DNA of 64,000 nt from Nioella sp. MMSF_3534 (GTDB taxonomy: Bacteria > Pseudomonadota > Alphaproteobacteria > Rhodobacterales > Rhodobacteraceae): positions 1 to 64,000 of the forward strand of contig NZ_JASHJX010000004.1 of NCBI RefSeq assembly GCF_030732985.1, in the 5' to 3' direction. A program made the position numbers and the translations under genes. The notes beneath the pieces were generated by a model, which worked only from the letters and a program-made list of their open reading frames with translations, searched no databases and was not told the origin of the DNA. Positions 1-64,000 of the stretch are shown here, in pieces. Position 1 is the first letter of the stretch. Every line of letters starts with the position of its first letter.

Positions 1-1
1 G

Positions 2-466
2 CTTTGCGAACGGGCGGGGCCGGGCGGGCCGGGGCAGGGGGACATCACGGGCGTTCTGTCGGTGCTGGTCGCCGGGTCGGATATGGAGGAACCGGTGGCA
101 GACACGCTGCGCGGCGTTTTGGACGGCCATGTTGTGCTCGACCGTGAAATCGCCGAGCGCGGACGCTTTCCGGCGGTAGACCTGCTGCGCTCTGTCTCTC
201 GCAGCCTGCCACGCGCTGCCAGTGCCGAGGAAAACCGCCTGATCGCCGCCGCCCGCCGTCATCTTGGGGTCCATGACCGGGCCGAGCTGATGTTGCAGGC
301 GGGTCTGTATTCGGCGGGGTCGGATCCGGCCATCGACGAGGCGATTTCGGTCTGGCCGGGCCTCGACGCATTCCTCGCCAGCGACAGTTCCGGCGCGGCG
401 GATGCGTTTATGCGCCTGGCAGAGGTGCTGGAGCCCGGAGCTCCGACAGATCAGCCCCCGCCCTGA
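2..466 (+). CDS. fliI: Flagellum-specific ATP synthase FliI, C-terminal part (5' end outside window)
   Basis: This is the last 154 codons of a gene that begins before the window. The visible protein contains the flagellar/F1-type ATPase stretch with QGDITGVLSVLVAGSDMEEP, then DGHVVLDREIAERGRFPAVD and the SVSRSLP segment, which are hallmarks of FliI. FliI is the cytoplasmic hexameric ATPase that energises the flagellar type III export apparatus. The Walker motifs lie upstream of the window. The gene converges on the DUF1217 flagellar gene and the two stop regions overlap by about 16 bases. The surrounding flagellar genes support the call. Family assignment is firm; only completeness of the N-terminal half cannot be judged. 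Confidence 0.93.
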   Translation, partial: LCERAGPGGPGQGDITGVLSVLVAGSDMEEPVADTLRGVLDGHVVLDREIAERGRFPAVDLLRSVSRSLPRAASAEENRLIAAARRHLGVHDRAELMLQAGLYSAGSDPAIDEAISVWPGLDAFLASDSSGAADAFMRLAEVLEPGAPTDQPPP

Positions 467-1248
467 AGCAGCACAAGGGCGATGGAGGCAGATGTGGTGG
501 ATGCCGGCACCTGATTAAGCTGCGCGCGGGCGAGGAATTGTCGCATCAACTCGTCCATGCGTTCGGGATCCGTGAACTGGGCAATATCGGAAGATCCCAG
601 CATGTCCTCTGCCCGTTCCTGAAAGATGCCGAGTTGCCGGTCGAGATCGAGCGTGCCAACCGAAGACGGCAGGCCAAACGCCGTCTCGAAAACCTCTCGC
701 AACGGCGTGTTTCCCATGATGCGGAACCAGAGCGTGGAGTTCTTGCCGCCCTCCGCCGCCAGTTCCGGCAGCTCCCGTGCCGCGTTGAGGGCGAGGCGCA
801 TGTCGCCATCCACCTCGCCCACGGCCTGCTCGAAACTCTGGGCCTGAAACCGGTCGAGAATCCTGTCGGCAAATCCCGGCAGCCGCGACAGGGGCGGCAG
901 GCCGGTGCCGAAGCCAAAGGCCTCCGAGAACTCCCGATAGCGTTTGTCAGCGAGCCGGTTGGACAGCGCGTCCTCCTCGACAACGCCATCCTCCAGAATA
1001 CGCTGGATGAAATACTTGTTGGGCAAGTCGTCCTGCAGCCCGAAGGCGGTCAGCGACACGCGCAACAACCTGTAATCCTTCACCAGGTCTTCGGCACTGG
1101 TCACGCTGCCGATAGTTTCCCGGAAATATGCCATATCCCGCTGCAACGACGGGCTGGCGGCCAGGCTGGCGCTTTGCTGATCCATGGTGCGGTTCAGGAA
1201 ACGCCAGCCGGCGTATCCCCCCATCGGGATGACGGGGGTAAAGCTCAT
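451..1248 (-). CDS. DUF1217 flagellar-locus protein
   Basis: A 265-residue cytoplasmic protein without a signal peptide, rich in alpha helix, resembling the DUF1217 family that accompanies flagellar genes in Rhodobacterales and relatives. The N-terminal MSFTPVIPMGGYAGWRFLNR and the internal KYFIQRILEDG stretch are typical. It is the last gene of a leftward group flaF-flbT-DUF1217: its ATG overlaps the flbT stop by 4 bases, so the three genes are probably translationally coupled. Its exact role is not established; the context suggests flagellar assembly or flagellin regulation. The 3' end overlaps the end of fliI on the other strand. Confidence 0.8.
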   Translation of the reverse strand: MSFTPVIPMGGYAGWRFLNRTMDQQSASLAASPSLQRDMAYFRETIGSVTSAEDLVKDYRLLRVSLTAFGLQDDLPNKYFIQRILEDGVVEEDALSNRLADKRYREFSEAFGFGTGLPPLSRLPGFADRILDRFQAQSFEQAVGEVDGDMRLALNAARELPELAAEGGKNSTLWFRIMGNTPLREVFETAFGLPSSVGTLDLDRQLGIFQERAEDMLGSSDIAQFTDPERMDELMRQFLARAQLNQVPASTTSASIALVLLQGGG

Positions 1249-1649
1249 TGTGGACGCGCCGCCATCAGCCGCTCTTCGCGCGGCAGAAGGGTGCGCAGCG
1301 CCTTCAGCGCCTGATAGGCATTGCCCGCCACGATCTGATCGGTGGCAATGGCAAGCTGCGACCGGCTGTCCGGATCGGTGAAGACCTGGCTCAGCTGTTC
1401 GATCCCGCGCAGGATCTGTAGTCTCGCCTCCTCTTCCTCCGCATCGCCCGACAGAACGAGCTGCGCGATATAACAGACCCGACGAACAGGCGTGGTCACC
1501 TCTTCGGGGTGAATGGCGTCGCGCAGGCGCAGGATATTGGCATTTGGCGTGACAATGGACAGCCGCGACCGGCGGTCGCCATTCTCGATGACGGCACCGT
1601 TGATCAGCACGCGCTCCTTGGGGGACAGTTTGAGGACAAGACCGCTCAT
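1245..1649 (-). CDS. flbT: Flagellar biosynthesis repressor FlbT
   Basis: 134 residues beginning MSGLVLKLSPKERVLINGAV, the typical FlbT N terminus, with VTTPVRRVCYIAQLVLSGD and a helical C-terminal half. In Caulobacter, FlbT is a post-transcriptional regulator that acts through the 5' untranslated region of flagellin mRNA and couples flagellin translation to hook completion. It sits between flaF and the DUF1217 gene, overlapping each by 4 bases, directly downstream of the flagellin gene. The flagellin leader in this window carries two strong hairpins, which could be its target (inference). Length matches the family. Confidence 0.92.
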   Translation of the reverse strand: MSGLVLKLSPKERVLINGAVIENGDRRSRLSIVTPNANILRLRDAIHPEEVTTPVRRVCYIAQLVLSGDAEEEEARLQILRGIEQLSQVFTDPDSRSQLAIATDQIVAGNAYQALKALRTLLPREERLMAARPQ

Positions 1650-2020
1650 GCTGCCTGCGCCTCCCCCCGCAATCCGCGCATTACGGCGGTGTTTATGTCG
1701 ATAAGGGGCGCGAGGGACGCGTCCCCGGACAGGGCCTTGCGGCTGTGCTGAAGGGTGAATTCGGCGAGGTAGAATATCTGTGCCCGCAGCGCCTGCGGCA
1801 GGGCATTGGCGGAATCGGCCACGTTGGCGGCCAACAGCGTCCAGAGGCGGCGGTTGTCATGCAATGCGCTGGCCCTTTGGGCAACGCTGGCCTCGGGGCG
1901 GTTGGCGCGCGACAGCTGCACAGTGACCCGTTCGAAGGCGGCATGTTCGGTCCCACGCTCGGTTTTTACGGCGGATCGGACCGGGTTGTAGGCGCTTTGC
2001 GCCAGGTAGGATGTCGTCAC
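1646..2020 (-). CDS. flaF: Flagellar biosynthesis regulator FlaF
   Basis: 124 residues, helical, with the family pattern of an N-terminal AQSAYNP segment, an ENRRLW-like stretch (here HDNRRLWTLLAANVAD) and a LRAQIFYLAEFTLQHSRKAL helix. FlaF works opposite FlbT: in Caulobacter it is needed for flagellin production and secretion and is thought to act as a flagellin chaperone. The gene starts 80 bases after the flagellin stop, on the same strand, with a GC-rich hairpin in that gap. Its stop overlaps the flbT start by 4 bases. Confidence 0.9.
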   Translation of the reverse strand: MTTSYLAQSAYNPVRSAVKTERGTEHAAFERVTVQLSRANRPEASVAQRASALHDNRRLWTLLAANVADSANALPQALRAQIFYLAEFTLQHSRKALSGDASLAPLIDINTAVMRGLRGEAQAA

Positions 2021-2067
2021 GGTGGTGTTCCTTCCGGAATGTCAGGTCAGGGGGTCTGGTGACGGGT

Positions 2068-2091
2068 GGGCCGGGGCGTTCCCCCCGGCCC
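2068..2091 (-). terminator. GC-rich hairpin between flagellin and flaF
   Basis: A perfect 9-bp stem (GGGCCGGGG / CCCCGGCCC) with a 6-base loop lies just downstream of the flagellin stop. There is no T-run on the transcribed strand, so it is more likely an mRNA-stabilising or partial-termination hairpin that sets flagellin above flaF-flbT expression than a complete terminator (inference). Confidence 0.5.
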
Positions 2092-2100
2092 GGTCCGGTG

Positions 2101-3636
2101 TTAACGGAACAGCGACAGAATCGACTGCGGCGCCTGGTTGGCGATGGACAGCGATTGCGTCGCCAGCTGCTGCTGCACCTGCAGCGCCTGCAGCTTGGCC
2201 GAGGCCTCCTCCATATTGGCATCGACCAGCGTGCCGATCCCTGCTTTCAGCGAATCCACCAGGCTGTCGATGAAGTTCGACTGGGTTTCGATCCGGCCCT
2301 GGGCCGAGCCGAAACTGGCCGCCGCATCAATGGAGTTCTGGATCAGCGTTTCCACGTTATCGAGCGCGGAATCGGCCCCGGTGTCCGTGGTCACGTCGAT
2401 ATTGTCGAGCCCGAAGAGCCCGCCAGAGGCCGTACCGCCTGCCTGGCCATTGTCCGCCAGCGTCATCGTGGCACCCGCGGTGGCATCGGTGCCGTCATAG
2501 TCGACCAGAACCTTCCAGCCATCGGTGGCATTGCCGGTTACCTGGGTGGTCACCCCGGTTTCCCCGCCCGCATCCACGGCCGTCTTCAGGCCGCGCGCGA
2601 CGTCCTCCATGGTTTCACCCTTGCCAGCGATGTAGTCATAGTCATTGCCGTTGACCGAGATGCGATAGCTGTCGCCCTCGTTCACCGTGGCACTGGTAGA
2701 CAGGGCCACTTCCTCGGCCCGGTAGGTCAGCGTGGTGCTGTCGGACCCGGTCGCTGCAACGGCGCTATCACCCGTGCCGTTGTTGGTCATGGCGATGGTA
2801 TCGGTGCCACCCGAATTCCAGCCGACGGTGAACTCGTCGAAGGAATTGGTGTTCGTCAGGGTCAAAACGCCAGAGCCATTGGACGACGCGCTGATCCCGG
2901 TCAGGCCAAGCGCGTTGATCTGCCCCTCGGCATTGTCGATCATCGTCGCCGCATCCGTATCGAAGGCCACGGTGATGGTCGATCCGTTGATCGTCAGTTC
3001 CAGCGAATCGGCCCCCGACGTGTTGGCATAGGTCAGCGCGACAGAGTTCGCCGCCCCGGTGCTGTCGATGGATGCCGCCCCTGCGGTGATGTTGGTGGCC
3101 AGCGATGCGCCGCTGCCATAAACCCCGGAGCTTGTCGTCAGATCCTGCCGCGCAACGGTGATGTTGCTGGCCGTCACGGTCCCGTTCGACGCCCGATCGA
3201 GCGAGGACAGAACATTCACGTCGTCGGTGCCCTGCACCAGGTTCAGCCCGTTGAACTGCGCCGCACTGACGACCGAGGTGATCTGGTCGCGCAGGGCGCT
3301 GATGTCGGTCTGGATCTTGGCGCGGTCGACGTTTTCTTCCTGCGCGGCGACGATCTTGCCTTTGATCTCGGTCAGCAGGTCGGTCACGGTTTCCGATGCA
3401 TTGCGCGCCACCGCGACGGTGGATTCGCCCAAAGACAGGCTTTCCGAGATGCCTTTGAACCCTTTCACATCCGATTCCATCACCTTGGAAATGGCCCAGA
3501 CCGCGGAATTGTCCTTGGCCGTGGCCACGGATTTGCCGGTCGAGATTTCCTCCTGCGTCTTGTTCAGGTTCGAATTGACGGATTTCAGGGTCTGCAGCGC
3601 GACCATAGCGCTGGTGTTCGTCAGAATGCTGGACAT
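2101..3636 (-). CDS. fliC: Flagellin
   Basis: 511 residues with conserved helical flagellin ends. The N-terminal D0/D1 part begins MSSILTNTSAMVALQTLKSV and contains NKTQEEISTGKSVATAKDNS; the C-terminal D0 part contains QGRIETQSNFIDSLVDSLK and ends SLSIANQAPQSILSLFR. The middle, roughly residues 150-410, is a variable, Ser/Thr/Gly/Asp-rich surface-exposed region, as usual. No signal peptide is present, in line with export through the flagellar type III apparatus. The start is preceded by a GGAAGGA ribosome site about 6 bases before ATG. The leader upstream carries two hairpins and flaF/flbT lie directly downstream, so post-transcriptional control is expected. Confidence 0.95.
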   Translation of the reverse strand: MSSILTNTSAMVALQTLKSVNSNLNKTQEEISTGKSVATAKDNSAVWAISKVMESDVKGFKGISESLSLGESTVAVARNASETVTDLLTEIKGKIVAAQEENVDRAKIQTDISALRDQITSVVSAAQFNGLNLVQGTDDVNVLSSLDRASNGTVTASNITVARQDLTTSSGVYGSGASLATNITAGAASIDSTGAANSVALTYANTSGADSLELTINGSTITVAFDTDAATMIDNAEGQINALGLTGISASSNGSGVLTLTNTNSFDEFTVGWNSGGTDTIAMTNNGTGDSAVAATGSDSTTLTYRAEEVALSTSATVNEGDSYRISVNGNDYDYIAGKGETMEDVARGLKTAVDAGGETGVTTQVTGNATDGWKVLVDYDGTDATAGATMTLADNGQAGGTASGGLFGLDNIDVTTDTGADSALDNVETLIQNSIDAAASFGSAQGRIETQSNFIDSLVDSLKAGIGTLVDANMEEASAKLQALQVQQQLATQSLSIANQAPQSILSLFR

Positions 3637-3686
3637 GTCTTGTCCTTCCTCAGTTAGATCGGCGCCTGGATTCCGCGCCCGTTTCA

Positions 3687-3749
3687 GACCTGCCTTCGCA
3701 GGTCAGCCCAAAACGTCTTCTGACGCCTGCGGCGGGCCTTTGCGGCCCG
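3687..3749 (-). promoter_or_regulatory. Two hairpins in the flagellin 5' leader
   Basis: On the flagellin-coding strand the leader folds into two perfect stem-loops: a 7-bp stem GACCTGC-GAAG-GCAGGTC (3687-3704) and a 6-bp stem CGGGCC-GCAAA-GGCCCG (3733-3749). They lie 50-115 bases upstream of the ATG. FlbT in Caulobacter acts through a flagellin mRNA leader, so these are candidate regulatory elements. The structure is seen directly; the link to FlbT is inference. Confidence 0.5.
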
Positions 3750-3809
3750 ACACGCCACCCAGTACGGTGCAGGGGAACCATTGCCCGAAAGCTCTAACAA
3801 GCTCCTAAG

Positions 3810-3836
3810 ATCACGGGGCTTTTCCGCTGGTTTTTA
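3810..3836 (-). promoter_or_regulatory. Possible sigma-28-type flagellin promoter
   Basis: On the minus strand TAAAAACC is followed after 11 bases by CCCGTGAT, a partial match to the flagellar sigma-28 pattern TAAAGTTT-N11-GCCGATAA. It lies about 175 bases before the flagellin start, upstream of the leader hairpins. The match is imperfect and the assignment tentative. Confidence 0.3.
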
Positions 3837-3851
3837 GTGAAATTCGGCAGG

Positions 3852-4199
3852 TTATCGGCGGCGTTCGAACCGGGTCTGCGCCTGCCCGATATGACCACTG
3901 CGCCCCTGGGCGTCATAGCTGGAAAAACCCGATGGTCCTGACAGGCTGTTACGCGCATCCCGCATCCCTGCCATGACTGCGCGCAAAAGCGTGCTCACCT
4001 GTCCCGCGCGCTGGCGCATATCGGCCAGCCGGGCGGTGGCGGATCTGTCAATGCCGTCGCCTTGAAGTGAGTGCATCGCTCGTTCCAGCGTAATCATGGC
4101 TGTGGGCAGATCGGAGAATCGCTGGCTGCGCAAGAGCGCCTCCACTCCGGACAGCGCCCGGTCGGCAGCGGCCAGAGAATCGCCTGACCGCCAGATCAT
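3852..4199 (-). CDS. Small helical flagellar-locus protein, possibly FlgN-like chaperone
   Basis: 115 residues, predicted almost entirely helical (residues about 8-85) with a polar, Arg-rich tail ending QTRFERRR. Size and position, directly after the FlgJ-type rod-binding gene with a 4-base ATGA overlap, resemble FlgN-type hook-associated protein chaperones, which are poorly conserved in sequence. I cannot see a diagnostic motif. It is followed by the flagellin gene on the same strand after 215 bases. The coding call is well supported by the overlap; the function is inference from context. Confidence 0.6.
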   Translation of the reverse strand: MIWRSGDSLAAADRALSGVEALLRSQRFSDLPTAMITLERAMHSLQGDGIDRSATARLADMRQRAGQVSTLLRAVMAGMRDARNSLSGPSGFSSYDAQGRSGHIGQAQTRFERRR

Positions 4200-4483
4200 C
4201 GGGCCGGTTCCTCACGCGCGGCCAGCGCATTGAACAACGATTCGGCCAACCCGATTCCCCCACCCGCCGCCATTGCGCGCGCCTGTTCGGTCCTCAGGAA
4301 CGAGGCGAACTGATCCTCCCCATGGCCACCGCCGAAGCTGTCGCGCGGGGTGCCAAGCCCGCCATGGCGCAGCATTTCGGACAGAAATGCCGCCTCCAGT
4401 TCCTGCGCAGCCCCCCGCAGCTCCGCCTCGCGGCGGGGCGTCAGGGGGCTTTGGGTGACAGGCGAAAGGGTGAGGTCAGACAT
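4196..4483 (-). CDS. Rod-binding protein (FlgJ N-terminal type)
   Basis: A 95-residue protein containing AAQELEAAFLSEMLRHGGLG followed by a Gly/Phe-rich linker and FASFLRTEQARAMAAGGGIG, the layout of the FlgJ N-terminal rod-binding domain. As in most alphaproteobacteria the muramidase domain is absent. The start at 4483 is chosen over a longer frame because GGAG lies about 8 bases before this ATG and the extra upstream residues look non-coding. It probably helps rod assembly in the periplasm. It is divergent from fliK (105 bases apart) and coupled to the downstream 115-residue gene. Confidence 0.8.
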   Translation of the reverse strand: MSDLTLSPVTQSPLTPRREAELRGAAQELEAAFLSEMLRHGGLGTPRDSFGGGHGEDQFASFLRTEQARAMAAGGGIGLAESLFNALAAREEPAR

Positions 4484-4588
4484 TTCCAATTCTCCGTATT
4501 CGGGGCGACTATCGTGCGCGGAAGTAAAGAATTGGTAAGTTCTGGCGCGGAAACTGCGGATCGACCCGGAAGAAATCTGGAAGGTTCC

Positions 4589-6979
4589 ATGCATTCAATA
4601 GTGCAGATCGTGCAGCCGCTTGCCCCCCCCGCCGCCTCCCGTGGCGCAGGGCGGTCCGAAGATCTGACCGGGGTGGAGTTTGCTGCGGAGTTTCAATGGC
4701 AGGATAACGAACTTCCCGTATCCGGGCTGCCCGGTCCGGGCCTGGGTCCGTGGCGTGCGGTCTGGTCAGAGGGTGCGACGCCAGCCGACGGCGCGATTCC
4801 ACCCGCGCCGGTCGTGATGACCGATCATGACTTGTCTGGTGATTCATCGGATCGTGAAGTGGCAGATCAGCTTGTTGCCCTCCAAACGCTGGTGCCCGAA
4901 CCACCCGGTGACACCCCCGAACCCGCGCCATCCCTGCAACTGCAAGTCGTGGTCCCGACCGAGCCTATGACACCCTCTGTCATGTCTCCTGAAACGCCTG
5001 CGCCCGCGTTCAGCGGTCATTTCCCGTCAGGCGAGGCACGCTTGCCGTCGAGTCGGCTCATGTCGGAACCAGTGGCGCATTCACTCCCGCCGGCAGCCGG
5101 GCAAACCGCCAATAGTCGCACCACCACACAGGCAATCCCCCCCGTCCCGGAGCAGGAAGTGCCCGCGCAACGCGTGCCGGTCCGCGGCCTGGGATCTGAA
5201 ATCGCCCCTCCCGTCCCGCGGCCCGTCGCACGCGACCCGAACGAAAACGGCCAGGCGCTCCCGATCTCGCGCACGGAAAACACCCCGGTGCCCCTGCCGG
5301 ACGCAATGCCCTCCCAATCGGCGCAAGATGTGGGCACCGGATATCGACCGAGCAGCATGGAGAACAGCATTGCGGAAGGTCGTTTTGGCCCGGCGCTGCC
5401 TGCGCCGTCCCACGGGGCAGGATCAACGGCCCAGCCACCGAATACCGCCCAAGAGGCCATGCCGAAGTCCCGCGACGGCACGCCGGTTTTAGCTCAGAAA
5501 TCCGCCCCGAGCACCGCGAAGGCCATCCCTGCGGCAACGCCCCCCCGTCCGGCAGGCAATCAGGCTGCCACGCCGCGACAGGGCAGTTCGGCATCTTCCG
5601 GTTCAGAAAATGACCGCAGCACGGCCCTCCAGCAACCGGAGGTTCCATCACCTCTGCGCGTTGCCGCGACGTTGGCCTCCCCGGTCCAATCGCATCGGAT
5701 TGTCTCACCGGACAGCGCAAGGCCCTCGATTGAGGGCAAATCACTCCCGAATCCCGCCACGGTGCTCCGGTCCCGCGATGGCCACCCCTCGGGGGATGCA
5801 GCGCCGCCAATGGCGCAGACACCAGCGCCCCGAGGCATTGGGGAGACTCAAGCCAGGGTAGAGCCTGTCTCCCTCCCCCCCACTGATCCGTCACCGCGCG
5901 AGATTCCACACCCCGTCGCCCCGGTGCAGCATGAAACCATGGGTCAGGCGGCCGGCCGATCGTCCCCCCCGCCTTTCGCCAAGCAAGAAGAAGAGACGCC
6001 AGGCAGATCTCATTGGCTGGCCCCGCGGGCGGTGGTGACCCCATCTCGCGGCGAACCCGCGGCCGGGGCCGAAATCGCGGAACCGTCCAAGCCAGCCGAA
6101 CGGCCAATGCCGCACAATCCGACCCGAATGGCTGACACTTCCCTCCAATCGGCCCGCGCGGACGTGATTCCAGCGCCACTCCGACCCTCCCGGCAGCCGC
6201 AGCCCTTAGTGCCACCTGTGTCTGTCTCCATGCCCTCAGGTTCGGTGGCCGACGCGTCGGCAATGACCCAACAGCCCGCTCAACCGCGTTCCGTTGCGGT
6301 GCCCTCCCCACAACTGCGACCCATTGAGGTGGCCCCCCGGCAACCGATCCCGACCGCAACGCCGGAACCGTCAGTCCCACAGGTCACCCGGCCAAAATCC
6401 GAGGCGGCAGTCACCGCCCCCGCGCCGCGTCAAGCGATGCCGGACATGACCGCCAGAGGGGATTTCGCCCCGAGTCTGGCCGATCCGGTCAGCATCCCGG
6501 ATGCCCCATTGCCCGCCCCTGCCCATGCCGATATCCGACCGACGGAGCCCGCACCCATCCCGCGCCCCGATCCGGTGCCGACGCAGCTTGCGCAACGGAT
6601 CGCCGCTGTGCCGATGATGACCGATCGCGATGCCCCGCTGGAACTGACGCTCGATCCGCCAGAGCTTGGGGCCATTCGTGTGTCTGTCAGCCGGGGAGCC
6701 GAAGGCATGGTCCTGCATCTTCAGGCCGATCTGCCCGAAACACTGGATCTGCTCCGTCGCAACGGCGCCGCCCTGATGCAGGAACTCCAGCGTCAGGGCC
6801 TCGATCATGCCGGGTTCAGCTTCTCGGGCCGCGATCCGGGTGGCCAGCAGCACAGGCCCGATGCGCCGCCCCCTGTGGTGCGCGAAGACGACGCGCAGAT
6901 TCACCCGTCCCACATCCCGGACCGATCGCCGGTCGCCTCTGCACGGACAGGGCAATCGGGCCTGGATATTCGCCTTTAA
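4589..6979 (+). CDS. fliK: Flagellar hook-length control protein FliK
   Basis: 796 residues. The first roughly 660 residues are low-complexity and Pro/Ala/Gln-rich, typical of the extended molecular-ruler part of FliK. The C-terminal globular domain carries LTLDPPELGAIRVSVS, the conserved FliK C-terminal core that contacts FlhB for substrate switching, then helical LQADLPETLDLLRRNGAAL. The ATG at 4589 follows GGAAGG by about 6 bases; a longer frame upstream overlaps the rod-binding gene and is not used. flgD follows after 12 bases and is probably co-transcribed. Base composition of the ruler region is strongly C-biased. Confidence 0.88.
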   Translation: MHSIVQIVQPLAPPAASRGAGRSEDLTGVEFAAEFQWQDNELPVSGLPGPGLGPWRAVWSEGATPADGAIPPAPVVMTDHDLSGDSSDREVADQLVALQTLVPEPPGDTPEPAPSLQLQVVVPTEPMTPSVMSPETPAPAFSGHFPSGEARLPSSRLMSEPVAHSLPPAAGQTANSRTTTQAIPPVPEQEVPAQRVPVRGLGSEIAPPVPRPVARDPNENGQALPISRTENTPVPLPDAMPSQSAQDVGTGYRPSSMENSIAEGRFGPALPAPSHGAGSTAQPPNTAQEAMPKSRDGTPVLAQKSAPSTAKAIPAATPPRPAGNQAATPRQGSSASSGSENDRSTALQQPEVPSPLRVAATLASPVQSHRIVSPDSARPSIEGKSLPNPATVLRSRDGHPSGDAAPPMAQTPAPRGIGETQARVEPVSLPPTDPSPREIPHPVAPVQHETMGQAAGRSSPPPFAKQEEETPGRSHWLAPRAVVTPSRGEPAAGAEIAEPSKPAERPMPHNPTRMADTSLQSARADVIPAPLRPSRQPQPLVPPVSVSMPSGSVADASAMTQQPAQPRSVAVPSPQLRPIEVAPRQPIPTATPEPSVPQVTRPKSEAAVTAPAPRQAMPDMTARGDFAPSLADPVSIPDAPLPAPAHADIRPTEPAPIPRPDPVPTQLAQRIAAVPMMTDRDAPLELTLDPPELGAIRVSVSRGAEGMVLHLQADLPETLDLLRRNGAALMQELQRQGLDHAGFSFSGRDPGGQQHRPDAPPPVVREDDAQIHPSHIPDRSPVASARTGQSGLDIRL

Positions 6980-6991
6980 CGGAGGACAGAC

Positions 6992-7654
6992 ATGGACGTC
7001 GCCACCATACCCCAGACCAGCCAGACCGCCGGCACATCGGCGGCGTCGGAAGATCGCACCATGATCAATTCCGACTTCCAGACCTTCCTGACGATGCTGA
7101 CCACCCAGATGCAGAATCAGGATCCGCTGAACCCGATGGAATCGACCGAATTCGCCACACAGCTGGCCACCTTCTCGGGTGTCGAACAACAGGTTCGCAC
7201 GAATGAACTGCTTGGCAGCCTCCAAGACAGCATGGCGCTGTCCAGCATGGGCCAGATCGCGGGCTGGATCGGCATGGATGCCCGTGCCGAGATGCCGATG
7301 GCCTTCGATGGAGAGCCGCTGACGCTCTATGCCAGCGACAACGCGCTGGCCGATCGGATGGAACTCGTGGTGACGGATGCCGACGGGCAGACATTGCAGC
7401 GGGTGGCCATTCCGGCCACCGAAACCGCCTTTGCCTGGGCGGGTGTGACCACCGATGGCGAGCCGTTGCCAAGCGGCGTCTACGGCTTCCACGTGGAATA
7501 CTTCCGCGATGACGAACCGATCGACACGCAACCGGCACAGGGTTACGCAAGGATCGAGGAGGCGCAGATCGTGAATGGCGATATCTGGCTGTCGATGCCC
7601 GGTGGCGTGCAGGTCAATGCGTCGCTCGTGCAGGCGGTGCGCGATCCGATCTGA
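6992..7654 (+). CDS. flgD: Flagellar hook assembly (hook capping) protein FlgD
   Basis: 220 residues. The N-terminal segment FLTMLTTQMQNQDPLNPM followed by ESTEFATQLATFSGVEQQ is the FlgD signature. The C-terminal part has beta-rich FlgD-type Ig/Tudor-like character. FlgD caps the growing hook and permits FlgE polymerisation; it is exported through the flagellar apparatus and has no Sec signal. GGAGG lies about 6 bases before ATG. It directly follows fliK, a common pairing because FliK and FlgD act together in hook completion. Confidence 0.93.
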   Translation: MDVATIPQTSQTAGTSAASEDRTMINSDFQTFLTMLTTQMQNQDPLNPMESTEFATQLATFSGVEQQVRTNELLGSLQDSMALSSMGQIAGWIGMDARAEMPMAFDGEPLTLYASDNALADRMELVVTDADGQTLQRVAIPATETAFAWAGVTTDGEPLPSGVYGFHVEYFRDDEPIDTQPAQGYARIEEAQIVNGDIWLSMPGGVQVNASLVQAVRDPI

Positions 7655-7656
7655 CG

Positions 7657-7681
7657 GGCGGGCCCGTGCAACAGGCCCGCC
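7657..7681. terminator. Hairpin between convergent flgD and serine protease genes
   Basis: An 8-bp GC stem (GGCGGGCC / GGCCCGCC) with a 9-base loop fills most of the 39-base gap between two convergent genes. No clear T-run on either strand; a bidirectional terminator is likely but not proved. Confidence 0.5.
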
Positions 7682-7693
7682 GCTTGGGCAGAC

Positions 7694-9037
7694 TTACTTG
7701 CCGTCATCCACGGGGGCGGTGCCGCCACCGGACCCGGCGCCACCGCCGCCCCCGATGATCAGCTGCGCCTCTGGGTAGCCCACCTCGTCATATGTCTGGA
7801 TCGTGCCGACATAGATATCGTAGCGGCCCTGCGGCGGGGCGCCCCAGACGAGGCTCGGGTTGATCCCGCCTGCGCCATTGTCGTCGCAATACCACTGCCC
7901 GTCCGGTCCGTTGATCAGCAGGCTGGTGTCGCTCTGCGACTCGACCGTGAAGGACAAGGGCGCGCCGACGCCCTGGTAATAGACCTGGAAATCCGGGGCC
8001 TCGGCCACGTGACCGGCACAGCCCTGCCCGGCGCTGGAGGCTTCCAACAGACCGCCGGCCAACAGATGCTGAAGGTAGGGATCAGGCGAGAAGCCGCTCG
8101 ACAGGGTTACATTGCCGAAGGTCGGCGGCAGGTTGTAGTTGGGCTCGCTCGGGCGCAGATCGACCTGCGGGGTTTCGCCCGCCATGGTCGCCGCGATCCA
8201 GTCCTGATAGGCTGACACACGGGTATAGGTGCCGTAGTGGTCGCCATCCTGGTGGCAGTAATTGCCGCCCGACACCAGCCCGACCTGTACATATCCCTGC
8301 GTGTCAGCGGCCAGCAGCGGCCCGCCGCTGTCGCCCCGGCAGGCATCGGCAACGGCCTCCTGGAAACCGGCGCAGATAACACCTGCACCCGCGTTCGACG
8401 AACACAGTTGGTTATGCACAATCGGCACCGCCGCGCCGAGCAGCACCTGCGACGTGTCCCACATCGACGGCGGTGAAGAGGTCGCGCGCTCTGCCTGGGT
8501 CAGGGGTCCGCGGCCGCGCGAGATATGCGGTGGCGGCGTCAGGCCCCAGCCGATGATCACGGTCTGATCGCCAATCTGTTCCACCACCGGGGCCAGCGCC
8601 GCATCCGACAGGCGCACCGGGGTGATGCCCGTGGGGCGGGCAAGCTCCAGCAGGGCAATGTCGTTGACGCCAACCCCCTGATACCCGGAATGCAGATAGA
8701 CACGAGACACGTCGAAGGCCGTGCCCCCGCCCTGCAGGCTGGAGGTGTTGGCGTAGATTTCCAGCCCGCTCGGATTGTTGGGGGCGACCGTATCGACGCA
8801 ATGAGCCGCGGTCAGCACCCACCTGTCCGCAATCACGGTACCGCCGCAGAAATGCCCGTCGAACCGGCTGCGTGCATTGGCCTGGTTCAGCGACACCATC
8901 CAGGGAAAATCGCTGATCGACACGGCACAGCCGCCCATCACCCGGTCGCCCGAGCAAAACTCCTGCGCCTCGGCGGCATCGGGGGCTGCGAAGAAACCGG
9001 CCGTCAGAAGGGCGGCACCAAGGGTCAGAGATCTCAT
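7694..9037 (-). CDS. Secreted trypsin-like serine protease (S1) with C-terminal accessory domain
   Basis: 447 residues. An N-terminal hydrophobic stretch ending near AAEAQ looks like a Sec signal peptide. The S1 domain has the complete triad: His79 in VLTAAHC, Asp126 in NDIALLEL and Ser237 in RGDSGGP, plus paired cysteines. Residues about 326-430 form a separate beta-rich domain with GCAGHVAEAPDFQ, GPDGQWYC and GRYDIYVGT, which is also found at the end of the neighbouring caspase-like protein. A Gly-rich tail ends the chain. The ATG at 9037 has AAAGG 9 bases upstream, better than the ATG at 9046. It lies about 60 bases downstream of the caspase-like gene on the same strand, so both are probably co-expressed and exported. 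Confidence 0.88.
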   Translation of the reverse strand: MRSLTLGAALLTAGFFAAPDAAEAQEFCSGDRVMGGCAVSISDFPWMVSLNQANARSRFDGHFCGGTVIADRWVLTAAHCVDTVAPNNPSGLEIYANTSSLQGGGTAFDVSRVYLHSGYQGVGVNDIALLELARPTGITPVRLSDAALAPVVEQIGDQTVIIGWGLTPPPHISRGRGPLTQAERATSSPPSMWDTSQVLLGAAVPIVHNQLCSSNAGAGVICAGFQEAVADACRGDSGGPLLAADTQGYVQVGLVSGGNYCHQDGDHYGTYTRVSAYQDWIAATMAGETPQVDLRPSEPNYNLPPTFGNVTLSSGFSPDPYLQHLLAGGLLEASSAGQGCAGHVAEAPDFQVYYQGVGAPLSFTVESQSDTSLLINGPDGQWYCDDNGAGGINPSLVWGAPPQGRYDIYVGTIQTYDEVGYPEAQLIIGGGGGAGSGGGTAPVDDGK

Positions 9038-9099
9038 ATGGCTCATCCTTTCATACCCTGTTTGTCCGGCCCGTGGTCCAATGCGGGCCGCGAAATGAC

Positions 9100-10500
9100 C
9101 TAGTCTATTGCCCGCTCGATCGTTGCCTCGGGGTTCAATGCGATGGCGGGCGGCGTTTCCGAGGGCGAGGTGACGATGAACCCGACGCCCGCACCTGCGT
9201 CATCCTGAACGACCGGCGCGACGGCCACCGGCTCGGGCAACAGCGCTTCGACGATCAGTTCGGCATCGGGCGCAACCGGCAGTTCGCGTTCGGTGCCGAC
9301 CCAGATGCGGTAACTGCCCGCGCTCAGGTCTGACAGGGCCAGAACCGGCGGCGCGCCATCGGACATGGTGCCACGACACAGCCATGTACCATCGGGGCGG
9401 CGCATCACCAGCACCGTATCCTCATCGCTGAGCGTCGTGATCCTGAGCGGGCCAATCGTCTCTTGCCAGTCGAGCTGGAAATCCGGGCTGCTGGCCACGA
9501 AGCCATAACAATTGCCGCCAAGCTGCGAGGCATCCTCGTACCCGCCTGCCAGCATATCCAGCGCCATGGCGGTGTCCGGCGGGCCGGCGGCCAACTCAAT
9601 CGTGCCGTACAGGGGCTCGCCCTCGTCCTCGATCCCCCGGCCGGGCTTGCCGGCACTGGGCAGACCGGCCTCCTCCACCTGCACCGGCACCTCGTTTGTG
9701 TCGGCGCGCCCGTCGCCGATCTGGAATTGCGGTGGAATCTCTCCGGCAAAGGCAAATTCCAGCCACGGCACCTGGCGGCCCTGCGTGGCGTTGCGCACCG
9801 CGAAGGACACCTCGTACATGATGTCGTCGATCCGCCGCGTGGGCCGTTCCAGCGCCTGCAACAGCGCCCCGGTAAAGAGCCCGTTGCGCCCCTCGCCATC
9901 GGACGAGGTCTGGCCGGGCGCGGCGGCATAAAGGATGAAGGCGGACGCGCCCGCAGGCGTATCCATCGCCGACAGGCCGATCCCCAGATCGCGCCCGCCG
10001 CCGCGTTCGGGCAGCGGGTTGTTGCGGCAGGCATCGAGGATGATCACCCCCGTGGCCCCGGTCGCGGCCAGCCGTTCCAGAAGGCGCGGCGCGGGATAGG
10101 CCCAGTCCGGCACATCCTCGGCGAAGGCGATTTCTTCGTCATCGGTGGGGATCAGGTAATTGGTGCCCTTGTATTCAACCCCATGCCCGGCAAAGTAGAA
10201 CACCGCCAGATCGCCGGGGTTCAGACTGCGGGTGAAATCGCGGATCGCCACCTGCATCCCGTGCAGATCCTGATCCAGCATCGGCCCGTCGCCATGCACG
10301 CGAAAGCCGATCTCGGTCAGCCGTTCGGCCATGTCGGTGGCGTCGTTGACGGGGTTGATCAGCGGGCTGGAGGAGTATTGGGAATTGCCAATGATCAGCG
10401 CAACCCGTTCCGCCCTGAGCTGCCCGGGCAGGGACAGCCCGATCAGAGCCGTCAGAACAACCAGCAGACTATGAGCCAGAAACCCGCGGGGGCGCACCAC
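9100..10500 (-). CDS. Secreted caspase-family (C14/metacaspase-like) protein
   Basis: 466 residues with an N-terminal signal peptide (hydrophobic residues 9-30). The caspase-fold part starts ERVALIIGNSQYSSSPLINP and contains the catalytic dyad His106 in YFAGHGVEY and Cys158 in ILDACRNNPL. Residues about 318-420 form a second domain sharing NCYGFVASSPDFQ, RPDGTWLCRG and GSYRIWVGT with the C terminus of the adjacent trypsin-like protease. Bacterial members of this family cleave after Arg/Lys, often with calcium; the substrate here is unknown. The start is GTG at 10500 with GGGAG 7 bases upstream. A palindrome overlaps the likely promoter. Pairing with a trypsin-like protease suggests a proteolytic cascade (inference). 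Confidence 0.88.
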   Translation of the reverse strand: MVRPRGFLAHSLLVVLTALIGLSLPGQLRAERVALIIGNSQYSSSPLINPVNDATDMAERLTEIGFRVHGDGPMLDQDLHGMQVAIRDFTRSLNPGDLAVFYFAGHGVEYKGTNYLIPTDDEEIAFAEDVPDWAYPAPRLLERLAATGATGVIILDACRNNPLPERGGGRDLGIGLSAMDTPAGASAFILYAAAPGQTSSDGEGRNGLFTGALLQALERPTRRIDDIMYEVSFAVRNATQGRQVPWLEFAFAGEIPPQFQIGDGRADTNEVPVQVEEAGLPSAGKPGRGIEDEGEPLYGTIELAAGPPDTAMALDMLAGGYEDASQLGGNCYGFVASSPDFQLDWQETIGPLRITTLSDEDTVLVMRRPDGTWLCRGTMSDGAPPVLALSDLSAGSYRIWVGTERELPVAPDAELIVEALLPEPVAVAPVVQDDAGAGVGFIVTSPSETPPAIALNPEATIERAID

Positions 10501-10534
10501 GTCCAGTCTCCCAAAATCACAAACCTAATGCGGC

Positions 10535-10559
10535 ATAGTATGACCGGAAATTTCCGATC
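10535..10559 (-). promoter_or_regulatory. Candidate promoter/operator of the caspase-protease pair
   Basis: A 12-bp perfect palindrome CGGAAATTTCCG (10545-10556; 18 bp with one mismatched pair at 10542-10559) lies directly upstream of a good -10-like hexamer TACTAT (minus strand, 10540-10535), about 35 bases before the GTG start. No convincing -35 is visible, so activation or repression at the palindrome is possible. Confidence 0.4.
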
Positions 10560-10597
10560 CGCCGACTCTTTTTTGTCGGTTCGGCCAAAGCAAAGGT

Positions 10598-11851
10598 TCA
10601 AAGCGTCAGGAAAATCTGAAGGTCTGCCACGTTGGTTCCCGTTGCCCCGGTCATCAACAGATCGCCCGACGCCGCCAGCGCCGCGTAGCTGTCGCTGTTG
10701 GCCAGCAGGGCCGTCGGGTCGGCCCCCGCCATGCGCATCCGGCCAAGGCTGTCCTGATCCACGATGGCCCCTGCGGCGTCGGTCGGTCCGTCTCGCCCGT
10801 CCGTGCCGCCCGACAGGAACAGCCAATCGCCCGTCAGGCCCCGTTCCTCGGCCAGCAGCGCCACCCGCAGCGCCAGTTCCTGATTGCGCCCGCCGCGCCC
10901 GTCGCCCTGCAAGACGACCGTGGTTTCCCCGCCAAAGAGCAGCGCCGTGCCGGGGGGCGTGGTCGCGGCAAGGGTCAGCACCTGTTCTGCCGCCGTCGTT
11001 ACCGGGCCGATCAGGGGGGCCTCGACCACCCGAACGGGGCGCGCCGCCGCAGCCGCCATTGCCGCGACGCTGATCGCGTTCGACCCGACAAGCGCCGCGT
11101 CAGGGTCGGGCAGTGGATCGCGCAGCGCCTCCCGCGCCATCGCCTCCCGCGCAGCCTCTGGCATCCGCTCCCAAATGCCAAGCCGGTGCGCGACGTCCCG
11201 CGCGGTGGCCAGATCGGCAATCGGCCCCACCGTCGGACCACTGGCAATCACCCGCAGATCATCGCCCACCACATCCGACAGGATCAGGCTGCGCACCGGG
11301 GCAGGGGCCGCCAACCGCAACAGCCCGCCACCCTTGAAGCGCGACAGGGCCTGCCGGACGATGTTGGTCTCTTGGATATCGGCACCCGAGGCCAGAAGCA
11401 GCCGGTTCACTTCGGCCTTGTCCGCCAGTGTCAGGCCCTTGACCGGCCCCGGCAGCAAGGCCGACCCCCCGCCCGAGATCAACGCCAGCACCATGTCCCG
11501 CGCACCCGCCTCGCGCAGCAGCTTCTCCACCGCCAGCCCGGCAATCACGCCGTTGCCATCGGGCAGCGGATGCCCGGTCCCGTAGCAGGCCACGCCCGCG
11601 ATATCCCGGTGGTTCTCGTAATTCGTGACGATCAGGCAGCGGGTCGGCACGCCCGCCGGCACCGCAGACAGTGCCGCCTTCATCATCCCGTTCGCGGCCT
11701 TGCCCACGGCCAACAGGATCAGCGTTCCGCCCTCAGGCACCTCGACCGGGCGCGCCTTCAGGGCCTCAACCACGGCCCGCACCGGGTCGGCGGCGGCGAC
11801 ACCGGCCATGAAAAGCTCGGTCAGTTCGGATCGGATCGCGTCATGCGCCAT
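10598..11851 (-). CDS. Glycerate 2-kinase (MOFRL/GckA-TtuD family)
   Basis: 417 residues, the usual length for the type-2 glycerate kinase family: an N-terminal DUF4147 domain and a C-terminal MOFRL domain. Visible motifs are LAVGKAANGMMKAAL, ALISGGGSALLPGP, SDVVGDDLRVIASGPT, FGGETTVVLQGDGRGGRNQE and LFLSGGTDGRDGPTDAAGA. It phosphorylates glycerate to 2-phosphoglycerate in the cytoplasm, in serine-cycle, tartrate or hydroxypyruvate metabolism. Some relatives are annotated as hydroxypyruvate reductases (TtuD), but motif content favours kinase activity. It stands alone between the protease pair and ubiB. Confidence 0.9.
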   Translation of the reverse strand: MAHDAIRSELTELFMAGVAAADPVRAVVEALKARPVEVPEGGTLILLAVGKAANGMMKAALSAVPAGVPTRCLIVTNYENHRDIAGVACYGTGHPLPDGNGVIAGLAVEKLLREAGARDMVLALISGGGSALLPGPVKGLTLADKAEVNRLLLASGADIQETNIVRQALSRFKGGGLLRLAAPAPVRSLILSDVVGDDLRVIASGPTVGPIADLATARDVAHRLGIWERMPEAAREAMAREALRDPLPDPDAALVGSNAISVAAMAAAAARPVRVVEAPLIGPVTTAAEQVLTLAATTPPGTALLFGGETTVVLQGDGRGGRNQELALRVALLAEERGLTGDWLFLSGGTDGRDGPTDAAGAIVDQDSLGRMRMAGADPTALLANSDSYAALAASGDLLMTGATGTNVADLQIFLTL

Positions 11852-11930
11852 GGGGATCGCTCAAGCGGAAAGGTTGGCAGAACCTTCCCAAAGCCCCGTC
11901 CCCCTGTCCATCCCGTAACCCGCAAGGGTC

Positions 11931-13463
11931 TCAGAACCAGAATTCCCAAACCGCGACCGAGGCAAAGGTCAGCAGCACGCCGCCCACCAGATAGGCCAGC
12001 CGCTCCGCCACCCGCGACCGGCGCGGCGGCGGCAGCGTATTGGCGTGGGACAGCAGCGCATCCTGCGCCATCTGCGGCAGGCGCGGGCCGAAACGGGACA
12101 GCACCTGCGCCGTGCGCACAAGGTCGCGCAGCATCGCCTTTGGGCCGAGGTTTTCGGTGATGTATTGCTCCACCACCGGGCGCGCCGTGCTCCAGATATT
12201 GATATTCTCGTCCAGCGAGCGGGCCACGCCCTCCACCACCACCATGGTGCGTTGCAGCAGGATCAGCTCTGTCCGGGTTTCCATGCCGAACTGTTCCGTT
12301 ACCTCGAAGAGATACGAGAGAAGCCGCGCCATGGAAATCCGGCTCGCATCCATGCCGAATATGGGCTCCCCCACGCTGCGCAGCGCCTGCGCGAATTCGT
12401 CGATATCGCGGTCGGCGGGCACGTAACCCGCCTCGAAATGCACCTCGGCCACGCGGCGATAGTCACGGCGGATGAAGCCCATCAGGATCTCGGCATAGAC
12501 CCGGCGGGTATATTCATCCAGCCGCCCCATGATGCCGAAATCCAGCGCCACGATATCGCCGTTCGGCGCGACCTTCAGGTTGCCCTGATGCATATCCGCA
12601 TGGAAGAACCCGTCGCGCAGCGCGTGGCGCAGGAACATCTGCAAGACCCGTTCGGCCAGCACCGTCCGGTCATGGCCCGCCGCGTCAATGGCCTCGATAT
12701 CGCTGAAGGACACGCCCTCGGCCCAGTCCAGCATCATCACCCGGCGCGAACAGAGAAACCAGTTGACCGCCGGAACGGTAAAGCCCTCGTCGTTTTCGGT
12801 TCTGGCGGCAAATTCCCCGGCGGCGGAGCTTTCGATGCGCAGGTCCAACTCCCGCATCACCACACCTTCGAAATGCTCGATCACGTCCTGAGGCCGCAAG
12901 CGGCGCGAGGCAGGCGACAGCGTCTCGATCCAGCTCGCCATCAGGTAGAAGGCGTCGATATCCTTGCGAAAGGCGCGCTCGATGCCGGGGCGCAACACCT
13001 TGACCGCCACCTCCTGCCCGGTGTCGCGCAGCCGGGCGCGGTGTACCTGCGCGATCGAGGCCGCCGCAACGGGTTCGGAAAACTCGGTGAACAGCTCTTC
13101 GACCGAAATCTCCAGCTCCTGCGCGATGGTGCGCTTGGCAATGGCGCTGTCAAAGGGCGGCAGCTTGTCCTGCAAGACCCTGAGTTCCGTCGCCAGCTCC
13201 GGCCCCACCACATCGGGGCGCGTGCTCAGGATTTGCCCGAACTTGATATAGGCCGGGCCAAGCGCGGTCAGCGCCCTGACCAGCGGCGGCAGGCTGGTAT
13301 CGCCGCGCAAACCCAGCCATTTGAACGGCCATGCCAGAATCCGCAGCCCCAACCGAACGCTACGCGGCGCATCCATCGCCTCCAGCGCCTCGGCCATGGC
13401 ACCGGTCCGTTCAAAGGTCGCGCCGGTGCGGATCAGCCGCCAGATATTGTGCGGTCCCCGCAT
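11931..13463 (-). CDS. ubiB: UbiB, ABC1/ADCK-family protein for ubiquinone biosynthesis
   Basis: 510 residues. It has the atypical kinase (ABC1) domain with the KxGQ region KFGQILSTRPDVVG, the Ala-rich loop EPVAAASIAQVHRA, LHADMHQGNL-like catalytic loop FFHADMHQGNLKV and ALDFGIMGRL. A C-terminal hydrophobic segment LLTFASVAVWEFWF would anchor it in the inner membrane. UbiB supports ubiquinone biosynthesis as an ATPase/kinase-like factor rather than a hydroxylase. It follows ubiE with one base between stop and start, so the two are co-transcribed. Confidence 0.94.
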   Translation of the reverse strand: MRGPHNIWRLIRTGATFERTGAMAEALEAMDAPRSVRLGLRILAWPFKWLGLRGDTSLPPLVRALTALGPAYIKFGQILSTRPDVVGPELATELRVLQDKLPPFDSAIAKRTIAQELEISVEELFTEFSEPVAAASIAQVHRARLRDTGQEVAVKVLRPGIERAFRKDIDAFYLMASWIETLSPASRRLRPQDVIEHFEGVVMRELDLRIESSAAGEFAARTENDEGFTVPAVNWFLCSRRVMMLDWAEGVSFSDIEAIDAAGHDRTVLAERVLQMFLRHALRDGFFHADMHQGNLKVAPNGDIVALDFGIMGRLDEYTRRVYAEILMGFIRRDYRRVAEVHFEAGYVPADRDIDEFAQALRSVGEPIFGMDASRISMARLLSYLFEVTEQFGMETRTELILLQRTMVVVEGVARSLDENINIWSTARPVVEQYITENLGPKAMLRDLVRTAQVLSRFGPRLPQMAQDALLSHANTLPPPRRSRVAERLAYLVGGVLLTFASVAVWEFWF

Positions 13464-13464
13464 C

Positions 13465-14217
13465 TCAGATCTTCCAGCCCGAATGCAGCGCCGCGATGCC
13501 CATGGACAGGTTGCGATATTTGACCATGTCGAACCCCGCCTCGCGGATCATGCTGGCAAACATCTCCTGATCGGGGAACTTACGGATGCTCTCGACAAGG
13601 TACTGATAGCTGTCCGCGTCATTGGCGATCACCTTCCCCATCTTCGGGATCACGTTGAAGGAATAGAGGTCATAGAGCTTCTGCATCCCCTCATTCGGCA
13701 ACTGGCTGAATTCCAGCACCATCAACCGCCCGCCGGGTTTCAGAACCCGGTAGGCCTCCGACAACGCATCGCCAATCCGAGTCACGTTCCGGATGCCGAA
13801 ACTGATCGTGTAAACGTCAAAGCTGTTATCCTCAAACGGCAGCGCCATGGCATCGCCGACGATCCAGTCGAGCTTCTCGGCCATCTGCTCGGCTTCCGCC
13901 CGCTTCTGCCCCTCGATCAGCATCGATTCCGTCATGTCCAGAACCGTGGCATGGGCCCCCGGCGCGCGTTTGAGGAACCGGAAGGAGATATCCCCGGTCC
14001 CCCCCGCCACATCCAGCAGCTTCACCCCATCGCGCGGCGCCAGCCAATCCATCATCGCGTCTTTCCAGACCCGGTGGATTCCGACCGACATCACGTCATT
14101 CATCACATCGTATTTGGAGGCGACATTGGTAAAGACCCCGTGGACCTTCCCGGCCTTCTCGTCCTCGGCCACGGTCTGAAACCCGAAATGCGTGGTGCGT
14201 CCGTCTGCGTCGCTCAT
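13465..14217 (-). CDS. ubiE: Ubiquinone/menaquinone biosynthesis C-methyltransferase UbiE
   Basis: 250 residues, a class I SAM methyltransferase with motif [47 protein letters not shown] and [14 protein letters not shown], all specific for UbiE. It methylates the quinone ring (2-polyprenyl-6-methoxy-benzoquinol or demethylmenaquinol) in the cytoplasm. It is the first gene of ubiE-ubiB and diverges from mutM across about 100 bases. AAAGG lies 8 bases before ATG. Confidence 0.95.
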
Positions 14218-14320
14218 CCTGTCATCCTTTCCGGGGGTCTTGCCCTCGCCAGAAACTCTCCCTTCTTATAGGGCTTGTCGGTGGCGTTACAATGCGCCGC
14301 CCCCCAAGGAAAGGCCCGCC

Positions 14321-15184
14321 ATGCCCGAACTGCCCGAAGTCGAGACAGTCCGTCGCGGGCTGGCCCCCGTGATGGAGGGCCAACGGATCGCGAAAGCGGA
14401 GGTGCGCCGCCCCGACCTGCGCTGGCCCTTCCCGCCCGACATGGCCGCCCGGCTGACCGGGGCGACCGTGCTGCGCCTTCGGCGGCGGTCGAAATACATC
14501 CTCGCCGATCTGTCCACGGGCGAAACGCTGCTGATCCATCTGGGCATGTCGGGCCGCATGCTGGTCTCGGGCGCGCAAGGCCGCGACATGCCTGGCCAGT
14601 TTCACCACGACCACCCCGCGCCCGAGAAACACGATCACGTCGTGCTGGATATGGAAAATGGTGCCCGGATCACCTTCAACGACGCCCGCCGCTTCGGCGC
14701 GATGGACCTGATGGAGACATCCGCGCAGGACGGCCACCCGCTGCTGTCCGTTCTCGGCCCCGAACCCCTCGGCAATACCTTCGACGGCCCCTATCTGGCG
14801 GCACGTCTCAAGGGCCGCAAGATGCCGATCAAATCCGCCCTTCTGGATCAGCGAATCGTGGCGGGCCTGGGCAATATCTACGTCTGCGAAGTGCTGTATC
14901 GCGCCCGCATTTCCCCCAAACGCGCCGCAGGCCGCATCGCGACGCAACGTTGCGAGGCGCTGGTCCCGATCATCCGTGATGTGCTGTCAGAGGCGATCGA
15001 GGCGGGCGGCTCCTCCCTGCGCGATCATCGCCAGACCGACGGGGAACTGGGCTATTTTCAACATAATTTTCAGGTCTATGGCCGCGAGGACGCCCCCTGC
15101 GCCACCCCCGGCTGTTCGGCGACCATCCGCCGGATCGTGCAGTCGGGGCGGTCCAGCTTCTATTGCCCCACCTGTCAAAGATAG
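14321..15184 (+). CDS. mutM: Formamidopyrimidine-DNA glycosylase MutM (Fpg)
   Basis: 287 residues. The start at 14321 gives [14 protein letters not shown], required because Pro2 is the catalytic nucleophile and Glu3 the acid. Lys in [21 protein letters not shown] and the C-terminal zinc finger with CATPGC and YCPTCQ are present. It excises 8-oxoguanine and related lesions and nicks abasic sites. An AAGGAAAGG ribosome site lies about 7 bases before the ATG. It is followed by an enoyl-CoA hydratase gene on the same strand, an order shared by many Rhodobacterales. Confidence 0.96.
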
Positions 15185-15250
15185 CTTGAACCGCGCGCCG
15201 GGGCTGATAACCCTGCGCATCCGAGGGACAACAATACCGGGACGCACCGA

Positions 15251-16027
15251 ATGGCCTACGAGACCCTGATCGTCGAGATCGAAGAGCATATCTGCCTTAT
15301 CAAGCTGAACCGGCCTGACGCGCTGAATGCGCTGAACACCAAGCTGCTGGCCGAGCTTTGCGATGCGCTGGAAAGCGCCGATGGAAACGACAAGGTCCGC
15401 TGCGTGGTCATCACCGGGTCGGAAAAAGCCTTCGCCGCCGGGGCCGACATCAAGGAAATGTCGGACAAGAGCTTTACCGAAGTCTTCACCGAAGACCTGT
15501 TCGCCGATGCCTCCGACCGGATGATCCGCATCCGCAAGCCGATCATCGCCGCCGTGTCGGGCTACGCGCTTGGCGGTGGCTGTGAACTGGCCATGGCCTG
15601 CGATTTCATCATCGCGTCCGACACCGCCAAGTTCGGCCAGCCCGAGATCAATCTGGGCGTCATCGCCGGGATGGGCGGCAGCCAGCGCCTGACTCGCTTC
15701 GTCGGCAAATCCAAGGCCATGGACATGAACCTGACCGGCCGTTTCATGGATGCCGAGGAAGCAGAACGCTCGGGCCTCGTCAGCCGCGTGGTGCCCGCCA
15801 AGAAGCTGATGGACGAGGCCATGAGTGCCGCTGCCAAGATCGCGGAAAAATCGCTGATCTCGTCGATGGCCGCGAAAGAGGCGGTGAACCGCAGCTATGA
15901 GACCACGCTGGCCGAAGGGCTGAGATTCGAACGCCGCCTGTTCCATTCCATGTTCGCAAGCGAAGACCAGAAAGAAGGCATGGCCGCCTTCCTCGAAAAG
16001 CGCGAAGCCCAGTTCCGCGACCGCTGA
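15251..16027 (+). CDS. Enoyl-CoA hydratase
   Basis: 258 residues, the standard crotonase length. It has [12 protein letters not shown], the oxyanion region [26 protein letters not shown] and [11 protein letters not shown], including both catalytic glutamates of hydratases (in GGCELA and PEINLG). It hydrates trans-2-enoyl-CoA in beta-oxidation or related pathways. It ends in an acidic/basic helical tail typical of the family. Although generic in function, its place between mutM and rpsT-dnaA is conserved in roseobacters; here rpsT is displaced by 6 kb of inserted genes. Confidence 0.92.
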
Positions 16028-16152
16028 ACAACGGGCGACGCCGCGAAAGCGGGGACCGGTACGTATTTTCGCGCCCCGGTCGTAATGTGTCATAGGCGAA
16101 CCCCTGTTCCTCGTGTATGGGGTCCGCAGACATAAATAAAATATGCAGGCTC

Positions 16153-17181
16153 ATGTCCGATCACACTGAACTTACCGGGCATCAGCCTGAACCGCGCGCG
16201 GCACGGGACTGGATCAAGGTCCTCGCGCAATACCGCGAACCGAACGCGCTGCGCAGCAGTTATGAACTTGGCATTACTATCGGTCCGTTCCTGTCGCTCT
16301 GGGTTCTGGCCTGGTGGTCGCTATCCGTCAGCTACTGGTTGACCCTTGCCATATCCTCGGTCAATGCCGCCTTCCTGCTGCGGCTCTTCTGCATCCAGCA
16401 CGATTGCGGCCATGGCGCGTTTTTCAACAATCGCACGGTCAGCGACTGGCTTGGCCGGGTTCTGGGGGTGCTGACGCTGACGCCCTATGACGTCTGGCGG
16501 CGCACCCATTCGATTCATCACAGCAATTCCGGCAATCTGGGACGGCGCGGCATCGGCGATGTCCACACGCTGACCGTTGCGGAATATCGCGCCCTGTCGC
16601 CCATGGGTCGCCTGATGTACCGGCTCTACCGCAACCCGGTGGTGCTGTTCGGCCTTGGGCCGGGATACCTGTTCTTCCTGCAAAACCGCCTGCCGCTCGG
16701 GCTGATGGCCAGCGCCAGATACTGGATCAGCGCCATGGGCACCAACGCGGCGATTCTGATCGGTCTGGGGCTGATGCTCTATTTCGGCGGGGTGATGCCC
16801 ATCCTGCTGATCTTCCTGCCCTCGACTTTGCTGGCGGCAACTGCGGGTATGTGGCTGTTCTATGTTCAGCACCAGTTCGAAACCACCCAATGGGATGCCG
16901 AGGAAAACTGGCAGGTGCATGACGCCGCGCTGAACGGAAGCTCTCATTACGTGATGCCCGCGCCGCTGCAATGGCTCAGCGCCAATATCGGCATTCACCA
17001 CGTTCATCACCTCTATAGCCGCATCCCGTTCTACCGGCTGCCCGAGGTGCTGCGCGATCATGCCGAACTGGCGGGCCGCAACCGGATGACGATCCGTGAA
17101 AGCCTGGCCAATGCGCGGCTGCATCTTTGGGATGAACAAAGCCGCCGCCTGCTGTCCTTCGCGCAGGCCCGCGCCCGCTGA
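16153..17181 (+). CDS. Membrane fatty acid desaturase (DesA-like)
   Basis: 342 residues with the three histidine boxes of membrane diiron desaturases: HDCGHG, the HSIHH cluster (RRTHSIHHSNSGN) and HHVHHL. Several hydrophobic segments (about residues 42-80 and 190-235) cross the membrane. It introduces a double bond in membrane lipids, usually delta-12 or similar in this subfamily. The ATG at 16153 is chosen because the chain MSDHTELTGHQ begins there; an in-frame ATG at 16117 is less likely. It stands alone, with no obvious electron-transfer partner next to it. Confidence 0.9.
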   Translation: MSDHTELTGHQPEPRAARDWIKVLAQYREPNALRSSYELGITIGPFLSLWVLAWWSLSVSYWLTLAISSVNAAFLLRLFCIQHDCGHGAFFNNRTVSDWLGRVLGVLTLTPYDVWRRTHSIHHSNSGNLGRRGIGDVHTLTVAEYRALSPMGRLMYRLYRNPVVLFGLGPGYLFFLQNRLPLGLMASARYWISAMGTNAAILIGLGLMLYFGGVMPILLIFLPSTLLAATAGMWLFYVQHQFETTQWDAEENWQVHDAALNGSSHYVMPAPLQWLSANIGIHHVHHLYSRIPFYRLPEVLRDHAELAGRNRMTIRESLANARLHLWDEQSRRLLSFAQARAR

Positions 17182-17282
17182 CATCCGGCCCGGAATCGGG
17201 TGGCCACGCGATGCCGGGTTTTGATGATCTCCGCTGGCTATGATATGCTCTCGTTGATGCTGATGACCGGCGGACCCACCCT

Positions 17283-19145
17283 ATGCTGTGGCGCGCGCTT
17301 TTTCTGATCCTCTGGCTTGCCGCCCCGACCGCTGCGGATGAAATCCCACCGAGCGGCGCTCAGACCGACAGGTTGCTCTACCAGCTCGACGGTCTCTCGC
17401 AGGCGCTCGACCACCTGGAAAGCTTCCGCGCCGCCTTTCCCGATCCGGCCACCGCCGACGCCTATCTTGCCGCCTGGCGCGAGATGATCGAGGCAAATGC
17501 CTTGCTCTATGCCTCCCGCGACAGCCTTCCCGGTCCGGCCTATGCAGACTACGATCAGACCCTACGCCCGATGGTCGCCCGCATCCGCGAAGCGACCGAG
17601 ATCCTGGCCCATCTTCAGGCAGAGGCGAACTGGCAGGGGGCGCCGCTTTTCCCGTTCCCGTTCGAGCTTCACCAACCGACGCAGCAGGCGGTGGATGCCT
17701 CGGGGCTCGATCCCGCCGGATACCTTGTGCAGATCATGATCGAGGATCGGCCAGAACCCTTTCGCCTGCCCGGATTGCAGGCCACCGTGGCGCTGACCCT
17801 GCACCATCCGCCGGACCTGTCCCTGCCGCTGGCATGGTCCTGGCCTGCCTCTGCCGTTGCGCCAGCGGCGATGCTGGAAATTGGCAATCCCACGGGCGCG
17901 CAAGGCATGAGCGTATCGCTTCAGCTCTCCGCCCCCGGCGTGGTGTTTGAACCGGTTCCCGACGCCGCGGCCACCACCCGCTGCGTCCCGCACGCAGACC
18001 GCATGGAGTGCGACGCAGACCTTCCTGCCGGGGCACCGCTCCGCCTGATCATCCCGTTGCGTCCTGCCACCGCGCCCGAAACCCTGCCCGCGCCTTATGA
18101 CCGGGACGTCACAATCTCCGTCACCGGCACCGCCACCGCCCCCGGAGAAACCCGGATCGACCTGCCGCCTGCCTCAATCGCGCTGCCCTTCCGGTCCTGC
18201 AACGCGGCGCTGGCCGCGGGGCTGGCCGCTTTCTTCGAAGATCCGGCACCGCCTGCCAACTGGTCCCACCGGCTGGCGGTGCTGGCCCATGTCGCGCCGC
18301 GCCCCGACCTTCCGGGGCGGCTGACCTACCGCGCGCCGCTGCCGCAACGGGCCGGGCCATCACTGGCCGAGATCCTGCAGAACGGCTGGCCCGCCCCCAC
18401 GCCGCCGCCCGAATTCGAAGACCTTGGCCCACGGGAACAGGCCGCGTTGATCGCCCGGCAGGCCGCCACCAACCGGGGCCCCGACAACCGCCTGCTGGAG
18501 ATCGGCCGGATGATCGCCGCCAACAGCCCGGCGCTGGAGGGGCTGCGCAGCTTCGACCGTGCCTGCCCCGCTTCCTCCGAGGATATCCCCGTCGTCGCCG
18601 TGCAACTGTCAGAGCTGGAGCAGCTTTTCCGCGCCGTGTCCGAAGCCCGCGCCGAGATCGAGGCGCTTTATGACGCCGCCGCGCGGGAGCGTGACCAGCA
18701 ATCGCGCGCCTTCTACGAGGCGCTTGCGCAGTCCGGGGCAGAGGAGGGCGGCCTGCTTCGGCATATCGACATGCCCGAAGACCCGAACCGGTTCGGCGAA
18801 GAACTTTATCCCGGCGAACGGCTCTTCGTTCCGATCTACCGCGCGATTTACAACGCGGGGTTCTACGGTTTGCTGTCGATCACCAGCCACGCCGCGCGGG
18901 CGCAGGCAACGCGGTCGCTTCTCGGCCCGGTCAGCATCGCCACCTCGGTCTGGAATACGGGAAGCGAAATCCAAAGCTATCAGACCGTCCGCATCCAGAT
19001 GGGCGCGGCCCTTGGGTGGGTCGAGCTCGCGGCCTATCTGCGACAGCTGCGCGACCGCTACGAGGGGCTGGAGGCCGAGCTCACCCGCATCCGCACCGAC
19101 TTCCGCACCCTTCACCGGACGGCCTGCGCCTGCCGCTTCGAATAG
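17283..19145 (+). CDS. Exported protein of unknown function
   Basis: 620 residues starting with a clear signal peptide (MLWRALFLILWLAAPTAA). I recognise no family. After a helical segment (residues about 20-110) there is a Pro-rich, beta-type middle (about 120-330) with a few cysteines, then two long charged helices likely to form coiled coils (about 435-485 and 585-612). The chain ends with a Cys pair (ACACRFE). No lipobox or membrane anchor is visible, so it is probably periplasmic. It is transcribed alone; upstream is the desaturase, and a GC-rich TGTACGGGGGG repeat follows the stop. Codon use matches its neighbours. Confidence 0.75.
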   Translation: MLWRALFLILWLAAPTAADEIPPSGAQTDRLLYQLDGLSQALDHLESFRAAFPDPATADAYLAAWREMIEANALLYASRDSLPGPAYADYDQTLRPMVARIREATEILAHLQAEANWQGAPLFPFPFELHQPTQQAVDASGLDPAGYLVQIMIEDRPEPFRLPGLQATVALTLHHPPDLSLPLAWSWPASAVAPAAMLEIGNPTGAQGMSVSLQLSAPGVVFEPVPDAAATTRCVPHADRMECDADLPAGAPLRLIIPLRPATAPETLPAPYDRDVTISVTGTATAPGETRIDLPPASIALPFRSCNAALAAGLAAFFEDPAPPANWSHRLAVLAHVAPRPDLPGRLTYRAPLPQRAGPSLAEILQNGWPAPTPPPEFEDLGPREQAALIARQAATNRGPDNRLLEIGRMIAANSPALEGLRSFDRACPASSEDIPVVAVQLSELEQLFRAVSEARAEIEALYDAAARERDQQSRAFYEALAQSGAEEGGLLRHIDMPEDPNRFGEELYPGERLFVPIYRAIYNAGFYGLLSITSHAARAQATRSLLGPVSIATSVWNTGSEIQSYQTVRIQMGAALGWVELAAYLRQLRDRYEGLEAELTRIRTDFRTLHRTACACRFE

Positions 19146-19155
19146 CGGTTTCGTA

Positions 19156-19198
19156 TGTACGGGGGGTGTACGCCCGGTGTACGGGGGGTGCCCCCCCT
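19156..19198. repeat. TGTACGGGGGG-type short tandem repeat, copy 1
   Basis: Just after the 620-residue gene the sequence repeats an 11-base unit: TGTACGGGGGG, TGTACGCCCGG, TGTACGGGGGG. A second copy of the same array lies in inverted orientation upstream of mutL (54163-54204). Function unknown; it may be a dispersed repeat of this genome. Confidence 0.6.
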
Positions 19199-19212
19199 GT
19201 TTTCGCCGGTTC

Positions 19213-19950
19213 TCAGCGCATCAGACGCCCGAACCGCGCCAGCGGCTCCACCCCCGCCAGCTGCGTCATGTGCCAGCCCATGACCTGATTGGATGACAGC
19301 ACCGGCAGGCCCGTCGCGGCCTCGATCCGGTCGATCACATCAAGCGTGCGCAGATTGGTGCAGGACAGGAAGAGCGCATCGAATTCCCCTTGTTTTGCAA
19401 GGGTTTGTGCCGCGTCGGCGATGGAATCCGGTGCGATCCGGGCGGCGAATTCCTCGCGTTCCTCGTTGAACGTGCCCAACAAGGCCACCTCGATTTCGGC
19501 GCGCGCAAGCGCCGTGATCAGCGAAGAATTCACCGCTGCCACATAGGGCGACAGGACCACCAGACGCTTGACATCAAGGTGCCGGCACGCCGCGATCAGC
19601 CCTGTAAGCGGGTCCGTTACAGCGTTGGTTTTGCAGCCTTTTTTCACCATTCCAGCGACCACATCGGCGCCGATGACAGAGGTGCCCGAGGTGCAGCCAT
19701 AGCCCACGACATCGAATTTCGCAGGCACCGGAAACAGCCGCGCCGCACCGGTCAGCTTTCCCTCCATCTCGGCCAATGTGTCATTGGTCACTTCCTGCCC
19801 GCTTGGCACCCGAGTGACATAGCAAGCCACTCCATCCAAAGGGAAAATCCGGCGCATGTCATGTTCAAGTGTCTCATCCGATTGCAGGCTGATCAGCCCG
19901 ATCGTCGCGCGTGTGCCCAGTTGCGGGGCAAGGTCGTAGGTGAACTGCAT
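19213..19950 (-). CDS. Aspartate/glutamate racemase-like (maleate isomerase/arylmalonate decarboxylase superfamily) protein
   Basis: 245 residues with the superfamily's two cysteine motifs, YGCTSGTSVIG and LSCTNLRTLD, which supply the catalytic acid/base pair in racemases and maleate isomerase. It resembles EutA-type proteins of ectoine catabolism by size and context, but the substrate cannot be read from sequence. ATG 19950 overlaps the TGA of the upstream M24 gene (TGATG), with GAGG upstream. It is the last gene of a three-gene operon with the ammonia-lyase and M24 genes. Confidence 0.8.
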   Translation of the reverse strand: MQFTYDLAPQLGTRATIGLISLQSDETLEHDMRRIFPLDGVACYVTRVPSGQEVTNDTLAEMEGKLTGAARLFPVPAKFDVVGYGCTSGTSVIGADVVAGMVKKGCKTNAVTDPLTGLIAACRHLDVKRLVVLSPYVAAVNSSLITALARAEIEVALLGTFNEEREEFAARIAPDSIADAAQTLAKQGEFDALFLSCTNLRTLDVIDRIEAATGLPVLSSNQVMGWHMTQLAGVEPLARFGRLMR

Positions 19951-21089
19951 CACAGGATCCTCAACTCTGGGTCCGAAAAGGGGGAGAGCCGCTCTGGCCC
20001 TGCCTCTCGAATGACAATATTCTCTTCGTGAACAAGGACTTGACCGTCCGCAATCTCCACCCCCGGTTCCAGCGTCAGCACCATTCCGGGCTGCAAAACC
20101 GTGTGGTCATCGGGGATGAGAGAGGGCCATTCCGTCAGCTGCATGCCCAACCCATGGCCATAGCGCCCCGCCTCTGACCCGCCCGCGCCGCCGGTCAGAA
20201 CCTTGTCCATCGCGTGAAACAGATCTGCTGCCGTGGCACTGGGGCGCGCGATTTCCATTGCGCGATCAACGGCTTCGATCAGTTTCCGGTGCCCGTCAAG
20301 GCAACGCGGATCGACGTCCCCGATCCCGAAATTCCGGTCGTAGTCGCAGAAATACCCGTCCACGACCAGCCCGGTATCCAGCATCAGCACATCCCCCTCC
20401 GCAAGCGGCGTGTCAGAGGCAGGCGAGATCACGTCGTCATATCCCAAGGGCCCCGCGCCGCCCGCAAGGTAAGGCACCCAATCCGCCCCTTCCTCCAGAC
20501 ACAGCATCTGGAACCGGCGGAACACCTGCGACAGCGGCACGCCCGCCGCAGCGATTTCTCCCACCCGGTCAAATGCCCGGCCCGCCACCGTGCAGGCGGT
20601 GCGGATCTTGTCGATCTCCGCTTCGGATTTCACCAGCCGCAGGGACCGCATAATCCCTTGGTCGGACACCAGATTTACCGATTCCCCAAGCCGCGCGTAG
20701 TCCGCAAGCGGCATCCGCAAATGGGTCTCATGCCCCGTGGGCAGCCCAACCGGCCCGTCGCCCGCAACCTCGCGCAGCGTGTCCGCCAGCAGGCTGACGC
20801 CATCGTCGCTCAGATCGGGCGCGCGCCAGGTGCGGATGTCCTCGACCCAGGTGCGGGCCATCACGGGCGCGCCGATGGCGGGGATCACCGCAATCGGCTT
20901 GCCGCTGGCGGGCAGCACCACGAACCAGGGCCGCGTCGGGCTTTCCCAAAAGCGGGTGATGTAGCCGGTGAAATACCGCACCTCCGGTTCCGTCGTCAGC
21001 AGCAGCGCCGCCAGGTCATGGTCGGCCATCAAAGCCTGCGCGCGGGCGACGCGGGCGGCGAACTCCGCCTCGGGAAAACCGCGCGTCAT
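19950..21089 (-). CDS. M24-family metallopeptidase (Xaa-Pro peptidase/ectoine hydrolase-like)
   Basis: 379 residues with an N-terminal creatinase-like domain (YFTGYITRFWESPTRPWF) and a pita-bread M24 domain. Likely metal ligands are visible: Asp residues in MLDTGLVVDGYFCDYDRNF, His in GHGLGMQLTEWP, Glu in LEPGVEI and Glu in VHEENIVI. Relatives hydrolyse Xaa-Pro dipeptides, creatine or ectoine. The ATG at 21089 overlaps the ammonia-lyase stop (ATGA), and its own stop overlaps the racemase-like start, so all three are translationally coupled. The pathway is inferred to be degradation of an unusual amino acid or compatible solute. Confidence 0.85.
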   Translation of the reverse strand: MTRGFPEAEFAARVARAQALMADHDLAALLLTTEPEVRYFTGYITRFWESPTRPWFVVLPASGKPIAVIPAIGAPVMARTWVEDIRTWRAPDLSDDGVSLLADTLREVAGDGPVGLPTGHETHLRMPLADYARLGESVNLVSDQGIMRSLRLVKSEAEIDKIRTACTVAGRAFDRVGEIAAAGVPLSQVFRRFQMLCLEEGADWVPYLAGGAGPLGYDDVISPASDTPLAEGDVLMLDTGLVVDGYFCDYDRNFGIGDVDPRCLDGHRKLIEAVDRAMEIARPSATAADLFHAMDKVLTGGAGGSEAGRYGHGLGMQLTEWPSLIPDDHTVLQPGMVLTLEPGVEIADGQVLVHEENIVIREAGPERLSPFSDPELRIL

Positions 21090-22138
21090 GCAGGCCCCTC
21101 CGACAGGAAACACAGCACGCGGGAGTCCGTGCCAAGGCCAAGCAACGCCGCGTCCGCAGCCAATACCCCGGCAACACCCGCGACCCCGGATTCGGAGCCT
21201 TCCAGCCCTTCCGCAGCCATCGGGTCCAAAGCCTCCGCGGCCTCCTCTTCCGTGATCAGCAGGAAGTCATCGGCATCCCGTGACAGACCCGTCAGCGCGA
21301 TCAGCGAGGCCTCCTTGCAATCGAGCCGCCCCATGGTGGACACCGGCCCGGTCGTGGTGACGAAGCCCCCCGCCTTGATCGAGCTGAAGATTGCAGGCGC
21401 GGCGTCCGGTTCCACAACCACGACGCGCGGGGCGTCGCCCAAACGCTTGCGCACCAAGGCCGCGACCGCACCCGCAAGCCCGCCAACACCCGCTTGAAGG
21501 AAGACATGGGTGGGCGGCTCGGGGCAGTCATCCAGCGCCTCGGCGGCCATCTGCAGATAGCCCTCCATCAGCCGGTGCGGGCGGTCCATGTAGCCGGGCC
21601 ATGAACTGTCCGACAGCAGGATATGGCCGTTCGTTTCAGCCGATTCGGCCGCCAGTGCCATGCTGGCCTCATATTCCGCACCTGCGCGAACCACTTCGGC
21701 ACCCTTGGCGCGCAGCCGTTCGGCAAAGCTTTCCGGAACGGTTTCGGCGATATGCACAATGGCCCGCGCCCCGAAGACCCGCGCCCCTGCGGCCACGGAC
21801 ATGCCATGATTGCCCGCGCTTGCGGTTATGTAGGTGCGGCCTGCCAATGCGGTCGACAGATCCTCTGCCCCCGTTGCAACCGCATCGCAGGCAATGACAT
21901 AGGCCGCGCCAAGCGCCTTGAAACTGCCAAGCCCCATCCGGCCCCGTTCATCCTTGACCCAAAGCGCGCCGATTCCGGCCCGCGCCGCCAGATCCGGTGC
22001 AGACGTCAGCGGCGTGGTTGCATGGGCCGGGCATTGGGCCAACAGCTTTGCCACCGCCTCTGCATCGGTGGACGGTGCCGGGGCACCGGAGAGATTTGTC
22101 AGGCCCTGGCCACGGAACGGATTGGAAAGATGCTGCAC
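21086..22138 (-). CDS. Diaminopropionate ammonia-lyase-like PLP enzyme
   Basis: 350 residues, fold-type II PLP enzyme. The PLP lysine is in GLGSFKALGAAY; TASAGNHGMSVAAGARVFGA and LQAGVGGLAGAVAALVRK (phosphate/cofactor loop) match the diaminopropionate ammonia-lyase/threonine dehydratase group. The C-terminal SESGVAGVAGVLAA loop also fits. The start is GTG at 22138: GAGGGG lies 5 bases upstream, while the much longer open frame extends into the non-coding rpsT upstream region. It heads the operon with M24 and racemase-like genes and probably releases ammonia from their common substrate (inference). Threonine dehydratase activity is an alternative. Confidence 0.85.
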   Translation of the reverse strand: MQHLSNPFRGQGLTNLSGAPAPSTDAEAVAKLLAQCPAHATTPLTSAPDLAARAGIGALWVKDERGRMGLGSFKALGAAYVIACDAVATGAEDLSTALAGRTYITASAGNHGMSVAAGARVFGARAIVHIAETVPESFAERLRAKGAEVVRAGAEYEASMALAAESAETNGHILLSDSSWPGYMDRPHRLMEGYLQMAAEALDDCPEPPTHVFLQAGVGGLAGAVAALVRKRLGDAPRVVVVEPDAAPAIFSSIKAGGFVTTTGPVSTMGRLDCKEASLIALTGLSRDADDFLLITEEEAAEALDPMAAEGLEGSESGVAGVAGVLAADAALLGLGTDSRVLCFLSEGPA

Positions 22139-22340
22139 GGTATCCCCTCGGCTGATTAACTTGTGCCACCCTAGCGGGCTTGACCGCTTTAGGTCTTCCC
22201 TTTCCGACAGGTTTGGCCTAATAGCGCCGCCAGACATGCGCGTGAGGCCCGCTTTGGCCGGATTCGACCGGTATCGAACCCTTGGTCGTGGGCCTTCAGC
22301 GCTAATCGTTAGACATTGAACCCACGAAGGGAACCGACAC

Positions 22341-22607
22341 ATGGCAAATTCGCCTCAGGCCAAGAAACGCGCACGCCAGAACGAGCGTCGCTACGCCGTC
22401 AACAAAGCCCGCCGTTCGCGCATCCGCACCTACCTGCGCAAAGTGGAAGAAGCCATCGCCTCCGGCGATCAGACCGCCGCTGCCGCTGCCCTGCGCGAAG
22501 CTCAGCCCGAGCTGATGCGCGGCGTTACCAAAGGCGTCCTGCACAAGAACACCGTTGCCCGCAAAATGTCGCGCCTGTCGGCCCGCGTGAAAGCGCTCGG
22601 CGCCTGA
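22341..22607 (+). CDS. rpsT: 30S ribosomal protein S20
   Basis: 88 residues, highly basic, beginning [21 protein letters not shown] with [15 protein letters not shown]-like helix and [20 protein letters not shown]-like C terminus, diagnostic of S20. It binds 16S rRNA in the small subunit. A GAAGGGA ribosome site precedes the ATG by about 9 bases. It lies upstream of dnaA as in most Rhodobacterales, and ends in a strong terminator. Confidence 0.97.
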
Positions 22608-22632
22608 GGCAAGGCTGCAACACCTTGAAAAC

Positions 22633-22660
22633 AAGGCGTCCCTTGGGGGCGCCTTTTTTT
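22633..22660 (+). terminator. rpsT terminator
   Basis: An AAGGCG/CGCCTT hairpin followed by seven Ts, 25 bases after the S20 stop codon: a standard intrinsic terminator. Confidence 0.85.
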
Positions 22661-22663
22661 GTT

Positions 22664-23238
22664 CACCGAATTTTCCTTGTTCTCGGCACCCTTAGAATGA
22701 GCCCGCGGGATTCGTTTTCAGATAGCTCAGAGTCAAGCGCGAAGTTTCGTTGAAAGGGTCGCGTGAGTCCCGCTAGCTTGGGTCTCAGCGATTCACATAG
22801 TCTGGGGGGACATCGGGCGCGGATAGGCTGAGGGGAAACTCTCTTGGGGACGGATTTACCCTATCGCCGCGCCTGAGGCCTGAAGATCTGGTTCAGTTGG
22901 CACTGTATCACGATTTTCAGGGTGCGTCTGTGGCCAGTCGGGACCAACCGACGCCAAAGCGCATGTCCGGAGACCTCCAACCTGGGAATATTCGCACGAA
23001 TCACCACACGGCCGTCAGAGCCGGGTGACAGTGCGCGTTTGTCAGGTTCAGGGTATCTGATCGGCCGGACTCGGTCGTTTCCCTTTCTTGCGCATGGCGG
23101 GGCAAGGTGCGGGTTCCGCATCAGTCATGCGCAGGGTGACACGGACTGCGGGGACCGTGAAGGCAAAGGGTTAGGGCGGCAAACGGATCGCCCGCACAGG
23201 TCCGCAAAGGACCGTGTTCTAAGAATGACGGGAACAGG
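22664..23238 (+). promoter_or_regulatory. dnaA upstream region with GANTC cluster; no DnaA-box cluster seen
   Basis: This 575-base stretch holds no convincing gene. It contains six GANTC sites (22709, 22730, 22765, 22790, 22998, 23068), four within 86 bases. GANTC is the target of the alphaproteobacterial cell-cycle methylase CcrM, whose marks tune dnaA transcription in Caulobacter. I looked for TTATCCACA-type DnaA boxes on both strands and found none, so there is no sign of the replication origin here. The dnaA promoter itself could not be pinpointed. Confidence 0.55.
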
Positions 23239-24627
23239 ATGACACAAGACGAATGGGGACACGTTCGGGGCGAACTGCTGAAATCGGTTGGAAAGAACAA
23301 TTTTTCGGCCTGGATTGATCCGATAACCTTTGAAGGGATCGAAGGCCGCACCGCACAGCTCGTCGTGCCCACCAGTTTCATCGGCACATGGGTGTCCCAG
23401 CATTTCGGCGACGTGATCCTGCGGCACATGATGTCCGCCGGGGCCGAGGTGGACCGGATCGAGTTTTCCGTCGATGCGCAAGGCCGGGCCAGTGGCGCGA
23501 CCCAGGTCGAGCCCGTGGCCAAGCCGGCACCCAAACCGTCCGTGAATGGCACGCGCTCCGCGCCTGCGGCCACCACCGCGCAAGAGCTGCCGGAATCGAC
23601 CCTGAACGCCAATTTCACCTTCGCCGATTTCGTCGTCGGCAAGCCCAATGAACTGGCCCACGCCGCCGCGCGCCGCGTGGCCGAGGGCGGACCGGTCTCG
23701 TTCAATCCGCTGTTTCTCTATGGCGGGGTCGGTCTCGGCAAGACCCACCTGATGCACGCCATCGCGTGGGAGCTGCGCAACAACAAGCCCGATCTCAAGG
23801 TCATCTACCTGTCTGCGGAACAGTTCATGTACCGCTTCATCCGCGCGCTGCGCGATCAGGACACGCTGTCCTTCAAGGAGGTCTTCCGCTCGATCGACGT
23901 GCTGATGGTCGATGACGTGCAGTTCATCGCGGGCAAGAACTCCACGCAGGAAGAATTCTTCCACACCTTCAATGCGCTGGTGGAACTGGGCAAGCAGATC
24001 ATCATCTCGGGCGACCGCGCGCCCGTGGATATGGAAGAGCTGGACAATCGCATCGCCTCTCGCCTGCAATGCGGCCTTGTCGTCGACCTGCACCCCACGG
24101 ATTACGAATTGCGGCTCGGCATCCTGCAACAAAAGGTCGATGCACAGCGTGAGCGCACCCCCGATCTCAAGATCGCACCGGGCGTACTGGAGTTCATCGC
24201 ACATCGCATTTCGTCCAACGTCCGGGTTCTGGAGGGCGCGCTGACGCGGCTCTTTGCCTTCGCTGACCTGATCGGCTGCGAGATCACCATGGACCTGACC
24301 CAAGAATGCCTGTCCGACATCCTGCGCGCGTCTGACCGCAAGGTCACCATGGATGAGATCATCAAAAAGACCTGCGAACACTACCACCTGCGCCAGTCCG
24401 ACCTGATGAGCCCGAGCCGCGCCCGCAACATCGCGCGGCCCCGGCAGATGGCCATGTATCTTTGCAAGAAGCTGACTACCCGCAGCCTGCCCGAGATCGG
24501 GCGCAAGTTCGGCGGGCGCGATCACACCACGATCCTGCACGGCGTGCGCAAGATCGAGGAACTGATCTCGGTCGACAGCCAGATCGCCGAGGACGCGGAA
24601 CTGCTGCGGCGGATGCTGGAAGCCTGA
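23239..24627 (+). CDS. dnaA: Chromosomal replication initiator DnaA
   Basis: 462 residues with all four DnaA domains. Domain I is the first about 80 residues (WGHVRGELLKSVG), domain II is a short Ala/Pro-rich linker, domain III has Walker A GGVGLGKTHL, Walker B LMVDDVQF and the ISGDRAP sensor region, and domain IV carries the DnaA-box-binding helix-turn-helix with LPEIGRKFGGRDHTTILH. It opens oriC and loads helicase. The ATG follows GGGAACAGG. dnaN follows after 223 bases. Confidence 0.98.
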   Translation: MTQDEWGHVRGELLKSVGKNNFSAWIDPITFEGIEGRTAQLVVPTSFIGTWVSQHFGDVILRHMMSAGAEVDRIEFSVDAQGRASGATQVEPVAKPAPKPSVNGTRSAPAATTAQELPESTLNANFTFADFVVGKPNELAHAAARRVAEGGPVSFNPLFLYGGVGLGKTHLMHAIAWELRNNKPDLKVIYLSAEQFMYRFIRALRDQDTLSFKEVFRSIDVLMVDDVQFIAGKNSTQEEFFHTFNALVELGKQIIISGDRAPVDMEELDNRIASRLQCGLVVDLHPTDYELRLGILQQKVDAQRERTPDLKIAPGVLEFIAHRISSNVRVLEGALTRLFAFADLIGCEITMDLTQECLSDILRASDRKVTMDEIIKKTCEHYHLRQSDLMSPSRARNIARPRQMAMYLCKKLTTRSLPEIGRKFGGRDHTTILHGVRKIEELISVDSQIAEDAELLRRMLEA

Positions 24628-24631
24628 TCGC

Positions 24632-24713
24632 TCCTTCTTCTTGGCGAAAATACTCCGGGGGTGCGGGGGCAGCGCCTCCGCCCGGGTCGACGCCGTAAGG
24701 CGGCGAAACCCGG
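24632..24713. repeat. REP-like structured element between dnaA and dnaN
   Basis: After the dnaA stop comes TTCTTGGCGAAAATACTCCG, a G-rich tract, then a nested hairpin (CCGGGT/ACCCGG outer stem, CGCC-GTAA-GGCG inner stem with a GNRA-type loop, 24682-24713). There is no T-run. I recall similar text after genes in other Rhodobacterales, so it may be a dispersed repeat, but only one copy is in this window. Confidence 0.4.
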
Positions 24714-24850
24714 CATCTCGCCTCATTTCCCCGGTTTTTTCCACCCGCCCCATTGACCTTGGCCCGGCATTGGGGACACTCGAAAAAACACTTGTGCTTG
24801 CGGGCAAAGAGGCTACCCTCGCCGCCCCGCATACCGTCGGAGCCAGGGAC

Positions 24851-25969
24851 ATGAAAATCAGTATCGAACGCGCGGCATTGCTTAAGGCCGTATCGCAGGC
24901 CCAGTCTGTTGTGGAACGCCGCAACACCATTCCGATCCTTGCGAATGTGCTGATCGAGGCCGAGGGCGACACTGCCAGTTTCCGCGCGACCGACCTTGAT
25001 ATCGAAGTGGTGGACAAGACCGCCGCCGTGGTGGAACGCCCCGGCGCGACCACCGTTTCCGCCGTGACCTTGCATGAAATCGTGCGCAAGCTGCCCGACG
25101 GCGCGCTTGTGCAGCTTTCCGACGACGGCACCTCCGGCAGGCTCGAGGTCAATGCCGGCCGCTCCTCCTTCCAGCTGGCGACGCTGCCGCGTGAAGATTT
25201 CCCGGTGATGACCTCCTCGGAATACAGCGCCAATTTCTCGGCCAAGGCGCCCGATCTGCGCAGGCTCTTCGACAAGTCGAAATTCGCGATCTCGACCGAG
25301 GAAACCCGCTATTACCTCAACGGTGTCTACATGCATGTGGCGCAAGGCGAAGACGGCCCGGCCCTGCGCTGTGTGGCGACCGACGGTCATCGGCTGGCGC
25401 GCGTGGACATGCCGCTGCCGCAAGGGGCGGAGAACATGCCCGGCGTGATCGTGCCCCGCAAAACCGTGGGCGAGCTGCGCAAGCTGCTGGATGATGACGA
25501 GATGTCGATTGCTGTGTCGGTGTCGGAAACCAAGGTGCGCTTCGCGACGCCCGACATCACCCTGACATCCAAGGTCATCGACGGCACCTTCCCCGACTAC
25601 ACGCGGGTCATTCCCATGGGCAACACCCGCCGGATGGAAGTGGACGCCAGCGAGTTCGCCAAGGCCGTGGACCGGGTGGCAACGGTGTCCTCCGAACGCT
25701 CGCGCGCGGTGAAACTGTCGCTCGACGAAGACCGGCTGATCCTGTCCGTCAACGCCCCCGACAGCGGCGCGGCAGAGGAAGAGCTGGCCGTGGCCTATGG
25801 CGACGAGAAGCTGGAGATCGGGTTCAACGCCAAATACCTGCTGGAGATTGCCAGTCAGGTGGACCGGGAGAACGCGGTATTCCTGTTCAACTCCTCCGGC
25901 GACCCGACCCTGATGCGCGAGGGCAATGACACAAGCGCGGTCTATGTCGTGATGCCCATGCGGGTGTGA
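24851..25969 (+). CDS. dnaN: DNA polymerase III beta subunit (sliding clamp)
   Basis: 372 residues, normal length, starting MKISIERAALLKAVSQAQSVVERRNTIPIL-type N terminus and ending in the conserved DTSAVYVVMPMRV clamp C terminus (the M-P-M-R-V/L end that forms part of the hydrophobic partner pocket). Three repeated clamp domains are visible. The ATG at 24851 is preceded by AGGGAC; a longer frame upstream runs through the dnaA-dnaN repeat and is not used. recF normally follows; here a PemK-like gene and an RNA-like segment intervene. Confidence 0.97.
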   Translation: MKISIERAALLKAVSQAQSVVERRNTIPILANVLIEAEGDTASFRATDLDIEVVDKTAAVVERPGATTVSAVTLHEIVRKLPDGALVQLSDDGTSGRLEVNAGRSSFQLATLPREDFPVMTSSEYSANFSAKAPDLRRLFDKSKFAISTEETRYYLNGVYMHVAQGEDGPALRCVATDGHRLARVDMPLPQGAENMPGVIVPRKTVGELRKLLDDDEMSIAVSVSETKVRFATPDITLTSKVIDGTFPDYTRVIPMGNTRRMEVDASEFAKAVDRVATVSSERSRAVKLSLDEDRLILSVNAPDSGAAEEELAVAYGDEKLEIGFNAKYLLEIASQVDRENAVFLFNSSGDPTLMREGNDTSAVYVVMPMRV

Positions 25970-25978
25970 GGTCTCAGT

Positions 25979-26389
25979 TTGGCACTCAGGTACCACCCGA
26001 AACAGGGTACAATAGTATTAGTTCGTTTTGACAAGGCATTCAAACAACCAGAGATGGTTAAGTCGCGCCCGTGCATTGTCATCTCAAAGCGTATCAAACA
26101 ACGGCCCAATCTGGTCACTGTCGTTCCACTGAGTACGACAGAACCAAACCCCGTGATGCCATATCATTGCGAAATACCAGTCGAAATGGAGCTTCCAAAG
26201 CGGTGGAACGCAACCCACTGCTGGGTTAAGGGCGATATGATCTATGCACTCAACTTTGAGCGCGTGGATTTGTTCAATCTTGGGCGCGGCACAGACGGTC
26301 GTCGAATGTACCAAACCAAAACCGTTTCAGAGGAGACATTCGCTCATGTAAAGCGGTGCGTCCTAGCAGGCCTAGGCTTCCAACCTTGA
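25979..26389 (+). CDS. PemK/MazF-family toxin-like protein
   Basis: 136 residues with the PemK/MazF fold pattern: KQGTIVLVRF, the VKSRPCIVISK strand, TVVPLSTTEP and a HCWVKGDMIYALNFERVDLF segment. Family members are sequence-specific mRNA endonucleases. The likely start is TTG at 25979 with GAGG 7 bases upstream, only 9 bases after dnaN stops. Its AT content and codon use (ATA, AGT, CAA-rich) differ from dnaN and recF, indicating transfer. No antitoxin gene is next to it; instead a three-hairpin RNA-like sequence with a terminator follows. Similar orphan PemK-like genes occur in other alphaproteobacteria (recalled, not checked). Confidence 0.8.
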   Translation: MALRYHPKQGTIVLVRFDKAFKQPEMVKSRPCIVISKRIKQRPNLVTVVPLSTTEPNPVMPYHCEIPVEMELPKRWNATHCWVKGDMIYALNFERVDLFNLGRGTDGRRMYQTKTVSEETFAHVKRCVLAGLGFQP

Positions 26390-26400
26390 CTTTTTGTGAT

Positions 26401-26538
26401 GGGAAGCGTATCTGTCGGGTCGATGCGGCACTGGCAACATCCGCTTCAAGACCTTGTGATTGCAAGGCCATCAGGCCCTCCGGCGACACCAAGCCGTGAC
26501 CTGATGCAGATAAGGCCCCGCAATTGCGGGGCTTTTTT
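26401..26538 (+). ncRNA. Candidate structured RNA downstream of pemK-like gene
   Basis: Three successive hairpins end in an intrinsic terminator. Hairpin 1 is CCTTG-TGATTG-CAAGG (26452-26467). Hairpin 2 has outer stem ATCAGG/CCTGAT and inner stem CGGC/GCCG (26470-26505). Hairpin 3 is GCCCCGC-AATT-GCGGGGC followed by six Ts (26515-26538). A weaker GCGG/CCGC stem lies upstream (about 26425-26444). No protein frame here looks real. It could be an independent small RNA, an RNA antitoxin, or merely the structured 3' end of the dnaN-pemK message. Confidence 0.45.
26515..26538 (+). terminator. Intrinsic terminator upstream of recF
   Basis: A perfect 7-bp GCCCCGC/GCGGGGC stem with an AATT loop and a run of six Ts. 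It should separate recF from the dnaN-pemK transcript. Confidence 0.9.
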
Positions 26539-26576
26539 CTTGGCGGTTGTCAGAAACCTAAACTATAGCCGATGCA

Positions 26577-27686
26577 ATGCACCTATACATCTCAAGCCTA
26601 CAGCTCTCGCATTTCCGGTCGCATAGACGGGCGTCCATGGCGCTGGACGGGCGGCCCGTGGCGCTTTTCGGCCCCAATGGCGCGGGCAAGACCAATGTTC
26701 TTGAAGCGGTGTCGCTGCTGTCTCCAGGTCGTGGGTTGCGCAGGGCCGCAGCCGAAGAAATGGCGCGGCGGCCAGAGGCGCTTGGCTGGAAGATCAAGGC
26801 GGAGCTGGTCACCGGCGGGCGGTTCCATGAGCTGGAGATGGGCGCCGAGGCGGGGCAGTCCCGCAGCCTCAAGATCGACGGCAAGCCCGAGCCGCAACTG
26901 GCGTTGGCGGGGCTCGCGCGGATTGTCTGGCTGATCCCGGCGCAGGACCGCCTCTGGATCGAAGGCGCCGAGGGGCGGCGGCGATTTCTGGACCGGATGA
27001 CCATGAGCTTTTTCCCCGATCACGGCGAGGCGGTTCTGACCCATGAAAAGGCCATGCGCGAACGCAACCGGATGCTGAAGGATATGGTGCGCGACGCGAT
27101 GTGGTACGAGGCGGTCGAGGCGCAGATGTCCGAGGCCGCGGCGCGGATCACCCGGCACCGGGCGGAGGCCGTGCAACGGTTAACGGACGCGCAGAAGGGG
27201 GCTGAGACGGCCTTTCCGGTGGCGGAGTTGTCGCTGATCGAAGGCGAGGGCAGCGAGGGGCTGGTCAACTCCGACGACTTCGCCACCGCGCATATGCAGT
27301 CCCGCCCCCGCGACATGGCGGCGGGCCGCAGCCTGATCGGCCCGCATCGCAGCGATCTTGGCGCGGTCTATGCCGTGAAACAGACCGAGGCGCGGCTCTG
27401 TTCGACGGGGGAGCAGAAGGCGCTGCTCATTTCGCTGATCCTGGCCAATGCCCGCGCATTGAAGGCCGAGACCGGTGTTGCGCCGCTGGTTCTGCTCGAC
27501 GAAGTGGCGGCGCATCTGGACGCGGGCAGGCGCGCGGCGCTGTTCGATGAGATCTGCGCGCTTGGCGGGCAAGCCTGGATGACCGGCACGGGGCCGGAGC
27601 TGTTTGAGGAACTGGGCGACAGGGCGCAGGCATTTGAAATCACGGAAGCGGATGGACAATCCACTGTTCAGAAAATGGGAGAGTAA
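26577..27686 (+). CDS. recF: DNA replication/repair protein RecF
   Basis: 369 residues. Walker A is LFGPNGAGKTNVLEAVSLLSPGRG; the RecF-specific LIPAQDRLWIEGAEGRRRFLD and signature STGEQKALLISLILA and Walker B APLVLLDEVAAHLD are all present. RecF is an SMC-like ATPase that loads RecA at single-strand gaps. The ATG at 26577 follows a short leader after the upstream terminator, so recF probably has its own promoter here. A VOC-family gene follows after 3 bases. Confidence 0.96.
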   Translation: MHLYISSLQLSHFRSHRRASMALDGRPVALFGPNGAGKTNVLEAVSLLSPGRGLRRAAAEEMARRPEALGWKIKAELVTGGRFHELEMGAEAGQSRSLKIDGKPEPQLALAGLARIVWLIPAQDRLWIEGAEGRRRFLDRMTMSFFPDHGEAVLTHEKAMRERNRMLKDMVRDAMWYEAVEAQMSEAAARITRHRAEAVQRLTDAQKGAETAFPVAELSLIEGEGSEGLVNSDDFATAHMQSRPRDMAAGRSLIGPHRSDLGAVYAVKQTEARLCSTGEQKALLISLILANARALKAETGVAPLVLLDEVAAHLDAGRRAALFDEICALGGQAWMTGTGPELFEELGDRAQAFEITEADGQSTVQKMGE

Positions 27687-27689
27687 CCA

Positions 27690-28133
27690 ATGACACCGCA
27701 ACGCATCACCCTCGTTACCCTTGGCGTTGCCGATATGGCGCGCGCCCGCGCATTCTACGAAGCGCTTGGATGGGAGCGGCATCCGGAAAGCCAGGAGGCG
27801 GTGACGTTCTATCAGGCCAACGGGTTTGCCTTCGGGCTGTTCGGGCTGGAGGATTTGGCGAAGGATCAGGGGCGGCCCGGTGCAGCGCTTGGCACCGGGG
27901 CCACGACACTAGCCCAGAACTTCGCGACCGAGGCCGAGGTTGATGCGGCCTATGCCCGCGCGCTGGCCGCAGGGGCGGCGCCGCTGAAAGCGCCGGAGAA
28001 AGTCTTCTGGGGCGGCTATTCGGGCTATTTCGCGGACCCCGACGGCCATGTCTGGGAACTGGCGATGAACCCTTACTGGCCGCTGAATGACGACGGCAGC
28101 CTGACCTTGCCGGGGCCAAGCGATGCAGATTGA
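27690..28133 (+). CDS. VOC (glyoxalase-like) family protein
   Basis: 147 residues with two VOC half-domains: RITLVTLGVADMARARAFYEALGW at the start and YFADPDGHVWELAMNPYWPL at the end. His and Glu of DPDGHVWEL are likely metal ligands. The FWGGYSGYFADPDGH pattern is typical of small VOC proteins of unknown substrate. It starts 3 bases after recF, with GGGAG near the recF end serving as ribosome site, and overlaps the following GNAT gene by 11 bases, so the three are probably one transcript. Confidence 0.88.
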   Translation: MTPQRITLVTLGVADMARARAFYEALGWERHPESQEAVTFYQANGFAFGLFGLEDLAKDQGRPGAALGTGATTLAQNFATEAEVDAAYARALAAGAAPLKAPEKVFWGGYSGYFADPDGHVWELAMNPYWPLNDDGSLTLPGPSDAD

Positions 28134-28656
28134 AGCCATCCACGAGATCGACCTGACACGCGGGCAGGACGCGGAGATCGCCGCGCTGCTCACCCGTGCT
28201 TTTGGCGAAGGGGCCGGATATGGCTCCATGTCCTTCTACAACCAGAGGCACCACTTACGGCTTCTGGCACGGCTTGACGGGGTGCTGGTGGGTCACTTTG
28301 CGCTTGCCTATCGGTGGATACGGATGGGCGATGAACGCGTGCAGATCGTCGGCATTGGCGAGGTGGCCACCGATCCCGACCATCGGGGAAAGGGCATTGC
28401 CTCGGCTTTGATGACAGCCACCAAAGAGCGTGCCGGCGCCACTCTTGCCGATTTTCTCGTGCTGTTCGGCGTGCGCCCGCTATACGAGGGAACGGGATTC
28501 GCCGCGAAGGACAACATCGTGCGCCACATGGGAATCGAGAATGATCACAGCACCGGTATCCTTGAGGGGAGAGACACCAAATTGAAGGTTCTTCAACTCG
28601 GGGACATCGAATGGGATGACGCGGCTGTGATCGACCTGCTTGGCCCCAGTTTCTAG
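28123..28656 (+). CDS. GNAT-family N-acetyltransferase
   Basis: 177 residues with the acetyl-CoA-binding motif A as IGEVATDPDHRGKGIASALM and a downstream beta-strand DFLVLFGVRPLYEGTGF. It begins inside the end of the VOC gene (11-base overlap) and is followed by a LysE-family gene after 9 bases. Substrate unknown; the conserved layout resembles small-molecule or aminoglycoside-type acetyltransferases, but nothing specific can be claimed. Confidence 0.87.
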   Translation: MQIEAIHEIDLTRGQDAEIAALLTRAFGEGAGYGSMSFYNQRHHLRLLARLDGVLVGHFALAYRWIRMGDERVQIVGIGEVATDPDHRGKGIASALMTATKERAGATLADFLVLFGVRPLYEGTGFAAKDNIVRHMGIENDHSTGILEGRDTKLKVLQLGDIEWDDAAVIDLLGPSF

Positions 28657-28665
28657 GGGCGCCCG

Positions 28666-29286
28666 ATGACCATCACCGCATTTGACATGGCGCTCTATGC
28701 CGGGGCGCTGTTCGTTCTGTTCCTGACACCGGGACCGGTCTGGCTGGCGCTGGCCGCGCGTACCCTGGCGCATGGGGTCGGCGCGGCGTTGCCGCTGATT
28801 CTGGGCGTCGCGCTTGGGGATGTGGCGTGGAGCCTTGTGGCCATCTTGGGACTGAGCTGGGTCGTGCAGACCTACTCGGGAATCATGGTCGTCCTGCGCT
28901 GGCTGGCCGTCGCGGTCTTTGCGCTGATGGGGCTGTTGATCATCCGGCATGCGGACCAGGGGATCGAGGCCAACAGCCGCCTGAACCGCAAGGGGGCCTG
29001 GGCCGGTTTCATCGCGGGGCTGGCAGCCATTCTGGCCAACCCAAAGGCGATCCTGTTCTACATGGGGATGCTGCCGGGGTTCTTTGACATCTCGCAACTG
29101 ACCCGGATCGACATCGCGATCATCGCCGCCATTTCCATGTGTGTGCCGGTAATAGGCAATCTGATGTTCGCCAGTTTCGTAGACCGGGCGCGGCGGCTGA
29201 TCACCTCACCCGGCGCGCTGAAGCGGACCAACCAGATCGCGGGCGGCCTGCTGATCTGCGTGGCGGTCGTGATCGCGCTGACCTAG
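28666..29286 (+). CDS. LysE-family exporter
   Basis: 206 residues with about six hydrophobic segments and the family motif LTPGPVWLALAARTLAHG near the N terminus, followed by ANPKAILFYMGMLPGFF. LysE/RhtB proteins export amino acids or related metabolites across the inner membrane. It is the last gene of a recF-VOC-GNAT-LysE run; its stop overlaps the stop of the convergent CPBP gene by 4 bases. Confidence 0.9.
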   Translation: MTITAFDMALYAGALFVLFLTPGPVWLALAARTLAHGVGAALPLILGVALGDVAWSLVAILGLSWVVQTYSGIMVVLRWLAVAVFALMGLLIIRHADQGIEANSRLNRKGAWAGFIAGLAAILANPKAILFYMGMLPGFFDISQLTRIDIAIIAAISMCVPVIGNLMFASFVDRARRLITSPGALKRTNQIAGGLLICVAVVIALT

Positions 29287-30029
29287 GCGCGGATTGTCAC
29301 CCACCCCGTGACAGCCAGTGCAATCGCCCAGTAGGGCAGCAGCGTCGCGCGGAAGTAACTGACGGAGTCGCCGAGGCCGCCAATCAGCGCGACCCCGGCC
29401 GTGACGTTCACGGCAAGATGGAACAGGATCGCAGGCGCGATGGAGGTGCTGAGATGGGTCATGCCCCCCAGGATCACCGCGTAGGCCATGACATGCGCCG
29501 CGAAAAGCGGGATGGGCAGTTCTGATTGGGGAGACTCCACCAGCCATAGCGGCAGGTGCCACATGAACCAGACCACCCCCACCACCAGCGAGGCCGAGAA
29601 CCACCCAATTTGTCCCGCCAGCATGGGCTGCATCACGCCACGCCAGCCCAGTTCCTCGCCCAATGGGCCGAGGATCAGGTTGAACAGCACCAGCTTGCTG
29701 GCCATCGCGATTGTCAGCAGATGCGCGTCAGGCAGGCCCCCATGCCGGTAGGCGGCGATCAGCAGGGCCATGATCGGCGTCAGGGACATGATCCAGACAG
29801 GTAGCGGCACATCACTTAGCATCACTGCCCGCTGCAAGAGCCCTGCAAGCTCTCCGGATCGGGCTGCAAGAACGATCGCGGCAAGGGACGGTCCCCAGAC
29901 CGCGAGCAGCCAGACCGGCAGACCGCGCGCGGACTCTGGCGACTGCGCACCCGGAACCCAGTAGATGCCCGCGAAGGCGACAAGCGAGATCAGGAAGGTC
30001 AGCAGGATGAACGGGGTCAGCGCCATCAT
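29283..30029 (-). CDS. CPBP-family intramembrane metalloprotease
   Basis: 248 residues, seven or eight hydrophobic segments, with the three Abi/CPBP motifs: GPLGEELGWRGVMQ (Glu-Glu and Arg), FMWHLPLW (His) and FHLAVNVTAG (His). Such proteins are Rce1-like intramembrane endopeptidases; bacterial substrates are mostly unknown, some being linked to bacteriocin self-immunity. Its start overlaps the stop of the TetR-type regulator by 4 bases, so the two form an operon and the regulator probably controls both. Confidence 0.88.
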   Translation of the reverse strand: MMALTPFILLTFLISLVAFAGIYWVPGAQSPESARGLPVWLLAVWGPSLAAIVLAARSGELAGLLQRAVMLSDVPLPVWIMSLTPIMALLIAAYRHGGLPDAHLLTIAMASKLVLFNLILGPLGEELGWRGVMQPMLAGQIGWFSASLVVGVVWFMWHLPLWLVESPQSELPIPLFAAHVMAYAVILGGMTHLSTSIAPAILFHLAVNVTAGVALIGGLGDSVSYFRATLLPYWAIALAVTGWVTIRA

Positions 30030-30616
30030 GGCGTTCCGTCCAATGCCGTCAGGACCGGGGCGAACAGTCCGGGCTTGTCGAGCATGGCTTCACATCCGAT
30101 CAGGGCGCTGCGGGCAAAGGATACCGCCGCGTCCTGCGTCCAATGCCCGGTCAGAACCTGCCGGGTAATGCGGTGATTGACGGACAGGATGATCTGCGCG
30201 GCGTGCTCTGCGGGCATCGGCAGATTGCCGGATTGTGACAGGGCCTCTTCAATCAACGGTGCGAGATGCCTGTCCTGCGCTGTTTCCAGATAGCCGAGAT
30301 AGAGCGTGATATCGTCCGGTGCGGTCAGGCTGTCCTCAACGCCCGCTGGCGCGTCCAGATAGGCCGAGCCTTTCGTCAGCAAGGCACAAAGATCCGGTCC
30401 GGCAGCTTTCGCCAGGGCCTTCTGCTCTCGGTCCACCAACGCCTGAAGCACTGCCGATTTCGACCCAAAATGGTGATAGAATCCGCCGCGCGACAGGCCT
30501 GTTTCAGCGCGAATATGCTCTATCTGAACTTCGGCATAGCCATGGTTGAGAAACAGCTTCAGCGCCACATCCAGAATCTGGTCAACCCTGTCTTTGGATG
30601 ATTTCCGAACGCGCAT
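30026..30616 (-). CDS. TetR-family transcriptional regulator
   Basis: 196 residues. The N-terminal helix-turn-helix is clear (VDQILDVALKLFLNHGYAEV, then GLSRGGFYHHFGSKSAVLQA). The C-terminal ligand-binding part is variable. The ATG at 30616 is used: GGAG sits about 8 bases upstream, and an earlier in-frame start would overlap the palindromic operator at 30635-30652. It is co-transcribed with the CPBP protease gene. Ligand unknown. Confidence 0.9.
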   Translation of the reverse strand: MRVRKSSKDRVDQILDVALKLFLNHGYAEVQIEHIRAETGLSRGGFYHHFGSKSAVLQALVDREQKALAKAAGPDLCALLTKGSAYLDAPAGVEDSLTAPDDITLYLGYLETAQDRHLAPLIEEALSQSGNLPMPAEHAAQIILSVNHRITRQVLTGHWTQDAAVSFARSALIGCEAMLDKPGLFAPVLTALDGTP

Positions 30617-30634
30617 GGCGGGTCTCCGTGATTC

Positions 30635-30652
30635 TACCGACACATGTCGGTA
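30635..30652. promoter_or_regulatory. Palindromic operator upstream of tetR-type gene
   Basis: TACCGAC-ACAT-GTCGGTA is an 18-base inverted repeat with 7-base arms, 19 bases before the TetR-type ATG. The size and spacing fit a TetR dimer site for autoregulation. Confidence 0.6.
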
Positions 30653-30708
30653 TAAGGCATTGGCGCCTCTGCCGCAACATCACCACCCCCCCTAAATATT
30701 GTGTCTGA

Positions 30709-33186
<2,478 letters not shown>

Positions 33187-33208
33187 GGGCGAACGGTCGG
33201 GCGGGGCC

Positions 33209-33250
33209 AACCCTCTTGCAAGAGGGTTCAAATTCCTTGCAAGGAATTTG
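33209..33250. repeat. Two abutting perfect palindromes after gyrB
   Basis: AACCCTCTTGCAAGAGGGTT (33209-33228) is a perfect 20-base palindrome and is followed without a gap by a perfect 22-base palindrome with arms CAAATTCCTTG (33229-33250). Both are centred on TTGCAA. They lie 23 bases after the gyrB stop. They could be a termination or transcript-end signal, a protein-binding site or a REP-type element. Confidence 0.7.
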
Positions 33251-33310
33251 CCCGCCAGGCCGCAACTGTCTGTCATTCCTCGATCCCAGGGGAAAAGGAG
33301 AGCGCTTCGC

Positions 33311-33736
33311 ATGACCATCAGACCACTCCGCCTCGCTCTTTGCCTCGCTCTCATCTCCGGCACCCCTGCCCTCGCGCAACAGGACGCCGCCATTGAGGCA
33401 ATGCAGGACTACCTGATGTTCGCCGAGGAAACTGCGGGCATCATCCTGCCGCAGCAGATCGACCAGACCGTGTTCGACAATGCGCTTTTCGTCGACACCC
33501 GCAGCGCCGCACAGCACGCCGAGGCGACCATCCCCGGCGCGGTCCACATCGAATGGCGCGAGGTTCTGGACCGGATCGACGAAATCCCCGAAACCCGGAT
33601 GACCATCCTCTTCTGCAACACCGGCGCGCGATCCTCTCAGGCTACTTTCGCGCTGCGCGTGGCCGGGCGAACCAACGTGGTCGTCTTGCAATCGGGTTTT
33701 GAAGGCTGGTTGCAGGACGCAGCCTATCATCCCTGA
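33311..33736 (+). CDS. Exported rhodanese-domain protein
   Basis: 141 residues with a signal peptide (LRLALCLALISGTPALAQQ) and a single rhodanese domain: DNALFVDTRSAAQHAEATIPGA and the active-site loop LFCNTGARSSQ containing the catalytic Cys. It probably works in the periplasm as a sulfurtransferase or sulfur carrier. The ATG at 33311 fits the signal peptide and has an AAAGGAG site about 9 bases upstream. It is co-directional with gyrB but separated by the palindromes, and converges on the MttB-like gene. Confidence 0.87.
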   Translation: MTIRPLRLALCLALISGTPALAQQDAAIEAMQDYLMFAEETAGIILPQQIDQTVFDNALFVDTRSAAQHAEATIPGAVHIEWREVLDRIDEIPETRMTILFCNTGARSSQATFALRVAGRTNVVVLQSGFEGWLQDAAYHP

Positions 33737-33752
33737 CAGGCCGCGCCGCCGA

Positions 33753-35297
33753 TCAGATCACGATATTGAATTTCTCCCGCACCGCGACGTCGATCTCGGG
33801 CGAGATCAGGTTCGGCGCGCTGGCAAGGATTGCCTGTTTCCTGGCCGTCGCGGCATCCAGCAGCATCGGTTTGCCGGCCTCTGCCCATTCCTTGGGGCTC
33901 ATCCGGTTGCCGTATTTCGGATAGACGAAGTCCGATTCCATCCGCGCCAGAGTCCGGTCGGTGCCAAGGTAGTGGCCCGGCCCGCCCAGACAGACCTCGG
34001 CCATCTGATCGAGGGCCAGCGTCTCGTCATCCACCTCGATCCCGCGCACGCAGCGCAGGGCCTGACCGATCAGGTCATCGCCCAGGATCAGCGACTCATG
34101 GCAGAACCCGAGCAGCGAGGCATGCATCCCCGCCGCCTCGTAGACCATGTTCACACCCGACAGCCCGGCCATGACGTTGGAACACATCTGTTCCCATCCC
34201 GCCTGCATATCCGGCAGCTTGCTGTCCGATGCCCCCGCAGCCGCGCCGCCGGGCAGGCCGTAGAACTGGTGCATCTGCGCGCAGCCCGCCGTCAGCAGCG
34301 CCTGTTCCCCCGACCCGATCGACATGGCCCCGGTGCGCAGGTCCAGCCCGAAGGGCCAGGTGCCCATGATCGCCGGATGCCCCGGCGCGATGGCGTTGAC
34401 ATAGACAAGACCCGCAAGGCATTCCGCCACCCCCTGCGTGATTGCCCCCGCGATGGTCGAGGGCGCCGTGGCCCCCGCCATGCCCGCAGACAGCAGCAGG
34501 ATCGGCATGCCGCCCCGAATGCAGGCTTCCATCGTTTCGCAGCTTTCGGTTGCAAAGGTCATCGGCGGCACGACAAAGCAGTTGGAGTTCGAGATAAAGG
34601 GCCGTTCCCGATAGGCCGCCTCGCCCCCCGCCAGCATATAGATCAGCTCAAAGCATTTCTCGACATGGGAGGGATCGGAGAAGGACGTCCCGATATGCTT
34701 GGTGGTGCCCGCAACCGCGCCGTAGATGGTGTTCAGGTCCATATCCAGATTGTCGGGAATATCCCGGCAGACCATGGGCCGCTGGAAGAAGTGGATATTG
34801 TCCAGCGCCTGCGTGATCCGGGCGGCGTCGTGCAAGTCCTGCGCGGTGGACTCACGGTACGTGTTGGTTTCCACATCGACCAGATGCACCGCTGCCCCGG
34901 CGGTTCCGAAATGGGTGTTGGTGCCGGACAGGTGCATGTCATATCGCGGATCGCGCCCACACAGGGTGATGTCACGCGCCGCCATGGCCAGCGTGTCTTC
35001 GACCAGGCCAGCCGGGAAGCGGATGCGGCCGTCATCGCCCAGGATTGCCCCCGCGCCGGTCAGGATCTCGATGCCCGAGTCCGGTGCGCCCGACAGGCCG
35101 ATGGTTTCCAAAGCTTGAAGCGCGGCCTTGTGGATGCGCTCGATACTCGCATCCGTCAGGGGTTTCAAAGTGCCGCCGGGCATACCGGGCCGGATGGACC
35201 GGGCGTGTTCTGCGGGCGGTGCCGAGCGAAGGGCCTTGCGGGCGGCGCGGCCACCGGATCGGCGGCTACGCGCTTGGGGTTCTATTGCCTCAGTCAT
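33753..35297 (-). CDS. Trimethylamine methyltransferase family protein (MttB-like, non-pyrrolysine)
   Basis: 514 residues spanning the whole MttB fold without any in-frame amber codon, so it is a pyrrolysine-free homologue. Such homologues include glycine-betaine and other quaternary-amine methyltransferases that pass the methyl to a corrinoid protein. The N-terminal about 35 residues are Arg/Ala-rich and probably disordered. No corrinoid protein gene is adjacent. The ATG at 35297 has GGAGG 8 bases upstream; its start overlaps the end of the upstream PEP-mutase-like gene by 8 bases. As the last gene of the betaine operon, its substrate is probably betaine or a related methylamine (inference). 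Confidence 0.85.
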   Translation of the reverse strand: MTEAIEPQARSRRSGGRAARKALRSAPPAEHARSIRPGMPGGTLKPLTDASIERIHKAALQALETIGLSGAPDSGIEILTGAGAILGDDGRIRFPAGLVEDTLAMAARDITLCGRDPRYDMHLSGTNTHFGTAGAAVHLVDVETNTYRESTAQDLHDAARITQALDNIHFFQRPMVCRDIPDNLDMDLNTIYGAVAGTTKHIGTSFSDPSHVEKCFELIYMLAGGEAAYRERPFISNSNCFVVPPMTFATESCETMEACIRGGMPILLLSAGMAGATAPSTIAGAITQGVAECLAGLVYVNAIAPGHPAIMGTWPFGLDLRTGAMSIGSGEQALLTAGCAQMHQFYGLPGGAAAGASDSKLPDMQAGWEQMCSNVMAGLSGVNMVYEAAGMHASLLGFCHESLILGDDLIGQALRCVRGIEVDDETLALDQMAEVCLGGPGHYLGTDRTLARMESDFVYPKYGNRMSPKEWAEAGKPMLLDAATARKQAILASAPNLISPEIDVAVREKFNIVI

Positions 35298-36123
35298 CTG
35301 CCATTCCTCCATTCAGCAGAATGTCGATATCGTCACCCGAGGCCGCCCGTTTCAGCGGCTCGAAATGTCCGTCGTTCAGCATCGCGCCCATGCAATCGCG
35401 GATCGCGGCATGGGTCACGCGGGCGATCTGGCTGCCGGTCGAAATACGGCGCACGCCCATGGCGGCCAGCTCGGCCACTGTCATGTCCTGCAAGGGTCCG
35501 GCGGCCAGCGCGTTAACCGGAGCAGAGACCGAGGCCAGCACCTGCGCCAGTTCCGCCTTGCCCGGTGGCACCGGCAGGTAGAGGCAATCGGCCCCCGCTG
35601 CCTCAAACGCTTGCAAACGCCGAATGCCTTCGGCCAGGTCGTAACTGCCGTTCATTACGCCATCAGCGCGGGCCACCAGCACGAAGGGCCGGCCAAGCGC
35701 GCGCGCGGCAGACGCTGCGGCCCGGATGCGCTCCACCGCCAGATCGAACGCATAGGCCGGGTTGCCCGCCACCATCTGCGTATCTTCGATCCCGCAGCCC
35801 GAAAGCCCCACCTCCGCCGCCAACCGGATGGTGTCCGCCACGCCGTCAGGGTCATCGGCAAAGCCATTCTCGAAATCGCCCGACACCGGCAGGCCGGTCG
35901 CCGCGACGATGTCTTCCGCATGGGCCAACGCCTCGTCCCGCGTGATCGTGCCCATATCGGGCCGCCCGAGGGTGAACGCCTGCGCCGCCGAGGACGTCGC
36001 CAATGCCTGCGCGCCCATGGCCGCCATCATCCGCGCCGAGCCCATATCCCACGGGTTCGGGATCACGAAACAGCCCGCGCTATGCAGCTCTGCAAACCTG
36101 TCGTGGCGGGCAGTCAGCCTCAT
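35290..36123 (-). CDS. Isocitrate lyase/PEP mutase superfamily protein
   Basis: 277 residues, a TIM-barrel with the superfamily pattern VIPNPWDMGSARMMAAMGAQ, SGDFENGFADDPD and GCGIEDTQ; Glu/Asp of the metal site are in GDFENG and IEDT. The short length and replaced KKCGH loop indicate the oxaloacetate decarboxylase/phosphonomutase-like branch rather than isocitrate lyase. It overlaps the sarcosine dehydrogenase-like gene upstream (ATGA) and the MttB-like gene downstream. What it does in betaine catabolism is not clear; handling of a C3 or C2 product is possible. Confidence 0.82.
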   Translation of the reverse strand: MRLTARHDRFAELHSAGCFVIPNPWDMGSARMMAAMGAQALATSSAAQAFTLGRPDMGTITRDEALAHAEDIVAATGLPVSGDFENGFADDPDGVADTIRLAAEVGLSGCGIEDTQMVAGNPAYAFDLAVERIRAAASAARALGRPFVLVARADGVMNGSYDLAEGIRRLQAFEAAGADCLYLPVPPGKAELAQVLASVSAPVNALAAGPLQDMTVAELAAMGVRRISTGSQIARVTHAAIRDCMGAMLNDGHFEPLKRAASGDDIDILLNGGMADD

Positions 36124-38564
36124 GCCTTCACCCGTTCTGCCTTGGGGTCATACATTGGCTTCAGGCTGGCAATCGCCTTGTGCCGCTTACCCGCGATCTC
36201 GATCTCGTAGCTTGACGCCAGCACATCCGCCGCGCTTTCGCCTTCGCAGGGCACATAGCCAAGCCCCACAGCCGCGCCCAGATAGTGACCGTAATTGCCA
36301 GAGGTCAGATAGCTGACCATCTTGCCGTCACGGATCACCGCCTCGTTATGGAAGAGCATCGGTTCGGGGTCTTCCAGACGGAACTGCACCAGCCGGCGCT
36401 GAAGACCGTCCTCGCGCTTCTTCAACACCGCGTCGCGGCCAATGAATTCGCCCTTGTCAGTCTTGACCGCAAAGCCGAGCCCTGCCTCCAGCACGTGATC
36501 CTCGTCGCTGATATCGTGGCCAAAGTGGCGGAAGGCTTTTTCGGTCCGGCAGCTGTCCAGCGTGTGCAGACCGCACAGCTTCAGGCCCAGATCTGCCCCC
36601 GCTTCTTCCAGCGCTTCGAATACGTGGCAGGCCATGTCTGAGGAGACGTAAATTTCCCACCCGAGCTCCCCCACATAGGTCACGCGATGCGCGCGGGCCA
36701 ATCCCATGCCAATCTCGATCTCGCGCGCCAATCCGAAGGGATGCGCCTCGTTCGAGAAATCATCGGGGCTGACCGCCTGCATCAGCTCGCGCGACTTCGG
36801 CCCCATGACGCACAGCACCGCCTCTGCCGCCGTAATGTCGGTGATCACGACGAACTCATCGCCCAGATGCCGCCGCAGCCAGGCCAGATCGCGTTGCAGG
36901 GTGGCCCCCGGAACCACGAGGAAGAAGGCCGTATCCGACAGGCGTGTCACGGTCAGATCGCATTCGATGCCGCCGCGATTGTTCAGCATCTGGGTGTAGA
37001 CGATCTTGCCCGGCGCCACGTCCATATCGGCCCCGCATAGCCGCTGCAGGAAGGCCAGCGCGTCGCGCCCTTCGACCCGGATCTTGCCAAAGCTGGTCAT
37101 GTCAAAGAGGCCCACGCCCTCGCGCACCGCCATATGCTCGGCCTTGTGGTTCTCGAACCAGTTCTGGCCTTTCCAGTCGTATCGGTATTCGCGTTCCTGC
37201 CCGTCAAAGGCGAACCAGTTGGCCCGTTCCCACCCGGCCATTTCGCCAAAGACCGCGCCGCGCGCCTTCAGGTGCTCGTGCAGCGGCGACCGACGCACGC
37301 CGCGCGAGGTCGTGACCTGCAGGTAAGGATAGTGATCAGCGTAGAGCAGGCCGAGCGTTTCGCTGACCCGTTCCTTGAGGTACTTGCGGTTCTTCTGGAA
37401 GGGCTGCGCCCTGCGGATGTCGGATTCCCACAGGTCGAAGGGTGGCTCGCCATCCTCCATCCATTGCGCCAGCGCCATGCCCGCGCCGCCGGAGGATACG
37501 ATCCCGATGGAGTTATACCCCGCGGCAACCCAATACCCGCGCAGTTCCGGGGCTTCGCCCAGGTAATAGCGGTCATCGGGGGTGAAACTCTCAGGCCCGT
37601 TGAAGAAGGTGTGAATCCCTGCCGTCTCGAACATTGGCATCCGATTCATGGCCATGCCGAGAATGGGCTCGAAATGGTCGAAATCCTCAGGCAGAGAGTC
37701 GAACTCGAAATCCTCGGGGATGCCGTTCATGCCCCATGGCTTCGCCTTGGGTTCGAACGCGCCAAGCATCATCTTGCCTGCGTCTTCCTTGTAGTACGCA
37801 CATTCGTCCGGCACGCGCAGCACCGGCAGGCGGTTCAGCCCCTCGATGGCTTCGGTCACGAGGTAGAAGTGTTCACAGGCATGCAAGGGCAGGGTCACGC
37901 CGGAGCGGGCCGCCAGATCGCGCCCCCACATACCGCCGCAATTCACCACCAGATCGGCGTTGATATGCCCGGCATCGCCGCCGCTTTCCCAATCGACGCC
38001 GGTGACTGCGCCATTTGCCTGTGTCACGCCAGTAACCTTCACGCCCTCGATCACCTGCGCACCACGCATCCGCGCGCCCTTGGCCAGGGCCATGGCGATA
38101 TTCGCGGGGTCGCATTGGCCATCGAGCGGCAGATGCACCGCGCCCACGATGTCCGAGACATTCAGATGCGGATACATCTCCTTTACCTGCTCGGGCGAGA
38201 TCTCGGCCACATCGACGTCAAAGGCACGCGCCAGCGTCGCCTGCCGCAGGATTTCTTCGTGCCGGTGCTCGGTCAGCGCGACGGTGATCGAGCCGTTCTG
38301 GCGCATGCCCGTGGCAACGCCGGTCTCTTCCTCCAGCTTCACGTAAAGATCGGCGGAATACTTCGCCAGCCGGGTGGCGTTCTGGCTGCCGCGCAGCTGA
38401 CCGATCAGCCCCGCCGCGTGCCAGGTCGTGCCGCAGGTCAGAACCTTGCGTTCCAGCAGCACGATGTCTTTCCAGCCCAGTTTCGCCAGATGATAGGCGA
38501 CCGAACAGCCAGACACGCCGCCACCGATGATGACAACACGTGCGTGGGAGGGGATCTTGGACAT
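36120..38564 (-). CDS. FAD/GcvT dehydrogenase, sarcosine or dimethylglycine dehydrogenase-like (paralogue 2)
   Basis: 814 residues. The N-terminal FAD-binding DAO domain begins HARVVIIGGGVSGCSVAYHL and has the TTWHAAG motif, whose His carries covalent FAD in dimethylglycine dehydrogenase. The C-terminal half is a GcvT-like tetrahydrofolate-binding domain (GVGLFDMTSFGKIRVEGRDA and YVGELGWEIYVS). It would demethylate sarcosine or dimethylglycine and transfer the one-carbon unit to folate. It starts 11 bases after the homocysteine methyltransferase gene. Together with the 815-residue paralogue it gives the two successive demethylation steps; which does which is not resolvable here. Confidence 0.88.
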   Translation of the reverse strand: MSKIPSHARVVIIGGGVSGCSVAYHLAKLGWKDIVLLERKVLTCGTTWHAAGLIGQLRGSQNATRLAKYSADLYVKLEEETGVATGMRQNGSITVALTEHRHEEILRQATLARAFDVDVAEISPEQVKEMYPHLNVSDIVGAVHLPLDGQCDPANIAMALAKGARMRGAQVIEGVKVTGVTQANGAVTGVDWESGGDAGHINADLVVNCGGMWGRDLAARSGVTLPLHACEHFYLVTEAIEGLNRLPVLRVPDECAYYKEDAGKMMLGAFEPKAKPWGMNGIPEDFEFDSLPEDFDHFEPILGMAMNRMPMFETAGIHTFFNGPESFTPDDRYYLGEAPELRGYWVAAGYNSIGIVSSGGAGMALAQWMEDGEPPFDLWESDIRRAQPFQKNRKYLKERVSETLGLLYADHYPYLQVTTSRGVRRSPLHEHLKARGAVFGEMAGWERANWFAFDGQEREYRYDWKGQNWFENHKAEHMAVREGVGLFDMTSFGKIRVEGRDALAFLQRLCGADMDVAPGKIVYTQMLNNRGGIECDLTVTRLSDTAFFLVVPGATLQRDLAWLRRHLGDEFVVITDITAAEAVLCVMGPKSRELMQAVSPDDFSNEAHPFGLAREIEIGMGLARAHRVTYVGELGWEIYVSSDMACHVFEALEEAGADLGLKLCGLHTLDSCRTEKAFRHFGHDISDEDHVLEAGLGFAVKTDKGEFIGRDAVLKKREDGLQRRLVQFRLEDPEPMLFHNEAVIRDGKMVSYLTSGNYGHYLGAAVGLGYVPCEGESAADVLASSYEIEIAGKRHKAIASLKPMYDPKAERVKA

Positions 38565-38575
38565 CTACTTGTTCC

Positions 38576-39472
38576 TCAGACGATCTTATGGCCCGCGGCG
38601 GTCAGCCGCCGGGCAAGTTCAGCAATATGGGCGGGGCCAACCTCGCAGCAGCCCCCGACAATCGTGGCCCCGGCATCGACCCAGCCCATGGCGAAATCGG
38701 CGTACTCGGCAGGGCCGAGATCCTTGCGGGCGCTTAGCGCATCCACGGTCGGGCGGTCCTGAAGGAAGCCGTCGGAGATCCTCGTGAACCCGTTGGCATA
38801 GGCCCCAATGGGCAGGCCAAGCGGCTTCAGGATCGTCAGGGCGGAGGTGATGGCTTCGGGGCGGGAGCAGTTGACCAGAAGTGCGTCGGGCCGGAATTCA
38901 TCCATCACCGGGGCAAGGCTGCTCAACTCCTCGCCAGACCGCAGACGCGTGCCGTTCTCATCATCGACCGACACCGACAACCAGACCGGCAGCTTGGTCC
39001 CGGCGCAGCCCGCCAAAGCCCCCCGCGCCTGCAGGATCGAGGACACGGTTTCGATCAGGAACAGGTCAACCCGCCCTTCCATCAGGCGCACCAGTTCCGA
39101 ATAGGCGGCGGCGGCCTCGTCTTCCGGCGGGCAGAGATCCGGCCGGTAGGAGGCGCGCAGCGGCCCAAGCGACCCGGCAATCCTGCCACCGCCATGGGCA
39201 TCGCGCGCCGCTTCCGCTTCGCGCAAGGCTGTCTCGATCAGATCGGCAAAGCGATCCTCAAGGCCCTCCGGGCGCAGCCGGTCGCGCAACGCTGAATAGG
39301 TGTTGGTGGTGGCAATGGTCGCGCCGACGTTGAAGTAGTCGCCATGAACAGCGCGCACCAGCTCTGGCCGGTCCAGCATCACAGATGTGGACCAAAGCGG
39401 CGTCGGGCGATCCCCGGCACGGTGCACCAGTTCCTGCCCGATAGACCCGTCCAGAAGGGTGATCTTGGTCAC
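38576..39472 (-). CDS. Homocysteine S-methyltransferase, betaine-homocysteine type
   Basis: 298 residues with the homocysteine-methyltransferase fold: ITLLDGSIGQELVHRAG, ITTNTYSALRDR-like TTNTYS stretch, and the zinc cysteines in LLVNCSRPEA and VGGCCEVGPAHI. It transfers a methyl from betaine (or S-methylmethionine) to homocysteine to give methionine. Next to two dimethylglycine dehydrogenase-like genes, betaine is the likely donor. The start is GTG at 39472, overlapping the TGA of the upstream gene (GTGA) with AAAGG 9 bases upstream. Confidence 0.86.
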   Translation of the reverse strand: MTKITLLDGSIGQELVHRAGDRPTPLWSTSVMLDRPELVRAVHGDYFNVGATIATTNTYSALRDRLRPEGLEDRFADLIETALREAEAARDAHGGGRIAGSLGPLRASYRPDLCPPEDEAAAAYSELVRLMEGRVDLFLIETVSSILQARGALAGCAGTKLPVWLSVSVDDENGTRLRSGEELSSLAPVMDEFRPDALLVNCSRPEAITSALTILKPLGLPIGAYANGFTRISDGFLQDRPTVDALSARKDLGPAEYADFAMGWVDAGATIVGGCCEVGPAHIAELARRLTAAGHKIV

Positions 39473-41916
39473 GCCCGCAACCTTTCGTTTTCCGGGTCCC
39501 ATAGCGGTCGGTCTTCCTGCACCACCGCGCGGAACCGTTCGCCATAGATCTCCACCTCCAGTTCCTTACCCGGCTCGGCCAGATCGGCCCGCACCATGCC
39601 AAGCGCGACCGACGCCCCCACCCGGTAGCCCCAGGCCCCCGACGTGGTTTCGCCCACGATCTGCCCGTCATGCCAGAGGCAGGACATGTAAGGTGCATCG
39701 CAATCGCCCGCGTCCACGATCAGCGTGACGAAGCGCTTCTTCACGCCCTGCTGTTTCTCGGCCATCAGCGCCGCTTTGCCGGTGAAATCCTGCGGCTTGT
39801 CGAGTTTGACGAACCGGTCCAGTCCGCCTTCGAACAGGGTGTAATCGGTCGAAAGATCCCCCTTCCACGCGCGATACCCCTTCTCGATCCGCAGGCTGTT
39901 CAGCGCCCACATGCCGAAGGGCTTGGCGCCTGCGGCAATGATCGCCTCGTAGATCGCGGGCACATCCTCGTTCGCGGCATGCACCTCCCACCCCAGTTCC
40001 CCGGTGAAGGACACGCGGATGAGGAAAGCGGGTTTGCCCGCGACGGTCGCGTGCTGATGGGTCAGCCAGCCTTGGGTCAGATCCGCATCGGTCAGCCCCG
40101 CCAGCACATCGCGTGATGTGGGGCCAGCCACGATCAGACAGTCCCGGTCGCGGGTGGTTTCCGTCACGGTCACGCCCTCGGGCACCGACCGTTTCACCAG
40201 CTCGCCATCATGCCATTGCGCCGTTGCCGCCGTGATCAGGACGAAGCTGTTTTCCTCCAGCCGGATGCAGCTCATCTCGGTCAGGATGCGGCCCCGATGG
40301 TCAGAGACATAGATCAGCCCGATCCGCCCCACCTTGGGGATGCCCCCGGTGCAGTAACCGCGCAGCCATTCATCCGCGCCGTCGCCCTTCACCCAGAAGC
40401 GAGAGAAGCCGGGCAGGTCGAGTACGCCACAGGCATCGCGCACCGCTTTGCATTCTTCCTTGATCCGTTGCTCCCACGGGCCAGAGCGGCCCCAGGTGTG
40501 GGTACTTTCCTCGCTGGTGTCGTCGCCGGGTTGCGCGAACCAGTTGGCCCGTTCCCACCCGTTATAGTCGCCCATCACACCGCCAAGCGCTTTCACCTTC
40601 TCATGCACAGGCGACAGCTTGCGGTCCGGCGCGGCGGGCCAGCGGTGCCAGGGGAAGTGCATGGCGTATTCGTTGCCATAGACCTCCATCCCCTTGGCGA
40701 CGCAGTAGTCGTGGTCGGTGTAGTCGGTGTAGCGGCGCGGGTCGCAGGCCCACATGTCCCATTCGGTCGCGCCATCGACGATCCACTCGGCCAGCACCTT
40801 TCCGGCGCCGCCGCCCTGCGCGATGCCGAAGGTAAACACGCAGGCCTCGAACGCGTTTGTCACACCCGGCATCGGCCCGAGCAGCGGCATCCCGTCGGGC
40901 GCATAGGGGATCGGCCCGTTGATGATGCGGCTGATCCCGGCGGTGGCGGCGAGCGGTACGCGCTCCATCGAATCCGCAACGATCTCCTCGATCCGTTCCA
41001 GGTCATCCGTCCAAAGCTGGAAGCTGAAGTCATTTGGCACTTCATCGGGCGATCCAGCCCATTCCGCCTTACAATTCGGTTCATAGGGGCCGATGTTGAA
41101 GCCGTGCTTCTCCTGCCGGAAGTAGTAAGACACATCCACGTCACGCAGAAGCGGCAGCTTGCGGCCGTTCTCCTTCGACCATGCCTCGATCTCGGGGATT
41201 TCCTCGGTCAGCACGTATTGATGGCTCATCACCATCATCGGCACGGTGCGCCCGCCATAGGGCTTGAACCATTCGCCGACCTGCTGCGCATAGTATCCGG
41301 CGGCGTTCACCACGTAGTCGCAGGCGATATCGCCCTTGTCCGTATGGACGATCCAGCTGCCATCCTCTTTCTGCGTCACGCCCGTCGCGGGGCAAAAACG
41401 GAGGATCTTGGCCCCCATGTCGCGCGCGCCCTTGGCCAGCGCCTGCGTCAGCTGCGCGGGGTCGATATCGCCATCGTTCGGATCATATAGCGCGCCCTTG
41501 ATGTCATGCGTTTCGATGAAGGGATACCGCTCCTTCACCTCCTCGGGCGTCAGAATCTCAAGGTTCATGCCCTGTTGCAGCCCCATCCCCTTGGCGCGTT
41601 CGAACTCCTGCATCCGCTCTTTCGAATGGGCCAGCCGGATCGACCCGGTCTGGTGGTAGTTCATCGGGTAATCCACCTCTTCGCCCAAGCGCGCATAAAG
41701 CTCGGTCGAATAGCGCTGCATGTTCATGACGGCCCAAGAGGTCGAAAAGGTCGGAACATTCCCCGCCGCGTGCCAGGTCGACCCTGCGGTCAGCTCGTTC
41801 TTTTCCAGCAGCACGCAGTCGGTCCAGCCCTTCTTGGCCAGATGATAGAGGCTGGATGCTCCAACGGCACCGCCCCCGATGATGACGACCTTTGCGGATG
41901 TGGGGAAATCGGCCAT
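39469..41916 (-). CDS. FAD/GcvT dehydrogenase, dimethylglycine dehydrogenase-like (paralogue 1)
   Basis: 815 residues, same architecture as the 814-residue paralogue: FAD-binding AKVVIIGGGAVGASSLYHLA, the covalent-FAD motif GSTWHAAG, and a C-terminal GcvT-type folate domain with VSFTGELGWEVHAANED. It is the first catabolic gene after the XRE-cupin regulator (11-base gap) and is coupled to the homocysteine methyltransferase by GTGA overlap. The expected reaction is oxidative demethylation of dimethylglycine to sarcosine, with electrons to an electron-transfer flavoprotein, and 5,10-methylene-THF formed. Confidence 0.88.
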   Translation of the reverse strand: MADFPTSAKVVIIGGGAVGASSLYHLAKKGWTDCVLLEKNELTAGSTWHAAGNVPTFSTSWAVMNMQRYSTELYARLGEEVDYPMNYHQTGSIRLAHSKERMQEFERAKGMGLQQGMNLEILTPEEVKERYPFIETHDIKGALYDPNDGDIDPAQLTQALAKGARDMGAKILRFCPATGVTQKEDGSWIVHTDKGDIACDYVVNAAGYYAQQVGEWFKPYGGRTVPMMVMSHQYVLTEEIPEIEAWSKENGRKLPLLRDVDVSYYFRQEKHGFNIGPYEPNCKAEWAGSPDEVPNDFSFQLWTDDLERIEEIVADSMERVPLAATAGISRIINGPIPYAPDGMPLLGPMPGVTNAFEACVFTFGIAQGGGAGKVLAEWIVDGATEWDMWACDPRRYTDYTDHDYCVAKGMEVYGNEYAMHFPWHRWPAAPDRKLSPVHEKVKALGGVMGDYNGWERANWFAQPGDDTSEESTHTWGRSGPWEQRIKEECKAVRDACGVLDLPGFSRFWVKGDGADEWLRGYCTGGIPKVGRIGLIYVSDHRGRILTEMSCIRLEENSFVLITAATAQWHDGELVKRSVPEGVTVTETTRDRDCLIVAGPTSRDVLAGLTDADLTQGWLTHQHATVAGKPAFLIRVSFTGELGWEVHAANEDVPAIYEAIIAAGAKPFGMWALNSLRIEKGYRAWKGDLSTDYTLFEGGLDRFVKLDKPQDFTGKAALMAEKQQGVKKRFVTLIVDAGDCDAPYMSCLWHDGQIVGETTSGAWGYRVGASVALGMVRADLAEPGKELEVEIYGERFRAVVQEDRPLWDPENERLRA

Positions 41917-41927
41917 GGCGGATCCTT

Positions 41928-42482
41928 TCAGTAGACGGGGGGTGAGATCACCCAGATTGCGACGGCGGGCTCCTCATAGGGATTGGCCCAACGGTATGAC
42001 TGGTCGCGCACGCGAAAGCTGTCGCCCGCGCGGATGGTGAAAGCGTCGTCATCGAGCCAGATATCCAGCTTGCCCGACATGACGAAGGCCAGTTCCTGTG
42101 TGGGGCGGGAGGTCCGTTCCATCCGGCTGGAACCGGGTTGAAAGGTCGAATGCACCACCTCGAAGGAATCGGTGAGGTCCGGCGACAGCAGCGCCTCGAC
42201 CAGCCCGCCATCCTGCTCGCCCACTTTCCGCCGATTGGCGGCGCGCACGACGCGGCCCATCTCGTTTTCCGGGCCGGTGGCCTTGCCGAAAAACAGCGAC
42301 AGGGGCACTTCGTAGATGCTGGCGATCTCGCGCAGGTCGCTGACGCGGGGGGTGGAGATGTCGCGCTCAACCTGGCTGATCCAGCCGACCGATTTGCCCA
42401 ACCGTGCGGCCAGATCCTCCAGCGTCAACCCGCGCAGCTTGCGCAGGGATCTGAGGTCAGCTCCGAGGGAGGGGTGTTGCAT
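41928..42482 (-). CDS. XRE-cupin transcriptional regulator
   Basis: 184 residues: an N-terminal helix-turn-helix (LRSLRKLRGLTLEDLAARLG and SVGWISQVERD) joined to a C-terminal cupin (RAGDSFRVRDQSYRWANP). This two-domain type commonly senses a small metabolite and controls a neighbouring catabolic operon; here that would be the betaine genes, which follow 11 bases downstream. The ATG at 42482 is preferred to one at 42557 because promoter-like TTGACA and a direct repeat occupy the intervening DNA; a longer N terminus remains possible. Confidence 0.85.
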   Translation of the reverse strand: MQHPSLGADLRSLRKLRGLTLEDLAARLGKSVGWISQVERDISTPRVSDLREIASIYEVPLSLFFGKATGPENEMGRVVRAANRRKVGEQDGGLVEALLSPDLTDSFEVVHSTFQPGSSRMERTSRPTQELAFVMSGKLDIWLDDDAFTIRAGDSFRVRDQSYRWANPYEEPAVAIWVISPPVY

Positions 42483-42494
42483 GGTTCGGTCGAT

Positions 42495-42548
42495 GCCCGT
42501 GAAATTTCGCTTGAAACATTCACAATGCGCCCGTGAAATTGTCAAAGG
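42495..42548 (-). promoter_or_regulatory. Putative promoter/operator of XRE-cupin regulator and betaine operon
   Basis: The 12-base word GCCCGTGAAATT (plus strand) occurs exactly twice, at 42495 and 42529, a period of 34 bases (about three helical turns). On the coding strand TTGACA lies immediately upstream of the distal copy. This arrangement fits autoregulation by the XRE protein. No strong -10 is visible. Confidence 0.45.
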
Positions 42549-42629
42549 TTTTTTCATCACCCTTGAAAATAAGGAGAAAAGCGACGCTGAGAATGTCGTT
42601 TTTGGAAAGCTCAGGAAGTGGAGAAGGGC

Positions 42630-43694
42630 TTAGCCACCACGCCCAAGCCAGCGAAAGACCAGCGGGGCGGAAAAGATCACGATCACGATCCGAACGATAT
42701 GGGTCAGCGAGACATAGGCGATGTCGCCGCCCATGGCGAAGGCCAGCAGGCTCATCTCGGTCAGGCCGCCGGGGGAATAGGCCAGGAAGGCCTGGCTCAG
42801 GTCGGTATCGGTCAGCGCCGCGACCACTGCGGCAAAGCCCACCCCGGTCATCAGCATCCCGACGGTCGAAAAGAAGCCCAGGAACAGGTCATGCCCCACC
42901 TCGCGCGCACTCGCCCCGATGAATCGGCAGCCGATGACCGTGCCCATGACGACCTGTGCCGCGATCACCAGAACCGTGGGCGGTGGCACGTCGACGATGT
43001 GGAAGAAATGCGCAATGCCCGACAGCAGCATCGGCCCCAGCACCGCCGCCGCGGGCAGGCGCAGCACCTTTCCCAGATAGACCCCCGCAACCGCGCAAGC
43101 CGCAAGCACCGCGTAATCGGTCAGGTCCAGTTCCCATAGCCCGACCCAGACGGCCCCACCTTGCCCGCCAGACGTCACGCCGAGGATCAAGCCGAAGAAC
43201 AGTGCCACGAAGCCGATGACCAGCAGGATCCGGCTGGCATGGGCCAGCGCGATGCGCTTTTCATCGCCGCCCTGTTCGGCGCCAAGGATCAACATCTCGT
43301 TCAGCCCGCCGGGCATGGCGCTGAAATAGGCGGTGACGGGGTCGTACTTTCCGATCAGCCTGTAAAACAGAAACGACGCTCCGGCGGCTACGACCAGAAA
43401 GGGCGGCAACACGAGAAAACTGATCGCCCAATCGCCAACCGCCTCCAGGATTTCCGGCGTGATGCCAGACCCGAGCATGACCCCGATAATGGGGATCACG
43501 ATGGGGCGCAGCCGGGCGGGCGGCGCGATCGGGGCATGCAGGATCGCGGCGATGGTGTTGCCGATCATCGGCCCCAGCATCCAGGGCAGCGGCATGCCGA
43601 TCAGATAGGCGAAGACGCCCGATCCGATGCCGATCAGCAGGGCAAGCGCGGTGCGCGCGGATGTCGTTTGAAACAGGGTCGCGCCGGAACTCAA
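42630..43694 (-). CDS. AbrB-family (PF05145) integral membrane protein
   Basis: 354 residues with about ten hydrophobic segments and an internal duplication: each half has a [11 protein letters not shown] or [11 protein letters not shown]-type loop and a [12 protein letters not shown] / [14 protein letters not shown] motif. This family is often annotated 'AbrB' or 'ammonia monooxygenase', which is misleading: it is a polytopic membrane protein, probably a transporter, of unknown substrate. The start overlaps the trhO stop by 4 bases, so the two are co-transcribed. Confidence 0.85.
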
Positions 43695-44602
43695 ACCGGG
43701 CCACCGGCTAGGTGGCGTTCTCCGCGTGCCTTCGCCAGCTCGATCTGCTTCTGCCGCTCGCGGAACCGGGCGCGATCTGCGTCCGTGTGTTCAGACAGAC
43801 ACTGATGGCAGGACACGCCATGTTCATATTCGGCGCGCGTCTTGTCCTCTGGCAGCAGCGGACGACGGCAGGCCCTGCACAAAAGATGAGGCCCTTCCTT
43901 CAACCCGTGCCCGACCGAGACACGCTCGTCGAAAACGAAACATTCCCCGTGCCACAGGCTGTCCTCTTCCGGCACATCCTCCAGATATTGCAGGATGCCG
44001 CCCTTGAGATGATAGACCTCGTCCACCCCCTGTTCGATCAGGTAGTTGGTGGATTTCTCGCAGCGAATGCCGCCGGTGCAGAACATCGCAATCCGCTTGT
44101 TGTGGAAGCGGTCCTTGTTCGCTTCCCACCAGGCAGGAAATTCACGGAACGTCGCGGTTTCGGGATCCACCGCGCCCTCGAAGGTGCCGATCGCGATTTC
44201 GTAGTCGTTGCGCGTGTCGATCACCGCCACATCCGGCGCGGAAATCAGCGCGTTCCAATCCTCGGGCCGCACGTAATGGCCCACCTTCGCCTTGGGATCG
44301 ACGCCGGGCACGCCCATGGTGACGATCTCTTTTTTCAGCCGCACTTTCATGCGGGCGAAGGGCGCATCGGTGGCTGTGCTTTCTTTCCATTCCAGATCGG
44401 CACAGCCGGGCAGGGCGCGGATATGGGCGAGCACCGCGTCAATGCCCTTGCGCGGCCCTGCGATGGTGCCGTTGATCCCCTCGGACGCGATCAGCAGCGA
44501 CCCGCGCACATCCTCAGCCTCGCACAGGTCGCGCAGCGGCGCGCGCAGGGCGTCGGGATCCTCGAACCGGGTGAAGTGATAGAGCGCGGCAACGGTATAC
44601 AT
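43691..44602 (-). CDS. trhO: tRNA uridine(34) hydroxylase TrhO (rhodanese family)
   Basis: 303 residues with the UPF0176/TrhO layout: N-terminal [16 protein letters not shown] acylphosphatase-like domain, central rhodanese domain [18 protein letters not shown] with active-site [11 protein letters not shown], and a C-terminal Cys-rich segment [11 protein letters not shown] and GVSCHQC. It hydroxylates U34 in tRNA using oxygen, leading to (m)cmo5U-type modification. The start at 44602 matches family N termini; an upstream in-frame ATG at 44674 is not favoured. Confidence 0.9.
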
Positions 44603-44705
44603 GCGCTTCCCATACACCCGCTGCGCAGGGGCGTTCAAGACGGCACGCTTGATCGGGCGGGACGCAAGGGGCACAGTTTAACGATCCAACCCGGAGGGGC
44701 ACATC

Positions 44706-45626
44706 ATGCGGTCTGAAACAGCACTTGGCGCGATCGGCAGAACCCCGTTGGTGCGCTTGCAAGGGCTTGAACCCGAAGCAGGGGCCGAGATCTGGATCAA
44801 ACTCGAAGGCGGCAACCCGACCGGGTCCTACAAAGACCGCATGGCCGTGTCCGTTCTGACCCGCGCGATGGAACGGGGCGCGCTGCGGCCCGGGGACCGC
44901 GTGGTGGAGTATACTGGCGGCAGCACCGGCACGGCGCTGGCATTCGTCGCGGCGGTTCTCGGCCTGCGCTTCACGGCGGTTTTCTCGGATGCGTTTTCCG
45001 ACAGCAAGCGGCAGGCGATGGAGGCCTTCGGAGCCGAGGTTCTGGTCGAACCCTCCGACGGGACGATCACACCCGAGCTGATCCAGAGGATGAAGGCCCG
45101 CGCCTACGCTTTGGCTGCGGAACCCGGCAGCTTCTATGCCGATCAGTTCGGCTCGCCCGATGTGCGTGCGGGTTACGCCCCCATGGGGCAGGAGATCGCC
45201 GACGATCTGGGGCATGTCGATCTTCTGGTCTCTGCCGTGGGCACCGGGGCCGCGCTGATGGGCACCGCCGACGGGCTGGCCGAAGCAGGGCAAACCCCCG
45301 AGGTAATCGCGCTGGAACCTGCGCAGTCGCCGCTTCTGACCACCGGCAAGGGCGGCCCACACAAGGTGGAAGGCGTCGGTGTAGGATTTGAGCCGCCCTT
45401 TCTCGACCGGGCGCGACTATCCGACATCCGAACCATCGATCAGGAGACCGCCTTTGCCATGTGCCGCAGGCTGGCGGCAGAGGCGGGCGTGTTCGGCGGC
45501 GGCTCTACCGGGCTGAACGTTGTCGCCGCGATTCAGCTTGCGAAAGAGCTTGGCCCCGGCAAACGCGTCGTCACCTTCGCCTGCGACAGCGGGGCGAAAT
45601 ACCTCGGCGGTCACATCTACGGTTGA
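44706..45626 (+). CDS. Cysteine synthase-family PLP enzyme
   Basis: 306 residues of the fold-type II cysteine synthase/cystathionine beta-synthase group: GRTPLVRLQGLEPEAG, the PLP lysine in NPTGSYKDRMA, EYTGGSTGTALAFVA, VGTGAALMGTADGLAEAG and FGGGSTGLNVVAA. The TSGNTG motif typical of true CysK is replaced by TGGSTG, so the acceptor substrate may differ (cysteine synthase-like or other beta-replacing enzyme). It stands alone, divergent from trhO and ending 4 bases from the convergent winged-helix hydrolase gene. Confidence 0.85.
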   Translation: MRSETALGAIGRTPLVRLQGLEPEAGAEIWIKLEGGNPTGSYKDRMAVSVLTRAMERGALRPGDRVVEYTGGSTGTALAFVAAVLGLRFTAVFSDAFSDSKRQAMEAFGAEVLVEPSDGTITPELIQRMKARAYALAAEPGSFYADQFGSPDVRAGYAPMGQEIADDLGHVDLLVSAVGTGAALMGTADGLAEAGQTPEVIALEPAQSPLLTTGKGGPHKVEGVGVGFEPPFLDRARLSDIRTIDQETAFAMCRRLAAEAGVFGGGSTGLNVVAAIQLAKELGPGKRVVTFACDSGAKYLGGHIYG

Positions 45627-45630
45627 GACC

Positions 45631-46827
45631 TCAGTCGCGAGCGAGAAAATCCAGAATCGCCTCGGTCTGCTCTGCCCAGGTCGGATCGGACGGCACGCAA
45701 AGCGTATTGGCGCTTTCGACAACGCGGAACTCTGCATCGGGGATACCGGCGGCGATCACCCGGCCCTCGGCCAGCGGATGCACGATGTCGCTTCGGGCAT
45801 GGATGACCAGCGTCGGGGCCTCCACCTGCTCAAGATAGGGCCGCGCGTCAAAGCGGTCGATGGTCTGGCGGCTGGCCAGCACGTCGCTGATCGAGGACGC
45901 CTCAGCAATCAGCCCGATCATCGCAGTGGCCTCGTCATAGGTCAGAGTGGGGGCTGTCATCGACATCCAGGCCCGCATATACCCGTTCTGCGGATCGCCC
46001 CAGCCATCGCCGCGCAGCAGATTGACGAACGGGTCATTCCCCGACGGCTCGGACGCGCCGCCCCGCAAGGCCCGCCCGCGCGCATAGCCTTGCTGGATGA
46101 TCAGCCGGCTGACCCGGTCGGGGTTCTCGGCGGCATAGCGGATGGCGACCGCGGCACTGTTCAGATTGGCCAGGATCGGGAAACGGTCCAACCCCGCCGC
46201 ATCGGCCACCGCGGCCAGATCCTCTACATGCCGGGCCATGTCGTGGTCGGTTCCGGCCCCGTCCGACAGCCCGGTGCCGCGTATGTCATAACGGATCAGC
46301 CGGTGTTGCCCGCCAAGTGCGTCGAAAAACGGCCGCCAGAACGGGCTGGCCCAATCCATCTCCAGATGAGTCACGTGGTGCGAGGCCCTCAGAACGGGTG
46401 GCGTCCCGGCTTTCCCCGAGATCGCATAGGCCAGCTGCGTGCCATCGGCAGATGTGGTGTAGCGGATCGTCTGGCTAGCGGGTGGGTCCGGCGCGGGGAT
46501 GTGTGCCTTTGCCTGTCCGGCATCGCTGACCGGCACCACCAGTTCGATCCCCCGGCGCGGCACGGTGCGGATCACCGCCTGCGTCTTGCCGTCGTCACCG
46601 ACCGCCGTGCGGGCCGCATTGATCCGGGCGCTGATCGTCGCCTCCGACACGATACGCCCGCCCCAGACCTCCTCGATCAGCTGATCCCGAGACACCAGCT
46701 TGCCCGCATTCTCGACAAGCACACGCAGAAGGTCGAACACCTGCGGTTCAACCGGCTGAGCATCGCCGTTGCGAAAGAGCTTGAAGCTCTCGGTATCCAG
46801 CAGGCAATCGGCGAATTCAAATCGCAT
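45631..46827 (-). CDS. Winged-helix DNA-binding domain fused to degenerate alpha/beta hydrolase
   Basis: 398 residues. Residues 1-100 form an OmpR/CadC-type winged helix (VEPQVFDLLRVLVENAG, then VSEATISARINAARTAVGDD and VIRTVPRRGIELV). Residues about 120-398 form an alpha/beta hydrolase fold (RLIRYDIRGTGLSD). At the nucleophile elbow the usual G-x-S-x-G is LANLNSAA, with Leu222 in the serine position, and the C-terminal catalytic His is not visible; only the acid (ARSDIVHP) remains. The hydrolase part therefore probably senses a ligand instead of catalysing. The start is ATG 46827, with GGAG about 11 bases upstream. No transmembrane segment is seen. Confidence 0.82.
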   Translation of the reverse strand: MRFEFADCLLDTESFKLFRNGDAQPVEPQVFDLLRVLVENAGKLVSRDQLIEEVWGGRIVSEATISARINAARTAVGDDGKTQAVIRTVPRRGIELVVPVSDAGQAKAHIPAPDPPASQTIRYTTSADGTQLAYAISGKAGTPPVLRASHHVTHLEMDWASPFWRPFFDALGGQHRLIRYDIRGTGLSDGAGTDHDMARHVEDLAAVADAAGLDRFPILANLNSAAVAIRYAAENPDRVSRLIIQQGYARGRALRGGASEPSGNDPFVNLLRGDGWGDPQNGYMRAWMSMTAPTLTYDEATAMIGLIAEASSISDVLASRQTIDRFDARPYLEQVEAPTLVIHARSDIVHPLAEGRVIAAGIPDAEFRVVESANTLCVPSDPTWAEQTEAILDFLARD

Positions 46828-46902
46828 GGGTGACTCAATCTCCTTCCTTGAAAGGATTGAGGACTTCCCGCGATTTGGCAAGGAAATAGCCCGATGGAGT
46901 GG

Positions 46903-48195
46903 TTACAGCCCCAAGCCGTCGAGCATCCGATACTTCAGAACGGTTGCCGCCACCCCAAGCCGCCGCAGACCGTGGAACGGGATCGGCTGCGGGCCGGTCA
47001 CGGGGAAATCCAGCTCCGCCTCTGGCCGTCCGGCAGCCCACTCCGCCATCAGCCTGCCCATGGCCGTGGCCTGCGCCACGCCGCGCCCGTTATATCCAAG
47101 CCCCGCCATCATCCCCGGCCCCATCCGTACCAGACGCGGGTAATGGTCGGGCGTGACCGCAATGAACCCGCCCCATGCATGCCGCCAGCCATAGGGCGCA
47201 AGCTGCGGGTACATCTTCACGCTGACCTGTCGCAGCGCCTCCATCCGCGCCAGTGTCGCCCGGTCACCATAGGCCCCGCGTCCGCCCATGATGAACCGTC
47301 CCGCCGCATCCATGCGGAAATAGAGCAGCAGCCGCCGCAAGTCCGATGGCGCTTGCCGCCCCGGAAGGATGCTCGCCGCCACCTCTGGCGGCAATGGGTC
47401 GGTCGCCACTTGAACCGAGCGGACCGGCACGACCTCCTGCGCCAAGGGTGCGGCCAGCCCGTCCGTATAGCCGTTGGTGCAAAGCAGGACCTTGCCCGCC
47501 CGGACAGACCCCTGCGCCGTGCGCAGAACGTGGCGATCCCCGTCGCGCGCGGAGCTGATCACGCGGGACTGCCCATGCACCGCCGCCCCGGCCCGTATGG
47601 CAGCATCCGCCAGCCCGAGCGTGTAGTTCAGCGGATGCAGGTTACCGCCCCGCATGTCGATCAGCCCACCAGCATAGACCCCGGTGCCAAGCATCCCGGC
47701 CAGCGCGTCCCGGTCCAGAAACCGCAGATCGGCCCCACGACGCTGCCATTGCGCGACCTTGCCCTGAATGTCTTGCAACGCAGCCTTGTTATGCGCCGCC
47801 CTGATCCAACCCACGGGCCGGGCGTCGCATTGGATGCCGTGCCGCTCGATCAGGTCGAACACCATCTGCCCCGAGCGCCCCATGTAGTCCACCATCCGCG
47901 CGCCAATGTCGGGGCCGAACCGCGCCTCGACCTCATCCGGATCGATATACAGCCCCGGATCGACCTGCCCGCCATTGCGCCCCGATGCACCCCATCCGGG
48001 GCTTTCGGCCTCCAGCACCACGGCGCGAAGCCCCGCCTCAGCGGCATGGAGAGCAGCCGACAACCCGGTGAACCCGCCGCCCACGATGACCACATCCGCC
48101 TCCACCTCGCCCACCAAAGGCGGGCAGTCGGGCGCGGGGTTTGCCGTGGCGGTCCACAGGCTGTCGGCGATGACGGGGCGTTCGTTGGCGATCAT
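46903..48195 (-). CDS. FAD-binding amine oxidoreductase (DAO family, PuuB-like)
   Basis: 430 residues. The N-terminal FAD motif is VVIVGGGFTGLSAALHAAEAG followed by SPGWGASGRNGGQVDPGL, a signature of gamma-glutamylputrescine oxidase and related DAO enzymes. It would oxidise a secondary or primary amine in the cytoplasm, releasing hydrogen peroxide or reducing a carrier. The substrate is unknown. It starts at 48195 with AGAGG 9 bases upstream and lies downstream of the CDGSH-glutamate synthase fusion on the same strand (57-base gap), so the two may work together. Confidence 0.86.
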   Translation of the reverse strand: MIANERPVIADSLWTATANPAPDCPPLVGEVEADVVIVGGGFTGLSAALHAAEAGLRAVVLEAESPGWGASGRNGGQVDPGLYIDPDEVEARFGPDIGARMVDYMGRSGQMVFDLIERHGIQCDARPVGWIRAAHNKAALQDIQGKVAQWQRRGADLRFLDRDALAGMLGTGVYAGGLIDMRGGNLHPLNYTLGLADAAIRAGAAVHGQSRVISSARDGDRHVLRTAQGSVRAGKVLLCTNGYTDGLAAPLAQEVVPVRSVQVATDPLPPEVAASILPGRQAPSDLRRLLLYFRMDAAGRFIMGGRGAYGDRATLARMEALRQVSVKMYPQLAPYGWRHAWGGFIAVTPDHYPRLVRMGPGMMAGLGYNGRGVAQATAMGRLMAEWAAGRPEAELDFPVTGPQPIPFHGLRRLGVAATVLKYRMLDGLGL

Positions 48196-48252
48196 GTCGG
48201 GCACCTCTCTGCCCGACACCGAACACGCGTGCGGCCCGCCGGTCAATCGAAG

Positions 48253-49782
48253 TTAAACGCCCACGCCCGCAAAGCGCACGCCACTCAGCTCCGCCATCTC
48301 TTTCTTCCAGCTGGTCAGGTCGTCCTCGCGGAACCCCGACAGGCTGTCATGCCCGCAGGCCCGTGCCAGCATCTGCATCAGCTCCACCGAGGCCCTGAAG
48401 AACCGCGCCAGCCGCTCGGCGCTGACCTGCACATCCAGACGCCTGCGAAGCTCTGGCTTTTGCGTGGCGATCCCGGCGGGACAGTTGTTGGTGTTGCACA
48501 TGCGCGCGGCCACGCAGCCCACGGCCTGAATGGCCGAGTTCGACACCGCGACCGCATCGGCCCCGAGGGCCATCGCCTTGGCGAAATCCTCCGCCACCCG
48601 CAACCCGCCGGTGATGACCAGCGTCACCTCGCGCCCGGTGCGCGCATCCAGATGCCGCCGGGCGCGGGCCAGCGCCGGGATGGTCGGCACCGAGATATGA
48701 TCGCGGAAGATCAAAGGCGCAGCGCCCGTTCCCCCGCCTCGTCCGTCGAGGATGATGTAATCGGCCCCCGCCTCCAATGCGAAGTCGATATCGGCCTCGA
48801 TATGGTTGGCGGACAGTTTGAAACCGATGGGAATGCCCCCGGACCTTTCCCGCACCTCATCGGCCAGCTTTGCGAAATCGGCAGGCGTTGTCAGATCGGG
48901 GAAGGTCGCGGGCGAAATCGCATCCTGCCCCTTTTCCAGCCCCCGCACCTCGGCAATCTTCTCGGTCACCTTATTGCCCGGCAGATGCCCGCCGGTGCCG
49001 GTCTTGGCCCCCTGACCGCCCTTGAAGTGAAAGGCCTGCACCCGTTCCACCAGTTCCGGCCGCCAGCCGAAGCGGGCCGAGGCCAGTTCGTAGAAATAAC
49101 GCGAATTCTCGGCCTGCTCTTTAGGCAACATGCCACCCTCGCCCGAACATATCCCGGTCCCCGCCAGTTCCGCCCCGCGCGACAGGGCAACCTTGGCCTC
49201 CAGCGACAACGCGCCAAAGCTCATGTCGGACACGAAGAGCGGGATATCCAGCTCCAGCGGCTTCGCGGCGCGGGGGCCGATCACCACTTTGGTCGATACC
49301 GGCGCGTCATCCAGCAGCGGTTTGCGCGCCATTTGCGCAGGCAGGATCTGCAGATCGTCCCAATGCGGCAGGTCCTTTCGCGGCACCCCCATGGCCCCCA
49401 TCTCGCCGTGATGGCCAAGCTGGCTGAGACCATCGCGCGCCAGCGCGTGGATACGGGCGACGGTCGGCTCCTCTGGTGTGGGTTCTGCCTTGGGCGCATC
49501 GCCTTTCGGCGGTGGCGAGGCGTCGCCGGGCTCCAGCCCCTCCAGCTTGGAATGGGTCCCGTCGCAGAACGGTGCGTTCCCTGTGGCCTTGCAGCGGCAC
49601 AGAAAAGCCGTGCCAGTTTCCTCGGCCTTGAACGATACGGGAGTGATCCCCGTGCCCCGATGCGACCCGTCGCAAAAGGGCTGGTTCTTCGACCGCCCGC
49701 AGCGGCACCAGGTATAGGTTTCGCCCTCGGTCAGCTCGACCTTGGCCGGGCTTTTCGCGGCGATGATGGGTGTTTCGGTCAT
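48253..49782 (-). CDS. Tandem CDGSH iron-sulfur domains fused to glutamate synthase-type FMN domain
   Basis: 509 residues. Two CDGSH zinc-finger-type motifs come first: CRCGRSKNQPFCDGSH (about residues 26-41) and CRCKATGNAPFCDGTH (about 62-77), each expected to bind a [2Fe-2S] cluster with three Cys and one His. After a Pro-rich linker follows a glutamate synthase-like FMN barrel with FVSDMSFGALS, FHFKGGQGAKTGTGGHLPG, YIILDGRGGGTGAAP and CNTNNCPAGIATQ. No glutamine amidotransferase domain is present. It is probably an FMN oxidoreductase that receives or delivers electrons through the CDGSH clusters; its substrate is unknown. Confidence 0.87.
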   Translation of the reverse strand: MTETPIIAAKSPAKVELTEGETYTWCRCGRSKNQPFCDGSHRGTGITPVSFKAEETGTAFLCRCKATGNAPFCDGTHSKLEGLEPGDASPPPKGDAPKAEPTPEEPTVARIHALARDGLSQLGHHGEMGAMGVPRKDLPHWDDLQILPAQMARKPLLDDAPVSTKVVIGPRAAKPLELDIPLFVSDMSFGALSLEAKVALSRGAELAGTGICSGEGGMLPKEQAENSRYFYELASARFGWRPELVERVQAFHFKGGQGAKTGTGGHLPGNKVTEKIAEVRGLEKGQDAISPATFPDLTTPADFAKLADEVRERSGGIPIGFKLSANHIEADIDFALEAGADYIILDGRGGGTGAAPLIFRDHISVPTIPALARARRHLDARTGREVTLVITGGLRVAEDFAKAMALGADAVAVSNSAIQAVGCVAARMCNTNNCPAGIATQKPELRRRLDVQVSAERLARFFRASVELMQMLARACGHDSLSGFREDDLTSWKKEMAELSGVRFAGVGV

Positions 49783-49945
49783 GGGTCCTCCTGCGTGCGT
49801 CTGCTCGTCAGCCTATGGCGGCCCCCTTCCCCGACATAGACGCACCCGCGCACAGCCGCTGTTCACCCCGGTGCAGCCCCGCACGTGCATTGACGGGCAG
49901 CGCCTGCCTGACTACCCCTTAAGGAACCCGGAAAGGAGCCCGCCC

Positions 49946-50536
49946 ATGCATGCCCTCATCGTCATCGACGTCCAGAACGATTTCTGCCCCGGCGGCGCTC
50001 TGGCGGTGCCAGAGGGCGATACAATTGTCCCCGGCATCAACGCGTTGATGGGCGATTTCGACGCGGTGATCCTGACGCAGGACTGGCACCCGGCGGGCCA
50101 TTCCTCCTTCGCCTCCAGCCACGGGGCCGAACCGATGACCCTGACCGAGATGCCCTATGGCCCGCAGGTGCTGTGGCCCGATCATTGCGTGCAGGGAACC
50201 CACGGCGCCGCCTTCCACGAGGACCTGATGACCGACCGGGCGGACCTCAATATCCGCAAGGGCTATAACCCCGCCATCGACAGCTATTCGGCCTTCTTCG
50301 AGAACGACAAGACGACGCCCACGGGGCTGGAGGGCTACCTGCGCACGCGGGGCATCGACACGCTCACCATGGTCGGCCTCGCCACCGATTTCTGCGTGAA
50401 CTACTCCGCCGTCGACGCGGCCCGGTTGGGGTTCACCGTCACCGTTCGCCAGGACCTCTGCCGCGCGATTGACTTCGACGGGTCACTGGCAGCGGCGCTG
50501 GAGGGGATGGCCGGGGCAGGCGTCACGCTCGCCTGA
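49946..50536 (+). CDS. pncA: Nicotinamidase/pyrazinamidase PncA
   Basis: 196 residues starting [21 protein letters not shown], with the catalytic Asp in DVQNDF, the metal site [14 protein letters not shown], and the catalytic Cys in [16 protein letters not shown]. It converts nicotinamide to nicotinic acid in NAD salvage. GAAAGGAG lies about 8 bases before the ATG at 49946; a longer open frame upstream is not used. Its end overlaps the convergent DUF2256 gene by 14 bases. Confidence 0.94.
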
Positions 50537-50672
50537 CGGTCTTTTCCCGCCGGCACCGATCCGAGCAATAGCGCACCTCCTCCCAGACCGCCGCCCATTT
50601 CTTCCGCCACGAAAATGGGCGCCCGCAAGTGGCGCAGGTCTTTGTCGGTAGGTTAGGTTTCTTGTGGGCCAT
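50523..50672 (-). CDS. DUF2256 small zinc-ribbon protein
   Basis: A 49-residue protein read on the minus strand: [20 protein letters not shown], then [20 protein letters not shown] and RREKTVRRA. It matches the DUF2256 pattern (C-x2-C-GRPF-xWRKKW...YCSxRCRR): four cysteines positioned to bind zinc. Function unknown; the family is widespread and often annotated hypothetical. No strong ribosome site is visible (GGTCATGG immediately before). Its stop overlaps pncA on the opposite strand. Confidence 0.85.
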
Positions 50673-51041
50673 GACCGGGAAGATAGGGCGGGCAGGCGTT
50701 CAAACCAGAGGCCCCGTTCTCAACCCGCCAAGGGCGACCGGTGGCCCCGACGGGGCGGTTTTGCGCCTCTGCGAGCGCGATTGTTCGAACGGGTGCCCGG
50801 TGCCGCGCACGAAAGCCGGGACAGCGCGGCGCGACCCGTAGATCGCGATCCGTCAGCACCGGCACCGGCCCTCGCAAGGAAAGGGACGTCCTTGGCCGGT
50901 CCCGCAACCAGGTCTGGCGGATATCTGCGATCTTGCGCGGAGGTTGGCCACCCGTGCACGCACGTCCAATGACATCATCCGTTCCGCCGCGCGATCCTCT
51001 ATCTTGTGGTTGGCGGCGGTGAATCAGCAAAGGGAAGGAGT
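50673..51041. other. Intergenic region between DUF2256 gene and rmuC end
   Basis: About 370 bases with no gene I can support. It includes several short GC-rich inverted repeats (for example CGCAAGG/CCTTGCG-type text around 50873) and the probable promoter of the DUF2256 gene near its left end. A 13-codon open frame with an SD-like sequence follows at 51042. Confidence 0.4.
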
Positions 51042-51079
51042 ATGACGTCCCAAACGATTCAGCCCGAATTCATCCCGAT

Positions 51080-52246
51080 CTAGCGATGAGGAAGTGGCAC
51101 AACCTCGGCCTCGTCCTTGCCGCCCAGTTCCTCGAAATCGAAACTGTCCAGTCGTGTCGCCCTTTTTCCTGCACGCTCGGCGGCGGTGGTGATGTCGTCC
51201 AGATCCTTGCGGGCCTGCCCGAAATGGGTGGTCAGCTTGCCCACGCGTTCCACCACCAGTTCCACATCCCGGTGCAGCATCGCCAGTTGCTTGCGGATCG
51301 CACCCGCCTGTTCGCGCATCCGCGCATCCTTCAGCACCGCGCGCATCGTGTTCAGCGTGGCCATGCAGGTGGTGGGGGACACGATCCACACCCGTGCCGC
51401 AAAGCCCTCTCGCACCAGCTCCGGGAAGTTCGCGTGCAGTTCCGCATAGACGGCCTCGGACGGCAGGAACATCAGCGCCCCGTCAGCGGTTTCGCCCTCG
51501 ATAATGTAGCGGTCCGCGATCGCCTTGATATGCCCGCGCACCGCCGTGCGCAGGGCACGCGCGGCCTCGTCCGTGTCGCGTTGCGTCTTTGCCCGGCGCA
51601 GCGCCTCGTAGGGTTCCAGCGGAAACTTCGAGTCGATCACGATGGGACCGGGAGGTTTCGGCAGGTGGATCAGGCAATCGGCCCGCCGCCCATTCGTCAG
51701 CGTCGCCTGAAAGGCATAGCTGTCGGGCGGCAGCGCCTTGTGCACGATGTCGTTCAGCTGAATTTCCCCGAACGCCCCGCGCGTCTGTTTGTTGGACAGG
51801 ATATCCTGCAAGCCCAGAACATCGCCCGACAGCTTCTCGATCTTGGCCTGCGCCTTGTCGATCTGTTCCAGCCGCTGTTGCAGCTCCCCAAGGCTGCGCG
51901 CGGTGCGGGTCGAGGTGCCGTGCAGGGTCTCGCCCATGCTGCGCTGCACCTCTTCCAGCCGCCGTTCCATCACCTCCAGCATCTGCGCCTGGCTGCGCGC
52001 CTGCAATTCGCTCACATGGGTGATGCCGCCCGATAGCTGGTGTTGACCATCCGACAGCGACTGCACCCGGTTGCCAAGTGCGCCCATCTGCTGTGCCAGC
52101 GGTTCCATCGCCCGCGCGGTCCGGTTCGCCGCTGCGATCGAGCGCATCACGAGGATCAGCAGCAACACAACCGCCGCCACACCGACAAGCGCCAGCAGGG
52201 TCAGCGGGTCTGACAGGTTGATCTGGGTCTCACCAAGCTGGATCAT
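51080..52246 (-). CDS. rmuC: DNA recombination protein RmuC
   Basis: 388 residues. An N-terminal membrane segment ([19 protein letters not shown]) is followed by a long coiled coil (about residues 45-150) and the conserved RmuC nuclease-like core with [52 protein letters not shown] and [15 protein letters not shown]. It limits inversions and affects DNA repair; the mechanism is unsettled. The ATG at 52246 overlaps the mutL stop (ATGA), so it is translated together with mutL. Confidence 0.92.
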
Positions 52247-54093
52247 GTGCGCCCGAACAGCCTTTCGATGTCGGATAGCTTCAGCTCCACATAGGTGGGC
52301 CGGCCATGGTTGCACTGGCCGGAATGGGGGGTCGCCTCCATCTCGCGCAGCAGGGCGTTCATCTCCTCGGCCCGCATCTGCCGGCCGGATCGGATCGACC
52401 CATGACAGGCAACGCGCGACAGGATCGCCTCGATCCGCGCCTTCACGGTCAGGCTTTCGCCCAGATCGTCCAACTCATCCAATATATCGCGCAACATCGC
52501 CTCGGCGTTTACCGGCCCAAGGATCGCGGGCGTGGCCTGCACCGCAATGGTGCCCGGTCCGAAAGGCTCCAGCACCAGGCCAAGCTTCGCCAGATCATCG
52601 GCAAGGTCGAGCAGCGTGCCCGCATCGTTCTCGCCGAGCGTCACGATCTCGGGGATCAACAATGCCTGGGACGCCACCCCGTTCTCCGCCATCTGGCGTT
52701 TCAGCTTTTCATAGACCAGCCGTTCATGCGCGGCGTGTTGGTCGACGATCACCATGCCGGTTTCGGTCTGGGCGATGATGTAGTTTTCATGCACCTGCGC
52801 GCGGGCCGCGCCGAGCGGGTTTCCTGTGGCCTCGTGGGCGTCGGCGACCGGTTCCACCCGCGCCGAGGTCGAGGTGAAATCCTCCGGTGCTTCGGCAAAT
52901 CCCATGGCTGGGGCCTGCCAGTCCCGCGCGGCGCGGAGCGACCCCTGAGAGGGCCGGTCCATCTGATAGACCCGCGCAGGTCCCTGCTGTTCGGGGCGGA
53001 AGGCGCCGAGCGTCGCCTCGGCCACGGTCGAGGATGCCCGATGCCCGGCCTCCGCCAGCGCATGGCGCAGGGCCGACACGATCAGACCACGCACGACACC
53101 CGGTTCGCGGAACCTGACCTCGGCCTTGGCCGGGTGCACGTTCACATCGACCCGCTCCGGCGGGCAGTCGACGAAAAGCGCCACCGCCGGGTGCCGGTCC
53201 CGGCTGAGGAAATCCGCATATGCCCCGCGCAAGGCCCCGACCAGCAGCCTGTCTTTTACCGGACGACCGTTAACAAACAGGTACTGCGCGGTCGCGGAGC
53301 CGCGTGAATAGGTCGGCAGGGCGGCATAGCCCACCAGGCGGACGCCTTCGCGCTCGGCCTCTATCGGCAGGGCATTCTCGATGAAATCGCGCCCCATCAC
53401 CTGCCCGAGCCTGGCCCCTAACGCATTGAAAAGATCCCCTTGTTCGGGATCAGCGCGGAAGATCATCCGGTTCTGACCATCGGTCATGTCGCGCAGGGTA
53501 AAGCCGACGCCGGGTTCCGCCATCGCCAGCCGTTTCACCACGTCGCCGATGGCCTGCATCTCGGCCCGATCCGTGCGCAGGAACTTGAGCCGCGCGGGGG
53601 TGGCGAAGAACAGATCCCGCAGCTCTACCACGGTGCCGCCCGACAGGGCCGCAGGGCGAATAACCGAATGTCTTCCACCGGTTACAGCGATGGTATGGGC
53701 ATCTCCTCCGGTCTCGGACCGGCTCGTGATTACCAGCCGCCCGACCGATCCGAGCGACGGCAATGCCTCGCCGCGAAAGCCGAAGCTGTTGATATTCAAC
53801 AGATCTTTCCCATCGATCTTGGACGTCGCGTGGCGGGCGAGGGCGAGGGGGAGGTCTTCGGGGGTCATTCCGCAGCCATTGTCGGTGACGCGGATCAGGG
53901 ATTTGCCGCCGTTGGCGACCTCGATGGTGATCCGGTCGGCACCGGAATCTATCGCGTTTTCAACCAGTTCCTTGACGGCAGAGGCAGGGCGTTCCACCAC
54001 CTCGCCCGCCGCGATGCGGTTCACCACCGTTTCGTCCAGCTGACGGATCCGAGGGCGCGCAGAGCCGCCTATCTTGGGGTCGGGATAAGCCAT
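52243..54093 (-). CDS. mutL: DNA mismatch repair protein MutL
   Basis: 616 residues. The GHKL ATPase domain shows [41 protein letters not shown] and [15 protein letters not shown]. The C-terminal dimerisation domain includes [28 protein letters not shown] and [18 protein letters not shown]-like [14 protein letters not shown]. It links MutS mismatch recognition to strand removal. The ATG at 54093 ([10 protein letters not shown]) is chosen; the longer frame runs through the TGTACGGGGGG repeat. rmuC is coupled downstream. Confidence 0.95.
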
Positions 54094-54162
54094 GCCACAA
54101 GGGATAGCACGCCCCCGCTCGATTCGGAAACGCCCCAAGGCGGGCGCAGGCGGCCTGTCGCC

Positions 54163-54204
54163 ACCCGTGCACCGGGCGTACACCCCCCGTACACCCCCCG
54201 TGCA
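54163..54204. repeat. TGTACGGGGGG-type short tandem repeat, copy 2 (inverted)
   Basis: Upstream of mutL the minus strand reads TGCACGGGGGG, TGTACGGGGGG, TGTACGCCCGG, TGCACGGG: the same 11-base units as at 19156-19198, in the opposite orientation. The arrays end at different neighbouring genes, so the element is dispersed. Confidence 0.6.
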
Positions 54205-54282
54205 GACAAAGCCGCGCCATTGACGGGATTTTAGGAAAATCCTGCCAGACTGCCCGGCACTTTCCCAAATCGAGGACCGGCC

Positions 54283-54708
54283 ATGAACCTGGATGGCAAA
54301 CCGCTGACCGCGAAGCAGCGGGAACATCACCACTACCTGATCGACGCGATGGCGCGCATCGACTACGACCTGCACAACCGGATCATGATCCACCACCGCG
54401 TGCCGCATGACTGGGTGCGGATCGCGACCTCACCCAGCCCCGCGAAGAAGCGGGTGACGATCCGGGTGGATGAGGACGTGCTGAAATTCTTCCGTTCCAT
54501 GGGGCCCGACTATGGCCCCCGGATGAATGACGTGCTGAAGGCCTTCATGCGGGCGCGGCTGATGGGGCTGCTGCACGGGGATGAGACCATCGACCAGTTC
54601 AAGGAACAGGAGAAGAGCGGGCCGCGCAAGCGACCGAAATGGGGCTGGACGGACCAGATGATGGAGGAAGGCGATGCGTGGCTCAAGACGCGACGGGGGG
54701 AGGAGTGA
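54283..54708 (+). CDS. BrnA-type antitoxin-like protein without BrnT partner
   Basis: 141 residues. The C-terminal half carries [20 protein letters not shown], then [17 protein letters not shown], the BrnA ribbon-helix-helix domain in which BrnA normally dimerises on DNA. The N-terminal half is His/Asp-rich ([19 protein letters not shown]) and resembles no antitoxin segment I know. No BrnT-type toxin frame is adjacent. It may act as a stand-alone transcriptional regulator. GAGG lies about 7 bases before ATG. It sits just before a lower-GC island. Confidence 0.78.
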
Positions 54709-55144
54709 GGGGGCGGTTGGTCATGCCCCCGCGCGGACTCAAGGCGAAGCCGCCGCGCGATCGCCGACCCGCCCCCGGGGCGACGATTGGTTAGGTTCCG
54801 CGCAGCAATTGGGGTGTTCGTGGCGGAGAGATAAAGCGCGCCGCTCAGGGGTCGTTCCCCACCCCGCGGGTCGGCGAGGGCGTGGCTTTTTGAGGGGGAA
54901 ACAACCCTGTGCGGACGTTCGACCGCAGCTCAGGATGCTGCAGCGCGGCTTGTCGAAGCCGCTATTCGTCGCAACATGTACCGCTACCTTCGGAGCTAAG
55001 TCGGCTGTGCGCGTGTGGAATTATGTTATGCAATCCTGTATGTATAGAGTCGCCCGTGTTACTCGGCGCGAGTTTTTCATTGGCCTGCCTTAGTGTTGAG
55101 CATCGGCTTAGGTGCTCGTCGTTGACCTTACACTCGGAGAATCT
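54709..55144. other. Non-coding stretch at the edge of a lower-GC island
   Basis: About 430 bases with no supported gene. An 11-base inverted repeat (CGCCGACCCGC at 54762-54772, GCGGGTCGGCG at 54866-54876) encloses about 90 bases. From about 54900 the composition becomes less GC-rich and stays so through the AbiEii-type pair, suggesting an inserted segment. Confidence 0.4.
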
Positions 55145-55172
55145 TTGCAACTCCCGCAAAGTTACCTATATT
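55145..55172 (+). promoter_or_regulatory. Promoter of the AbiEii-type pair
   Basis: TTGCAA and TATATT are separated by 16 bases, 39 bases before the first ATG. An inverted repeat TTTGC-AACTCCC-GCAAA overlaps the -35 element and could be an autoregulatory operator. Confidence 0.5.
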
Positions 55173-55210
55173 TAACTGGTGTGGGTGATCATGCGATACC
55201 CGAGGATGCT

Positions 55211-55417
55211 ATGAACGTCAGAGTGAACACATACCCGCAGCTACGCCAGCTATGCTGGAACCGTCCCGACGATGCAGTTGTGGACGGCGAAACTGCGCTC
55301 GCTCTCTATGAGCGCAACTGGCGTTTTGTCGATCAAGATGCGATCACACCACGCGAACAGAAGCTTCTGGATCGCCTTGTTGCTGAGTGCGGCAACGGGC
55401 ACTTTCTGGCCGCTTGA
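55211..55417 (+). CDS. Small protein paired with AbiEii-type nucleotidyltransferase (putative antitoxin)
   Basis: 68 residues: MNVRVNTYPQLRQLCWNRPD at the start, ALALYERNWRFVDQDAIT in the middle, then a helical PREQKLLDRLVAECG tail. I know similar small proteins placed in front of AbiEii/AbiGii nucleotidyltransferases, but they have no named domain. GAGG lies 5-6 bases before ATG 55211; the longer open frame from 55112 overlaps the promoter. The stop codon overlaps the possible TTG start of the next gene, implying coupled translation and an antitoxin-like role (inference). Confidence 0.75.
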   Translation: MNVRVNTYPQLRQLCWNRPDDAVVDGETALALYERNWRFVDQDAITPREQKLLDRLVAECGNGHFLAA

Positions 55418-56139
55418 ATACTGAGCCGCAGGGTGCGGCCTTGTTCAAGCGCAAACATCATAACGATATCCTTGGCATTCTCAGATGCCTCAATGGAGAT
55501 TTGCTCCTCGATGCCGAATGCTATTTCGGCGGTGGCACGGCGATTGTTTTAAACCTTGGTGAGTATCGTGAAAGCGTGGACATCGACTTCCTCTGCGCCT
55601 CTAAGGAGGGATACCGCAAGATTCGCCAAGCTCTTTGGGGCAAGTCTGACCTCACCGGCCTCCTGCTCCCAGGCGCGGAACTACAAACATTGCGCGATGT
55701 TAGAACTGATCAATACGGCATCCGCACTCTGATCGGCGCGGCGGATGTAGCAATCAAGTTTGAGATCGTCCGCGAGGCACGAATCCAGCTTGCCGGTGAA
55801 ATGGATGACCGCTTCGGCGTCCCTGTTTTGACGCGGGATTACATGTATGCAGAGAAACTGCTCGCGAATGCCGATCGCTGGGCAGACAAAGCGGTTCTCA
55901 ACCGCGACATTCTCGATTTGTCGATGATGATCTCACGTTGGGGACCGATCCCTGACGAAGCGTGGGATATCGCCGAAGGCGCCTACGGGGATACCGCGCG
56001 AAAAGCCTACGGCGCAGCAATCGCACGCATCCGCGACACTGGATGGCTTAATAAGTGCATGACCGGAATGGAAATGGAGCCTGATCTTGAGGGTGAGATA
56101 CTTGCCCTTCATGGCGGTGCCCTCGATAAGGATTCGTGA
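55414..56139 (+). CDS. AbiEii/AbiGii-family nucleotidyltransferase (putative toxin)
   Basis: 241 residues from a TTG at 55414 (a GTG at 55387 is the alternative). The nucleotidyltransferase core is clear: YFGGGTAIVLNLGEY followed by RESVDIDFLCAS, the GG-x(n)-S-x-D-I-D pattern that holds the metal-binding aspartates. Later segments (VLTRDYMYAEKLLANADRW, NRDILDLSMM) match the AbiEii/DUF1814 family, whose members modify tRNA or other targets with nucleotides and act as type IV toxins or in phage abortive infection. Coupled to the 68-residue upstream gene. Lower GC than neighbours. Confidence 0.85.
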   Translation: MNTEPQGAALFKRKHHNDILGILRCLNGDLLLDAECYFGGGTAIVLNLGEYRESVDIDFLCASKEGYRKIRQALWGKSDLTGLLLPGAELQTLRDVRTDQYGIRTLIGAADVAIKFEIVREARIQLAGEMDDRFGVPVLTRDYMYAEKLLANADRWADKAVLNRDILDLSMMISRWGPIPDEAWDIAEGAYGDTARKAYGAAIARIRDTGWLNKCMTGMEMEPDLEGEILALHGGALDKDS

Positions 56140-56286
56140 TGAACTCGTGAGAGCATCATTGCACTCGTGGTTGAGTTCGTCCCCTTGTCTGTCATCAGGC
56201 AAACAGATGTCCGCTACGAATGGGCGTGGACGGCAGTTTCGCGTCCACGGCGAAGGTCTGCACTCCCCCCAACAACACAACAAAAA

Positions 56287-56312
56287 CACCGGCCAACTCG
56301 CGCTGGCCGGTG
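56287..56312 (-). terminator. ahcY terminator
   Basis: A 9-bp CACCGGCCA/TGGCCGGTG stem with an 8-base loop; on the minus strand it is followed by GTTTTTGTTG. It lies 27 bases after the ahcY stop. Confidence 0.75.
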
Positions 56313-56338
56313 CTCCAAATCCGTAGAGTAATCCGCCC

Positions 56339-57730
56339 TCAGTAACGGTAATGTTCCGGCTTGAACGGGCCGTCCTGCGATACGCCGATATAGTCGGCCT
56401 GCTCTTTCGCCAGAACCGACAGCTTGGCGCCGATCTTGGCGAGGTGCAGGCGGGCGACTTTTTCGTCCAGCTGCTTGGGCAGGACGTAGACCTTGTTTTC
56501 ATACTGGTCGCCCTTGGTCCAGAGCTCGATCTGGGCGAGCGTCTGGTTGGTGAAGCTTGCCGACATCACGAAGGAGGGGTGGCCGGTGGCGTTGCCGAGG
56601 TTCAGCAGGCGACCTTCCGACAGCAGGATCAGGCGGCTGCCCGAGGGCATCTCGATCATGTCCACCTGGTCCTTGATGTTGGTCCATTTGTGGTTCTTCA
56701 GCGCCGCGACCTGAATTTCGTTGTCGAAATGGCCGATATTGCCGACGATGGCCATGTCCTTCATCTCGCGCATATGCTCGATGCGGATCACGTCCTTGTT
56801 GCCGGTGGTGGTGATGAAGATGTCGGCGGAGGCGACCTCGTCTTCCAGCGTGGTGACTTCGAACCCGTCCATGGCGGCCTGAAGCGCGCAGATCGGGTCC
56901 ACTTCCGTCACCTTCACGCGGGCGCCGGCACCGCGCAAGCTAGCGGCAGAGCCTTTGCCTACATCGCCGTAGCCGCAGACCACGGCGACCTTGCCGGCCA
57001 TCATGGTGTCGGTGGCGCGGCGGATGCCGTCGACGAGCGATTCCTTGCAGCCATACTTGTTGTCGAACTTGGACTTGGTGACCGAGTCGTTCACGTTGAT
57101 GGCGGGGAAGGGCAGGTGGCCTTTCTCCATCATCTGATACAGGCGATGCACGCCGGTGGTGGTTTCCTCGGTCACGCCCTGGATCATGTGGCGCTGCTTG
57201 GTGAACCAGCCGGGCGAGGCGGCGAGACGCTTCTTGATCTGGGCGAAGAGGGCGACCTCTTCTTCCGAGGTGGGCATCTCGATCAGGTCGGTTTCCCCTT
57301 CCTCGACGCGGGCGCCGAGCAGGATGTAGAGCGTGGCGTCGCCACCGTCATCGAGGATCATGTTGCAGCCGCCCTCTTCGAACATGAAGATGCGGTCGGC
57401 GTAGTCCCAGTATTCCTCCAGCGTTTCGCCCTTGATGGCGAAGACCGGGATGCCCGCGGCGGCGATGGCGGCGGCGGCGTGGTCCTGGGTGGAGAAGATG
57501 TTGCAGCTGGCCCAACGGACCTCGGCGCCGAGATGCACGAGGGTTTCGATCAGCACGGCGGTCTGGATCGTCATGTGGAGGCTGCCCGCGATGCGCGCGC
57601 CTTTCAGCGGTTTGCTGTCGCCATATTCCTCGCGCAGGGCCATCAGGCCGGGCATCTCGGTTTCGGCGATGTCGAGTTCCTTGCGGCCAAAATCGGCCAG
57701 CGCGATATCCTTGACGATATAGTCGGTCAT
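56339..57730 (-). CDS. ahcY: Adenosylhomocysteinase
   Basis: 463 residues starting [20 protein letters not shown]. The NAD-binding segment [23 protein letters not shown] and substrate residues in [21 protein letters not shown] and the C-terminal [11 protein letters not shown] are diagnostic. It splits S-adenosylhomocysteine into adenosine and homocysteine, feeding the methyl cycle and supplying homocysteine to methyltransferases such as the one at 38.6-39.5 kb. I looked for a SAH or SAM riboswitch in the short leader and saw none. Confidence 0.97.
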
Positions 57731-57813
57731 TCCGGGGCTCCTGAATGGGCATCAAACGGGTTTGGCGCGACATAGCAGGAGGGGCATCCGGGGACAATGG
57801 GCGAGGGGGTCAT

Positions 57814-57845
57814 GAAAACGGGGCCGCACGGCCGTGCAGCCCCGT
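57814..57845 (-). terminator. Terminator of the 50-residue protein gene
   Basis: An ACGGGGC/GCCCCGT stem encloses the palindrome GCACGGCCGTGC; on the minus strand TTTT follows. On the plus strand it is followed by CTTTTGC, so it may work in both directions. Confidence 0.7.
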
Positions 57846-57870
57846 CTTTTGCAATCTGAGTGGTCGGCTG

Positions 57871-58023
57871 CTACTTGCTGCCGCCCTTGGGGGCCACGCC
57901 GCTCTGGGACGAGCCCGACGCGCTGCCGCCCTTGTCGGACATGCTGCCCTGCTGGGCCGCGGGGCCCTTGGCGCTCTGGTCCTTGCGGGCGGGGGCGTTC
58001 TCGGGGGTGTCTTCTTTGCTCAT
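57871..58023 (-). CDS. Small disordered protein of unknown function
   Basis: 50 residues, MSKEDTPENAPARKDQSAKG then AAQQGSMSDKGGSASGSSQS and GVAPKGGSK. It is composed almost only of Ser, Gly, Ala, Lys, Asp, Gln and Pro and is surely unstructured alone. GGAGG lies exactly 7 bases before ATG 58023, and an intrinsic terminator follows the stop, which argues for a real gene. No family recognised; similar small basic/acidic repeat proteins are stress-related in some bacteria, but nothing specific can be claimed. Confidence 0.65.
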   Translation of the reverse strand: MSKEDTPENAPARKDQSAKGPAAQQGSMSDKGGSASGSSQSGVAPKGGSK

Positions 58024-58214
58024 AATCGGTCCTCCAAAATAGGTTAACGCCAAGAGCCTACGCGCCGAAGGGCCTTTTCACCAAGGGGAATCTGAAACCG
58101 GTTCCATCCGGGCGGGAAAATGTTGGCCCACCGGGGCAGGCAGGCGTTGAATTTCGGGCTGTGTCTTGGTTTCTAGAGGGTCCGGGCCAAAGGGGCGCGA
58201 TGGGGCGAAGAGAG

Positions 58215-58811
58215 ATGGCAAAATCAACCGCACGAGCATGGCAAAGGATGCTGTCGGGTCGCAGGCTGGACCTGCTGGACCCGACGCCGGTGGATATCGA
58301 GATCGAGGATATCGCCCATGGGCTGGCCTTTGTCGCGCGCTGGAATGGGCAGACGCGCGGGGATTACGCCTATTCGGTTGCGGAACATTCGCTGCTGGTG
58401 GAGCAGATCTTTGCCCGGATCGACCCCAAGGCCCCGGTGAAATGGCGGCTGGCGGCGCTGCTGCATGACGCACCGGAATATGTGATCGGGGACATGATCA
58501 GCCCGGTGAAGGCCGCCGTTGGGCCGGGTTATGGCGCGCTGGATGACCGTCTGGCGGCGGCGATCCATCTGCGGTTCGGGCTGCCTGCGGCGATCCCCAA
58601 GACGGTGAAGGCGAGGATCAAGCGGGCCGACAAGGTCTCGGCCTGGCTGGAAGCGGTGCAACTGGCCGGGTTTTCCGAGCCCGAGGCGGACCGGTTCTTT
58701 GGCCGCCCCACCCCGGCCCTGACCGAGGGGCTGCATCTGCATCTGCGCCCCCCGGCAGAGGTGCGGGCGGATTTCACCGCTCGGCACGCTGATTTGATGG
58801 CTGAACTTTAA
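58215..58811 (+). CDS. HD-domain phosphohydrolase (YfbR-like)
   Basis: 198 residues with the HD metal-binding pattern: SVAEHSLLVEQI, LLHDAPEYVIGDMISPVK and a later DKVSAWLE helix. This resembles 5'-nucleotidase YfbR/HDDC2-type hydrolases acting on nucleotides, but the substrate is unproved. The start is uncertain: ATG 58215 (MAKSTARAWQRML) is preferred, with ATG 58200 as alternative. It stands alone. Confidence 0.82.
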   Translation: MAKSTARAWQRMLSGRRLDLLDPTPVDIEIEDIAHGLAFVARWNGQTRGDYAYSVAEHSLLVEQIFARIDPKAPVKWRLAALLHDAPEYVIGDMISPVKAAVGPGYGALDDRLAAAIHLRFGLPAAIPKTVKARIKRADKVSAWLEAVQLAGFSEPEADRFFGRPTPALTEGLHLHLRPPAEVRADFTARHADLMAEL

Positions 58812-58817
58812 ACCGAT

Positions 58818-58985
58818 CTAGCGAAGCCCGGTCTCCTTCAGGGATCGGCGCATCCGTGCCCGTTCGGCATCCGCGCGGTGGCGGCGGGTGCGATAGTCTT
58901 CATGCTGGACACGCCAATGGTCGGGAACATCCCAAGTATCAAGGCGCGTTGCGGTTTTCATGGTGCGGGAGAGGAGAGAGATCAT
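58818..58985 (-). CDS. Small basic protein divergent from a LysR regulator
   Basis: 55 residues: MISLLSRTMKTATRLDTWDV, then PDHWRVQHEDYRTRRHRADA and ERARMRRSLKETGLR. Highly basic, probably helical in the second half. GGAG lies about 8 bases before ATG 58985. It lies back to back with the LysR-type gene, 97 bases between the starts, a position typical for a target gene of the regulator. No family recognised. Confidence 0.55.
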   Translation of the reverse strand: MISLLSRTMKTATRLDTWDVPDHWRVQHEDYRTRRHRADAERARMRRSLKETGLR

Positions 58986-59082
58986 CGGGAAAGCTCCTGT
59001 TTTCTGATGGTCCAGATATAGCGGGCTTGCGATGCGGGTTCGAATCAGCAATATCTTCCATATGTAAGTGGAGATTACAGAT

Positions 59083-59973
59083 ATGGATTGGCGCGATATC
59101 CCCTCGCTGTCCGCTTTGCGGGCGTTTGAAGCGGCTGCCCGGCTGAACAGCTTCTCCGCCGCCGCGCGAGAGCTGAACGTGACCCATGCCGCGATTGCGC
59201 AGCATGTGCGGGCGCTGGAGGATCAGTTCGGGCAGGCGCTGATGGAGCGGGCAGGCCGCAAGATGGCGACCACGGCGGCGGGCCGCAGGCTTGCGCAGGA
59301 TCTGGGCGAGGGGTTCGGGATCATCGCGGCGGGGGTGCGGGACTTGTCGAAGGCGCGGGCGGATCGGCCCATTGCGGTGACGACCACGCTCAATTTCGCG
59401 GAGAACTGGCTGGCCCCCCGGCTGGCCGGGTTTTGGAAGGCGCATCCCGATTTGCCGGTGACCATCGCGCCCGACAATGCGGTGGTGGACCTGCGCCGCG
59501 ACGGATTCGATCTGGCGATCCGCTATGGGCAGGGCAGATGGCCGGGGCTGGAGGCGCGACTGCTGACCCGCGCGCACCGGATCGTGGTGGCGCATCCTGA
59601 TGTGGCGGCGCGGCTGCCGGTGGAATATTCCGCCACCTCGCCTGACGCGATCCACGCGCTGGCGGACTTCGCCTGGCTGCCGGAACCCACGGATATGGAG
59701 ATGTTCACCTGGCTGCGGGCGCTGGGCGCGGAGCCTGAGAGGATGCAGATCACCCGGCTGGAGGCCAACGGTCTGGTTCTGGCCGCTGTCCGGTCAGGGG
59801 CGGGGATCACCCGTCAGCCGCTGGCGGTGGTGCAGCGCGATCTGGATGACGGGCGATTGGTGGCGCTGCTGGAGGAACCGGAATCGGAGATCGCCTATTA
59901 CAGCGTCCACAACCCGGCCACGATCAGCCCGCAGGCGCGGGTGTTTCTGACATGGCTGCACAGGGCAGCCTAG
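59083..59973 (+). CDS. LysR-family transcriptional regulator (GcvA-like)
   Basis: 296 residues. The N-terminal winged helix-turn-helix is LSALRAFEAAARLNSFSAAA followed by RELNVTHAAIAQHVRALED, then the substrate-binding half with a GcvA/AmpR-type region (LAIRYGQGRWPGLEARLL). The ATG at 59083 is used; GGAG lies about 10 bases upstream and a GTG at 59068 is the alternative. It probably regulates the divergent 55-residue gene and itself. Its stop overlaps the stop of the convergent lipoprotein gene by 4 bases. Confidence 0.88.
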   Translation: MDWRDIPSLSALRAFEAAARLNSFSAAARELNVTHAAIAQHVRALEDQFGQALMERAGRKMATTAAGRRLAQDLGEGFGIIAAGVRDLSKARADRPIAVTTTLNFAENWLAPRLAGFWKAHPDLPVTIAPDNAVVDLRRDGFDLAIRYGQGRWPGLEARLLTRAHRIVVAHPDVAARLPVEYSATSPDAIHALADFAWLPEPTDMEMFTWLRALGAEPERMQITRLEANGLVLAAVRSGAGITRQPLAVVQRDLDDGRLVALLEEPESEIAYYSVHNPATISPQARVFLTWLHRAA

Positions 59974-60452
59974 CGGAAGAAGCAGGTTCTTCCGGACCAG
60001 ACGGTTGTGATCTCGGGGCCCGTTTCCTCGACCAGGGCCCAGACCCCGTCGATCTCGAATTCGCGCCCAAGGGTGGTGGTGGCCATTGTGACCGGCGGTG
60101 GGGTGTCGCCCACGCTCAGCCCGCCAGCCGCCGTCAGGCCCGGTTCGGTCAGAACCCAGCCCCGGAAGTCACCCTCGACGAAGTTCAGTGTCAGGCCGTT
60201 GCGCCAATAGGCGGCGGTCACGTCGCCGCAATCGGGGCTTGTGGTGATGTCCAGCGGATCAGTGCCCAGAAGGCGCGAGACAGTGTCGATCACGCCTTCC
60301 TGCGCGCGGCCGAAATCAATGCGCAGGTCGGTGCCGCCCGGTTGCAGGCCATCGGAATCGGGGGTGACGCCGTTGCCGTCTGGCGCAGCGGTCGGCAGGG
60401 GCAGCGGGGTGCAGGCCGCGAGGGCGGCCACCAGCAGGAGGGCGAAACGCAT
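59970..60452 (-). CDS. Putative lipoprotein of unknown function
   Basis: 160 residues with a short signal ending LVAALAAC, an acceptable lipobox with the acylated Cys at about residue 14. The mature part is Pro/Thr/Asp/Gly-rich, then beta-type (TAAYWRNGLTLNFVEGDFRG and FEIDGVWALVEETG), ending TTVWSGRTCFFR. No family recognised. It is 4 bases downstream of regA on the same strand, so it may share the senC-regA transcript, though a functional link is not known. Confidence 0.7.
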   Translation of the reverse strand: MRFALLLVAALAACTPLPLPTAAPDGNGVTPDSDGLQPGGTDLRIDFGRAQEGVIDTVSRLLGTDPLDITTSPDCGDVTAAYWRNGLTLNFVEGDFRGWVLTEPGLTAAGGLSVGDTPPPVTMATTTLGREFEIDGVWALVEETGPEITTVWSGRTCFFR

Positions 60453-60456
60453 GGTC

Positions 60457-61014
60457 TTAGCGCGGGCTGCGCTTGGCGAGGATGCGTTGCAGCGTGCGGC
60501 GGTGCATGTTCAGCCGCCGGGCGGTTTCGCTGACATTGCGGTCGCAGAGTTCATAGACGCGCTGGATATGTTCCCACCGGACGCGATCCGCGCTCATCGG
60601 GTTTTCCGGCGGCGGCGGCATGTCGTCTTCCTCGGCCAAGAGGGCGGCGGTGATGTCATTGGCGTCGGCGGGTTTCGACAGATAGTCGGTGGCGCCGATC
60701 TTGACGGCAGCCACCGCGGTGGCAATCGCACCATAGCCGGTCAGCACGACGATACGGGCATCGGGGCGCTTTTCGCGCAGCAGTTCCACGACGTCGAGCC
60801 CGTTGCCATCCTCGAGCCGCAGATCGACCACGGCATAGGCGGGCGGGCGCGCCGTTGCGATGGCCTTGCCGCCGGCGACGGAATCGGCGGCCTCGACCTC
60901 GAAGCCACGCTTTTCCATGGCCCGTTGCAGGCGCCTCAGGAACGGTTCGTCATCATCGACGAGCAGCAGGGATTTATCCGGTCCGATATCGCGCAACGAG
61001 CGTTCCGTGGCCAT
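60457..61014 (-). CDS. regA: Response regulator RegA/ActR/PrrA
   Basis: 185 residues: receiver domain with SLLLVDDDEPFLRRLQ, the phosphorylated Asp in YAVVDLRLEDGNGLDVV, and LTGYGAIATAVAAVK; then a proline linker and a C-terminal Fis-type helix-turn-helix NVSETARRLNMHRRTLQRIL. This is the DNA-binding partner of the RegB redox sensor, controlling genes for photosynthesis, respiration, carbon and nitrogen metabolism. It follows senC by 68 bases, the standard senC-regA order. Confidence 0.93.
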   Translation of the reverse strand: MATERSLRDIGPDKSLLLVDDDEPFLRRLQRAMEKRGFEVEAADSVAGGKAIATARPPAYAVVDLRLEDGNGLDVVELLREKRPDARIVVLTGYGAIATAVAAVKIGATDYLSKPADANDITAALLAEEDDMPPPPENPMSADRVRWEHIQRVYELCDRNVSETARRLNMHRRTLQRILAKRSPR

Positions 61015-61082
61015 TCAAGCAATCCTCTTCGCAAGTTTCTTTCATATATGAGGAAATCTGCGCAATGGTCAAACAGATCGGG

Positions 61083-61718
61083 TCAGGACGCGGCGTCCAT
61101 GAAGCAGGAGACGCGCGTGGCCATTTCCTCGGGCGTGTCGTCGCGGCGGAAGAACTCCACGAACCCATGTTCCGGGAAGACCAGATAGGTGAAGGTCGAG
61201 TGATCGACGAGGTAATAGCCGTCTTCGCCCGGTTCCTGGTGATTGAAGTAGGTTCGATACGCCTCGGACGCGGCGGAGGTCTGGTCCAGCGAGCCGGTCA
61301 GCCCGATCATGCGCGGGTGCATGTTGTCGGTGAAATCGGCGAGGATCTCGGGCGTGTCGCGTTCCGGGTCGATCGAGATGAAGACCGGCGTCACCATGCG
61401 GCCCTGTTCTTCCAGGATCTCCACCGCGATGGCGTTGCGGGCATTGTCCAGCGGGCAGACATCGGGGCAGAAGGTGTAGCCGAAATAGATCAGTGTCGGA
61501 GCGGTGATGATATCGGCATCGGTCACGGTGTCGCCGGTTTCGGACACCAGTTCGAACGGGCCGCCGATATCGCCGGGGCCGCCCGCCACCCGCGTGGCGC
61601 GGCATTGGGCGAAGATATCCTCGTCCTGATTGGCGCGACCCCAGAGGATGGACAGGCCAATACCGCCCAGAAGGGCGGCGGTCAGGGCAAGGGCGCTGGC
61701 GGCATAGATGCGGTTCAT
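61083..61718 (-). CDS. senC: SCO1/SenC family protein (PrrC)
   Basis: 211 residues with an N-terminal membrane anchor (ALALTAALLGGIGLSILWG) and a thioredoxin-like domain carrying the copper/redox motif YFGYTFCPDVCPLDNAR (Cys-x3-Cys) and the His of LVDHSTFTYLV. SCO proteins deliver copper to cytochrome oxidase or act as thiol-disulfide reductants; in Rhodobacter, PrrC connects oxidase activity to the RegB kinase. It diverges from regB and precedes regA. Confidence 0.93.
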   Translation of the reverse strand: MNRIYAASALALTAALLGGIGLSILWGRANQDEDIFAQCRATRVAGGPGDIGGPFELVSETGDTVTDADIITAPTLIYFGYTFCPDVCPLDNARNAIAVEILEEQGRMVTPVFISIDPERDTPEILADFTDNMHPRMIGLTGSLDQTSAASEAYRTYFNHQEPGEDGYYLVDHSTFTYLVFPEHGFVEFFRRDDTPEEMATRVSCFMDAAS

Positions 61719-61827
61719 GGCAAGGTCCTCGAATGCTGTGCAGCGTTGATCGTTGAAAACGACCTGTCTATCAATTCACGTCTGCGCAACTGTGACAGAA
61801 CGCCCCCGCCGGAACAGGATGCCCCGC

Positions 61828-63234
61828 ATGGCCCAGACGACCGACCCGACCCGCACCTTGTTGACGCGCGACCTGCGCAGCGGCTGGGTGCGTCTGCGGA
61901 CGTTGCTGGTGCTGCGCTGGCTGGCGGTGCTGGGCCAGACCGCGACGGTTGTGGTGGCCAGCCTGTTTCTGGGCCTCAGGGTGGAACTGGGCCTGTGTTT
62001 CCTGGCCATCGGAACGTCGGTCCTGTCCAACATGATCGCGATGACGGTGTTTCCGCCGAACCAGCGGCTGGCGGATTGGGACGCGATGCTGACGCTGCTG
62101 TTCGATTTGACGCAGTTGTCTTTCCTGCTGTTTCTGACTGGCGGGCTGAACAATCCCTTCGCGCTGCTGATCCTCGCTCCGGTGACGATCTCGGCCACGG
62201 CCCTGACCATGCGGTCGACGGTGATCCTGGGGCTGGCGGCCATCGTGCTGATCACGCTTGTGGCGTTCTACCATGTGCCGCTGACAACCCGTGCGGGCGA
62301 GGTGATCGAACTGCCCGCCTTGTTCCTGGCCGGGTTCTGGGCAGCCATCGTCATCGGCATCGTCTTCCTGTCGGGCTATGCCCGCCGCGTGACGTTGGAG
62401 ATCCACTCCATGAGCCAGGCGCTGCTGGCCACGCAGGAAGCGCTGGCGCGCGAACAGAAGCTGACCGATCTGGGGGGCGTGGTGGCCGCCGCCGCGCATG
62501 AGTTGGGCACGCCTCTGGCCACGATCAAGCTGGTGTCCACCGAACTGGCGGAGGAGCTGGAGGACAACCCCGATCTGGCCGCGGATGCCCGCCTGATCCG
62601 CGAACAGGCCGACCGTTGCCGCGATATCATGCGCGACATGGGACGCGCCGGGAAGGATGACCTGCACATGCACTCCGCCCCGTTCGGGGCCGTGGTGCGT
62701 GAAGCGGCGGAACCGCATGTGGATCGCGGTGTCGAGGTACATTTCGAGTTCGCCCCGATGCCCGGAGCCGATGAGGCTCAACCGGCGATCTATCGTCGCC
62801 CCGAGATCATCCATGGCATCCGCAATCTTGTGCAGAACGCAGTGGATTTCGCCAATGACGATGTCTGGGTCGATGGGTTGTGGGACGGGCAGAACATCTA
62901 TCTGCGGCTGACCGATGACGGGGCGGGCTTCCCCCCGGATCTGATCGGGCGGCTGGGCGACCCGTTTCTGAGGCGGCGCAAATCGCCGCGCGATGAGCAA
63001 CAGCGGCCGGGATACGAGGGCATGGGTCTGGGGCTGTTCATCGCCAAGACGCTGCTGGAGCGGTCCGGTGCCCGTGTCGCTTTCCGCAACGCCACCGATC
63101 CGTTCCTGCTGGCCGAGGAAAGCGGCGAGAGGCGCGGCGCGATGGTCGAGGTGACCTGGCCCGCCGCGGCGATCCAGCTGGCCGAGGGCGTGGCCCACGC
63201 GCCGCTGGGCGAGAACCGTCCGATTCAGGCTTAA
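61828..63234 (+). CDS. regB: Redox-sensing histidine kinase RegB/ActS/PrrB
   Basis: 468 residues. Six hydrophobic segments occupy residues about 20-190, with the conserved quinone-binding heptapeptide GGLNNPF between segments. The phosphorylated His is in AAAHELGTPLATIK and the redox Cys in QADRCRDIMRDM, equivalent to Cys265 of RegB. The ATPase part has RNLVQNAVDFAN, DDGAGFP and MGLGLFIAKTLLERSG. Start: ATG 61828 or ATG 61819. It phosphorylates RegA in response to quinone and thiol redox state. Confidence 0.94.
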   Translation: MAQTTDPTRTLLTRDLRSGWVRLRTLLVLRWLAVLGQTATVVVASLFLGLRVELGLCFLAIGTSVLSNMIAMTVFPPNQRLADWDAMLTLLFDLTQLSFLLFLTGGLNNPFALLILAPVTISATALTMRSTVILGLAAIVLITLVAFYHVPLTTRAGEVIELPALFLAGFWAAIVIGIVFLSGYARRVTLEIHSMSQALLATQEALAREQKLTDLGGVVAAAAHELGTPLATIKLVSTELAEELEDNPDLAADARLIREQADRCRDIMRDMGRAGKDDLHMHSAPFGAVVREAAEPHVDRGVEVHFEFAPMPGADEAQPAIYRRPEIIHGIRNLVQNAVDFANDDVWVDGLWDGQNIYLRLTDDGAGFPPDLIGRLGDPFLRRRKSPRDEQQRPGYEGMGLGLFIAKTLLERSGARVAFRNATDPFLLAEESGERRGAMVEVTWPAAAIQLAEGVAHAPLGENRPIQA

Positions 63235-63259
63235 CCCCGTCTTAACCATTCATCTGTTG

Positions 63260-63268
63260 TTATCCACA
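63260..63268 (+). promoter_or_regulatory. Perfect DnaA box (TTATCCACA)
   Basis: A single exact consensus DnaA box lies between the regB stop and the next gene, 24 bases before its ATG. I see no second box nearby. It could be chance, a regulatory DnaA site or a DnaA-titration site. Confidence 0.5.
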
Positions 63269-63291
63269 GGCCATGCGGTGTTGGGGGCGAA

Positions 63292-64000
63292 ATGACATTG
63301 ACCGATCCGACGACGATTCTGTTTCTGGTGGGGATAAGCCTGGCCGCGGGTGGATTTTCCGCCGTGCTGGGCATGTCGCTGACTCGCGGCGGGGGCGGAT
63401 TTCGCCACGTCATGCTGCGCGGGCTGGATCTGCCCCGAAGCTATGCCTTCCGCGATGGCTATCTGCTGTCGGATCTCGACGATACCGACGCGATGTTGAC
63501 CGACCCGAGCGACCGGGTGGGTGCCTGGGCGGAACTGCGCGAAAGCCTGTCGGCGCTGAACCCCGATGTGGCCGCGAAGATGGAGGCGCTGCGCGACCGG
63601 GGTGACGGGTTCGTGCTGATTGGCCGGATCGGCGGGGATGAGCTGTCGATCAGTGGCCGCGTTTCCGAGGGGCGATGCCTGATCACCGTCGCCTCGCTGG
63701 AGCCGGGGCAGGACCGCAAGATGATCGACCAGGCCGGGCTGGACGCGCTGGAGTCGGAGCTGGACCTGCTGCGCCACGGTCTGGACGCCGGACAGATGCT
63801 GCTATGGCAACAGGATTCGGCGGGACAGATCATCTGGGCCAACAAAGCGTATTTCGACATGCTTCAGCGGGTCGAAGGCAGCGATGGGGGGCTGGTCTGG
63901 CCGATTCGCAACCTGTTCGACCCGGACGATCCTTTGACCGAAGGCCAGACCCGGCGGATGTCGCTGGACGCGGACGATCTGCTCTGGTTCGACCTGACAT
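63292..64000 (+). CDS. PAS-domain sensor (probable histidine kinase), N-terminal part (3' end outside window)
   Basis: The first 236 codons of a gene running off the window. It begins MTLTDPTTILFLVGISLAAG, giving an N-terminal transmembrane helix, continues with a globular stretch, and contains a PAS-like segment MLLWQQDSAGQIIWANKAYF near residue 165. No histidine-kinase catalytic motifs are in view. PAS sensor kinase genes commonly follow regB in Rhodobacteraceae (recalled), which supports the call. The start is ATG 63292, with GGGGGCGA upstream. Confidence 0.7.
   Translation, partial: MTLTDPTTILFLVGISLAAGGFSAVLGMSLTRGGGGFRHVMLRGLDLPRSYAFRDGYLLSDLDDTDAMLTDPSDRVGAWAELRESLSALNPDVAAKMEALRDRGDGFVLIGRIGGDELSISGRVSEGRCLITVASLEPGQDRKMIDQAGLDALESELDLLRHGLDAGQMLLWQQDSAGQIIWANKAYFDMLQRVEGSDGGLVWPIRNLFDPDDPLTEGQTRRMSLDADDLLWFDLT

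Follow-up and report, generated by a model that had tools for sequence, protein, structure and literature searches.

What joins a caspase-like and a trypsin-like protease that are encoded next to each other, are apparently exported, and end in similar domains? We addressed this question for two genes of the window, the whole 64,000-nucleotide stretch of Nioella DNA analysed here.

9100..10500, minus strand: caspase (Peptidase_C14) gene, upstream member of the pair; 466 aa, GTG start, apparently exported, with a C-terminal PPC-like domain
7694..9046, minus strand: S1A (trypsin-like) protease gene, downstream member of the pair; 450 aa, apparently exported, with a C-terminal PPC-like domain

Two adjacent proteases and a zymogen site

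Both open reading frames lie where an earlier note on this DNA had placed them. They are on the same strand and separated by 53 bp, and we infer that they are co-transcribed. A sigma-70 promoter scan returned no sites, and two terminator-like sites were seen against 1.4 expected. The signal peptides that the earlier note gave to both proteases are recognizable by eye as hydrophobic N-termini (..AEA/Q in the S1 protease and ..LRA/E in the caspase), and export of both is apparent on this reading. The pair is not unique to one genome, a possibility that we rejected: direct comparison places the genes adjacent in nine genomes, in the same order and each with its tail (the window plus eight Nioella/Alterinioella-type loci), and all catalytic motifs are intact in 9/9 pairs. 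Pairs of this Nioella type turned up in no lineage beyond Nioella/Alterinioella and close kin.

The following features of the caspase were located.

10411..10500, minus strand: N-terminal signal peptide (residues 1-30, ...GQLRA/ER), read from the sequence by eye
9754..10407, minus strand: catalytic domain (residues 32-249; PF00656, 130 bits), aligned with the paracaspase MALT1
10183-10185, minus strand: His106 of the catalytic dyad
10027-10029, minus strand: Cys158 of the catalytic dyad

The protein combines the two features used to assign it to family C14, a model match (Peptidase_C14 by Pfam, E 7.2e-37, 130 bits against a cut-off of 21.4) and the His/Cys dyad; the His106/Cys158 dyad named earlier is present and is kept in 9/9 aligned pairs. 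The solved structure closest by sequence is MALT1. Asp53 and Asp156 align with Asp residues of MALT1 and are kept in 9/9 orthologs; we take them to form an acidic S1 pocket, as we presume their MALT1 counterparts do. Metacaspases make room for basic residues by means of two Asp residues in the pocket (PMC6426788), and the window caspase is predicted to cleave after Arg or Lys. At pLDDT 66.9, the model of the full-length caspase is too poor to speak to domain arrangement. A scan of viral contigs using the caspase recovered no relatives.

A caspase beside a trypsin could be a defence or cell-death effector module that kills the cell or its neighbours on attack, as in cytoplasmic conflict systems. 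We consider this very improbable. Such systems often deploy caspases and trypsins as effectors (PMC7159879, PMC8195603), and those described in these two papers centre on NTPases and adaptor domains. The window caspase matches the NCBIfam model of EACC1-associated caspases (E 1.6e-13), but its 50.7 bits are far under the cut-off of 140. Neither protein has an NTPase, sensor or adaptor domain detectable with Pfam or NCBIfam, and both appear to be exported. PADLOC matched residues 34-211 of the caspase to its general model for caspases (45.4 bits, E 1.6e-12) and gave partial matches to Avs1b (15 bits) and LmuA (15.4 bits), with no system protein matched over most of its length. Within the window, the pair has a DUF4147/MOFRL gene and flagellar genes as its neighbours. 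Little supports the link to defence effectors drawn in the earlier note.

The S1 protease contains the following features.

8963..9046, minus strand: N-terminal signal peptide (residues 1-28, ...AAEAQ), read from the sequence by eye
8939..8944, minus strand: zymogen activation site Asp34-Arg35/Val36-Met-Gly-Gly (Arg35 codon 8942-8944, Val36 codon 8939-8941)
8183..8941, minus strand: trypsin catalytic domain (residues 36-288; PF00089, E 2.5e-42; kallikrein alignment)
8801-8803, minus strand: His82 of the triad
8660-8662, minus strand: Asp129 of the triad
8327-8329, minus strand: Ser240 of the triad
8345-8347, minus strand: Asp234, equivalent to position 189 in the alignment to kallikrein

The triad is real and is kept in 9/9 aligned pairs; residues 82, 129 and 240 counted from the first ATG are the 79, 126 and 237 given earlier from the second ATG (Met4, ATG at 9037), which is possibly the true start. 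The alignment pairs Val36 with the first residue of mature plasma kallikrein, and DRVMGG is intact in 9/9 orthologs. With the triad, the zymogen N-terminus and Asp189 all present (9/9), the Nioella-type enzymes belong to Peptidase S1A. S1 zymogens usually have a basic residue preceding the mature N-terminus, so the Arg35 site alone proves nothing.

The reading that we favour, tentatively and with less than even confidence, is that the two proteases work outside the cytoplasm as a two-step cascade and that the caspase activates the S1 zymogen. The site of action of the paracaspase/metacaspase-type C14 protease and the trypsin-type S1A zymogen would be periplasmic or extracellular. First the caspase would cleave Arg35/Val36 of the zymogen; this would free Val36-Met-Gly-Gly as the N-terminus with which S1A enzymes mature, and the activated trypsin would then perform the bulk of the cutting. 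The PPC-like tails would be general appendages (for stability, retention, or inhibition until removed) and not a private docking domain. We infer both the direction of activation and the role of the tails. An apparently exported caspase with an adjoining S1 zymogen offers a concrete substrate, a single peptide bond at Arg35/Val36, and if the caspase cleaves it, caspases would start a zymogen cascade in the bacterial envelope.

The same site also fits two independent secreted digestive proteases, neighbours through common extracellular protein breakdown, with a generic tail and an S1 protease that activates itself at Arg35. We regard this as rather unlikely. Asp189 together with the Arg before Val36 makes self-activation of the Nioella enzyme chemically possible, so the caspase is perhaps not needed; an exported C14 protease is, in our opinion, odd for bulk digestion. 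Activation might also run in reverse, with a self-activating trypsin processing the caspase, for example in the linker between its catalytic domain and tail. That linker has a conserved KPG(R/H)GI motif (Arg in 8/9), and Asp189 predicts a cut after Arg or Lys; for reasons that emerge from the other pairs described below, we judge this order quite unlikely.

The shared C-terminal domain

Both proteases end in a related domain.

9250..9615, minus strand: PPC-like tail of the caspase (residues 296-417; profile match E 6.6e-38), lacking the C-[DN]-D-[DN] motif that most copies carry
7754..8125, minus strand: PPC-like tail of the S1 protease (residues 308-431; model pLDDT 95.7; fold matches)

All the motif pairs quoted in the earlier note occur in the two tails, and direct computation shows their homology: identity is 36% over 124 residues, interrupted by a single gap of two residues (E 1e-23 by two-sequence BLASTP without composition correction). 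Chance was rejected as the source of the similarity, the Smith-Waterman score being 192 against a mean of 33 and a maximum of 59 in 1000 shuffles.

The tail, a beta-sandwich, is a divergent PPC-like domain (PPC, bacterial pre-peptidase C-terminal). It shares the beta-sandwich of PPC domains (PF04151), such as those of collagenase (5sv5) and the C-terminal domains of the subtilases KP-43 (1wmd) and Tk-SP (3afg), and the C-terminal position on apparently exported peptidases, secretion of the two window proteins being read by eye. Unlike PF04151 members, the window copies give no match to the PPC model, even at E <= 1; two Cys are conserved across 76 aligned tail copies, and the C-[DN]-D-[DN] motif is missing from 9/9 caspase tails. 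Five of 19 other tail carriers score above the 25.9-bit cut-off of PF04151 (L022 33.8, L070 33.3, L120 28.2, L149 43.8, and L087 41.0, in which no single stretch reaches the cut-off alone), six score below it and eight are unmatched (limits 10 and 0.1). Because some homologous carriers pass and the window copies do not, we call the domain PPC-like, with its kinship established by transitive homology. The trypsin tail model superimposes on solved PPC-type domains with an rmsd of 2.8-3.1 over 94-100 residues and Z scores of 8.8 (5sv5), 9.2 (ColG CBD), 9.1 (KP-43) and 9.3-9.4 (Tk-SP), with other beta-sandwiches scoring nearly as high (PliG 8.6, GOLD 8.3, C2-like 8.3). Foldseek matched the model to 5fax, 1wmd and 5sv5 with E 1.8e-5 to 8.6e-4.

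The earlier note took the tail for a common partner-binding domain and concluded that the two proteases work together. This finds no support as argued, since the module is widespread: a profile search found 10 copies in the window's genome, and elsewhere, mostly in Alphaproteobacteria, the tail occurs as a lone domain, as tandem copies, or in fusion with OmpA, DUF2125 or other trypsin domains. We therefore rejected the shared tail as pair-specific evidence of partnership, and its sharing is a weak sign of partner binding; so generic a tail favours independent digestion. Of four regions compared, the caspase tail shows the lowest conservation (mean identity 0.58 versus 0.87 for the catalytic domain) and is thus ill suited to be a tight docking surface.

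Trypsin tails and caspase tails form two separate clades, and in a tree of 114 tail copies the trypsin tails group with that of a different S1 protease, L137 (99/96). A clade joining trypsin tails with caspase tails is not rejected (AU p 0.46), nor is one that also takes in L137 (AU p 0.198), both in a 97-row tree from which 17 rows had been dropped beforehand (two very long branches and 15 rows of a Nioella-expanded subfamily). Duplication of the tail inside the operon may have occurred.

Caspase and S1 neighbours elsewhere in the family

Caspase-to-S1 pairs recur in other genera of the family, and this makes a cascade more likely. The type-ii arrangement (patatin - metacaspase - S1, with two-component genes upstream; Pseudosulfitobacter sp. 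DSM 107133 plasmid NZ_CP085162.1) resembles the window pair in that a metacaspase gene is followed on the same strand by an S1 gene with a Lys/Arg zymogen site. It differs in that the caspase is of another clade (DACHS motif in most) and the S1 partner lacks Asp189. No PPC-like tail was detected in the type-ii loci scanned for it. An S1 gene lies directly downstream of the metacaspase in 13/16 type-ii loci, plus one cut by a contig end; L173 has no S1 gene downstream and L184 stops where its contig does. Two of 14 type-ii pairs have a disrupted caspase frame (by one TGA in L177; in pieces in L185). Four of the 14 non-type-ii loci compared also have an S1 gene directly downstream, and the other ten have none within the stretch examined. 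One further metacaspase–S1 pair, L201, groups with type iii. The S1 partners of these other-clade metacaspases are apparently exported.

HtrA-like matches, as we would name them, begin at about 1e-20 in the S1A list of 149 family genomes. A caspase adjoins nine of the 17 best-scoring S1A genes above them (a cut at E 1.2e-29, set after seeing the list); seven have no such neighbour, and one, G013:C146, is at a contig end and not judgeable.

Among the 19 S1 partners outside Nioella, Lys or Arg precedes the mature N-terminus in all 13 that are readable there, and Asp189 is missing in all 15 that are readable at that position. These enzymes should thus not cleave their own site. Asp189 is found in 4/6 readable S1A genes without an adjoining caspase. 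The type-ii partners probably need an outside activator and would be the cleanest system for the caspase-first cascade. Processing of the caspase by the trypsin leaves the recurrence unexplained, given 15/15 readable S1 proteases of other pair types that lack Asp189.

In the caspase tree, a quick one without bootstrap in which long branches meet, a branch labelled 100 parts type-ii and other-clade caspases from Nioella's. A tree of S1 catalytic domains, with its non-Nioella rows cut to ~150-175 residues and long branches meeting, gave no firm kinship of the S1 proteases. Fifteen further caspase loci (L008-L021, L031) share Nioella's side of the caspase tree, and none shows an S1 gene within a flank of <= ~1.5 kb, as independent digestion would have it. 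Against that explanation, the adjacency recurs with a different caspase clade, and more often than random placement among ~4000 genes would give (our estimate, not a computation).

We put forward as speculative, and unlikely in its full form, that pairs of an exported caspase and an S1 zymogen had two or more origins in the Rhodobacterales (Nioella type; type ii/iii), with the caspase as initiator and the chymotrypsin-fold zymogen as amplifier of an extracytoplasmic cascade. If true, these bacteria would have, in their envelope, a counterpart of the cascades of blood clotting or apoptosis. In L160, L163 and plasmid NZ_CP085162.1 the type-ii caspase comes after a patatin gene; L160 and the plasmid also have two-component genes, and the plasmid has another caspase gene and a CHAT-domain gene close by. 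The two-component genes may control the cascade, if it exists; the patatin, two-component, caspase and CHAT-domain neighbours also count in favour of a defence module.

We found no account of these caspase–S1 pairs in the titles and abstract openings listed in our literature search, which mostly did not cover subscription papers, so the pairs may be published. No paper was found that joins a caspase with 'pre-peptidase C-terminal'.

Comparison with known systems

The adjoining LapX and Lap of Vibrio cholerae, encoded in one operon, are likewise two unrelated secreted proteases with a PPC tail, and there the order of processing has been demonstrated: LapX (S1A) processes Lap, an M28 enzyme with an inhibitory PPC tail (PMC10709122). 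The system is a precedent for a cascade between adjoining proteases such as we favour and, with an S1A enzyme acting on a PPC-tailed neighbour, also for the reverse order of activation in the window pair. In V. cholerae, the PPC annotation is on Lap alone, the S1A enzyme (Glu/Gln preference) is the first to act, and its partner is a metalloprotease; the window pair has a caspase as partner and a tail on both genes.

The window caspase shares with prokaryotic caspase homologs (orthocaspases/metacaspases, C14) and MALT1 the C14 match, the His/Cys dyad, and acidic residues aligned with MALT1. Unlike the known prokaryotic homologs, it has a C-terminal PPC-like domain and an adjoining S1A zymogen gene; a 2012 survey covering 671 sequences (PMC3501461) uses neither the word trypsin nor PPC in its main text. 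The pair bears on roles of bacterial caspase homologs beyond cytoplasmic conflict systems. A caspase–trypsin fusion, described in PMC6426788, joins the same two folds in one polypeptide. The caspase of that fusion lacks the canonical HC dyad, whereas the window proteases are separate proteins and their catalytic motifs are complete.

Two adjacent proteases with homologous tails

The window encodes a caspase and a trypsin-like protease on the same strand, with the caspase gene first and the S1A protease gene 53 bp after it. For the S1 protease, the residue positions given in the earlier note are correct when numbering starts from the second ATG (Met4).

The pair and the gene upstream of it
10598-11851, minus: DUF4147/MOFRL gene, separated by 97 bp from the caspase gene
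9100-10500, minus: caspase-family protein, 466 aa (Pfam Peptidase_C14, E 7.2e-37)
7694-9046, minus: S1A protease, 450 aa (Pfam Trypsin, E 2.5e-42)

We take the DUF4147/MOFRL gene to be of the glycerate 2-kinase type; in Alterinioella (locus L080) an ABC1-kinase gene takes its place. On the other flank, flgD and fliK converge on the pair.

No Pfam family matched the C-terminal part of either protease at E <= 1. Aligned to each other, these parts are 36% identical over 124 residues (E 1e-23), with a local alignment score of 192, whereas none of 1000 shuffles scored above 59. The similar domain that the earlier note had seen at the end of both proteins is thus homologous, and the observation as a whole is confirmed. 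In trees, the trypsin tails form one clade (support 100/96) and the caspase tails another (100/99); a clade joining the two is neither shown nor rejected. A C-[DN]-D-[DN] motif has been lost from the caspase tails (9/9).

A widespread PPC-like module

The tail is PPC-like, divergent from but related to this known domain type. A protein of L022 with four tandem copies, which share 38-46% identity with the trypsin tail of the window, passes the Pfam PPC cut-off (33.8 bits vs 25.9). Among 19 other carriers, five score above the cut-off, six match below it and eight have no match; neither copy in the window matches Pfam PPC. The model of the trypsin tail (pLDDT 95.7, predicted with 76 aligned copies) best matches C-terminal beta-sandwiches of subtilases and collagenases, including 5sv5, a domain titled PPC in the PDB (Z 8.8). 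This modelled fold would not by itself settle the identity, because other beta-sandwiches score close behind. Two cysteines are invariant across the 76 copies and probably form a disulfide. The search pattern that yielded the loci included the second cysteine, which is missing from copies in L026 and L063.

The module is found on its own, as a tandem array of 2-7 copies, and in fusions with OmpA, DUF2125 or trypsin regions. Scanning the genomes of 84,980 species with an S1 tail profile gave 314 relatives; the top 80, which were retained, are mostly alphaproteobacterial, with one from a MAG labelled Anaerolineae. The window's genome holds ten copies (two in the pair, one each on contigs C23 and C29, and six clustered on C93). 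Given this spread, the common tail alone does not imply the same binding partner, and the argument that a shared partner-binding domain signals joint work is not supported in the form given.

Nioella genomes also carry clusters of genes made of this domain, alone or in 3-5 tandem copies, several of them with Ala-Pro repeats. The cluster copies form a separate, expanded subfamily (100/100).

PPC-like gene clusters in Nioella
L062, 25-3348 (contig C93 of the window's genome)
L065, 27-4122
L067, 5093-7510
L068, 5920-9030

One ORF (L066, 3191-5392, minus) combines two PPC-like domains, an OmpA domain and a ricin-B-like region that narrowly misses the Pfam cut-off; it may be an envelope anchor that makes use of this module. 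Elsewhere in Rhodobacterales, a PPC-like domain and a C-terminal trypsin domain share one ORF in L137 (5788-7128; = L025) and L130 (4114-7131; Roseibacterium), and no caspase was detected within the stretches examined.

Conservation and recurrence of the pairing

Full-length relatives of the caspase occur in 6/6 genus genomes, the window's included, as do those of the S1 protease. Among the 61 genomes compared, full-length matches to either are limited to this genus, and matches outside it cover the catalytic domain only or the tail only. In the tail scan, 8 of the best 80 loci (of 314) hold a caspase gene followed by a trypsin gene, each encoding a tail, and all eight come from Nioella, Alterinioella or other Rhodobacteraceae; the nearest named ones belong to Nioella sediminis and N. 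ostreopsis (Rhodobacterales), which places the window in Nioella or its near kin. Five of the eight appear to lie on the contigs of the five genus relatives among the 61 genomes. Window included, the adjacency noted earlier extends to nine distinct genomes; this 9/9 count is biased, the loci having been found through the S1 tail, and the 6/6 count is freer of bias. The caspase dyad, the S1 triad, DRVMGG and DACRGDSGG are kept in 9/9 pairs. Mean pairwise identity is 0.87 for the caspase catalytic domain, 0.79 for the S1 catalytic domain, 0.73 for the S1 tail and 0.58 for the caspase tail. The pair is conserved inside one small group, and the logic behind it reappears beyond that group.

Searching 295 family genomes with a profile for a second caspase type gave 30 loci in 24 genomes. 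In 13 of the 16 best-matching loci (type ii; motif DACHS, once DSCHS), the next gene downstream, on the same strand, encodes an S1 protease; in L185 such a gene is present and cut by the contig end, the stretch of L184 ends too early to judge, and L173 has no S1 gene downstream. The caspase frame is interrupted by one TGA in L177 and is in pieces in L185. An S1 gene is also present in 4 of the 14 remaining loci (L186, L190, L191 and L194), which define type iii (motif DSC[HN]SG); L201, found separately, is a fifth such pair.

Metacaspase-then-S1 clusters in Rhodobacterales
L160, 775-7577
L163, 3129-7800
L156
L158
L245 (NZ_CP085162.1)

A patatin gene directly precedes the caspase in L160 and L163, itself preceded in L160 by genes for a response regulator and a HAMP histidine kinase; the annotated gene order on the Pseudosulfitobacter plasmid (L245) is the same as in L160. 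L245 also has a divergent second caspase gene close by, together with a CHAT-domain gene.

Among 17 S1A genes at E <= 1.2e-29 in 149 family genomes, nine adjoin a caspase (Nioella's included), seven do not and one is unjudgeable, in a sample that overlaps the 295 genomes and is not independent of them. In a quick caspase tree, a branch with support 100 splits types ii and iii from the side holding Nioella's caspase among unpaired ones, where 15 other loci (L008-L021, L031) have no S1 neighbor within short stretches. The pairing therefore probably arose at least twice, although one old pair with many losses may instead account for the pattern.

Zymogen activation and the LapX-Lap precedent

When the window's S1 protease is aligned with plasma kallikrein, Val36 falls on residue 1 of the mature enzyme and Asp234 on position 189. 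Outside Nioella, Lys or Arg directly precedes the mature N-terminus of the 19 paired S1 proteases (13/13 readable), yet position 189 is Thr or Gly (15/15 readable), so that self-cleavage at the activation site is unlikely. Asp189 is present in 4/6 readable cases among the seven S1A genes away from a caspase, and in the unjudgeable one. Bacterial caspase homologs are described as cutting after basic residues (PMC6426788). MALT1 is the nearest among solved structures to the window's caspase. Read most simply, the recurrent gene order means that the caspase activates the S1 zymogen, and we offer such a cascade tentatively, as a possible mechanism. Caspase-first activation is a weaker reading for Nioella itself, whose S1 protease carries Asp189 and could self-activate.

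A precedent is found in V. cholerae, where LapX and Lap are secreted, unrelated proteases encoded by adjacent genes of one operon, Lap carries an inhibitory PPC tail, and LapX was shown to process Lap (PMC10709122). This case demonstrates that a protease pair of this kind can be a cascade, and also that the S1 enzyme can take the first step.
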